IMG/VR virus record: IMGVR_UViG_3300040815_001330
Span: 1 to 23,815 of that record
Strand: one strand, 5' to 3'
Source of the DNA: a virus
Length of the DNA stretch: 23,815 bases
Of this stretch, positions 1 to 23,815 are shown one piece after another. Below the pieces are notes generated by a model. That model had not been told where the DNA came from and made no database searches. It saw nothing but the letters and a program-made list of their open reading frames with translations. How positions within the stretch are numbered: the stretch's first letter is position 1; the number at the start of each line of letters is the position of its first letter. The position numbers were made by a program, and so were the translations under genes.

Positions 1-1536
1 AAACTACTAACAGAAGCTGATAACTTATTAAGTCTAGCAGGTCAATATGCATACAAAAGAGACGAAATACAAACAGGTGTTGCGTTAGCATCTCCAGTAG
101 AACGTACTCTACAAGCAAAGTTAGATGACCGTGTAAGTGTTAGAGACTTTGGAGCAATGGGCGATGGAACAGACCAAACAGAAAAACTACAACGTGCTAT
201 TGACCAGTTGTTTATCAACAGTGCAACCAAGGGATTGTACAGGAGTCGTATAAAACTTTATATTCCCGCCGGCGAATATCTCATTAGTTCACCAGGGTTG
301 AAAATACCACCTTACGCAAACATTGTAGGCGACGGTATCGACAAAACATTTTTAAATAGTTCTGGTGCAAACCCACCCGAAAACATTATCCGTACAGTAA
401 ACGAAACAAGTATTCCTGGTACCTACGCTGACGCAAGTACAACAACATCAGCCAACATGGCTCGTTTTGTAAGCATAGAAGGCATGACAGTATTCCACAA
501 CAGTAATGGCGGTGCATTGTATCTTGAAAACTGTCAAAACAGTAAGTTTTCAAACATCAAACTTTCAGCAGGTTGGAGCACAGGCGATGGCATAACCAGC
601 GAAGGTATACCTACATCAAACCTAGTTGGCATTGTAGTTTCTAATGGTAGTGTAGCAACAGCAACTTCAGATTATAATATATTTGAAAATATGTTTATTG
701 AAGGATTTGCTTGCGCAGTATACAGTGAATATGATATCAACAACAATAAATTTAAAACAGGAAATATTAATACTTGTGGACTAGGATTTGTATTAGGAGC
801 AGATCCTACTTCAATACCTCCAGTTGGAAAAACTTTAGGTAGTCAATACACTGTTATCCAAGATTATGTTTTTGATCTTGTTGACAAACAAGGTTTGTAT
901 GTACGCACAGGTAACTTTAATATCAGTCAAAATAACACATATTTAAATGTAGGACGTGACGGAGGCAGTAGTGTAGTTGTAGAACCAGTGATTGAGTTTT
1001 ATCGTACTGCAACTTCAAACGGCATAGGCGATGCTGGCCACATCGATATGGATAATAATAAAAGTATAAACGATTACTTCCAACGTACTGCTGAACTAAC
1101 AGTTGATCCACTTTATTTTAGTCAAGATTATTTTCCAGAAATACATGGCTCAAAGCGTGTTGAAATATCACAACCAGTAAGAACTAGTATTGGTGTAAAA
1201 CTAATAGCTGAGACTTTGATTAGACTACCATCTGATCAACAAAGAGGTGTTATTGCATTAGAATACACATATCGTGCTGAAGATAACGTCGGCCCAATAA
1301 TGCAAAATGGAACAATAACCGTAATCTACAACAGAGATAACGCAGAGATTTCAATGACAGATGATCATATTTTTACTGGTAATCCAAGTAAAGTAGGAAA
1401 GTTAGTCTTTAGTGTAAAAGGTAATGCATTTCAAAATGGCGCAACAGAAATACACTTAGATGTTGTAAACGAAATGTTGGATAACCTAAGTCCAGAAACA
1501 GACGAACTAGAGTTCACAATCAAATATATAAATTGA
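1..1536 (+). CDS. Tail spike / adhesin with pectate-lyase fold (5' partial)
   Basis: Frame 1 is open from the first base to the TGA at 1534-1536, so the gene begins upstream of the window; the ATG at 157 is internal and not the start. Near window codons 40-60 it has the sequence RTLQAKLDDRVSVRDFGAMG followed by DGTDQT, the usual entry into a right-handed beta-helix of the pectate_lyase_3 / preneck-appendage type. The following 250 or so residues are rich in Asn, Gly, Ser and short beta strands, as expected for parallel beta-helix coils. The last 120 residues look like a separate C-terminal domain. In tailed phages such proteins are tail spikes or fibre-associated adhesins that bind or cut surface glycans. 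No catalytic residues can be assigned by eye. The fold is fairly sure; the virion role is inferred from the family and from the phage context. Confidence 0.8.
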   Translation, partial: KLLTEADNLLSLAGQYAYKRDEIQTGVALASPVERTLQAKLDDRVSVRDFGAMGDGTDQTEKLQRAIDQLFINSATKGLYRSRIKLYIPAGEYLISSPGLKIPPYANIVGDGIDKTFLNSSGANPPENIIRTVNETSIPGTYADASTTTSANMARFVSIEGMTVFHNSNGGALYLENCQNSKFSNIKLSAGWSTGDGITSEGIPTSNLVGIVVSNGSVATATSDYNIFENMFIEGFACAVYSEYDINNNKFKTGNINTCGLGFVLGADPTSIPPVGKTLGSQYTVIQDYVFDLVDKQGLYVRTGNFNISQNNTYLNVGRDGGSSVVVEPVIEFYRTATSNGIGDAGHIDMDNNKSINDYFQRTAELTVDPLYFSQDYFPEIHGSKRVEISQPVRTSIGVKLIAETLIRLPSDQQRGVIALEYTYRAEDNVGPIMQNGTITVIYNRDNAEISMTDDHIFTGNPSKVGKLVFSVKGNAFQNGATEIHLDVVNEMLDNLSPETDELEFTIKYIN

Positions 1537-1958
1537 TGTTTGATAAAACTTATGTAGACCGTTTAAAGATGTGGCGAGATTTTCGTTTAACTCTGGAAGA
1601 AAGTAATTCTCCATTTGAAGATACGATTGAGTTTTGGAACAATGCACCGTTGAGTAGCATCGCCGCAGATCCGTATAACAAAGAAACTTGGCCCACTCCT
1701 TGGGAAATGATTGAAGAAAATCGTTACTGCGATTTTACAAAAATATTAGCAATATACTACACTTTGCAGTTAACTGATCGTTTTTCTAGCAGTTGTTTTG
1801 AGATACATATTACACTAGACGAAAAAGAAAGTGTAATAAGATACCTTCTTTTCGTTGACAATCTAACAATAGGGTATTATTATAATAAGAGTATTGATGC
1901 AGTTGACCTACCTATGCTGAAATGCCAAATGCAGCACGACACACTACCTACATATTAA
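1536..1958 (+). CDS. Conserved hypothetical protein, coupled to the spike gene
   Basis: A 140-residue protein starting at ATG 1536, which overlaps the spike stop by one base (TGATG). A TTG at 1533 is in frame but less likely. No Shine-Dalgarno sequence is visible, so translation is probably coupled to the spike gene. The protein is rich in aromatic and acidic residues, with Trp-rich stretches (FWNNAP, ETWPTPWEMI) and a CDFTKILAIYYTLQLTDRF segment. It has no signal peptide or membrane helix. The style resembles small conserved proteins that follow tail genes in marine T4-like phages, but I cannot name a family. Its position just after the spike would suit a chaperone or tail accessory role; that is a guess from context. 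Confidence 0.7.
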   Translation: MFDKTYVDRLKMWRDFRLTLEESNSPFEDTIEFWNNAPLSSIAADPYNKETWPTPWEMIEENRYCDFTKILAIYYTLQLTDRFSSSCFEIHITLDEKESVIRYLLFVDNLTIGYYYNKSIDAVDLPMLKCQMQHDTLPTY

Positions 1959-1964
1959 TAAATA
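1957..1964 (+). promoter_or_regulatory. Possible T4-type late promoter -10 (AATAAATA) ahead of nrdA
   Basis: AATAAATA, one base from the T4 late consensus TATAAATA, starts inside the stop codon of the upstream gene, 29 bases before the nrdA ATG. T4 late promoters need only this box plus the gp55 sigma factor. AT-rich sequence makes chance matches common. Confidence 0.35.
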
Positions 1965-1993
1965 CCAAATAGACAACAAAAAGGAAAAAGATA

Positions 1994-4303
1994 ATGATTC
2001 AAGTTACTAAACGTGACGGGCGCAAAGAGACTCTCGATATTGAAAAGCTACACAAGGTTGTGTTTTATGCATGTGAAAATATTACAGGAGTCAGTCCAAG
2101 CGAAGTAGAACTTAAGAGTCAGATTCAGTTTTATAATGGTATAACCAGTAAAGAAATCCAAGAAACACTTATCAAAGCAGCAGCAGATCTTATCAGTGAA
2201 GAGACTCCTAACTATCAATATGTTGGCGGAAGACTTGTTAACTATGCGCTACGCAAAGAAGTGTACAACGGATTTGAGCCGTGGCATGTTAAGAAACTAG
2301 TTGATCGTAATACCGAAAGCGGATTCTATGATCCAGAACTTGTTACAAAGTACAGTGACGACGAGTGGGAAAAGATTAATACATTTATTAAACATGACAG
2401 AGATGAGAACTTAACATATGTTGCTATGGAACAGTTGCGTGGCAAATATCTATGCCAGAATAGAGTAAGTGGCGAGATTTTTGAAACACCGCAAATGTGC
2501 TACATTCTTATTGCAGCAAGTCTTTTCCAAGACTATCCAGTTAGTTCCCGTTTGCAATGGGTAAAAGATTATTATGATGCTATTAGCTTGCACGACATTA
2601 GTTTGCCTACTCCTGTTATGGCAGGAGTTCGTACTCCGCAACGCCAGTTTAGTAGTTGTGTTCTTATTGAAACTGATGATAGTCTTGACAGTATTAATGC
2701 TACTGCTGCCGCTGTTGTTAAGTATGTAAGTCAAAAAGCAGGCATTGGCATAGGCGGCGGAAGTATTCGTGCTATTGGATCTCCTATACGCAAAGGTGAT
2801 GCTTATCACACAGGTATTATTCCATTCTACAAGCACTTTCAAAGTGCAGTAAAGTCATGCAGCCAAGGTGGTGTACGTGGCGGCGCAGCAACTATTTACT
2901 ATCCAGTATGGCACTTGGAAGTAGAAGACATGCTGGTACTAAAGAACAACAAAGGCACAGAAGAGAACCGTGTACGACACATGGACTATGGTGTGCAGTT
3001 TAACAAGTTGATGTATGAGCGTTTGATTACAGGCGGAGACATTACATTGTTCTCTCCTGCAGATGTTCCAGGGTTGTACGAAGCATTTTTTGCAGATCAA
3101 GACAAGTTCCGCGAGCTGTATGAAACAGCAGAACGTAATACAAGACTACGCAAGAAAACAGTTAAAGCAAGTGATTTGTTTAGTGCATTTATGGAAGAAC
3201 GTAAAAACACAGGTCGTATCTATTTGCAGAACGTAGACAATGCAAACGATCACGGCGCCTTCCTTCCAGAGCTTGCACCCATTAGACAATCAAACTTGTG
3301 CGCAGAGATTGACTTACCAACAAAACCACTAAAGGATCTAAATGATCCTGAAGGCGAGATTAGTCTATGCACACTCAGCGCAATCAACTGGGGCAACATT
3401 CGTACTCCAGCAGACTTTGAGCGTGTGTGTCGTTTAGCAGTACGTGGACTAGATGCACTACTAAGCTATCAGAACTATCCAATCCTAGCAGCACAGTTAT
3501 CTACAGAGAAGCGCCGTCCTTTAGGTGTTGGCATTATTAACTTTGCATACTGGTTGGCCAAGCACGACTTAACATATCAAAACATCGATGCAGATGGACT
3601 TGCACTTGTAGACGAATGGGCAGAAGCATGGAGTTACTACTTAATCAAAGCTAGTGCCGATTTAGCAACAGAGTTTGGTGCACCAAGTGGTAACATGGAA
3701 ACAAAGTATGGACACGGTATTACACCTAACCAAACATACAAGAAAGACCTAGACGAGTTGATTCCACATGTTGAGCGTATGGATTGGGATACACTTAGAG
3801 CACAGCTAAAAGACACAGGCATTCGTAACAGTACATTGATGGCACTTATGCCAAGTGAAACAAGTGCGCAGATTGCCAATGCTACAAACGGTATTGAACC
3901 GCCACGTAGTCTTATCAGTGTTAAACAATCCAAGCATGGTGTACTAAAACAAGTTGTACCAGAGTTCAAGCGTCTAAAGAACAAGTACGACTTGCTATGG
4001 GATCAACAGTCGCCAGAAGGTTACTTAAAGATCATGGCTGTACTACAGAAGTATATTGATCAAGGCATTAGTATTAACACAAGTTACAATCCAATCTTCT
4101 TTGATGACGAAAAGATTCCAATGAGTACAATGCTACAACACATGTTGATGTTCTACAAGTATGGTGGCAAACAGTTGTATTATTTCAATACCAATGACGG
4201 CCAAGGCGAACTTGATATTACCAAACTAATGGGCGATCAAGCATTACCAGAACTAGAGCAAGCAACAATCGATGAAGAAGATTGCGAAAGTTGCACAATA
4301 TAA
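1994..4303 (+). CDS. nrdA: Ribonucleoside-diphosphate reductase, alpha (large) subunit, class Ia
   Basis: Reduces ribonucleoside diphosphates to deoxyribonucleotides together with NrdB. It is 769 residues, normal for NrdA. An ATP-cone begins at residue 1 (IQVTKRDGRKETLDIEKLHK). The redox-active pair is C222 (RQFSSCVLIE) and C459 (ISLCTLSAINWG); the thiyl site is N434-L-C436-A-E438; the substrate loop RNSTLMALMPSETSAQI and the tyrosine pair Y729-Y730 (QLYYFNT) for radical transfer are all present, so the enzyme looks complete. The C-terminus carries C764 and C767 (CESC), the shuttle cysteines that are reduced by glutaredoxin or thioredoxin; a glutaredoxin lies two genes downstream. AAGGA at 1981-1985 is well placed for the ATG at 1994. 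Purely cytoplasmic, part of phage DNA synthesis. Typical of T4-like phages. Confidence 0.98.
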   Translation: MIQVTKRDGRKETLDIEKLHKVVFYACENITGVSPSEVELKSQIQFYNGITSKEIQETLIKAAADLISEETPNYQYVGGRLVNYALRKEVYNGFEPWHVKKLVDRNTESGFYDPELVTKYSDDEWEKINTFIKHDRDENLTYVAMEQLRGKYLCQNRVSGEIFETPQMCYILIAASLFQDYPVSSRLQWVKDYYDAISLHDISLPTPVMAGVRTPQRQFSSCVLIETDDSLDSINATAAAVVKYVSQKAGIGIGGGSIRAIGSPIRKGDAYHTGIIPFYKHFQSAVKSCSQGGVRGGAATIYYPVWHLEVEDMLVLKNNKGTEENRVRHMDYGVQFNKLMYERLITGGDITLFSPADVPGLYEAFFADQDKFRELYETAERNTRLRKKTVKASDLFSAFMEERKNTGRIYLQNVDNANDHGAFLPELAPIRQSNLCAEIDLPTKPLKDLNDPEGEISLCTLSAINWGNIRTPADFERVCRLAVRGLDALLSYQNYPILAAQLSTEKRRPLGVGIINFAYWLAKHDLTYQNIDADGLALVDEWAEAWSYYLIKASADLATEFGAPSGNMETKYGHGITPNQTYKKDLDELIPHVERMDWDTLRAQLKDTGIRNSTLMALMPSETSAQIANATNGIEPPRSLISVKQSKHGVLKQVVPEFKRLKNKYDLLWDQQSPEGYLKIMAVLQKYIDQGISINTSYNPIFFDDEKIPMSTMLQHMLMFYKYGGKQLYYFNTNDGQGELDITKLMGDQALPELEQATIDEEDCESCTI

Positions 4304-4306
4304 AAC

Positions 4307-4335
4307 TTGACATGCTTGTAATAGTATGCTACAAA
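4307..4335 (+). promoter_or_regulatory. Sigma70-type promoter for nrdB
   Basis: TTGACA (4307-4312), 17-base spacer ending in TGC (extended -10), then TACAAA (4330-4335). It starts directly behind the nrdA stop and should drive nrdB, the glutaredoxin gene and the genes after them independently of nrdA. Confidence 0.75.
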
Positions 4336-4366
4336 CACAGCGAAACAACCATTAAGGAACACACAC

Positions 4367-5494
4367 ATGAGCGTTTTTAACACAGCAAACAAAGCAGACC
4401 ACACCAAGGTCACTGCATTTTTAGATCCAACAGGTGGTCCAACTATTCAGCGTTATGATACGCTGAAGTATAAAAGTTTTGACAGTCTAACTGATAAACA
4501 GCTTGGATTCTTTTGGCGTCCTGAAGAAGTTGATATCTATCAAGATGCTAAAGACTTTAAAGCGCTCAGTGAACACGAGCGACACATCTTTACTAGTAAC
4601 CTCAAGCGTCAGATCCTACTAGACAGTGTACAAGGTCGTGCACCAGTAGAAGCATTTGCTCCTATTGTAAGTTTGCCAGAGATTGAAAACTGGATCCAAA
4701 CATGGACATTCTCAGAGACTATTCACTCACGTAGCTACACACATATTATTCGCAACGTATACAGCAACCCTAGTAAAATCTTTGACGAGATGATGGACAT
4801 TGATGAGATTGTAGATTGTGCTGGAGATATTTCAAAGTATTACGACGACTTGATTGAGATGAGCAGTTGGTACAACTTGTTAGGCGAAGGAAAGCATAAA
4901 GTTAACGGTAAGACTATTAATGTTGATCTTTATGAACTAAAGAAACTACTATGGCTTACACTAATGAGTGTTAACATTCTCGAAGGTGTTCGTTTCTATG
5001 TGAGTTTTGCATGTAGTTGGGCGTTTGCTGAAATGAAACAAATGGAAGGCAATGCCAAGATCATTAAGTTGATTGCACGTGACGAGAACTTGCACCTAGC
5101 AAGTACACAAATGTTGTTGAAGATTCTTAAAACAGATGATCCTGTGTTTGAACAGATTGCAAAAGAAACAGAACAAGAATGTATCGATATGTTTGTTGAT
5201 GCAGTTGATCAAGAAAAAGCCTGGGCAGAGTATTTGTTCAAAGACGGATCTATGATTGGACTTAACACAGCACTACTGAGTGATTACATTGAATGGATTT
5301 GCACACGCAGAATGACCAATGTTAATCTAAAGTCACCATACAGTGTAAAAAGCAATCCTCTACCATGGACACAGAAATGGATCTCAGGTGCTGATGTGCA
5401 AGTGGCTCCACAAGAAACAGAGATTACAAGTTATGTATCAGGTGGCACAAAACAAGATGTAAGCACAGATACATTTAAAGGATTTTCGTTATGA
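4367..5494 (+). CDS. nrdB: Ribonucleoside-diphosphate reductase, beta (small) subunit, class Ia
   Basis: Houses the diiron-tyrosyl radical that NrdA uses. It is 375 residues, the same length class as E. coli NrdB, with near-identical blocks (FSETIHSRSYTHIIRN, LIEMSSWYNLLGEGKHKVNG, RDGSMIGLN-like KDGSMIGLN). Iron ligands D86, E117 and H120, the radical tyrosine Y124 and the second ligand set in ARDENLHLAS are all in place, each two residues later than in E. coli. The C-terminal tail (TDTFKGFSL) is the usual NrdA-docking peptide. AAGGA lies upstream of the ATG, and the gene has its own promoter. The stop overlaps the glutaredoxin start (ATGA). No intron or intein is visible, although homing elements are common in phage nrd genes. 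Confidence 0.98.
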   Translation: MSVFNTANKADHTKVTAFLDPTGGPTIQRYDTLKYKSFDSLTDKQLGFFWRPEEVDIYQDAKDFKALSEHERHIFTSNLKRQILLDSVQGRAPVEAFAPIVSLPEIENWIQTWTFSETIHSRSYTHIIRNVYSNPSKIFDEMMDIDEIVDCAGDISKYYDDLIEMSSWYNLLGEGKHKVNGKTINVDLYELKKLLWLTLMSVNILEGVRFYVSFACSWAFAEMKQMEGNAKIIKLIARDENLHLASTQMLLKILKTDDPVFEQIAKETEQECIDMFVDAVDQEKAWAEYLFKDGSMIGLNTALLSDYIEWICTRRMTNVNLKSPYSVKSNPLPWTQKWISGADVQVAPQETEITSYVSGGTKQDVSTDTFKGFSL

Positions 5495-5742
5495 TTATGA
5501 TTTGGGGTAAACCACAATGTCCTTTCTGTGACAAAGCAAAACGTTTGTTAGACTCACGAGAGATTGCATATGAGTACAAGCAACTTGGTGTGGACTTTGA
5601 ACGTGAAGATGTTCTTGCAGAGTTTCCAGAAGCACGAACGTTCCCCCAGATTGTTATCAACGGATTAAAAATAGGCGGGTATGAACAACTTGGAACATAC
5701 TTGGAAGAAACAGGCTACAACGGAACAGGAATGACACTATGA
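5491..5742 (+). CDS. Glutaredoxin
   Basis: An 83-residue thioredoxin-fold protein with the CPFC active site at residues 10-13 (KPQCPFCDKAKRLL), the cis-proline region TFPQIVI and the GGYEQL glutathione-binding stretch. It overlaps the nrdB stop by four bases (ATGA), and a second in-frame ATG lies six bases later. Its likely job is to reduce the C-terminal CESC pair of the phage NrdA, which makes nrdA-nrdB-grx a self-contained reductase unit. It shares the nrdB promoter and is translationally coupled. T4 has a comparable thiol carrier (nrdC), although this one is a glutaredoxin by active site. Confidence 0.95.
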   Translation: MIMIWGKPQCPFCDKAKRLLDSREIAYEYKQLGVDFEREDVLAEFPEARTFPQIVINGLKIGGYEQLGTYLEETGYNGTGMTL

Positions 5743-6029
5743 TTATTGAAGCACCATACAAAGCAACAGACACAGTAACTATTAGAACTACAGCAGGCGA
5801 AGAGATTGTAGGTAGATTTGTAGAAGAAGATGGTAACCATATTAAAATAACCAAGCCACTTGCACTACAAGCAAGTCAGCAAGGCATTGGGCTAGGGCCG
5901 TGGGTGTTTACTGTAGATCCTGCCAGCACCATTAAACTAAATAAAAGTGCAATAGTATTTGTACACAAGACAGAAAAAGATATGGCCAGTCAGTATGTAC
6001 AAGCAACAACAGGATTAGCAGTAGCTTAG
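5739..6029 (+). CDS. Small protein with possible Sm-like beta barrel
   Basis: A 96-residue protein, ATGA-coupled to the glutaredoxin gene. Residues 10-45 (DTVTIRTTAGEEIVGRFVEE, then GNHIKITKPLAL) follow the strand pattern of Sm/Hfq-like barrels: a beta strand, a GxEIxGxxxxxD turn, then a strand rich in Ile and Lys. The remainder (GPWVFTVDP, then KSAIVFVHKTEKDMASQYVQ) is unlike Hfq. No signal peptide or membrane segment. It sits between nucleotide metabolism and the PAAR gene. The fold is a visual guess and I would not assign RNA binding from it; it may equally be a small baseplate-associated beta protein. Confidence 0.65.
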   Translation: MIIEAPYKATDTVTIRTTAGEEIVGRFVEEDGNHIKITKPLALQASQQGIGLGPWVFTVDPASTIKLNKSAIVFVHKTEKDMASQYVQATTGLAVA

Positions 6030-6037
6030 GAGTATAG

Positions 6038-6439
6038 ATGCCAGGATTAGCATACAAAGACGGAAAAAGCAGTGTTGCTTGCACCGATGGTGTTAGAGGA
6101 TCGGTTTGTCGAACAGTAACTAGAGGAGATCCTCCGGTAACTGTACCTGTTGCGTGGAACTGGAATGTAGATACTACACAATCTAGTAATGCTGGCAGCG
6201 GGAATGTATTTGCTAATGGCATAGGTGTTGTTAGAAAAGACGATGTTATGAAAAGTCATCCGCACGGAGATCCTTGTACAGCAAGTCCTGTAAATCATTC
6301 GCCGCCACTGGATACTTATTCTCCAAATGTTTATGCCAATGGCAAACCAATAGGTCGAATAGGTGATCATTATGATGGTGACGGCACCTCTCAAACACAC
6401 CAAATAACCTCCGGTAGTTCTAACGTTTTTGCCAACTAA
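6038..6439 (+). CDS. PAAR-repeat protein, baseplate spike tip (gp5.4-like)
   Basis: A 133-residue protein made of PAAR-type motifs: GNVFANGIGVVRKDDVMKSH, with PHGDPC after it, and SPNVYANGKPIGRIGDHYDG near the C-terminus, ending GSSNVFAN. PAAR proteins fold as a small cone, bind a metal ion through His and Cys, and sharpen the tip of the contractile-tail spike (gp5.4 in T4). The His and Cys residues around HPHGDPC, HSPP and GDHYDGDG are suitable metal ligands. AGGAG at 6028-6032 is 5 bases before the ATG. The gene lies far from other baseplate genes in this window, which is common for this small late gene. Confidence 0.88.
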   Translation: MPGLAYKDGKSSVACTDGVRGSVCRTVTRGDPPVTVPVAWNWNVDTTQSSNAGSGNVFANGIGVVRKDDVMKSHPHGDPCTASPVNHSPPLDTYSPNVYANGKPIGRIGDHYDGDGTSQTHQITSGSSNVFAN

Positions 6440-6451
6440 TATGATTAGGAC

Positions 6452-6480
6452 TTGACAGTCTGTTTACCTTGTGTTAATAT
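6452..6480 (+). promoter_or_regulatory. Sigma70-type promoter for the HAD-family gene cluster
   Basis: TTGACA (6452-6457), 17-base spacer, TAATAT (6475-6480), 35 bases before the ATG at 6515. An imperfect inverted repeat (CCTTGTGTTA and TAACAAAGG) brackets the -10 and the start region and could be an operator. Confidence 0.75.
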
Positions 6481-6514
6481 AAAGCATAACAAAGGCAAAT
6501 AGAAAGAGGCACTT

Positions 6515-7102
6515 ATGGAAAAGATTATTGTAACAGACTGCGATGGCGTACTACTCAACTGGGAGTATGCTTTCTGCGCTTGGATGACACAACATGGTTA
6601 TACTGAAATCGAAGATGGCAACAAAGAATACAATATTGGTAAACGATTTGGTATTACATTAGAAGAGGCTATCAAGCAAGTTGTAATCTTTAACGAAAGT
6701 GCAGCAATGGCATTCCTGCCAGCACTACGTGATGCACGTTATTATGTCAAACGACTACACGAAGAGCATGGTTATGTGTTTCATTGTATTACAAGTATGA
6801 GCCTTGATCCTAATGCTAAAAAGCTACGTCAAATGAACTTGGACAAGTTGTTTGGGCCAACAGCGTTTCCAGTACTAGAGTGTTTAGACACAGGTGCAGA
6901 CAAAGAGGAAGCACTTGAAAAATATCGTGACACTGGTTACTATTGGATTGAAGACAAGTTTTCAAATGCAGTTGCAGGCCAAGCAGTAGGTATGCGTCCT
7001 ATCTTGATCGAACACGGTTGGAACATGAACGAAGTTTTACCAGATGGTATGAAAAAAGTCACAACTTGGAAAGAGCTTTATGGACACATTGTAGGTGACT
7101 GA
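6515..7102 (+). CDS. HAD-superfamily phosphatase, nucleotidase-like
   Basis: A 195-residue HAD hydrolase. Motif I is DCDGVLLNW at residues 8-16 (nucleophile D8, acid/base D10); motif II is the Ser/Thr at the end of a strand in FHCITSM; motif III is a Lys around AKKLRQ or ADKEEALEKY; motif IV is YYWIEDKFSNA, supplying the acidic Mg ligands. The cap between motifs I and II is alpha-helical and of moderate size. Proteins of this type in T4-like phages are usually annotated as phosphatases or 5'(3')-deoxyribonucleotidases; the substrate cannot be read from sequence. It has its own sigma70-type promoter and AAGAGG upstream of the start, and it leads a tight run of small genes. Confidence 0.85.
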   Translation: MEKIIVTDCDGVLLNWEYAFCAWMTQHGYTEIEDGNKEYNIGKRFGITLEEAIKQVVIFNESAAMAFLPALRDARYYVKRLHEEHGYVFHCITSMSLDPNAKKLRQMNLDKLFGPTAFPVLECLDTGADKEEALEKYRDTGYYWIEDKFSNAVAGQAVGMRPILIEHGWNMNEVLPDGMKKVTTWKELYGHIVGD

Positions 7103-7283
7103 GTTGAGTGAAATACATGACGCAATGAAAGTTGCCTTTGCAACTTACGTTAAGGAATCAGAGAAGTTTGAACAAGAAGGTGTGAAAGTAAGTGCTGTTC
7201 GTGCTCGACAAGCTCTCAATGATTTAAAAACATTAATAACAGAGCGTCGAAAAGAAATACAAGATCAAAAGTTAAAGACATGA
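7095..7283 (+). CDS. Small Hc1-like (histone H1-like) protein, tentative
   Basis: 62 residues if started at GTG 7095, overlapping the previous stop by eight bases; TTG 7104 and ATG 7125 are alternatives and the Shine-Dalgarno signal does not decide. The segment KVSAVRARQALNDLKTLITE followed by RRKEIQDQK matches the helical pattern of phage and bacterial Hc1-type proteins (a TRARKAL-like turn, then KEIRKEIQ). In that family the protein binds DNA or acts as a small nucleoid-like factor. The usual lysine-rich tail is short here, so a small coiled-coil protein of other function remains possible. The stop overlaps the next start (ATGA). Confidence 0.65.
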   Translation: MTELSEIHDAMKVAFATYVKESEKFEQEGVKVSAVRARQALNDLKTLITERRKEIQDQKLKT

Positions 7284-7603
7284 GTGAAAAACAATACCTG
7301 TACAATATTGCTGACAAAGTTTCTTTGTATGCACAAGCAAAGCAAAATGCTATTGACTTCCTATTAAAGAATGAAATAAAAGATCGCAACAGCATTCAGA
7401 ACTGTTTGATTATGAGTCAAATATGGACGGCTGCACAGATAGATGATACTATCACAATAAATGATATTATGATATATCTTGGCAACAACGAGCCTGCTGA
7501 CGACGATCTTGATATAAAAGAAGTTGTGCTGGATGATGAAATGAAACATCTTACCCTCAATGAAATATTAGAAGTGGCTTTAGATTCAGATGATGGTATT
7601 TGA
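7280..7603 (+). CDS. Hypothetical acidic protein
   Basis: A 107-residue protein, ATGA-coupled to the gene before. The N-terminal 55 residues are predicted helical (YNIADKVSLYAQAKQNAIDF); the C-terminal half is strongly acidic (EPADDDLDIKEVVLDDEMKH, then DSDDGI). No signal peptide, membrane helix or known motif. Acidic tails in small phage proteins often belong to inhibitors of host DNA-binding proteins, but nothing specific supports that here. It is part of the run of small genes behind the 6452 promoter. Confidence 0.65.
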   Translation: MSEKQYLYNIADKVSLYAQAKQNAIDFLLKNEIKDRNSIQNCLIMSQIWTAAQIDDTITINDIMIYLGNNEPADDDLDIKEVVLDDEMKHLTLNEILEVALDSDDGI

Positions 7604-7826
7604 TATTGGTTGTGCAACTATCAATGTATGTGAAGATACTGCAAAATGTGCAGTAGATAATATACAACATGATGATGTAGTGTTGGTTGCTGAGTTCTGT
7701 GACAAAAATAACTATGTAGTAGATGTAGTTTGTGGAGATGCAGCACAAGAGTTGATTTACTACACATTAGGTACTGAGTTAACTCAACAAGAGCTTGAAA
7801 AATATATACAAAAAGAATTCTGTTAG
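7590..7826 (+). CDS. Hypothetical small acidic, cysteine-containing protein
   Basis: 78 residues from ATG 7590, or 77 from the adjacent ATG at 7593. It overlaps the end of the preceding gene by 14 bases. Four cysteines are spread over the first 50 residues (FDIGCATINVCEDTAKC, then EFCDK and VVCGD), and the C-terminus is helical (TQQELEKYIQKEFC). The cysteines are not in a zinc-finger spacing I recognise. No function can be given. Start context is poor, so expression probably depends on coupling to the upstream gene. Confidence 0.6.
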   Translation: MMVFDIGCATINVCEDTAKCAVDNIQHDDVVLVAEFCDKNNYVVDVVCGDAAQELIYYTLGTELTQQELEKYIQKEFC

Positions 7827-7857
7827 CGTCAACATTTTGTAAAAGAGTAAATACATT

Positions 7858-8064
7858 ATGCTGAAGAAAATAGGACAAAATGACCTAAAAGAAGAATATA
7901 GAATATTCTTTATGGTCAAAGGTCACCTCGACGCATCACCTCAAACAGTTATGGAATGTTATAACGGATACTTCAATCGCCTTTGGCGTGACGGAGCCGA
8001 TGGTGGACCTCTTTATGAATATGATGAACAGTTTGAACACGCCTGGGAGAAAAAAGTATGGTAA
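7858..8064 (+). CDS. Hypothetical protein
   Basis: A 68-residue protein with aromatic-rich helices (EEYRIFFMVKGHLDAS, YNGYFNRLWRDGADGG). There is no convincing Shine-Dalgarno; instead AGTAAATA ends four bases before the ATG, a spacing also seen at 13401 and 20210 and discussed as a finding. The stop overlaps the next gene by seven bases. No family recognised. Its place just ahead of the tmRNA gives no functional hint. Confidence 0.65.
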   Translation: MLKKIGQNDLKEEYRIFFMVKGHLDASPQTVMECYNGYFNRLWRDGADGGPLYEYDEQFEHAWEKKVW

Positions 8065-8270
8065 CCTCGAAAATAGCGCAACTTAGCGAAACAGATTTAG
8101 ATTATCTAGATCAACTACTACATCGAGAGTTTTCAAAGCAGTGCAACAACAGCACACAATGGAAAACAAAGAACAATAGCACCTATCCATACGACAACTC
8201 CAAACAACTTGTAAGATTAATGGACGCTGTTCGCAGTCAAAAAAAACTCTTGACAATGCCCAAATGGTAG
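8058..8270 (+). CDS. Hypothetical protein
   Basis: A 70-residue protein that overlaps the preceding gene by seven bases. The first 30 residues form a helix with spaced leucines (SETDLDYLDQLLHREFSKQC), followed by a polar Asn/Thr-rich stretch and a basic C-terminal helix (LVRLMDAVRSQKKLLTMPKW). The -35 box and spacer of the tmRNA promoter lie inside its last codons, which fixes those codons for a second purpose. No function can be assigned. Confidence 0.65.
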   Translation: MVTSKIAQLSETDLDYLDQLLHREFSKQCNNSTQWKTKNNSTYPYDNSKQLVRLMDAVRSQKKLLTMPKW

Positions 8271-8280
8271 TGTATAAATA
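8250..8280 (+). promoter_or_regulatory. Promoter of the tmRNA gene, sigma70 and T4-late boxes superimposed
   Basis: TTGACA (8250-8255), 17-base spacer, TATAAA (8273-8278), giving a near-consensus sigma70 promoter about 20 bases ahead of the acceptor piece. The same -10 continues as TATAAATA (8273-8280), the exact T4 late promoter box, so the gene could be transcribed both early by host polymerase and late by a gp55-type sigma. Confidence 0.75.
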
Positions 8281-8346
8281 GTATTGTAACGTTGAAGCAA
8301 TTCAAACGACATTCTGGACCCGGGGGCGGTACCCGGCGACTCCACC

Positions 8347-8409
8347 AAAAATACATTCTGCTTACTGTATAGCAGAAGCAACAGGCTGATAAACTGGGAA
8401 TGTATTTTT
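8347..8409 (+). other. tmRNA intervening segment with 12-bp processing stem
   Basis: AAAAATACATTC (8347-8358) and GAATGTATTTTT (8398-8409) are perfect complements, so the segment between acceptor and coding pieces folds back directly on the acceptor end. A second hairpin (CTGCT/AGCAG, 8358-8362 and 8371-8375) lies inside. In permuted tmRNA genes this segment is removed to give two RNAs. Confidence 0.85.
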
Positions 8410-8500
8410 GATGGGGTCGAAATAGGATCGACAGGTGTTTAATAGGGTTAGTGGAGTTACCGGGATGTAAGCGCCGTTACCGCGAACAAACATTCTAAAT

Positions 8501-8542
8501 GCAAACGCAAATAGAGCGCCAGAAATGGCAATGGCAGCCTAA
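8501..8542 (+). other. tmRNA tag reading frame (ANANRAPEMAMAA)
   Basis: Fourteen codons from resume codon GCA to TAA encode ANANRAPEMAMAA. With the alanine carried by tmRNA the full tag has 14 residues, the same length as the Caulobacter tag, and it shares the AN-N start. It ends MAMAA where many tags end in LAA or VAA. Confidence 0.9.
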
Positions 8543-8590
8543 GTAAAAGGCTTCCGGGGTTAGAGGAGCCCCTAGCAACAGAATGCTCCT

Positions 8591-8613
8591 CACTGCTACA
8601 CTTTAACGCAGTG
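8591..8613 (+). terminator. Hairpin after tmRNA, probable terminator
   Basis: CACTGC (8591-8596) pairs with GCAGTG (8608-8613), followed by a short T-rich run (TCTTTACTT). It could be the tmRNA terminator or the last stem of the precursor. Confidence 0.5.
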
Positions 8614-8620
8614 TCTTTAC

Positions 8621-8649
8621 TTGACTTTACACTTTTTCCATGCTATATA
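8621..8649 (+). promoter_or_regulatory. Sigma70-type promoter behind the tmRNA
   Basis: TTGACT (8621-8626), 17-base spacer ending in TGC, TATATA (8644-8649) with TATAAT overlapping three bases on. It should drive the membrane-protein genes from 8677 and possibly the pseudoazurin gene. Confidence 0.75.
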
Positions 8650-8676
8650 TAATACACACACAAAAAAGGATTTATT

Positions 8677-9039
8677 ATGAATACCTCTCCAAAGCCCATT
8701 GGTTGGGCAACTACTATCTCAACACTAGCTGCTATTCCTAAAGACATGTGGGACAGCGTAATGACCATTGAAAAATCACCACTACGCAACTTAGACCCTA
8801 TGGTAGCACATATGATTTTCCAGTGTCTATTCTTTATCTGGAGCGGCTTGTTTGCTGTGATGATCGGCAGCTATATGGCGTTTGGCATTAGTGCAGTATT
8901 CCATATGGCTCTTATCACTGGTGTAACACTTACAGCAGTGACATTCCGTCAAGCAGAAAACAATCCAGAATCAATCAACAAACTGCTCAAGAGCGGTAAA
9001 AAGTATAACGGTCGAGCAGCAGATGGAGAACATGTATAA
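8677..9039 (+). CDS. Inner-membrane protein, two transmembrane helices
   Basis: A 120-residue protein with two hydrophobic segments, roughly residues 46-65 (MIFQCLFFIWSGLFAVMIGS) and 67-88 (AFGISAVFHMALITGVTLTA), separated by a very short turn, so a helical hairpin with both ends on the same side. The N-terminus (PIGWATTISTLAAIPKDMWD) is amphipathic and the C-terminus is basic and polar. AAGGA precedes the start. The hairpin size would fit a holin-like or host-membrane effector, but there is no specific motif. Its stop overlaps the following small membrane gene (TAATG). Confidence 0.75.
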   Translation: MNTSPKPIGWATTISTLAAIPKDMWDSVMTIEKSPLRNLDPMVAHMIFQCLFFIWSGLFAVMIGSYMAFGISAVFHMALITGVTLTAVTFRQAENNPESINKLLKSGKKYNGRAADGEHV

Positions 9040-9191
9040 TGTTTAAAGGACTAGCACTATCATTTTTCGTTATAATTCTGATGTTTACAGTAGTACCCAT
9101 TGGCATAACTATACTCACCTTGGGTGTAGATGAATATGCTAGTAACTGCAAGCAAGCAATTCATATGCCATGTTTTGGTTTAAGCGAATGA
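9039..9191 (+). CDS. Small single-pass membrane protein (50 residues)
   Basis: A short gene starting at ATG 9039, one base inside the previous stop (TAATG), ending at TGA 9189-9191. Residues 4-30 are hydrophobic (GLALSFFVIILMFTVVPIGI onward), followed by a short polar tail with two cysteines (EYASNCKQAIHMPCFGLSE). It fills what would otherwise be a 130-base gap and is coupled to genes on both sides (its stop forms ATGA with an ATG at 9188). Coding status rests on this packing and on the clean membrane segment; no family recognised. Confidence 0.6.
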   Translation: MFKGLALSFFVIILMFTVVPIGITILTLGVDEYASNCKQAIHMPCFGLSE

Positions 9192-9409
9192 AACCAAACA
9201 ACAACTTTGAACTTACAGTAAGAGACATTGAAGTCATTGAATCAGCACTACGAGCAAAAGCTGGACGCAGAGGAATGGCTATTGTTCAAGGTGAAACATC
9301 GCCTCAGCTCAAAGCAGAAATGCATGAACTACAAGAACTACTAGGCAGAATACACAATCAAAAGAATTGGTACAAGCCCAAAGACGACCGCTTTCAAGGA
9401 GGCGGATAA
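9170..9409 (+). CDS. Hypothetical small helical protein
   Basis: A 79-residue protein with a helical middle (FELTVRDIEVIESALRAKAG, then QLKAEMHELQELLGRIHNQK) and a glycine-rich end. Two starts are possible: ATG 9170 gives MFWFKRMKPN, and ATG 9188 makes an ATGA overlap with the preceding stop; neither has a Shine-Dalgarno sequence, so coupling is likely. The helices look like a two-helix coiled-coil hairpin. Its style is that of short conserved proteins in marine T4-like phages, with no known function. Confidence 0.65.
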   Translation: MFWFKRMKPNNNFELTVRDIEVIESALRAKAGRRGMAIVQGETSPQLKAEMHELQELLGRIHNQKNWYKPKDDRFQGGG

Positions 9410-9431
9410 CCATATACGAAAGGAACATGAT

Positions 9432-9872
9432 ATGGCAAGACTACTAACGACTATTGGACTATTAATGGCAATGGCAACAAGTGCATTTGCAGAAGATGTT
9501 ACACTAGAAATGTGGAACAAAGACCCAGACGACAAAAAACGCAAAATGGTTTTCTCACAAGAGATTGTAACTATTGATGTAGGCGAAAGTGTTACTTGGT
9601 TGGCAACAGACAAAGGCCACAATGTACAAATGATTGATGGACCAGACGGTGTTAAACTGCCAGGTAAATCAAAAGTATCAAAAGATATAACACTGTCATT
9701 TGACACACCAGGTGTCTATGTATATGTTTGTACCCCACACGCAAGTATGGGTATGATCGGTATTGTTGTTGTCGGTGAACTTACACAAGAAGCTATTGAC
9801 GCAGTGCGTGACGCAAAACTACGTGGCAAGTCAAAGAAAAAGTTTGAGGCTCTGTTAGCAGAACTACCTTGA
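9432..9872 (+). CDS. Pseudoazurin-type blue copper protein, exported
   Basis: A periplasmic electron carrier of the cupredoxin family. Residues 1-20 are a signal peptide (basic start, LLTTIGLLMAMATSAFA, cut before ED). The mature part has the type 1 copper set: H63 in KGHNVQMIDG, then C100-TPH103-ASMG-M108, the same C-x2-H-x4-M spacing as pseudoazurin. The length (146, mature about 126) and the helical C-terminal extension (TQEAIDAVRDAKLRGKSKKK) are also pseudoazurin features. Pseudoazurins pass electrons between membrane complexes and periplasmic reductases or oxidases. AAAGGA lies upstream of the start. In a phage it would act in the host periplasm during infection, presumably to keep respiration going; that role is inferred. 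Confidence 0.93.
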   Translation: MARLLTTIGLLMAMATSAFAEDVTLEMWNKDPDDKKRKMVFSQEIVTIDVGESVTWLATDKGHNVQMIDGPDGVKLPGKSKVSKDITLSFDTPGVYVYVCTPHASMGMIGIVVVGELTQEAIDAVRDAKLRGKSKKKFEALLAELP

Positions 9873-10081
9873 ACTGGATCGAAATAGATAAAATGCTCTA
9901 CGGCATTATAGCACGACATGATGCCGTAGAGGACATGCTCAAAGAAGCTAAGACACAATTCAAGTGGACGGATTCACAAGCACAAGCAGCACTAAAACCG
10001 TTGCTCAAACGCAACAACTTTGAAGAAGTTTTACCCAAAATCATTAAAAAGACATCAAAACGCTCGACAAAACGGAAGTAG
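9869..10081 (+). CDS. Hypothetical small basic protein
   Basis: A 70-residue protein that begins at TTG 9869, forming a TTGA overlap with the pseudoazurin stop; ATG 9893 is the alternative. Helices in the middle (HDAVEDMLKEAKTQFKWTDS, then QAQAALKPLLKRNNFEEVLP) lead to a strongly basic tail (KKTSKRSTKRK). The basic tail suggests nucleic-acid contact, but no domain is recognised. It is followed by an intrinsic terminator, so it closes the cluster that starts at 8677. Confidence 0.6.
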   Translation: MNWIEIDKMLYGIIARHDAVEDMLKEAKTQFKWTDSQAQAALKPLLKRNNFEEVLPKIIKKTSKRSTKRK

Positions 10082-10101
10082 ATGTTATAACTATTATAGT
10101 G

Positions 10102-10129
10102 AAAGGGCAAGTGTGGTTACTTGCCCTTT
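10102..10129 (+). terminator. Intrinsic terminator
   Basis: AAAGGGCAAGT (10102-10112) and ACTTGCCCTTT (10119-10129) form an 11-bp perfect stem with a 6-base loop. The T tail is part of the stem. Confidence 0.8.
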
Positions 10130-10149
10130 ACTATGTATATACATATTAA
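10121..10149 (+). promoter_or_regulatory. Weak sigma70-like promoter for the porin-like gene
   Basis: TTGCCC (10121-10126), 17-base spacer, TATTAA (10144-10149), overlapping the 3' arm of the terminator. A 12-bp palindrome ATGTATATACAT (10133-10144) fills the spacer and could be an operator. Confidence 0.4.
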
Positions 10150-10164
10150 AAAAGGAACTAAAAT

Positions 10165-10959
10165 ATGCGTAATGTATTTATTACAACAGTAGCCGCTATG
10201 GCTATTTCAACAGCAGCATTTGCTGAAGACACAGCAACTCCAGTAATGGGTCCTGTTATCTCAGGTGAAGTATCACTTGACTTTGCTGAAACAGCAAACG
10301 ACAAAATTGGCGGAACAATGGGTCTTGACCTAGGTGTAGACGTAAGTGGAATGGCAACTGTAGATTTAGACTTTAGTGCAACAGACGGCAACTCTGTAAC
10401 ATTAGACAACTGGACAGTTGGTACAACAATGGGTACTATAGCAATGGCATTTGGTGATGACAATGGTGTAATGCCAGGCGCTGAAGGTGAGCAAACACTA
10501 GCAGCACCAGCAATGACTGAGTCACTACAAGTAACAACAGGTGCAGTAAGTGTAGCAGTTGGTCTTACAGACTGGACAACAGACATCACAGACGTAAGCA
10601 ACATTCAAGGCGCTTACACATTGAACGTAGCAAACCTAGATGTAACAGCAGCAGCTGACTACAACTTGGACAGTGAAAACACAGTACTAGGTGCAGGTGT
10701 AGGTGGACTAGACTTAGGCGTAGCATCACTAGGCGGCGCAATGACTTACGATGTAGATGGTGAAACATTTGGTTTTGAAGGTGTAGCAACAACAGGTGGC
10801 TTAACAGCATACCTAAACGGTGACGACACAGATGCACTACAAAACATCGGTGGTGAGTATGAAGTAAATGTAAATGGTGCAACATTTACAGCAGGTGCAA
10901 ACTATAACATCGATACAGAAGACTTTGCTCCAACAGCAAGCATTGGCTTTGCATTCTAA
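10165..10959 (+). CDS. Outer-membrane beta-barrel, porin-like
   Basis: A 264-residue protein with a clear signal peptide (MRNVFITTVAAMAISTAAFA, cut before ED). The mature chain is a succession of short amphipathic beta strands rich in Gly, Ala, Thr, Asp and Asn, with alternating hydrophobic residues (GAMTYDVDGETFGFEGVATT). It ends TASIGFAF with a terminal Phe, the signal read by the BAM machinery for outer-membrane insertion. Length and composition are those of a small alphaproteobacterial porin. It is very acidic and has no Cys. AAAGGA precedes the start, and strong terminators flank the gene on both sides, so it is a single-gene transcript. A phage could use it to replace a host porin, alter uptake or block superinfection; the role is inferred. 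Confidence 0.82.
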   Translation: MRNVFITTVAAMAISTAAFAEDTATPVMGPVISGEVSLDFAETANDKIGGTMGLDLGVDVSGMATVDLDFSATDGNSVTLDNWTVGTTMGTIAMAFGDDNGVMPGAEGEQTLAAPAMTESLQVTTGAVSVAVGLTDWTTDITDVSNIQGAYTLNVANLDVTAAADYNLDSENTVLGAGVGGLDLGVASLGGAMTYDVDGETFGFEGVATTGGLTAYLNGDDTDALQNIGGEYEVNVNGATFTAGANYNIDTEDFAPTASIGFAF

Positions 10960-10983
10960 GTTAAACACATAAATTACGGCAAC

Positions 10984-11005
10984 AAGGGGCGTTTCGGCGC
11001 CCCTT
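10984..11005 (+). terminator. Intrinsic terminator of the porin-like gene
   Basis: AAGGGGCG (10984-10991) and CGCCCCTT (10998-11005) with loop TTTCGG, followed by TATTCTT. GC-rich stem in AT-rich surroundings. Confidence 0.85.
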
Positions 11006-11010
11006 TATTC

Positions 11011-11040
11011 TTGACTAAATAATATGGGTACGTTATTTAG
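11011..11040 (+). promoter_or_regulatory. Upstream element, copy 1: palindrome CTAAATAA...TTATTTAG
   Basis: CTAAATAA (11015-11022) and TTATTTAG (11033-11040) are perfect inverted repeats separated by TATGGGTACG. The same element recurs at 11697-11722. Copy 1 also fits a sigma70 promoter (TTGACT 11011-11016, 17 bases, TATTTA 11034-11039), but the -35 is not kept in copy 2. CTAAATAA also resembles a T4 late box. Confidence 0.6.
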
Positions 11041-11056
11041 ACCGGAGAATTATAAA

Positions 11057-11650
11057 ATGTGGAAATGGATAGGATATATCACAGCAGTCTTGCCTTTGAT
11101 TGGTGTGTTGTACGGAGGTCTTAGAATCGCCAGTGATCTACAAACTTCGCTTGAACAGTCTATACAGACATCAGCAGATGCTCACGCAAGGATAGATTCT
11201 ATTGCACAATCTCAAAAAGACATCAACAAGCAACTATTAGATTTACAGTCAATCAGTGCTGAAGTAAACGGAATTGTAGGATCATTAGAGCGTCAGAAAA
11301 ATGACTCAGTCACACGTGGTCAATTGGACACATTAAGAGATCAACTCTCAGCACTGAAAGAATCAATCAGTGCTGAAGTGAACGGAATCGTAGAATCATT
11401 AGAGCGTCAGAAAAATGACTCAGTCACACGTGGACAGTTGGACACATTAAGAGATCAAATCTACGCACTGAGAGACACACTTGAACAGATGCGTAACCTG
11501 TCAAACAAAGTTTCAGATATCTACAGCAGACTTGACAAGATAGAACGTGAAGTTAACAACACACAGATAGATGATGATAAACGCATCCACAATGCCTTGA
11601 AGGACATTGAAGAAATATTTAGACGGTTAGATAGAGCTAATATTGATTAG
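11057..11650 (+). CDS. Membrane-anchored coiled-coil protein with internal duplication
   Basis: 197 residues from ATG 11057, which has GGAG at 11044-11047 and opens straight into a membrane helix (MWKWIGYITAVLPLIGVLYG). An in-frame ATG at 11024 would add 11 residues, but it lies inside a repeated palindrome and has no Shine-Dalgarno, so I reject it. After the membrane segment the chain is one long polar coiled coil. A 38-residue unit (starting ISAEVNGIV, with SLERQKNDSVTRGQLDTLRD) is present twice in tandem, then the coil continues to the C-terminus. The topology suggests a single inner-membrane anchor with a rod in the cytoplasm or periplasm. Function unknown; a spanin-like or membrane scaffold role is possible but unsupported. 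Confidence 0.8.
   Translation: MWKWIGYITAVLPLIGVLYGGLRIASDLQTSLEQSIQTSADAHARIDSIAQSQKDINKQLLDLQSISAEVNGIVGSLERQKNDSVTRGQLDTLRDQLSALKESISAEVNGIVESLERQKNDSVTRGQLDTLRDQIYALRDTLEQMRNLSNKVSDIYSRLDKIEREVNNTQIDDDKRIHNALKDIEEIFRRLDRANID
11252..11479 (+). repeat. 114-bp tandem duplication inside the coiled-coil gene
   Basis: Copies at 11252-11365 and 11366-11479 with few differences, mostly silent or conservative (for example AAACGGAATTGTAGG against GAACGGAATCGTAGA). The period is 38 codons, so frame and coil register can be kept. The low divergence suggests a recent event. Confidence 0.9.
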
Positions 11651-11664
11651 GCAAACACAACACT

Positions 11665-11689
11665 AAAAGGTCGCCTTGTGCGGCCTTTT
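11665..11689 (+). terminator. Intrinsic terminator of the coiled-coil gene
   Basis: AAAAGGTCGC (11665-11674) pairs with GCGGCCTTTT (11680-11689), one G-U pair, 5-base loop, T tract running to 11692. Confidence 0.88.
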
Positions 11690-11696
11690 TTTACGG

Positions 11697-11722
11697 CTAA
11701 ATAATATGGGCACATTATTTAG
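11697..11722 (+). promoter_or_regulatory. Upstream element, copy 2: palindrome CTAAATAA...TTATTTAG
   Basis: CTAAATAA (11697-11704) and TTATTTAG (11715-11722) with centre TATGGGCACA. It matches copy 1 at all but two bases over 26, and like it sits between a terminator and a Shine-Dalgarno sequence (AGAGGG). The ATG inside it opens only a short frame, so the element is not coding here. Confidence 0.65.
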
Positions 11723-11734
11723 AGGGAATCAAAA

Positions 11735-12211
11735 ATGCAAACACAAAATGAATATGACGTAGTACTACTTAAATGCGTAGACGGCGACACAGTAGATGTA
11801 GATATCGATCTAGGATTTGGCGTATGGCTTAAAGACGAGCGTGTACGCATTATGGGCATTGACACTCCAGAGTCAAGAACATCAGACAAAGTAGAAAAAG
11901 TATTTGGCACAGCAGCTAAGAATAGACTAAAAGAACTATTAGAAAATGGCGGCAAGTTAATCACAACAGAAAACAAAAGCGGCGAAGATATGAAAGGCAA
12001 GTTTGGACGTATCCTAGGCGACTTCCGTACTCCGTCAGGAGATTTAGTAACAGACATTATGATCTCTGAAGGACATTGTGTAGCATACTTCGGCGGATCA
12101 AAAGAAGAAGTCCAAGGCAAACATCTGGTAAATAGAAGCAAGCTATTGCGTGAAGGTGTTGTAAGTCAAGAAGACTACGATGCCGCAGTTGCACTTATGG
12201 AAGGTAAGTAA
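11735..12211 (+). CDS. Thermonuclease-family (SNase-like) nuclease
   Basis: A 158-residue protein of the staphylococcal nuclease fold. It has KCVDGDTVDVDIDLGFG (Ca-binding Asp in DGDT), ERVRIMGIDTPES (catalytic Arg, second metal Asp, catalytic Glu), and GKFGRILGDF (second catalytic Arg), so the active-site set of Arg-Glu-Arg and metal Asp residues is complete. It would cut DNA or RNA to 3'-phosphonucleotides with Ca2+. No signal peptide is present, so it acts in the cytoplasm, unlike the secreted staphylococcal enzyme; host nucleic-acid breakdown for nucleotide recycling is a sensible role. AGAGGG precedes the start, and the stop overlaps the next gene by one base. Confidence 0.93.
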   Translation: MQTQNEYDVVLLKCVDGDTVDVDIDLGFGVWLKDERVRIMGIDTPESRTSDKVEKVFGTAAKNRLKELLENGGKLITTENKSGEDMKGKFGRILGDFRTPSGDLVTDIMISEGHCVAYFGGSKEEVQGKHLVNRSKLLREGVVSQEDYDAAVALMEGK

Positions 12212-12447
12212 TGTCATTTAATACTAGTAGACATGCAATAAACGAAGTCAATGGATGGGTAGCAGGAAGACTAACCAACATACGAAGGCAACTCAAAGCA
12301 ACTGATCCTGAAGATCCGATGTATGAGTATCTACTAGAAAGAATAGCATACCATGAAAAGTTTATTGATGCACGTAATAGTATGATCGGCAAAGAACTAC
12401 CACCTGATAAAAGGGCTGTAAAACGTCATTTAATCAACAAAGAATAG
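12211..12447 (+). CDS. Hypothetical helical protein
   Basis: A 78-residue protein that starts on the last base of the nuclease stop (TAATG). It is almost all helix (AINEVNGWVAGRLTNIRRQL, then YEYLLERIAYHEKFIDARNS) with a charged, proline-containing end (GKELPPDKRAVKRHLINKE). No signal peptide or membrane helix. Coupling suggests it works with, or is simply expressed with, the nuclease. No family recognised. Confidence 0.7.
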   Translation: MSFNTSRHAINEVNGWVAGRLTNIRRQLKATDPEDPMYEYLLERIAYHEKFIDARNSMIGKELPPDKRAVKRHLINKE

Positions 12448-12448
12448 G

Positions 12449-12477
12449 TTGACATTCAACTAAACTCCTGCTATATT
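12449..12477 (+). promoter_or_regulatory. Sigma70-type promoter inside an inverted repeat
   Basis: TTGACA (12449-12454), 17-base spacer ending TGC, TATATT (12472-12477), predicted start near 12484. The spacer and first -10 bases are also the 5' arm of the hairpin at 12462-12506. Confidence 0.85.
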
Positions 12478-12506
12478 ACTTAGAGTAGAAACACTAGCAG
12501 GAGTTT
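12462..12506 (+). terminator. Inverted repeat: terminator / RBS-masking hairpin for read-through RNA
   Basis: AAACTCCTGCTA (12462-12473) and TAGCAGGAGTTT (12495-12506) are perfectly complementary over 12 bp, followed by more T. In RNA coming from the nuclease operon this is an intrinsic-terminator-like stem that also hides the AGGAG of the next gene. RNA started at the internal promoter lacks the 5' arm and leaves AGGAG free. Confidence 0.75.
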
Positions 12507-12510
12507 TTTT

Positions 12511-12864
12511 ATGACAATGCAACTAGTTGGTCCTTATATGACTACCACTCGTTACAATCGTAAACAGAAACAAAGCAAAAACAAAAGACTACAAAACGCA
12601 CAAGCAGAACATGAGCAGTGGCTTGTAAAGATGGGTGTAGGCAAAAGCACAGCCAAACACACAAATGAGATACCAGATTATAAAACAAGTAACACAGTAC
12701 CACTAAGCAACAAGATTGCAGGCCACGGTCCTGCAAAAGAATCATTGACGTATTCAGGCGAGCGTCAGTTGTTAGGTATTGCAACTATGCATAAAAGTAA
12801 TATGGTACCAATCTTCGCAGATAAAAAAGAAGATGCAAAAGACATCGCAAGTATGCGTCGATAA
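12511..12864 (+). CDS. Conserved hypothetical protein of marine T4-like phage type
   Basis: A 117-residue basic protein. The N-terminal third is very rich in Lys, Gln and Asn (TTRYNRKQKQSKNKRLQNAQ), followed by EHEQWLVKMGVGK, then a likely disordered middle, and it ends KKEDAKDIASMRR. I associate this layout with a conserved small protein of T4-like cyanophages and SAR11 phages, but I know no function for it. AGGAG is 7 bases before ATG 12511 (with a T tract between). Expression appears gated by the inverted repeat described above. The sharp C-terminal motif suggests a conserved binding peptide. Confidence 0.75.
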   Translation: MTMQLVGPYMTTTRYNRKQKQSKNKRLQNAQAEHEQWLVKMGVGKSTAKHTNEIPDYKTSNTVPLSNKIAGHGPAKESLTYSGERQLLGIATMHKSNMVPIFADKKEDAKDIASMRR

Positions 12865-12890
12865 ACAAAATCAATCATTGAGGTAAGAAC

Positions 12891-13388
12891 ATGAAGTTTT
12901 ATATTATGGCAGCAGTAATGCTGATTGTAGCCAATGTGGCACAAGCACAAACTACAAACTTGTACACAGAAGAAGACTATCCACAAGCGTATTGTATGGC
13001 GCTGAATATCTACTATGAGGCTCGTGGTAGTAACTTGGCAGATCGTGTGGCAGTAGCAGACGTGGTGCAAAATCGTGTGCGAGACACACGTTATCCTAAT
13101 ACTATTTGCGAAGTAGTTAAGCAAGGCAGGCAGCATCCTAGTGGTGCAATGATACGTAACCAGTGTCAATTCAGCTGGTATTGCGATGGAAAAAACGACA
13201 GGCCACAAAATGAAGATTTATGGATTGATGCACAAATGTTAGCATATCAAATGGTGTTTGAAGACAAATATCGTGGCATCACAGAAGGTGCTACACACTA
13301 TCACGCTACATATGTAAAGCCAAGCTGGGCATCGACACTACAACTAGTCGGTAGGATAGGTGCGCACATTTTCTATCGTTGGGAATAG
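12891..13388 (+). CDS. SleB-type cell wall hydrolase, exported
   Basis: A 165-residue protein with signal peptide (MKFYIMAAVMLIVANVAQAQ) and a Hydrolase_2 (SleB/CwlJ) domain over the rest: MALNIYYEARGSNLADRVAV holds the conserved Glu (E43), followed by VVQNRVRDTRYP, CQFSWYCDG and the C-terminal GATHYHATYVKPSW and GAHIFYRWE. The family cuts peptidoglycan as lytic transglycosylase-type enzymes. With a Sec signal it can reach the periplasm without a classic holin pore, so it is a good candidate for the phage lysis enzyme, although a role in local wall opening for export of the curli-like proteins cannot be excluded. GAGGTAAGAAC gives a good Shine-Dalgarno. Confidence 0.9.
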   Translation: MKFYIMAAVMLIVANVAQAQTTNLYTEEDYPQAYCMALNIYYEARGSNLADRVAVADVVQNRVRDTRYPNTICEVVKQGRQHPSGAMIRNQCQFSWYCDGKNDRPQNEDLWIDAQMLAYQMVFEDKYRGITEGATHYHATYVKPSWASTLQLVGRIGAHIFYRWE

Positions 13389-13400
13389 CATAAATATAGT

Positions 13401-15236
13401 ATGATATTTGGAATACTTGTACTCATAACGGCGCTGTCGATCAGCGCCGTTGCCATCTACTACAGCGTTAGCGGACTAGTAGCTATTTTTGCCGCCGCCG
13501 CGGTACCTATTATGATCATGGGCGGCGTACTAGAAATAGGAAAACTTGTAACTGCGGTGTGGTTACATAGATATTGGAACCAAGCTAAATGGTGGTTAAA
13601 GAGTTATCTAACTATTGCTACAGTGATATTGATGTTTATTACAAGCATGGGTATTTTTGGATATCTCAGCAAAGCACACATTGAACAAACTGCCGCTGCC
13701 ACTGAAGGTGTTGCACAACTAGAGCGTATCGATGAAGAACTTGATAGACAAGAAGCAATCATTGAGCGAGCAGAAGAACGTATACTAGAAGCAGAAGCTA
13801 GTGTAGGCGCCGGTAACGATGAAATACAAGCACAAATAGATAGAGAACAACAGCGTATTGATACAGCATATACACGCATTGAACCTGCTATTGCAGAACA
13901 GAACGCCATCATTCAAGCAGCAAGAACATTAGACAGCGAACGTACACAACCATACGAAGAACAACTAACTGCACTTGATGAAGAACTACGTAGATTAGAC
14001 ATACAAGCAACACAGTACGAATCACGCATTGCACAACTGAGTGTTGATGTTAGTGCAGTAGACCCTGTGTTAGCACAAATCAACAGCATAGAAAATAGTA
14101 TTGTAAAAGTTGAAGGACAACTTGCTAGTAGAGAGCGTGATCAAATAGCATCTGCACAGCGTACCATTGGAGCAAACGCAGACGGCAATGCAGGTCCAAA
14201 CACACGTAGGTCAGCAGATACATGGATAACACAGCAACGTGCTAGAATAGGCGAACTACAAGCACAGGTAGCACAACTACGTGCTACAGCACAAAGCATA
14301 GTTGACGCAGAGCGTACACGACTAACCAACCTTGTAAGCAACATACGCAACGAGCAAACACAAGCCGTCAAAAATCGTCAACTAGAAGTATTGGCAACTA
14401 TTGATCAAGTACGCAACACAGAGTCTCCTGTTATAACAAAAGCAAGAGAAGAAGTACAAAGAATTCGTGCTGGTGCAGATGCACAGATAGCACAATCAAA
14501 CACACTTATACAAAGTTTACGCAATAGTTTAACTGTAGGCAAGGATGCCGCAGTTGAAGCTACTATTGCACAACAACAAGAAAAGATAGTATTAGCAAAT
14601 AATACCATTGACACACTTACAGAACAAAAGTATACTTTACAGACTGAGTATAGAAAACTAGAAGCAGAAGTAGGACCAGTAAAATACCTAGCAGAGTTTA
14701 TCTACGGAGAAACAGCTGACAAGGATATACTAGAGGAAGCAGTAAGATGGGTAATAATAACAATCATATTTGTATTCGATCCATTAGCAGTACTTCTGCT
14801 CATAGCGAGCCAAACCACATTCGAGATGCGCCGTCAGGAGTATCCTCGACAGGGACAGGCCCAACAGGAAGAACTAAATGACAACACTAATAGATCTAAT
14901 GATGGCAGGGATGATTGGAAAGACAGTTACGCCCGCAGCTACATTGCCAGAAATGACAGAGATAATTCAACCTCATACACCAGGAATGACCACAGAACAA
15001 TTGAAAGCAATGATATCGCAAGTAGAACCGTCGATGATGGAGGAATGTTGCCCGGAGGAGTTTTGGAAGAACGAAGACAAGACTTAGAAGAACGTGAACT
15101 TTACGATAACACTTACAAAGAAAATAAACAAAAATGGAAACAAGACAATCCAAATGATACAGTAAAGTATCACAAAGAACGATATATACAAGGTAGGACA
15201 GATTATTTGCCTTGGGAAGATTATGACAAAAATTAA
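13401..15236 (+). CDS. Large multi-pass membrane protein with long central coiled coil
   Basis: 611 residues. N-terminal hydrophobic segments at about 2-24, 25-48 and 68-90 (FGILVLITALSISAVAIYYS; IFAAAAVPIMIMGGVLEIGK; a third starting YLTIATVILMFITSM), then roughly 350 residues of heptad-rich, Ala/Glu/Gln-rich coiled coil, then a last membrane helix near 455-480 (WVIITIIFVFDPLAVLLLIA) and a polar, charged C-terminal tail. The layout resembles DUF4407-type membrane proteins and a protein I associate with marine T4-like phages, where it lacks a known function. There is no clear Shine-Dalgarno; CATAAATA ends four bases before ATG. It follows the wall hydrolase by 12 bases, so an envelope or lysis role is possible. 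The last 14 bases overlap the next gene. Confidence 0.82.
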   Translation: MIFGILVLITALSISAVAIYYSVSGLVAIFAAAAVPIMIMGGVLEIGKLVTAVWLHRYWNQAKWWLKSYLTIATVILMFITSMGIFGYLSKAHIEQTAAATEGVAQLERIDEELDRQEAIIERAEERILEAEASVGAGNDEIQAQIDREQQRIDTAYTRIEPAIAEQNAIIQAARTLDSERTQPYEEQLTALDEELRRLDIQATQYESRIAQLSVDVSAVDPVLAQINSIENSIVKVEGQLASRERDQIASAQRTIGANADGNAGPNTRRSADTWITQQRARIGELQAQVAQLRATAQSIVDAERTRLTNLVSNIRNEQTQAVKNRQLEVLATIDQVRNTESPVITKAREEVQRIRAGADAQIAQSNTLIQSLRNSLTVGKDAAVEATIAQQQEKIVLANNTIDTLTEQKYTLQTEYRKLEAEVGPVKYLAEFIYGETADKDILEEAVRWVIITIIFVFDPLAVLLLIASQTTFEMRRQEYPRQGQAQQEELNDNTNRSNDGRDDWKDSYARSYIARNDRDNSTSYTRNDHRTIESNDIASRTVDDGGMLPGGVLEERRQDLEERELYDNTYKENKQKWKQDNPNDTVKYHKERYIQGRTDYLPWEDYDKN

Positions 15237-15609
15237 TGTTATTACACCACCAGATGTAATACACAATAAATCAACTTCGTTCTTATTAGTTCAGCCTAGT
15301 GTTGGAGTACGAGACCAGTTTCAAAACTTGTTGAAAAATTTTAATAGCCCAATGAACATATACCTTTATGATCCAAAAGATGATGAAGAAAGAAAATATG
15401 ACTGGCTACTTAATATATCACGCTTTGTAGATTATACAATATTAGATATTGATAACCTAGACACAATAGAAAGAAATTTGGCTACTTATTTTGTTAGCCT
15501 ACCAAATACTTTTTACTTGACAAATGACGAGGTTACACCATATAATATACTTAGCGTTAATAGAATATACAACTTAGATTGGTTGTATGATAAACTCAAA
15601 GAGGATTAA
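15223..15609 (+). CDS. Conserved hypothetical protein
   Basis: A 128-residue protein beginning MTKINVITPPDVIHNKSTSF, overlapping the previous gene by 14 bases. It alternates beta and alpha (SFLLVQPSVGVRDQFQNLLK; NIYLYDPKDDEERKYDWLLN; VDYTILDIDNLDTIERNLAT; NTFYLTNDEVTPYNILSVNR), which is a Rossmann-like or receiver-like pattern of about four strands. I see no catalytic motif. It lies directly ahead of the S21 gene with no gap (TAAATG), so the two are probably co-translated. From memory, similar proteins occur in T4-like marine phages; function unknown. Confidence 0.75.
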   Translation: MTKINVITPPDVIHNKSTSFLLVQPSVGVRDQFQNLLKNFNSPMNIYLYDPKDDEERKYDWLLNISRFVDYTILDIDNLDTIERNLATYFVSLPNTFYLTNDEVTPYNILSVNRIYNLDWLYDKLKED

Positions 15610-15852
15610 ATGAGTAAAAATAAACATGACGAAAAAAATGCTATCGTCTCGGGTATGCGTGTAGAAGTACGCAATGGAGATTTTAACAAAGCATTGCGCA
15701 GATTTAAGAAAAAGATTGCCGAAGATGGTATTCTTCAAGAGCTTCGTGCTAGAGAGTTTTTCCAATCAAAAGGCACCAAAAAGCGCCTAGAGAAACAAGC
15801 AGCAATTCGTAGATATAAGAAAAAACGTATTAAAGATCAAGAAAACTTGTAG
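15610..15852 (+). CDS. rpsU: Ribosomal protein bS21
   Basis: An 80-residue basic protein with the S21 signature: VEVRNGDFNKALRRFKKKIA then EDGILQELRAREFFQSKG followed by the basic RLEKQAAIRRYKKKRIKDQ. This matches the bacterial order (ENEPFDxALRRFKR, REFYEKPT, a KRxKA-rich end). S21 sits on the 30S platform near the anti-Shine-Dalgarno end of 16S rRNA and is one of the last and most exchangeable proteins, so a phage copy can be built into host ribosomes and bias initiation. AGAGGA precedes the ATG. bS21 is among the ribosomal proteins known to be carried by phages, as I recall also in SAR11 myophages. Confidence 0.93.
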   Translation: MSKNKHDEKNAIVSGMRVEVRNGDFNKALRRFKKKIAEDGILQELRAREFFQSKGTKKRLEKQAAIRRYKKKRIKDQENL

Positions 15853-15864
15853 AAGGAATACAAA

Positions 15865-17007
15865 ATGCGCATCGAAGATGATGTTAAACTTGACTACAAG
15901 GATGTATTAATTCGTCCAAAGCGTAGTACACTTAAAAGTCGTAGTGAAGTGTCACTAGGACGCAGAACAAAGTTTCGCAACTACGAACCACCGTTTCCAC
16001 ACAACATTGAAGACTACCATTATGACGGCATTCCTATTATGGCTGCTAACATGGACGGTGTTGGTACATTTGAAATGGCCGACAAACTTGCCGAAGGCGG
16101 CATTTTTACTTGTCTTGTTAAAACGTATTCAGTAGAAGAACTTGTAGAATACTTCAATAGCGATATACCAGAGCGTACAAATAATGTTGCTATGAGTATT
16201 GGTACAAGTGATGATGACTTTCATAAGTTAGTTGATGTACAAGCAGAAGTATGTGATCAACTAAAATATGTGTGTATGGACATTGCAAATGGCTACAGCG
16301 AACATTTTGCTGACGCGGTGCGTCGAGTACGCAAACAGTTTCCAGACTTAGTAATCATCGCTGGAAACGTAGTAACAAGAGAAATGACGGAGGAACTTAT
16401 TCTTGCTGGAGCAGATATCATTAAAGTGGGAATTGGCCCTGGTAGTGTATGCACTACTCGCATTCAGACTGGCGTGGGGTATCCCCAACTTTCGGCAGTT
16501 ATCGAATGTGCAGATGCGGCTCATGGTCTTGGCGGACATATTATTGCTGATGGCGGCTGTACCTGCCCTGGTGACGTGGCTAAGGCTTTTGCTGCCGGCG
16601 CAGACTTTGTAATGCTAGGTGGTATGCTTGCCGGACACGATGAAGGCGGTGGCGAAGTGATTACCAAGATTTATGAAACAGATGAAGTTATTAAAACAGA
16701 TGATAACTTCTACGAATCAGTATACAAAGAAAAACAGTTTGTACAGTTCTATGGTATGAGCAGTGAAAGTGCAAACGACAAACATTTTGGTGGACTGAAG
16801 GATTATCGTTCATCAGAAGGACGCACAGTGCTTGTGCCTTATAGAGGTGCTGTAGCCAAAACGGTACAGGACATTCTAGGAGGTGTGCGTAGTACTTGCA
16901 CATATGCAGGTGCTAAAACAATCAAGCAACTGCCTAAGTGTGCAACATTTATTCGTTGTACACAAACACACAATTCGATCTATGAAGGATCGACAATTGG
17001 TAAATAA
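15865..17007 (+). CDS. guaC: GMP reductase
   Basis: Converts GMP to IMP and ammonia with NADPH. 380 residues; E. coli GuaC is about 347, and the extra length is an insertion around [20 protein letters not shown]. The N-terminus [20 protein letters not shown] and later blocks ([48 protein letters not shown]) follow GuaC closely, not IMP dehydrogenase; there is no CBS domain. The catalytic cysteine is C196 in [11 protein letters not shown]. In infection it would feed guanine nucleotides from host RNA back into the IMP pool for adenine synthesis. AAGGA precedes the ATG. The central part around 16420-16640 uses more G/C-ending codons than the rest of the gene. Follows S21 by 12 bases. Confidence 0.94.
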
Positions 17008-17061
17008 ACTGGATGCCAAAAATGGATCCAATACATATCTTGCTTTATAAGGAGAAATGAA

Positions 17062-17538
17062 ATGACAAGATTAACAACACTAGACTTACCCCAACTTCAC
17101 CGTGCCACTGTAGGCTTTGATAGAATGTTTGATGAAATGAATCGAGCATTTGAAAATACAAAGAGCACAGGTTACCCACCATACAACGTAGTAGAAATCA
17201 ACGAAGACGAGTACATGATCTCGTTGGCAGTTGCTGGGTTTGGTATGGACAACTTAGACATCACATTGGAAAAGAATGTGCTGACTGTTGAAGGTACTGC
17301 TCCAAAAGGAGACGAGGAAGTGAACTATCTACACAAAGGAATCGGCGGACGCAACTTCCGTAGACAGTTTACATTAGCCGAGCATATTGAAGTAGAAGAT
17401 GCTACATTGGAACTTGGTATGCTTAATATTCATTTGGTACGCAATGTGCCAGAAGCACAAAAACCAAAGAAGATTGCTATCAAACAGTTTGACACTGTTG
17501 ATGCTTATGAAGCAGCAATCGACGGAAAAGCAGGCTAA
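17062..17538 (+). CDS. Small heat shock protein, Hsp20 family
   Basis: A 158-residue ATP-independent chaperone. The alpha-crystallin domain spans about 39-140: PPYNVVEINEDEYMISLAVA, GFGMDNLDITLEKNVLTVEG, then GIGGRNFRRQFTLAEHIEVE and GMLNIHLVRNVPE. The C-terminal KKIAIKQ supplies the I-x-I anchor used for oligomers. The N-terminal arm (LPQLHRATVGFDRMFDEMNR) is like IbpA and phage homologues. T4-like marine phages often carry an Hsp20. AAGGAG precedes the ATG. A strong terminator follows, so it ends a transcript. Likely role: protecting phage structural proteins or host enzymes from aggregation late in infection. Confidence 0.93.
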   Translation: MTRLTTLDLPQLHRATVGFDRMFDEMNRAFENTKSTGYPPYNVVEINEDEYMISLAVAGFGMDNLDITLEKNVLTVEGTAPKGDEEVNYLHKGIGGRNFRRQFTLAEHIEVEDATLELGMLNIHLVRNVPEAQKPKKIAIKQFDTVDAYEAAIDGKAG

Positions 17539-17545
17539 CAGTCTA

Positions 17546-17567
17546 GGGGGAGTGAAATATCTCCCCC
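17546..17567 (+). terminator. Intrinsic terminator after hsp20
   Basis: GGGGGAG (17546-17552) pairs with CTCCCCC (17561-17567), 8-base loop, followed by ATTTTA. Confidence 0.85.
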
Positions 17568-17586
17568 ATTTTACTAGGAGATAAAA

Positions 17587-17886
17587 ATGAGCGCAGATGT
17601 AAAACTAGATGAACGAATTAAAATTGATTTTAATGAACCAAAGAAATATAAAGTAATATTTTTAAATGACGATACTACTCCTATGGAGTTTGTTATTGAT
17701 GTATTAGTTAATATTTTTAAACATACACCAGATAGTGCTATGCAAATAACCATGCAAGTACACGAAGAAGGCAGTGGTGTTGTTGGTGTGTATTCACACG
17801 AAGTTGCTGAAATGAAAACAACTGAAACAGTAATCCTATCACGAAATCACGGATTTCATTTACAAATCAAGTTAGAGGAAGAATGA
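17587..17886 (+). CDS. clpS: ClpS-like adaptor of the ClpAP protease
   Basis: A 99-residue adaptor that delivers N-degron proteins to ClpAP and lowers ClpAP turnover of ssrA-tagged proteins in E. coli. The N-end pocket is intact: N27-D28-D29 (FLNDDTTPMEFV), M33 and H59 (MQVHEEG), equal to E. coli N34-D35-D36, M40 and H66. The fold continues through GVVGVYSHEVAEMKTTETVI. The N-terminal extension (SADVKLDERIKIDFNEPK) is short and acidic, as in ClpS. AGGAG precedes the ATG. It overlaps the heme oxygenase start (ATGA), so both are made together. A phage that also encodes tmRNA has reason to steer host proteolysis. Confidence 0.92.
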   Translation: MSADVKLDERIKIDFNEPKKYKVIFLNDDTTPMEFVIDVLVNIFKHTPDSAMQITMQVHEEGSGVVGVYSHEVAEMKTTETVILSRNHGFHLQIKLEEE

Positions 17887-18422
17887 GCAAACTTAAAGAA
17901 CTTACCTGGGCTAATCACCAGAAAGCAGAACGTACAGAACATGCCCGCAAACTGCTACACGGCATGACACCAGAAGAGTATCATAGATATTTGTACAATC
18001 AATATGTAATGTATGCTGTGCTGGAAAGCCAAGCAAAAACATATGGCGTATTAGAAGGCATTGAAGATATTGCAAGAGCAGATGCAATCCGTGCAGACGT
18101 TGAAGAACTAGAAACTGCACATGGTATTGAACGCAACGGAGACTTGCTGTGTCAAGTTGTTGCAGACTATACAGACTATTGTATGCACATGAAAGACCGA
18201 GAAGAGTTTCTAGCACACTTGTATGTACGTCACTTTGGTGATATGTATGGCGGCCAAATGATTAAAAAGCGTAATCCAGGCAGCGGCAAGATGTATGAGT
18301 TTAATAATGTAGAAGAACTAAAAACTACAGTACGTGCTATGCTTACAGACGACATGGCAGATGAAGCAAACACATGTTTTGAGTTTGCAATGCAACTATT
18401 TGAGGAGTTAGACAGTGAGTGA
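17883..18422 (+). CDS. Heme oxygenase (biliverdin-forming)
   Basis: Opens heme to biliverdin, CO and iron using reduced ferredoxin. 179 residues; all-helical HO fold. The proximal heme ligand is H12 in LTWANHQKAERTEHARKLLH, and the distal helix carries the glycine motif HFGDMYGGQM (GDLSGGQ in cyanobacterial HO1). PEEYHRYLYNQYVMYAVLES is the usual second helix. It is somewhat shorter than cyanobacterial HO1, as phage versions tend to be. It starts inside the ClpS stop (ATGA) and ends eight bases inside the bilin reductase gene, so clpS, ho and the reductase form one coupled unit. The product biliverdin is the substrate of the next enzyme. Confidence 0.94.
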   Translation: MSKLKELTWANHQKAERTEHARKLLHGMTPEEYHRYLYNQYVMYAVLESQAKTYGVLEGIEDIARADAIRADVEELETAHGIERNGDLLCQVVADYTDYCMHMKDREEFLAHLYVRHFGDMYGGQMIKKRNPGSGKMYEFNNVEELKTTVRAMLTDDMADEANTCFEFAMQLFEELDSE

Positions 18423-19101
18423 AGTTTGGGATACACTGATTAAAATACAAGATAGATTGATCGAACGTTTTGATGCAACTGGTCAAGAATACAACGAAAT
18501 AGGCATGGATAGATTTAATCAACCAGGTTGGATCAACCGTGTATGGACCAGTGAGAACTATCGTAGAGCCCACATTGACGTAGTTGATGCACGAGACAGC
18601 AAAGGTTTGTGGATGATGCATTGCTGTGTGTTTCCTCACTTGGACAATGACGGTCCTATCTTTGGATTAGATGTTATTGCAGGTAAAAACAAAATCACAG
18701 GTTACTTCCATGATTACTCTCCAACGTCTTTGGAGTATCATGAAATGATTGAAGCATTCGGAGATGAAGTAGCAAAACTAGAATGGCGCAAGCCACGTGA
18801 ATTACCAGAATGGGCAAAGGCTATATTTACTGAACATATGGTTGCAGCAGGTAATGTAAACAGCACTGAAGAACTAGAACAACTTGTGGAACTAAGTTTT
18901 GACAGTATTGACAACTATTTAGAATACATTGGTTCCTACAACGGAACAGGTAAAGAAGAAGCAGGCAAAGCAGCACAAAATCGTTATGCACATTATCAAA
19001 AACAAAATCCACATACTCCTAAAACAATGACCAGTTTAGGACTTGACGAAGAGGATGTAAGAGTATTCGTACAAGAATGTTTATTTCCTGATATCGAATA
19101 A
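18415..19101 (+). CDS. pcyX: Ferredoxin-dependent bilin reductase, PcyX/PebS-like
   Basis: 228 residues from GTG 18415, supported by AGGAG at 18403-18407. FDBR features: ENYRRAHIDVVDARDSKGLW, then MMHCCVFPHLDNDGPIFGLD with H69 and D86 at the positions of the catalytic His and Asp of the family, ITGYFHDYSP, and the C-terminal block YAHYQKQNPHTPK ending VQECLFP. These enzymes reduce biliverdin to phycobilins; cyanophage PebS makes phycoerythrobilin in two steps. Phage reductases outside the cyanophages, called PcyX and thought to come from alphaproteobacterial phages, also make phycoerythrobilin. Context here (permuted tmRNA, SAR11-like gene set) argues for PcyX over PebS. The exact product cannot be read from sequence. 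Confidence 0.88.
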   Translation: MSEVWDTLIKIQDRLIERFDATGQEYNEIGMDRFNQPGWINRVWTSENYRRAHIDVVDARDSKGLWMMHCCVFPHLDNDGPIFGLDVIAGKNKITGYFHDYSPTSLEYHEMIEAFGDEVAKLEWRKPRELPEWAKAIFTEHMVAAGNVNSTEELEQLVELSFDSIDNYLEYIGSYNGTGKEEAGKAAQNRYAHYQKQNPHTPKTMTSLGLDEEDVRVFVQECLFPDIE

Positions 19102-19104
19102 ATA
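19097..19104 (+). promoter_or_regulatory. Possible T4-type late promoter -10 (AATAAATA)
   Basis: AATAAATA followed by C, 19 bases before ATG 19124; AGGAG (19113-19117) lies just downstream of the expected start of transcription. One mismatch to TATAAATA. It begins within the stop region of the bilin reductase gene. Confidence 0.4.
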
Positions 19105-19123
19105 CATTACTTAGGAGTTAAAA

Positions 19124-20194
19124 ATGCGTTATAAAGACCTTGTAGAATACGAAGACTTAGGACAAGAAAAAGAACAGATTATATCAACTATTTCTGGACT
19201 GAGTGCAGACAATCAAGACGAAGCAAACTTGTTGGATAGAATTTGGAAAATCCTCAACAGTGGAACTATTAGTACAAACATTGATAACGCATTTGATATT
19301 CCTCTACAAGACGAAAACATGGGCGACAAAGAAAAACTATTAATTCGTCAAGACATGACAAAGATCTTTAGCACCATTGAAAGCGATTATAAAACAATGG
19401 ACACATTGCTCAAGCGTTTAGAGCAAGGCGGCGCAGTAGATATTGGTGCATTATCAAAACCACTAAACACGTTTAGCGCAGTGTTTGGTGACGAAGTTGG
19501 ATCAGCAGCATTTAGAAAACTAGCAGCATATGGAGTTGGTAAAAAACAAAAAGGTCCAGGTGAATATGGATTGGCTTGCTTATCAAACAAAGTACGACTA
19601 GCAGCAGGCGAAGGTGACCTTGAGATTGACGGCATTGGCAAAGTAGAACTCAAAGCAGCAATGAGTTCAAGTGGTGGGCGTATTGGTTATGGCGGCGGAT
19701 CACAAAAAGCCAAACGTGCAGTGCTAGAAAAGTATAAAGAAAAGCTACCAACTGTTATTGGTGCTATTGGTGCTAAAGGTGGCAGTTTAGGACTAGGTCC
19801 ATTTATGCAAGCATTGAACACAGACTTGCCAACAAGCGAGCCTAACAATCAAAAGATTAGAAAATCATTGATGCTGGATTTGTTGCAAATGGACATGGAA
19901 AACTATGCTGGTCCTATTGCAGACAAAGTTGCAACAACTGAAGATGCAAGTCAAGTTGAACTTACATATCTAGCACAAAACTTTGAATGGTACAAAAACA
20001 GAGACAACTTTGATGCACTATTGCTAATGAGTATTCCAAATCAAAAAACTGCAATGCTTCGCAATGCAAATGATCTAGCAGCGTTTAGACAAGGTGGACA
20101 TGCTGGCGGACTTGCTATTAGTATTATTCCTACACAAGCTGGCGCAGGTAGAGAACAGTGGGCACAGCTTACACTTAATAAAGCAATGATATAA
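19124..20194 (+). CDS. Conserved protein, possible PD-(D/E)XK nuclease fold
   Basis: 356 residues. The N-terminal 100 are helical. The middle has GPGEYGLACLSNKVRLAAGE then GDLEIDGIGKVELKAAMSSS, with E147, D165 and the pair E175-x-K177: an upstream Glu, then Asp, then ExK on a strand, which is the PD-(D/E)XK nuclease layout. A basic GGRIGYGGGSQKAKR loop follows. The C-terminal region is mixed, with LLLMSIPNQK and GGLAISIIPTQAGAGRE. I associate this kind of protein with marine T4-like phages, unnamed. If the fold is right it cuts DNA, perhaps host DNA or branched intermediates. It could also be a structural protein; the motif is the only support. AGGAG precedes ATG. Confidence 0.75.
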   Translation: MRYKDLVEYEDLGQEKEQIISTISGLSADNQDEANLLDRIWKILNSGTISTNIDNAFDIPLQDENMGDKEKLLIRQDMTKIFSTIESDYKTMDTLLKRLEQGGAVDIGALSKPLNTFSAVFGDEVGSAAFRKLAAYGVGKKQKGPGEYGLACLSNKVRLAAGEGDLEIDGIGKVELKAAMSSSGGRIGYGGGSQKAKRAVLEKYKEKLPTVIGAIGAKGGSLGLGPFMQALNTDLPTSEPNNQKIRKSLMLDLLQMDMENYAGPIADKVATTEDASQVELTYLAQNFEWYKNRDNFDALLLMSIPNQKTAMLRNANDLAAFRQGGHAGGLAISIIPTQAGAGREQWAQLTLNKAMI

Positions 20195-20209
20195 CAGGTA
20201 AATATAAGT

Positions 20210-20683
20210 ATGCGCAATACTTTTATCATATCAATGAGTTGGTTGTTTATAAGTAGCTCAATAGTTTCAGCTGATTTAGTACATGAATTCAAATCGCCAG
20301 CATTTAGTGGGACTGGATACAGTGCCCATATGCTAAGTCAAGAACAGCTCACATTTAATCGACGTAAGGACATTGATGATAAGGCGCAGCGTGAAGCTGA
20401 TCGTTTAGAGCGTGAGCTAGAAAACACAGTTCTCAACAAGTTTATACGTAATCTTGAGTCACGTATATATGCAACACTCTCTAAGCAAATGGTGGACAAT
20501 ATGTTTGCAGCATGTGGAGAAGAAGATCAACCAGCATGTGCTAACACTGGCACAACTGAAGTTGAAGGTGCTACGATTACATGGACCAAAGATGAAACTG
20601 ATGGTAGTATCACACTTGTTATAGACGGCCCAGATGGCTATACAGAGATTACTATTCCAGGCGCTGGGGAGTTTAACTTTTGA
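20210..20683 (+). CDS. csgF: CsgF-like curli assembly protein
   Basis: 157 residues with signal peptide (FIISMSWLFISSSIVSA, cut before DLVHEF). The mature start DLVHEFKSPAFSGTGYSAHM matches CsgF, whose N-terminus (TFQFRNPNFGGNP-like) plugs into the CsgG pore; the aromatic-Gly-rich stretch and the following helix (AQREADRLERELENTVLNKF) and ITWTKDETDGSITLVIDGPD sheet also fit. E. coli CsgF is 138 residues. It couples CsgG to the nucleator at the cell surface. A CACG-type pair of cysteines (AACGEEDQPACAN) is an addition. The start has no Shine-Dalgarno but GGTAAATA ends five bases before. csgG follows in a TTGA overlap. Confidence 0.87.
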   Translation: MRNTFIISMSWLFISSSIVSADLVHEFKSPAFSGTGYSAHMLSQEQLTFNRRKDIDDKAQREADRLERELENTVLNKFIRNLESRIYATLSKQMVDNMFAACGEEDQPACANTGTTEVEGATITWTKDETDGSITLVIDGPDGYTEITIPGAGEFNF

Positions 20684-21465
20684 AGTATCTATCTTTCATA
20701 GCAGTATTATTCCTTGCTGGATGTGCAAGCATGGGTCAAGTTCCTAAAACGCTACAACAACCAGCAAAACTACAATCCAATCCAATGGTAGAAGAACTAA
20801 ATGATCTAAAGCCATTAAATGGTCCAGTGATGACAGTAGGATTATATAGTTTTACTGACAAAACTGGGCAGCGTAAACCAGCAGACAATGTTGCTAACCT
20901 ATCTAGTGCAGTAACACAAGGTGCAGAAGTTTGGGTAATAGATGCACTATTACAAGCAGGTGAAGGTACTTGGTTTGAAGTAGTAGAACGTTCGGGCATG
21001 GACAATATAATCCGTGAAAGACAGCTGATACGCAACACTAGAGAAAACTACGAAAAAGAAAATGCAACTCCTCTAGCACCAATGAAGTTTGCAGGCATAC
21101 TTATCGAAGGTGGCATTGTAGGATATGATAGTAATGTGACCACAGGCGGCAATGGTGCTATGTATTTGGGCATCGGAACAGCAGCAGAGTATAGAGTTGA
21201 CACAGTAACCGTAGCAATGCGTTTGGTCAGTGTTAGCACAGGTAGAGTGTTAGTAAGTGTAGCAGCAGAAAAATCAATAGCAAGTTATAGACAAGGTGCT
21301 AATGCATTTAAGTTCTTAGAGTTAGGCACAGAAGTTTTAGAGATTGAAACAGGATATAGTGTTAACGAACCAACCAACTATGCAGTTCGTGAAGCTATTG
21401 AAGCAGCAGTAATAGAATTAATCTATCAAGGTGCAGATCAAAACTTATGGCAATTCAAAGAATGA
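20680..21465 (+). CDS. csgG: CsgG-like curli secretion lipoprotein (outer-membrane pore)
   Basis: 261 residues from TTG 20680 (TTGA overlap with csgF; GGGGAG at 20666-20671 supports it). Signal peptide and lipobox FLAGC, so C15 is lipidated. It tracks CsgG: MTVGLYSFTDKTGQRKPADN, SSAVTQGAEVWVIDALLQAG, WFEVVERSGMDNIIRERQLI, ILIEGGIVGYDSN, TVTVAMRLVSVSTGRVLVSV, and the C-terminal NYAVREAIEAAVIELI. CsgG forms a nine-fold ring with a 36-strand barrel and a constriction that passes unfolded curlin. The E. coli constriction residues Tyr51, Asn55 and Phe56 align to a region (RKPADNVANLSSAV) with N73-L74 and no aromatic, so the channel may differ. The last 28 bases overlap the convergent regulator gene. 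Confidence 0.93.
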   Translation: MKYLSFIAVLFLAGCASMGQVPKTLQQPAKLQSNPMVEELNDLKPLNGPVMTVGLYSFTDKTGQRKPADNVANLSSAVTQGAEVWVIDALLQAGEGTWFEVVERSGMDNIIRERQLIRNTRENYEKENATPLAPMKFAGILIEGGIVGYDSNVTTGGNGAMYLGIGTAAEYRVDTVTVAMRLVSVSTGRVLVSVAAEKSIASYRQGANAFKFLELGTEVLEIETGYSVNEPTNYAVREAIEAAVIELIYQGADQNLWQFKE

Positions 21466-21740
21466 TTATAGCGTTTTATTTTTGCTAGTAATGTTTCTCG
21501 TTTAATACCCAATCGTCGAGCAGCATGTGTACGATTTCCGTTAGATTCAGTTAGTGCCTTTGAAATCTTATCTATTACAAAGTCATCTACCTCATTGTGC
21601 AAACAATATTCAGTTTGATCATTGTTCGTTTCAGCTCCTACTTCGCCCCAAAGTTCATCAAATGTTTCCCAAAAGGCCTGCTGTTCTTTGTGTGTTTGTT
21701 CTGCTTTTTTAAGTGCTTTCATGATTAATCTTAATTCCAT
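21438..21740 (-). CDS. Fis-type helix-turn-helix regulator, only minus-strand gene
   Basis: 100 residues read on the minus strand from ATG 21740-21738; a second in-frame ATG begins at 21722. The C-terminal part DKISKALTESNGNRTHAARR then LGIKRETLLAKIKRYN is a Fis / NtrC-type HTH_8: helix, the NRTxAARxLGI turn, recognition helix. The N-terminal half (ALKKAEQTHKEQQAFWETFD) is a charged helix, so it lacks the receiver and AAA domains of NtrC. It overlaps csgG tail-to-tail by 28 bases and faces the curlin gene head-to-head across 111 bases with a palindrome and divergent late-type boxes. Best read as a local regulator of the curli-like cluster; direct evidence is lacking. Confidence 0.85.
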   Translation of the reverse strand: MELRLIMKALKKAEQTHKEQQAFWETFDELWGEVGAETNNDQTEYCLHNEVDDFVIDKISKALTESNGNRTHAARRLGIKRETLLAKIKRYNHSLNCHKF

Positions 21741-21756
21741 TATGTATGCCTTTTAC

Positions 21757-21772
21757 TGTAAATATATTTACA
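21757..21772. promoter_or_regulatory. 16-bp perfect palindrome, candidate operator
   Basis: TGTAAATATATTTACA reads the same on both strands. It lies between the regulator start and its predicted -10 box, close to the expected transcription start on the minus strand, where a bound dimer would block it. A second weaker dyad (TAAATA and TATTTA, six bases apart) follows at 21775-21792. Confidence 0.65.
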
Positions 21773-21785
21773 CTAAATATAAGTG

Positions 21786-21793
21786 TATTTATA
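21786..21793 (-). promoter_or_regulatory. T4-type late promoter box (TATAAATA), minus strand
   Basis: Plus-strand TATTTATA is TATAAATA on the minus strand, the exact T4 late consensus, 45 bases ahead of the regulator ATG. Confidence 0.55.
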
Positions 21794-21807
21794 GAAGTGA
21801 AGGTTCA

Positions 21808-21815
21808 TATAAATA
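21808..21815 (+). promoter_or_regulatory. T4-type late promoter box (TATAAATA), curlin gene
   Basis: Exact TATAAATA followed by C, 36 bases before the curlin ATG at 21852, with GGAGGG at 21841-21846 as ribosome site. Together with the minus-strand box it makes a divergent late-type pair 14 bases apart. Confidence 0.6.
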
Positions 21816-21851
21816 CAGGTAGAAGATATTATTTTCTTCTGGAGGGCAGAT

Positions 21852-22610
21852 ATGAAAGCATATTCTATATTATTAGCTATGGCATTAAGCATTACGGTGT
21901 TTTCAGTACGAGCTAACGAGATATACATAACACAAATCGGTGACACACTGGATTTAGACATAACACAGGACGGTCTTGACAACGAGTTTGGTGACAGTAC
22001 TACTGATGCTGGACTCTACGGAGATAGTATGGTTTTTAGTATTACACAAACTGGAGACTATAACACCATAGACGCTATTATTGCAGGCGACAGCTACACA
22101 GGAACTTGGCAGTTTACTGGCAACAGCAACAATGTCGACTTACTTTGTAATAGTTCTGCTACTACAGGCGGCGGCAACTGTGATAATGTACAACTTGATA
22201 TCACTACAACAGGTGACTCAAATACGTTTGACTTCAAAATAGGTGAAACCAACGATGCTGGTAATGCTACTATAACATTTACTGTTGATGGCGATGGCAA
22301 CCTAGTTGATATGGACTTGGATGGTACTGATGCTAACATCACTGTCACAATAGATAACAGTGCAAATACAGCTGTCGCAGGACAAACTATTACAAGTGCT
22401 ACTGATTCAACACTAACTGCTAACTCACCGGGCAATATTATTGACTTATCCATAAGTGGCGATGGCGACAGCTTAGGACACACTGTAACACTAGATATCA
22501 CCGGAGGAGCAAATATCTATACGATTACACAAAGTGGTATCTATGACAACTTAGTAGATATTACTTCAACTGGGGACGGAAACACAGTTGATATTACGCA
22601 ATCCGACTAA
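21852..22610 (+). CDS. Curlin-like amyloid subunit (CsgA/CsgB type)
   Basis: 252 residues; signal peptide 1-21 (SILLAMALSITVFSVRA), mature start NEIYITQIGD. The mature chain is made of curlin-type repeats, G-x-x-N-x-x-x-I-x-Q-x-G, here Asp-rich: YITQIGDTLDLDITQDGLDN, VFSITQTGDYNTIDAIIAGD, then less regular Thr/Asp units, and YTITQSGIYDNLVDITSTGD GNTVDITQSD at the end. Repeat spacing in the middle is irregular, and the two Cys in LLCNSSATTGGGNC are unlike E. coli curlins; they may form a disulphide. Strongly acidic. Secreted through CsgG/CsgF it should form surface amyloid. Ribosome site GGAGG is excellent. The FecR-protein gene starts inside its last codons. Confidence 0.88.
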   Translation: MKAYSILLAMALSITVFSVRANEIYITQIGDTLDLDITQDGLDNEFGDSTTDAGLYGDSMVFSITQTGDYNTIDAIIAGDSYTGTWQFTGNSNNVDLLCNSSATTGGGNCDNVQLDITTTGDSNTFDFKIGETNDAGNATITFTVDGDGNLVDMDLDGTDANITVTIDNSANTAVAGQTITSATDSTLTANSPGNIIDLSISGDGDSLGHTVTLDITGGANIYTITQSGIYDNLVDITSTGDGNTVDITQSD

Positions 22611-23718
22611 ACTTTTATGTATAATATTCTTTGCGCTGGCATTTGCAGATATGGCCAATGCAGTTCCTATTGGCGAGATTGCCGAATCTAAAGGCTCGAG
22701 TACAATCAAGCGAGACAAAGAAGCATACACAGGCGAAGTAGGGCTTGGATTACAAATGAACGATAATGTTGTAACAGGCAAAGGCAGACTAAGATTAGAC
22801 TTTATAGACGATACTAGAGTTGATGTAACAGAAAACTCACGTATGACTATTGATGAATTTATATATGACCCTGCTACACAAAAAGGTGCATTGTCAATGA
22901 AAGCAACACTAGGTGCAGTGAGATATGCTAGTGGACAAATAGCAAAAAATAGTAGACAAAGAGTAAACATACGCACACCCAGTGCAACCATCAACGTGCG
23001 TGGCACAGACTTTATGATGATTGTAGACGAGATCGGCGGCAGTATGGTCACACTATTGCCCAGTTGTGATATGAGTGGTGCTTGTGTAATAGGTGAGATT
23101 GAAGTAGAATCAGATGCTGGCACAGTTATAATGAATCAAGCATATCAAACTACCGTTGTAGCACATGCCGGAGCAACACCAGCTAGACCAGTAATACTAG
23201 ATCTCCCAGAAGATATGCTGAACTCAATGTTGATTGTTCGTAAAGTAAGTCCGTATACAGAGGAAATAGAAAAACAGTATCCAGTCACTAACTTACTAGA
23301 TATTGACTTCTTAAAGTTTGATGAACTTGATAAAGATCCACTTATTGAAAGTATCAAAAATATATGGGTCACAGATTTAGACAACACCACATACTTAGAT
23401 GAAGAGTTTTATGATGCAATGGCAAGACAGCTTGCTGAAATATTAGCACAATGGTTTGATGAACTTACTATACAAAATGCAGCATTTTTTGAAGAAAAGT
23501 TTTTTGGGTTAGACCCAGAAACAAATATTTTTTATGATGAAGAATATCCATACTATCTGTTAAGCAGAGCAGAAGGTGACCAACACTTTTTTCGCCTAAG
23601 GTTGGGCCAGGGTTATAGTTATAGTGTGGATATGGCACAAGGAGGATTTTATACTTATGGATATTTGGTGGGCGTCGGCGGTGACAACACTATTACTATT
23701 AATCAACACGACTACTAG
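22588..23718 (+). CDS. Exported FecR-domain protein with C-terminal curlin-like end
   Basis: 376 residues from TTG 22588, 23 bases inside the curlin gene. Signal peptide LLCIIFFALAFADMANA (cut before VPIG). A FecR domain follows at about 35-165: GEIAESKGSSTIKRDKEAYT, NDNVVTGKGRLRLDFIDDTR, SRMTIDEFIYDP, VNIRTPSATINVRGTDFMMI. FecR domains of this exported kind occur in periplasmic or surface proteins, without the TonB-signalling partners. Residues 200-330 are acidic and helical (YDAMARQLAEILAQWFDELT), not recognised. The last residues, VGGDNTITINQHDY, fit the curlin half repeat seen at the end of the preceding gene (GDGNTVDITQSD). This suggests a protein that can dock on, or nucleate, the fibre. 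Confidence 0.82.
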   Translation: MILRNPTKLLCIIFFALAFADMANAVPIGEIAESKGSSTIKRDKEAYTGEVGLGLQMNDNVVTGKGRLRLDFIDDTRVDVTENSRMTIDEFIYDPATQKGALSMKATLGAVRYASGQIAKNSRQRVNIRTPSATINVRGTDFMMIVDEIGGSMVTLLPSCDMSGACVIGEIEVESDAGTVIMNQAYQTTVVAHAGATPARPVILDLPEDMLNSMLIVRKVSPYTEEIEKQYPVTNLLDIDFLKFDELDKDPLIESIKNIWVTDLDNTTYLDEEFYDAMARQLAEILAQWFDELTIQNAAFFEEKFFGLDPETNIFYDEEYPYYLLSRAEGDQHFFRLRLGQGYSYSVDMAQGGFYTYGYLVGVGGDNTITINQHDY

Positions 23719-23815
23719 TAATGCAAATGAAATTTATATGTACCAAGTTGGTGACAACAATGCGTTAACCATCTTGCAAGAAGGCGACGATAATTATATC
23801 AGTGGAATACCTGGT
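23657..23815 (+). CDS. Second curlin-like protein (3' partial)
   Basis: A frame from ATG 23657 runs open to the window end. It encodes a signal peptide (WWASAVTTLLLLINTTTSNA) and a mature start NEIYMYQVGDNNALTILQEG, with GDDNYISGIPG after it: two curlin half repeats and the same NEIY start as the curlin at 21852. AAGGAGG at 23639-23645 is 11 bases upstream. It overlaps the last 62 bases of the FecR-protein gene in another frame. Its length and end lie outside the window. It may be the nucleator-like or the major subunit. Confidence 0.82.
   Translation, partial: MDIWWASAVTTLLLLINTTTSNANEIYMYQVGDNNALTILQEGDDNYISGIPG

Follow-up and report, generated by a model that had tools for sequence, protein, structure and literature searches.

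A permuted phage tmRNA gene preceded by a promoter with combined features of a host σ70 and a T4-type late promoter

The window, an IMG/VR virus record of 23,815 bases, contains a complete permuted tmRNA gene at 8286–8591 (+). Two Rfam covariance models match the locus: alpha_tmRNA (RF01849) at 8246–8592 (+) with 143.6 bits (gathering score 50, E = 1e-39) and tmRNA_permuted (RF04321) at 8286–8542 (+) with 118.8 bits (gathering score 47). ARAGORN calls a permuted tmRNA at 8254–8633 (+) with the tag ANANRAPEMAMAA. The agreement of these two independent programs confirms that the tmRNA is genuine. The original prediction of a phage-borne permuted tmRNA, for which a covariance-model search had been proposed as a check, is thus borne out in a marine-type phage record with relatives in the T4 superfamily. 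The boundaries that it gave have to be moved. The start at 8298 falls inside piece 1, ∼12 bases too far in, as the interpiece helix and the predicted transcription start lie at ∼8286, and the end at 8613 is that of a small hairpin beyond the modeled RNA, the alpha_tmRNA match ending at 8592.

The RNA assumes the permuted order, in which the acceptor stem closes both pieces (8337–8347 with 8413–8419) and the CCA is encoded. The 3′ acceptor strand CGACUCC (8337–8343) is followed by an A and by the CCA (8345–8347); it forms seven pairs with the 5′ strand GGGGUCG, including G3–U70, the alanine identity pair. The interpiece helix consists of GUAAC (8286–8290) and GUUAC (8456–8460), and the tag frame is open, with a degradation-type tail followed by a UAA stop (8540–8542). 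Both pieces, the interpiece helix, the acceptor pairing, the CCA, and the tag frame, all named in the original prediction, can be read directly in the sequence. In the precursor, a 12-bp inverted repeat (8347–8358 and 8398–8409) prolongs the acceptor helix into the intervening segment, and the fold of 8339–8425 is far stronger than that of shuffled sequences (z = −6.4). The 3′ pseudoknot of piece 2 is formed by GGGG (8556–8559) with CCCC (8569–8572) and by GAGGAGC (8563–8569) with GCTCCTC (8585–8591). A terminator after 8591 was considered and rejected, as the fold of this region is not significant (z = −1.0). The 5′ hairpin of host-form alpha tmRNAs, which was seen in the host loci examined, is absent from the window tmRNA (a gap in the Rfam alignment) and is not required in the permuted family.

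Features of the tmRNA locus and the ClpS gene in the window
Feature	Position	Strand	Basis
σ70 −35 hexamer TTGACA, within the final codons of the preceding ORF 8058–8270	8250–8255	+	Sequence; same place in 80/98 box-bearing viral tmRNA loci among the matches listed
TATAAATA, candidate combined σ70 −10 (TATAAA) and T4-type late-promoter box, 17 nt past the −35	8273–8280	+	Sequence, locus comparison
Predicted transcription start, first base of interpiece helix (late box spans −13 to −6)	8286	+	Rule from PMC1524935; helix position in 23/23 distinct sequences
tmRNA piece 1 (acceptor piece): interpiece strand 8286–8290, P2 strand, T arm, acceptor 3′ strand, discriminator A 8344, CCA	8286–8347	+	Rfam alignments, sequence
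Intervening segment, predicted to be removed on maturation	8348–8412	+	RNA fold of 8339–8425
tmRNA piece 2 (coding piece): GGGGUCG 8413–8419, P2 strand, GUUAC 8456–8460, tag frame, 3′ pseudoknot; 3′ end approximate	8413–8591	+	Rfam alpha_tmRNA to 8592, sequence
Tag frame A N A N R A P E M A M A A stop	8501–8542 (codons 8501–8539)	+	ARAGORN
Short hairpin CACTGC/GCAGTG (8591–8596/8608–8613) before TCTTTA; putative weak terminator or 3′-end signal	8591–8613	+	Sequence
ClpS adaptor gene	17587–17886	+	Pfam ClpS, 1.4e-27

The original prediction missed the promoter at 8250–8280. TTGACA-N17-TATAAA agrees with the σ70 consensus in 6/6 positions of the −35 and 5/6 positions of the −10, with a spacing within the range of 16–18 bp; a simple σ70 promoter scanner overlooked it because it demands a T at position 6 of the −10. 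The octamer TATAAATA at the same time takes the place of a T4 late box, which spans −13 to −6 of the start (PMC1524935), relative to the start predicted at 8286. Only three copies of TATAAATA occur in the window, about the number expected by chance. Two copies lie back to back at 21786–21815, between a gene for a Fis-like regulator (−) and a curlin-repeat gene (+), 45 and 36 bases before the gene starts.

We compared the locus with other viral tmRNA loci, of which a scan of IMG/VR with one exact 32-base T-arm pattern yielded at least 119. Among the matches listed, 98 of 118 viral loci have TATAAATA 25–60 bases ahead of the T arm, against ∼0.3 of 118 expected from base composition. Since these listed loci were collected with a single T-arm pattern and include related lineages, they are not independent; collapsing them at 85% identity leaves 70 clusters among the matches listed, of which 57 possess the box. 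In 44 of these 57 clusters (again among the matches listed) it is fused to a −35 at 16–18 nt, in 6 it is staggered (a separate −10 overlaps the box by a few bases), and 7 show other arrangements. The spacers vary freely (43 distinct ones among the matches listed). At the same place in bacterial tmRNA loci, the box occurs in 1 of 117, the phage-like L198. This locus, with a phage-type tmRNA and the late box, stems from a contig assigned to a Rhodobacteraceae genome bin (Water_Bin34), which is probably a phage contig. In a further 71 alphaproteobacterial loci with 28–68% GC, many of them AT-rich, no TATAAATA stands where the promoter would be. The AT-rich host controls and the composition estimate speak against the box being a product of AT-richness, and inheritance of the promoter from a host is rejected because the host loci examined, apart from L198, have no box and do have the 5′ hairpin.

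The association of the box with the tmRNA and with a −35 holds in both directions. Among TTGACA-N17 promoters with a −10-like hexamer on the same contigs, TATAAATA is used by 63 of 67 tmRNA promoters versus 2 of 179 others among the matches listed, the two exceptions both belonging to a single neighboring gene of a single phage lineage; the other promoters use TATAAT, TATTAT, TATATT, and similar hexamers. Conversely, TTGAC stands at the exact spacing in 80 of 98 tmRNA loci with TATAAATA versus 2 of 78 other TATAAATA sites among the matches listed. Those 78 sites away from the tmRNA are spread over 2.0 Mb of tmRNA contigs (both strands) and are not over-frequent, which speaks against a general scatter of late boxes, and the case therefore rests on position. 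Among tmRNA-bearing isolates, the box is absent from five loci in records not annotated as T4-like (L241–L243, L245, and L246), and the locus of Sinorhizobium phage Phosso features TTGACT with TGTAAATA. Fused or staggered early/late promoters also precede genes for a secreted 174-amino acid protein and a fatty-acid desaturase in G028, a related phage record (L267 and L263, at 159784 and 65248).

The box is also in register with the structure of the RNA. In all 23 distinct sequences, 12–13 nt separate the start of the interpiece helix from the box, counted from its first T. This is the distance of the T4 +1, and the helix start thus coincides with the predicted +1 within one base. The helix strands covary (GUAAC/GUUAC, AUAAC/GUUAU, ACAAU/GUUGU, GUAAAC/GUUUAC, and others), and shuffling of partners gives a mean of 11.8 and a maximum of 17 paired sequences versus 23/23. 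Host tmRNAs have their 5′ hairpin at this helix position, and the hairpin is absent from the phage tmRNAs. Because the helix begins at the predicted +1 and the hairpin is missing, we infer that one promoter with one start would suit an RNA with a structurally fixed 5′ end.

Other genes of these phages suggest that TATAAATA works as a late promoter there. In G004, in which gp23 and gp55 were found, it precedes portal, tail-tube, head–tail adaptor, and virion genes by 20–35 bases. Upstream of gene starts, it occurs 5 times in G004 and 13 times in G028, versus 0.67 and 4.8 for permuted octamers, and in phages HTVC008M and Melnitz it often stands directly before structural genes. The late σ factor gp55 was found in G004, G036, G041, Melnitz, and HTVC008M; the Phosso match has an in-frame stop. 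No gp55 gene lies within the 23,815 bases of the window, an incomplete record, and G028 yielded no match to gp55, gp20, or gp23; it is likewise an incomplete record, which ends soon after the terminase and sheath genes and before the place of gp55 in G004. Melnitz has a further fused promoter, TTGACT-N18-TATAAATA, before its gene for an ssDNA-binding protein (L355, about 8686). Gene 32 of T4 is expressed over a long period.

Among the genes flanking the tmRNA are those for NrdA/NrdB, glutaredoxin, PAAR, IMPDH/GMP reductase, Hsp20, ClpS, haem oxygenase, CsgG, curlin, and FecR. L089 and L051, with flanking proteins mostly 90–100% identical, and the 275-kb G028 are the nearest records. This closest large relative possesses a T4-type DNA polymerase (gp43), terminase (TerL), sheath, UvsX, UvsW, and gp41, which places the lineage in the T4 superfamily. 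No close cultured relative of locus L094 was found in the phage collection. L089 and L051 share the locus, the promoter boxes, and the flanking genes with the window and are 93% identical to it at the nucleotide level over 12 kb, yet at 8058–9170 they have a different tmRNA cassette and different small neighbors. Their tag ANANFKPELFFDFEVLEAA ends in EAA and not in a hydrophobic residue plus AA. Beyond this case, tag turnover between close relatives is mostly not seen (19 pairs with the same versus 6 with different tags).

The ClpS gene of the window sits inside a GMP reductase–Hsp20–ClpS–haem oxygenase block. ClpS is found in 10 of 51 tmRNA-bearing phage records, 8–13 kb from the tmRNA, and in 18 of 50,697 phage records searched overall. 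Besides the window, G009, G014, G020, G022, G023, G024, G028, G033, and G045 have it near the tmRNA. A joint role of ClpS and tmRNA in proteolysis is possible. Directly after the haem oxygenase gene, 18415–19101 has a PHROG match labeled ferredoxin oxidoreductase, so that the two resemble a bilin-type pathway pair. The curli-type genes (CsgG, curlin repeats, and FecR; 20210–23815) have an arrangement close to that in Melnitz and HTVC008M. An outer-membrane-like protein with no Pfam match is conserved near the tmRNA (10165–10959 in the window, 8957–9757 in L269); its copy in G028 has TATAAATA 70 bases upstream.

The tag looks host-like. Its MAMAA end had been regarded as unusual, but 21 of 106 bacterial loci, most of them from Rhodobacterales, encode ANDNRAPMAMAA, ANDNRAPVAMAA, or ANDNKAPMAMAA; the tags of Rhodobacterales hosts include ANDNRAPMAMAA and ANDNRAPVAMAA. 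Of the alphaproteobacterial host assumed in the original prediction, the alphaproteobacterial type of the RNA stands, and SAR11 as the host for comparison is rejected: the resemblance of the tag to Rhodobacterales tags suggests a host of Rhodobacterales type. The comparison with host tags, also proposed there, found none identical to ANANRAPEMAMAA among 172 host tags seen. The tags keep the A-A end, mostly with a hydrophobic residue before it. The suggestion that the phage copy can replace host trans-translation was overstated; no SmpB gene was found in the 51 tmRNA-bearing phage records, and the phage RNA would therefore depend on the SmpB of its host.

We put the probability at about two in three that the window encodes a working two-piece tmRNA of alphaproteobacterial type, belonging to a T4-superfamily phage and transcribed from one promoter that serves both host σ70 and the phage late polymerase. 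Early in infection, host σ70 RNA polymerase would read TTGACA, the 17-bp spacer, and TATAAA; once replication has started, the late polymerase, coupled to the sliding clamp, would use TATAAATA by means of a gp55-type σ factor. Both polymerases would start at the same base (∼8286), the first of the helix that joins the mature pieces, so that no 5′ leader would be made, in line with the absence of the host-type 5′ hairpin. The precursor would then fold so that its acceptor helix continues across the intervening segment, be cut by host tRNA-processing enzymes, and be charged with alanine via G3–U70. Together with host SmpB, the tmRNA may free ribosomes stalled on broken mRNAs throughout infection, appending ANANRAPEMAMAA for Clp-type proteolysis. 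In a wider sense, it seems slightly favored that T4-like phages have a dedicated fused σ70/gp55 promoter, almost exclusively at the tmRNA, which provides rescue in the early as well as the late phase of infection with a single fixed 5′ end, the tmRNA and its tag being exchangeable as a cassette between near-identical phages.

The promoter might instead be a plain strong σ70 promoter, in which TATAAATA simply serves as an efficient −10 and transcription of the tmRNA is confined to the early (or middle) phase. This was the proposal for Melnitz, whose authors assigned its tmRNA an early promoter only (PMC9004378). The perfect TTGACA and 17-bp spacing of most loci among the matches listed suit this explanation, and σ70 alone can read a TATAAA −10, so that the box does not by itself imply late transcription. 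We nevertheless consider it rather unlikely: σ70 promoters of the same build rarely contain the octamer elsewhere on these contigs (the 2 of 179 among the matches listed), and it is missing from host tmRNA promoters and from the five isolate loci in records not annotated as T4-like.

The opposite case, a late-only tmRNA for which the gp55 box matters and the −35 is decorative, would account for the L009, L025, and L035 clusters, which have TATAAATA without a good −35, but the exact spacing of TTGAC to the box at the tmRNA (80/98 versus 2/78 elsewhere, among the matches listed) makes it very improbable. Conservation of the tag frame, acceptor stem, CCA, and interpiece helix, with compensatory changes, argues for an RNA that tags proteins. 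We accordingly give hardly any credence to a passenger or decoy, that is, a host-derived RNA that does not tag proteins or that disturbs the host tmRNA, even though the CDS-less tmRNA reported for phage DS6A sets a precedent (PMC11915505), no phage SmpB was found in the 51 records, and in the closely related L089/L051 there is a different tmRNA, whose tag has the odd end EVLEAA.

A promoter that appears readable by both polymerases in many distinct tmRNA loci, among them that of a cultured phage, would imply a need for the RNA over the whole course of infection, probably for the release of ribosomes from mRNAs that takeover or host defenses have broken. The published guess is that phage tmRNAs are used early, sparing late phage proteins (PMC9004378); the putative dual promoter makes the question of why phages carry tmRNA directly testable. 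A phage-borne permuted tmRNA as such is not new: two-piece tmRNAs of Melnitz and other marine phages have been published (PMC9004378), and the tmRNA database holds 79 phage sequences (PMC11915505). No hybrid early/late promoter on a phage tmRNA was found in the literature searched, which misses most subscription papers, and the placing of the tmRNA of T4-like phages behind one promoter that looks readable by host and late machinery seems unreported.

With the two-piece tmRNA of Alphaproteobacteria (Caulobacter type, RF01849), the window RNA shares the permuted order, the GGCGGUA T loop, G3–U70, the tag design, and nearly the same tags as in Rhodobacterales. The host RNAs differ in keeping the 5′ hairpin and in their promoters, whereas the window RNA lacks the hairpin and has a shorter 3′ domain. 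The Methylophilales phage Melnitz (MZ577097; PMC9004378) has in common with the window the T4 group, a permuted alpha-type tmRNA, and the CsgG/curlin/FecR curli genes; we also see TTGACA-N17-TATAAATA before its annotated tmRNA, with the helix starting 12 nt from the box. It differs in tag, T arm, and intervening segment, in a predicted glutamine riboswitch and a gp33 gene nearby, and in its host, OM43. Phage AR9 achieves continuous expression with tandem early and late promoters (PMC5312081). There, the promoters are separate and are served by two phage polymerases, whereas in the window the putative host −10 and the late box share the same 8 bases.

Follow-up and report, generated by a model that had tools for sequence, protein, structure and literature searches.

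Type VIII secretion (curli) modules with the gene order CsgF-CsgG-curlin-FecR-curlin-adenylate cyclase have been published for pelagiphages, as described in the available text of three papers (PMC7029224, PMC9004378, PMC9599517). CsgE is described as absent from pelagiphages in the accessible part of the literature. For the Methylophilales phage Melnitz, the available text of PMC9004378 states that csgA and csgB are absent and that no clumping was observed; the deposited record annotates CsgF, CsgG, two curlin-associated repeat proteins, FecR, and a cyclase. Known hosts of curli-carrying phages are reported to be without an amyloid fibre trait in the accessible portions of PMC7029224 and PMC9004378.

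The window analysed here is the whole 23,815-nucleotide stretch of an IMG/VR virus record. The region 20210-23815 has the same gene order as the modules of HTVC008M and of uncultured myo- and podophages, as far as these are described in the available text of PMC7029224 and PMC9599517; the cyclase is known from relatives of the window. Identity to HTVC008M is 48.5% for CsgG and 43.8% for FecR. The caution of the original prediction that curli genes in phages might not be new was thus justified by the published modules. The FecR partner, which had been offered as a possible novelty, was already published, as were the second curlin and the cyclase (PMC9599517, available text).

Organization of the locus

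As judged from its encoded proteins, the region is a curli-like cluster of secretion and fibre genes carried by a phage. Its features are as follows.

20210..20683, + strand: csgF, 157 aa, extracellular chaperone and pore-neck peptide (Pfam CsgF, E = 4.1e-11; phrog_35372, 3.6e-44)
20680..21465, + strand: csgG, 261 aa, TTG start, secretion pore of the outer membrane (Pfam, 1.3e-50; PDB CsgG 3x2r, 3.7e-48)
21438..21740, - strand: Fis-type HTH gene, 100 aa, antisense (Pfam HTH_8, 1.8e-10)
21757..21772, no strand: palindrome TGTAAATATATTTACA, 16 bp, proposed operator in the Fis/curlin gap
21772..21779, + strand: late-promoter-like word ACTAAATA, towards curlin 1 (enriched upstream of genes of the relative G010)
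21786..21793, - strand: T4-type late promoter word TATAAATA, into the Fis-type gene (word enriched in relatives)
21808..21815, + strand: T4-type late promoter word TATAAATA, 36 nt ahead of the start of curlin 1 (word enriched in relatives)
21852..22610, + strand: curlin 1, 252 aa (Pfam Curlin_rpt, 3.8e-4)
22588..23718, + strand: exported protein with a FecR domain, 376 aa, TTG start (Pfam FecR PF04773, 2.2e-8; phrog_37870, 3e-95)
23657..23815, + strand: curlin 2, first 53 codons from the ATG at 23657 (Pfam Curlin_rpt, 1.7e-4, frame from 23624)

The prediction of CsgF, a CsgG lipoprotein, two curlins (of the second, the start only), and a protein with a FecR domain was borne out by these Pfam and PHROG matches, and each of the profiles CsgF, CsgG, curlin repeat, and FecR found its protein. 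CsgF scored 43.6 bits against a Pfam cut-off of 25.8, and only chance-level matches were obtained with it in the PDB. CsgG and FecR match the unnamed families phrog_20175 and phrog_37870, respectively, and CsgF matches the likewise unnamed phrog_35372. The export signals also agree with the prediction when judged by eye: CsgG has the lipobox LAGC, and the other proteins have Sec-like N-termini (residues 1-25 in FecR). CsgE (PF10627) was found in none of 11 phage records including HTVC008M and Melnitz, with E. coli as a positive control. Neither CsgC nor CsgD was among the Pfam matches of the seven window proteins scanned.

The gene overlaps that had been noted were confirmed, with 4 nt shared by csgF and csgG, 23 nt by curlin 1 and FecR, and 62 nt by FecR and curlin 2, but they vary between relatives and look like ordinary translational coupling. 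In a different reading frame, the coding sequence for the curlin 2 signal peptide overlaps that for the FecR tail. The 3' part of curlin 2 is missing, as the contig ends inside the gene; fuller relatives exist. Downstream, relatives encode an outer-membrane-like protein and a CHASE2 adenylate cyclase, and some also an autotransporter-like protein.

The phage contig, a virus record of IMG/VR, encodes a ribonucleotide reductase (RNR) and a PAAR protein and gives a weak tail-spike match. Its record carries an alphaproteobacterial-type tmRNA. The 133-kb relative G003 has homologues of the HTVC008M TerL, tail sheath, UvsX, and gp41, and in G010 (113 kb) the cyclase was the sole match in the same test. 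A Pfam search for gp23 in 10 records gave no match, and its control was also silent.

Antisense Fis-type gene, palindrome and promoter words

Of 30 related IMG/VR contigs, 21 carry the Fis-type HTH gene in antisense orientation between csgG and the curlin. Its product scored 40.8 bits for HTH_8 against a cut-off of 22, and 25 bits for the NCBIfam Fis equivalog, below the cut-off of 99. Among 23 matching relatives, the 21 of full length are all on curli contigs in this locus, and in the remaining two the match is confined to the HTH. Searches of phage records returned only three Salmonella-named records, with the HTH alone covered. The gene is under purifying selection by codon comparison (dN/dS of 0.09-0.5 in 31 of 36 pairs; 5 pairs saturated), and the trees are compatible with a single gain and a single loss.

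The palindrome was present in the Fis/curlin gap of every contig with the gene (21/21) and of none without it (0/9). Since the two are co-inherited, most of this co-occurrence represents one event. All eight sites in six records with the gene (409 kb) lie in the curli locus, and no site was found across six records without it (686 kb). Two copies occur in six contigs, all of which have the Fis-type gene, and a second copy precedes the downstream genes in three of the seven groups with the gene whose sequence extends that far. A looser match in L044 was set aside, as it is located within the cyclase gene. Of 70 palindrome-containing stretches in IMG/VR, 17 have the Fis-type gene, 5 have curli genes without it, and 47 are without curli genes. 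The palindrome is the likely DNA target of the Fis-type regulator. The regulator had been named as possibly new, and together with the palindrome it appears to be so relative to the searchable text of the literature.

The same gap contains T4-type late promoter words in divergent orientation; the T4/cyanophage late-promoter motif is described in the accessible text of PMC2984593. The T4-type late form NATAAATA is present upstream of genes in two relatives. In G003, 9 of 15 cases of the word TATAAATA were no more than 90 nt upstream of a gene, and in G010 8 of 13 (permuted words, 21% and 18%); in the window the figure was 2 of 3 (permuted, 33%). In an unbiased count of upstream 8-mers, words with an ATAAATA core were at the top in both relatives: ATAAATAC and then CATAAATA led in one, and ATAAATAA and then GATAAATA in the other, with TATAAATA ranking sixth in each. 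The promoter words in the gap and this enrichment suggest that the fibre genes are probably expressed late. With distant HTVC008M queries, gp55 and gp33 gave no tblastn match at 1e-3 in G003, G010, or the window, records that may be fragments.

Curlins and the FecR-domain protein

Both curlins slightly exceed the Pfam curlin-repeat cut-off of 20.7 bits (curlin 1, 20.8; curlin 2, 21.9), and curlin 2 of the relative L020 scores 38.1 bits. The kernel motif, given in the available text of PMC10192328 as N-x-hydrophobic-x-hydrophobic-x-Q, is retained, and the phage curlins are predicted to be all-beta. The AF2 model of curlin 1 is all-beta with a pLDDT of 74.6. At E<=0.001 it matched five viral folds, three of them named 'Curlin associated', and no PDB entry. 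Comparison with the CsgA fibril 8enq gave a Z of 10.6 but an rmsd of 8.9, which places it below many unrelated beta-helices. Curlin 1 is present in 48 of 48 loci compared and FecR in 47, where several loci share one contig and L009 stops short of FecR.

The FecR domain was matched in all 16 aligned FecR proteins. FecR iron-signal regulators are defined by an anti-sigma domain at the N-terminus, together with a transmembrane anchor. This arrangement was not found here: no Pfam domain precedes the FecR domain in the window protein or the 16 aligned ones. The weak NCBIfam matches of FecR are surface proteins, Lsa33 and LipL45. A PDB search with the FecR alignment gave a single match (E 0.66), and an AlphaFold2 model from 14 rows was discarded (pLDDT 35).

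The C-terminus of FecR contains a curlin-kernel-like NTITINQ at residues 367-373. All 19 distinct tails carry, close to the end, the pattern [IV]x[IV]xQ, which was derived from these same sequences, and 14 of them have the kernel Asn; for this count and the FecR tree, near-identical rows (L025, L038, L045) had first been merged or removed. Only 6 of 475 ORFs in G003, G010, and HTVC008M end in the motif, and these are curlin 1 and FecR only. The C-terminus of E. coli CsgB, IRVTQR, also fits it, and CsgA does not match. A repeat detectable by profile was not found: Pfam Curlin_rpt reached E<=1 in 2 of 16 FecRs (0.039 at best) and in none of three further ones (L110, L141, L049), with the curlins of L110 and L141 likewise unmatched, and a custom repeat HMM matched 0 of 22 FecRs (197 of 4400 shuffles gave some score). 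The tail as a by-product of the overlap with the curlin 2 signal peptide was ruled out, because L141 keeps it with the cyclase directly after FecR and no second curlin between them, and L110 also retains it, although the 0.7 kb that remain of its contig contain no curlin. The resemblance of this tail to the curlin kernel and to the CsgB C-terminus suggests that FecR may nucleate or anchor the fibre, and it makes FecR a candidate CsgB-like part.

In genome contigs, a profile search with the 16-member FecR alignment gave two loci. The first, L049, is a phage-like contig within a Flavobacteriaceae MAG. The second, L050, is a FecR-domain ORF from a Rhodospirillales MAG, and inspection by eye recognised no curli genes around it. 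Among 385 genomes of the class of the Rhodospirillales MAG, the FecR matches in 47 extend no further than profile position 222 of 368, and many of them lie in very large open frames. CsgF was found in 6 of the 385, above the cut-off in 5; 17-kb stretches of these five had no FecR or cyclase by tblastn with the phage proteins. In plasmids (three records), FecR matches were N-terminal only.

Proposed mechanism and comparison with known systems

The explanation we prefer, which seems a little likelier to be right than wrong, is a phage-borne type VIII system that is late and locally regulated, with FecR as the candidate CsgB-like part. T4-type promoters in the Fis/curlin gap would drive late transcription of curlin 1, FecR, and curlin 2. 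The proteins would be exported by Sec, and CsgG with CsgF would pass the curlins, and perhaps FecR, across the outer membrane, where the curlins would form beta-solenoid fibres on the infected cell. Timing or dose might be set by the Fis-type protein through binding to the palindrome beside its own promoter and, in some relatives, to the second palindrome before the downstream genes as well. FecR might nucleate or anchor the fibre, or report its assembly to the CHASE2 cyclase. Adhesion of infected cells to nearby cells would be the likeliest benefit; a point against this explanation is that clumping was not observed with Melnitz (PMC9004378). A more specific form, a dedicated two-site curli regulon of Fis-type protein and palindromes over late promoters, with a curlin-tailed FecR replacing CsgB and coupled to the cyclase, is tentative and somewhat improbable as a whole.

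Other readings place the function elsewhere in the module. The CsgGF pore could be the working part, a gated hole that times lysis or admits molecules, with the curlins secondary. A pore role was proposed for Melnitz (PMC9004378, available text), no CsgE gate was found in 11 of 11 records searched, so that the pore may be open, and a lysis role would fit the late promoters. However, a pore needs no curlins, yet curlin 1 and FecR are conserved (48/48 and 47/48 loci), the curlins keep the kernel motif and a predicted all-beta fold, and the window already encodes a cell-wall hydrolase; this reading seems very unlikely. A regulator responsive to iron or another signal, made up of FecR and the CHASE2 cyclase and acting on the curli genes or the host, was suggested in 2022 (annotation and discussion in PMC9599517, accessible part) and would account for the FecR domain and for the cyclase in relatives. 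It is made quite unlikely by the Sec-like N-terminus with no anti-sigma domain found, the weak matches to Lsa33 and LipL45, and the shortened FecR matches in the 47 genomes. FecR is probably an exported component of the fibre apparatus rather than an iron-responsive regulator.

The Fis-type gene might instead be a hitchhiker with another target, the palindrome serving a host factor or another phage factor. Gene and site may have arrived as one block, which holds six of the eight sites in the records with the gene, and the 47 IMG/VR stretches without curli genes point the same way. This is unlikely in view of the second site before curli-linked downstream genes in three groups, the lack of any site outside the locus in 409 kb, and the position of every full-length relative found in a curli locus. 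As to benefit, the fibres could chiefly shield the infected cell from superinfection rather than gather new hosts, as raised in the available text of PMC9599517; if the fibre genes are late, the protection would come late in the cycle, and we regard this as rather doubtful.

If the preferred explanation of a late, locally regulated fibre system is true, the phage would control when an infected ocean bacterium grows an amyloid fibre, and a single small protein and the short DNA sites could be put to a direct test. FecR in these modules would be recast as structural, not iron-sensing, and the predicted late timing would bear on the purpose of phage curli.

As to the pelagiphage modules, no CsgE was found in the 11 phage records searched, HTVC008M included. 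The antisense Fis-type gene with its palindrome was not found in the HTVC008M and Melnitz loci, unlike the window; a tmRNA is present in both Melnitz and the record of the window. In the published podophage modules a histidine kinase precedes the locus, whereas the preceding ORF of the window (19124-20194) has no above-cut-off Pfam match. With E. coli csgBAC/csgDEFG, the phage system shares CsgG, CsgF, and curlin-kernel subunits, and the C-terminus of CsgB has the same motif as phage FecR and curlin 1. CsgE was not found in the 11 phage records, nor CsgC or CsgD among the seven scanned proteins; the phage system adds FecR and the CHASE2 cyclase and has a Fis-type gene in place of CsgD.

The phage curli module and its neighbours

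The ORFs named in the original prediction are present in the window, in the same order and overlapping, at 20210-23815. Pfam matches were obtained for CsgF, CsgG, the curlin repeat protein (curlin 1), the FecR-domain protein, and the N-terminus of the second curlin (curlin 2); the CsgF, CsgG, and FecR proteins also match PHROGs without names. The gene on the minus strand between csgG and curlin 1 (21438-21740) is of the HTH_8 (Fis-type) family in Pfam. The 23815-base IMG/VR virus contig carries phage genes. The phage curli module is real and ordinary in kind.

CsgF and CsgG were reported in pelagimyophages in 2020, with a "sibling capture" idea (PMC7029224). The whole module, including FecR, the second curlin, and adenylate cyclase, was described in 2022; in podophages csgF is preceded by a histidine kinase, and the same paper remarked that CsgE is missing (PMC9599517). 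As for the items first put forward as possibly new, the local regulatory layer appears new relative to the literature searched, whereas the FecR partner belongs to that 2022 description (PMC9599517). A gated-pore or lysis role is a proposal for the OM43 phage Melnitz, with which its authors saw no clumping (PMC9004378). The deposited Melnitz record (L048) has two annotated curlin-associated repeat proteins, versus the statement in the paper that csgA/csgB are lacking (PMC9004378).

Other features of the window are as follows.

8246-8592: permuted tmRNA of the alphaproteobacterial type (Rfam, 143.6 bits; tag ANANRAPEMAMAA)
9432-9872: plastocyanin/azurin-type copper protein with an apparent export signal
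10165-10959: 264-aa beta-rich ORF, outer-membrane-like by eye, without a Pfam or PHROG match
15865-17007: phage-borne IMP dehydrogenase/GMP reductase homologue (Pfam, 5.1e-72)
17883-19101: adjacent heme oxygenase and ferredoxin-dependent bilin reductase (Pfam, 3.2e-15 and 1.5e-16)

The type of the tmRNA suggests an alphaproteobacterial host or origin. Heme oxygenase/bilin reductase pairs are known in marine phages (PcyX, PMC11480375). No riboswitch was found in the window at the Rfam gathering score, whereas one has been reported in Melnitz.

Two stray records should be mentioned. A 6.8-kb contig in a Flavobacteriaceae MAG (L049) is a phage curli module like that of the pelagiphage HTVC008M, with a FecR 66% identical to the HTVC008M protein, and is therefore probably mis-binned. 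A 1.5-kb record named Salmonella phage (OR851715.1), with a CsgG match at 38.5%, is likely a host fragment.

The Fis-type gene, a nearby palindrome, and late-promoter-like words

The CsgG and FecR scans gave 17 and 28 loci, together 30 distinct contigs, and 21 of these have the Fis-type gene in the identical place (Fis+). An alignment-based scan for the gene found 23 loci: 21 are full-length, exactly on the 21 Fis+ contigs, and the other two comprise the HTH part only. It was not found in the HTVC008M and Melnitz loci, and phage records gave only three matches, all Salmonella-named and in the HTH region alone. The Fis+ and Fis- labels need two changes on the CsgG and FecR trees, consistent with the gene having been gained once, in one clade, and lost from the related locus L022. 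Purifying selection acts on this gene, with dN/dS of 0.09-0.5 in 31 of 36 pairs, the other five being saturated. The HTH is almost invariant over nine distinct sequences.

A 16-bp palindrome, TGTAAAnATATTTACA, a candidate operator, is present in the gap that separates the Fis-type gene from curlin 1 in 21/21 Fis+ and 0/9 Fis- contigs. A second copy lies downstream of curlin 2 and upstream of the outer-membrane-like gene in L010, L015, and L024, that is, in three of the seven Fis+ groups with sequence reaching that place; the window and L003 stop short of it. Six Fis+ records (408,991 bases) have eight sites, by coordinates all within the curli locus, and six Fis- records (686,432 bases) have none. 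Across the whole collection, one 17-base form matched 70 stretches, 23 with curli genes, 17 with the Fis-type gene, and 47 without curli genes. This means that the word by itself is not specific, but all six contigs that have two copies are Fis+.

The word TATAAATA occurs on both strands of the same gap; the cyanomyophage late promoter is NATAAATA (PMC2984593). Three words of this type were observed in the whole window versus 2.0 expected, so that only their placement is unusual. In two long relatives, 9/15 and 8/13 occurrences are upstream of genes, versus 21% and 18% for permuted words, as judged with a rough gene caller. In unbiased 8-mer counts, ATAAATAC and CATAAATA rank top in the 133-kb relative G003, and ATAAATAA and GATAAATA in the 113-kb relative G010; TATAAATA ranks sixth in both. 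Not every Fis+ locus has the exact word before curlin 1: L012, L002, and L015 are among those with a near variant in its place. Upstream of csgF, N[AC]TAAATA words occur in 10 of 15 loci, several too near the start for a promoter, and none is present in the window. The case for late expression is therefore stronger for the fibre genes than for the pore.

The main text of PMC9599517 does not contain the terms "promoter", "helix-turn-helix", "transcription factor", "CHASE2", or "antisense". No paper combining curli, the Fis family, phage, and CsgG was found in the literature searched, which excluded subscription journals and preprints, and the novelty of the regulator holds only relative to that literature.

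Fibre proteins and the tail of FecR

Curlin 1 is predicted to be all-beta with fair confidence. Five viral models match it at E<=0.001, three of them under the name "Curlin associated", and Foldseek gave no significant match in the PDB. By VIA-align, its PDB matches are general beta-helices; the CsgA fibril gave a Z of 10.6 over 110 residues, but with an rmsd of 8.9. The second curlin of HTVC008M (L047 10558-11883) has a PA14 domain (2.7e-6). In CsgG, 18 of 20 aligned rows have Leu in place of the Phe of the E. coli ASNF loop, a residue that may bear on gating; the related loci L110 and L141 have Phe.

Past curlin 2, the related locus L020 has beta-rich ORFs of 113 and 666 aa, a 96-aa ORF, and then a CHASE2 adenylate/guanylate cyclase. 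The former two (8015-10411) are, by eye, outer-membrane-like and autotransporter-like, respectively, and matched no Pfam family. Among eight relatives compared, the small ORF is seen in seven and the long one in five, again by eye.

The sole Pfam domain of the FecR protein is FecR, its N-terminus is Sec-like, and no anti-sigma domain was found in it; its NCBIfam matches are weak and to surface proteins. In the class of G001, the Rhodospirillales MAG holding L050, 47 of 385 genomes have FecR matches at 1e-20; none of these matches extends past profile position 222 of 368, and many lie within very large open frames.

A C-terminal strand, [IV]x[IV]xQ, ends all 19 distinct FecR tails (from 22 rows), the same sequences from which the motif was derived; the kernel Asn is present in 14. 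The divergent FecRs of L110 and L141 are thus a more independent test, and both carry it. Their curlin 1 proteins do not end in this way. Of 169 ORFs in G003, 140 in G010, and 166 in HTVC008M, only curlin 1 and FecR have this end, under an overlap rule that can drop curlin 2. A curlin repeat in FecR is unsupported by profile methods; Pfam likewise misses the L110 and L141 curlins. The curlin-like tail is a lead from sequence, not demonstrated homology. This reinterpretation of FecR is worth testing. The C-terminus of E. coli CsgB, IRVTQR, matches the form of the FecR-tail motif, whereas E. coli CsgA does not, and the C-terminal repeat of CsgB has been discussed as taking part in the contact with CsgF (PMC10192328).

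Follow-up and report, generated by a model that had tools for sequence, protein, structure and literature searches.

A FecR-domain protein of phage curli operons ends in a conserved curlin-like unit, suggesting a role in docking curli fibres to the envelope of the infected cell

The right end of the window, by which we mean the whole stretch of DNA analysed here (positions 1 to 23,815 of the 23,815-base virus record IMGVR_UViG_3300040815_001330), is occupied by a phage curli (T8SS) operon encoding, on the plus strand, CsgF, CsgG, a first curlin (curlin-1), a FecR-domain protein and the start of a second curlin (curlin-2). CsgF (20210..20683, Pfam 4.1e-11) and the outer-membrane channel CsgG (20680..21465, Pfam 1.3e-50) are followed by the 252-aa curlin-1 (21852..22610), whose match to Pfam Curlin_rpt lies just above the cut-off (3.8e-4, 20.8 vs 20.7 bits). 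The FecR gene (22588..23718, 376 aa, TTG start), recognised as an ORF with matches to Pfam FecR, PHROG 37870 and 28 relatives, is tightly embedded between the two curlins: its putative N-terminal export segment overlaps the 3' end of curlin-1, and its last 62 nt (the last ~20 codons) also encode the start of curlin-2, which begins with ATG at 23657 behind an AGGAGG at 23640-23645 and leaves the window (23657..23815, Pfam Curlin_rpt 1.3e-4 on the visible frame). Between csgG and curlin-1, on the opposite strand (21438-21740, minus), lies a gene for a Fis-type HTH protein (PF02954, 1.8e-10), which could be a candidate regulator of the operon. This protein gave 67 tblastn rows in the fetched viral loci, the window copy and repeated contigs counted, and among the 25 matches listed those in CsgG-anchored loci are located directly 3' of csgG on the minus strand.

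The 376-aa product is composed of an export-type N-terminal segment, a FecR domain, a linker with a helix and a six-strand C-terminal unit (~307-376). As TTG is simply the mechanical first start in a frame open from 22558, translation may in fact begin a few codons away. Residues 1-26 (22588..22665) show on inspection a hydrophobic core with an ANA-type end and can be read as a putative Sec signal peptide or an uncleaved N-terminal anchor. The FecR domain (residues 28-205, 22669..23202) matches Pfam FecR (PF04773) at residues 60-152, above the cut-off (E 2.2e-8, 34.9 vs 24 bits), and the same family was matched at E<=1 in 16/16 members of a homologue alignment. VIA-align relates this domain to the signalling domain of PupR (6ovk, Z 14.7, 135 residues) and to a Parabacteroides anti-sigma factor (4m0n, Z 13.7). 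The fold is therefore shared with the FecR/PupR anti-sigma regulators; unlike them, however, the window protein cannot accommodate a cytoplasmic anti-sigma part ahead of its export-type segment, at most ~18 residues preceding the hydrophobic stretch even if the frame is read from its very beginning at 22558. Pfam searches and inspection of the frame found no such part; besides FecR and the sub-threshold Curlin_rpt match described below, no domain was matched at E<=1. A classical FecI/FecR cell-surface signalling regulator is thus ruled out on architecture. When the loci of the window, HTVC008M and Melnitz were compared for an ECF sigma factor or a TonB-dependent transducer, the named neighbours were CsgF, CsgG, curlins, the cyclase and some hypothetical proteins. 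The N-terminal part of the FecR domain also resembles 5ix9, a 'Cell surface anchoring domain' that we take to be part of a Marinomonas adhesin (Z 8.7 and 7.0, 73 residues; the tool itself cautions that a Z under 8 may reflect only a common arrangement). PHROG 37870, for which no function is given, matches residues 12-374 at 3e-95, and hence the tail belongs inside a known protein family.

The FecR-domain protein terminates in GGDNTITINQHDY and curlin-1 in GDGNTVDITQSD. The original prediction, that the two ends share a G-x-x-N-T-x-x-I-x-Q pattern, describes a real match, with two or three residues following the pattern in each protein. It had also taken the tail for a curlin half repeat, and here the likeness to curlin stood while the extent had to be revised: Q351 and Q373 are 22 residues apart, corresponding to one curlin repeat (~22 residues), so that about one full repeat is present (residues 345-373, 23620..23706), probably as part of a curlin-like unit of ~65 residues. 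Both glutamines are invariant in 47/47 non-redundant homologues; in a set of 139 sequences reaching down to 35% identity Q373 never varies, and conservation of Q351, I369 and I371 is 90% or higher.

Viral loci for a wider survey of the tail came from five FecR-query scans of viral contigs, one yielding 28 loci and the others the best 80 of 370, 481, 543 and 447 relatives, and from one CsgG scan (17 loci), with many contigs repeated. A FecR ORF was found in 355/357 viral sources, window included; the two sources without one (L165 and L171) were brought in by the CsgG scan, and their sequence stops ~1.2 kb past the CsgG match. This gave 210 distinct FecR ORFs, 201 of them complete. A first regular expression for the end proved too strict, matching 102 of the 210 and leaving 99 unmatched and 9 open-ended, and nearly all of the unmatched ends have the motif on reading. 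Because the looser patterns were picked after seeing the sequences, control ORFs were scored with the same patterns. A loose end ([hydrophobic]-x-[hydrophobic]-x-Q within 11 residues of the C-terminus) is present in 199/201 complete distinct homologues and a strict one ([IV]-x-[IV]-x-Q within 5 residues) in 195/201, compared with 48/1832 and 6/1832, respectively, of distinct plus-strand control ORFs of at least 60 aa located away from curlins, and 20/730 and 2/730 of those of at least 120 aa, many of these control frames not being genes. Of the two homologues missed by the loose pattern, one (L323) is a 283-aa ORF with the rest of its C-half in another frame downstream (5.1e-26), and the other (L402) has the motif ~15 residues further in. 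The tail is therefore kept in homologues, whose lack of a repeat-like end had been named as grounds for abandoning the prediction, and a chance ten-residue match is ruled out by this conservation together with the controls. A divergent clade of phage FecR proteins (L369-L407), mostly 35-40% identical to the window protein, has ends such as INISQDGSAVYQQVNKGGSTTINIIQK, which by eye are closer to the canonical curlin repeat. Recurring LDxDFL-like motifs (LDIDFL...LDxxFL) in the linker (~237-290) are also clearest by eye in this clade.

Could the tail have been imposed by the overlapping signal-peptide frame of curlin-2, rather than selected in the FecR frame? The 62-nt overlap in the window speaks for this, but homologues with little overlap should then have lost the tail. 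The next ORF starts with ATG in 172 of the 199 pattern-bearing homologues (L323 and L402 fall outside this set), and in 50 of the 172 the overlap, measured from the most 5' ATG, is 4 nt or less or absent, GTG or TTG starts being able to lengthen some. These 50 retain the tail, indicating that the overlap did not force it. Furthermore, the I-x-I-x-Q codons vary freely at the third position, and A occupies position 1 of the two hydrophobic codons in 189 and 187 of the 199, codons which could equally have started with G, C or T; the third base of the Gln codon is A or G, its positions 1-2 being fixed by the choice of rows. Taken together, the low-overlap homologues and the codon pattern show that the FecR frame is the one kept, and on this evidence an artefact of the overlapping frame is very unlikely indeed.

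The observation is real, conserved and larger than first noted. In hhalign, the last 46 columns of the FecR alignment matched the last 46 of curlin-1 over 33 columns with a score of 21.8 (probability 66%, E 5.4e-5 for a single pair), and both glutamines were paired. None of 200 column permutations reached this score (maximum 13.4), the reversed tail scored 10.1 against the curlin-1 C-terminus, and no score above 11.1 came from the C-terminus of CsgG, CsgF or the cyclase. When 54 windows of the FecR alignment were scored, the last reached 19.8 (13 aligned columns), the four overlapping windows before it 12.6-13.1, and the rest 10.5 or less. Searched against 1985 non-FecR ORFs from 47 sources, the tail model hit only FecR-adjoining ORFs among the 61 domain matches listed (best E 0.036). 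An HMM of the C-terminal half (48 sequences) produced 43 matches at E<=1 in 3174 distinct non-FecR ORFs, comprising 22 downstream neighbours, 19 upstream neighbours and 2 ORFs elsewhere, with neighbours, defined by position and not by curlin-repeat content, accounting for 434 of the 3174. Among the downstream matches, one is what remains of a broken FecR gene; the two elsewhere align to the helical part. For a curlin neighbour the best value was E 7.6e-6, and three lie at E<=1e-3 besides the broken-gene remainder, single-sequence matches being mostly weak; curlin-1 of locus L372 was aligned over 72 residues to its very end. Reversed ORFs gave no matches with this HMM, and neither did 11 shuffles. 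In the reciprocal direction, a model of the curlin-1 C-terminus recovered FecR C-termini weakly (best E 0.012; 124/201 at E<=10, 74 ending within 6 residues of the C-terminus).

Pfam Curlin_rpt (PF07012) matches the window protein at residues 346-373 (E 0.039) with 14.3 bits for the whole protein and 15.5 for the C-half, below the cut-off of 20.7, and is detected in only 2/48 C-halves and 2/16 members of another alignment; formal membership of the tail in this family is rejected for that reason. Across the 48 C-halves, no Pfam family matched more than 3 at E<=1. We conclude from the profiles that the C-terminal ~65 residues very probably constitute a diverged curlin-type unit.

The same strict end closes curlin-1, the ORF just upstream, in 185/198 cases. 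An end pattern shared by curlin-1 and FecR could mean that I-x-I-x-Q is a C-terminal handling signal common to T8SS substrates, recognised by CsgG/CsgF, and that the FecR-domain protein is itself secreted cargo. We give this reading little credence. In curlin-2, taken as the next ORF downstream, the strict end occurs in only 59/157 cases and the loose one in 114/157, the likeness spans 33 to 72 residues, and in E. coli it is the N-terminus of CsgA that serves as the signal for CsgG.

The matching phage records are those of Pelagibacter phage HTVC008M (43.8% identity, two records) and of four Methylophilales phages Melnitz (41.6%). The gene order of the window recurs in HTVC008M and in two Melnitz records, where the cyclase follows curlin-2, and in Melnitz-3 both neighbours of the FecR gene contain Pfam curlin repeats. 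More broadly, csgG and csgF lie upstream in 172/172 homologues with at least 3 kb of upstream sequence. Since the sample was gathered mainly with FecR queries, the count places this FecR family in curli operons without implying that every phage curli operon has a FecR gene.

Structure prediction depended strongly on alignment depth. From 45 sequences, AlphaFold2 produced a good model of the FecR domain alone, most of residues 352-376 falling under pLDDT 50. With 139 sequences, the mean pLDDT was 83.3, with residues 31-200 at 90-98, residues 211-270 mostly low, a helix at 269-301 (23392..23490) after this low-confidence linker, and six strands (314-319, 322-329, 333-340, 345-351, 354-361 and 367-373, in a stretch at pLDDT 84-95) forming the C-terminal unit (residues 307-376, 23506..23715) whose C-half model matches the curlin neighbours. 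Every second strand starts 19-23 residues later, which is near the curlin repeat length. The original prediction was to be given up if the tail turned out to be an ordinary strand of a closed domain; what was found is a confident strand of a six-strand unit, in a model that fits a curlin-like solenoid or an antiparallel meander. In residue couplings, strand 4 pairs with strand 6 in parallel at +22, ranking 1/1378 among parallel diagonals (mean z 1.45, against a shuffled-column maximum of 1.22 in 20). We give this little weight, because an antiparallel pairing scores as high (1.55), half-samples disagree (offset 22 was top in 1/4) and shuffled columns equal the offset means (0.47-0.56).

These results are partly compatible with the C-terminal unit being an ordinary closed beta domain without any fibre role, whose curlin likeness arose by convergence from beta-rich sequence and a conserved Gln: the six strands are confident and joined by short turns, antiparallel couplings link strands 2-3 and 3-4, and the Pfam curlin match is sub-threshold. 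Such a domain would explain neither why permuted, reversed and shuffled controls do not give the curlin likeness, nor why all testable homologues sit in curli operons, and we assign it a slight probability. Foldseek and VIA-align returned no convincing fold match for the C-terminal unit; as their lists were filled by the FecR domain, the missing match shows little. The profile search against sequences of solved structures gave three matches (E 0.24 to 0.78), and two phage entries named 'FecR protein' came from the viral structure library.

A different partner for the FecR domain is suggested by the downstream gene. A cyclase ORF is found within 4.5 kb downstream in 102/121 homologues with at least 3.5 kb of downstream sequence, and the two cyclases scanned, from HTVC008M and Melnitz, carry CHASE2 and cyclase domains. 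Cellular genomes point the same way. In the class of G002 (a Rhodospirillales MAG), 51 of 289 genomes have FecR model matches at E<=1e-20; all 51 also have CHASE2 matches, and in 19/51 the two lie within 6 kb of each other by hand comparison, about one being expected by chance on a rough estimate. None of these FecR matches, among those listed, extends beyond model position 208/362, and the surrounding open frames reach up to 6913 aa. A search of 398 genomes from the phylum of G002 found no match to the C-terminal half (its control search recovered 3/3, two being model members), and the FecR model found no FecR in five curli loci fetched from the class (L158-L162). In this sample, therefore, the FecR half behaves as a general exported module, often beside CHASE2, and the curlin-like half occurs only with curli, on phage-like contigs.

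FecR-domain proteins are described in other bacteria too, as far as the accessible text of the papers goes: exported LysM-FecR proteins of Burkholderia are encoded beside CHASE2 histidine kinases in a biofilm operon (PMC5192318), and SMc02177 of Sinorhizobium, one of the targets of the cAMP-dependent regulator Clr, has a FecR domain (PMC5498481). The Burkholderia proteins share with the window protein the signal peptide, the FecR domain and the CHASE2 gene neighbour; they differ in having LysM and not a curlin-like end, and a histidine kinase in place of a cyclase, and no curli genes are named in the accessible part of that paper (PMC5192318). The FecR domain could be the periplasmic partner of the CHASE2-cyclase, with the curlin-like end reading the amount or the state of periplasmic curlin subunits and curli assembly being coupled to cAMP. 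Against this, 19/121 homologues lack such a cyclase by the model and still keep the tail pattern, and the C-terminus is precisely what curli phages add to the FecR domain. We regard the sensor role as a serious rival, if a rather unlikely one, and it is compatible with a docking role.

The export-type segment, the FecR domain, the conserved curlin-like C-terminus and the position behind csgF/csgG suggest, at the level of sequence, that the FecR-domain protein docks curli fibres to the envelope of the infected cell. The best explanation, which we put forward tentatively, is an exported curli-docking protein whose FecR domain resides in the periplasm and whose curlin-type unit joins the curlin stack, tethering and maybe seeding the fibres. 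The FecR domain would fold and stay in the periplasm, at the inner membrane if the N-terminal segment is uncleaved; the C-terminal unit would reach to or through CsgG and stack on the curlin cross-beta stack; and the stacked unit would tether fibres to the envelope and may seed them in a CsgB-like manner. In E. coli, CsgB and CsgF tether and seed the fibres. CsgB resembles the window protein in its curlin-type repeat, in being encoded with CsgG and CsgF, and in the tethering proposed here, and differs in lacking a FecR domain; an anchor or nucleator acting in place of CsgB, as originally predicted, is plausible. The docking reading is drawn from the end pattern, the hhalign and C-half HMM results with their controls, csgG and csgF upstream, the likeness to 5ix9 and the fact that the C-half was unseen in the 398 genomes. 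Counting against it are the Curlin_rpt score below cut-off, the weak single-sequence matches, the low-confidence tail in the AlphaFold2 model from 45 sequences, the ambiguous couplings, the missing fold match and, from the accessible portion of PMC9004378, the lack of clumping in Melnitz infections under the culture conditions used.

The FecR half may in addition report curli status to the downstream cyclase. Whether docking and sensing are combined in a two-ended phage envelope protein, with FecR and curlin-repeat modules holding or seeding amyloid and reporting its assembly inward through the CHASE2-cyclase, is rather doubtful; if they are, phage curli would have built-in anchoring and feedback, needing neither CsgB nor CsgE.

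The claim that no protein of this design had been described needs care. The FecR gene of phage curli operons is already published: as far as the available text of PMC9599517 (2022) goes, FecR and a cyclase were reported in pelagiphage T8SS operons widespread in marine viral data, with the same gene in the same place (CsgF, CsgG, curlin, FecR, often a second curlin and the cyclase), and FecR was read as a putative ferric citrate/iron-linked regulator, with no mention of the curlin-like C-terminus in that text. What appears to be new here is the curlin-like end, no description of which was found in the accessible texts of the open-licence literature searched. Our results suggest that the name 'iron regulator' misleads when applied to FecR in phage curli operons. 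Published ideas on the purpose of these operons range from sibling capture to a lysis pore; the accessible part of PMC9004378 argues for a lysis role and describes Melnitz as being without csgA and csgB. A conserved protein combining an envelope domain with a curlin-like end speaks for genuine fibres being produced and attached to the cell, and it offers a concrete target for tests.

Several features of the relatives and of the window lie outside this argument. Curlin-2 of HTVC008M (L001:7097-8422) has a PA14 domain (2.7e-6) before its curlin repeats, perhaps a carbohydrate-binding head. A scan of bacterial genome contigs gave two loci, one with the FecR domain only (L034) and one with a curli operon (L033), in which CsgF, CsgG, a curlin and FecR are located on a 6757-base contig binned with a Flavobacteriaceae MAG; the latter is probably a viral contig. 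Upstream of the operon, at 17883-19101, the window itself has overlapping genes for a heme oxygenase (3.2e-15) and a ferredoxin-dependent bilin reductase (1.5e-16), and at 9432-9872 one for a plastocyanin-like protein (8e-15). Together these form a set for pigments or electron transfer, here in a phage with relatives that infect SAR11 and OM43.
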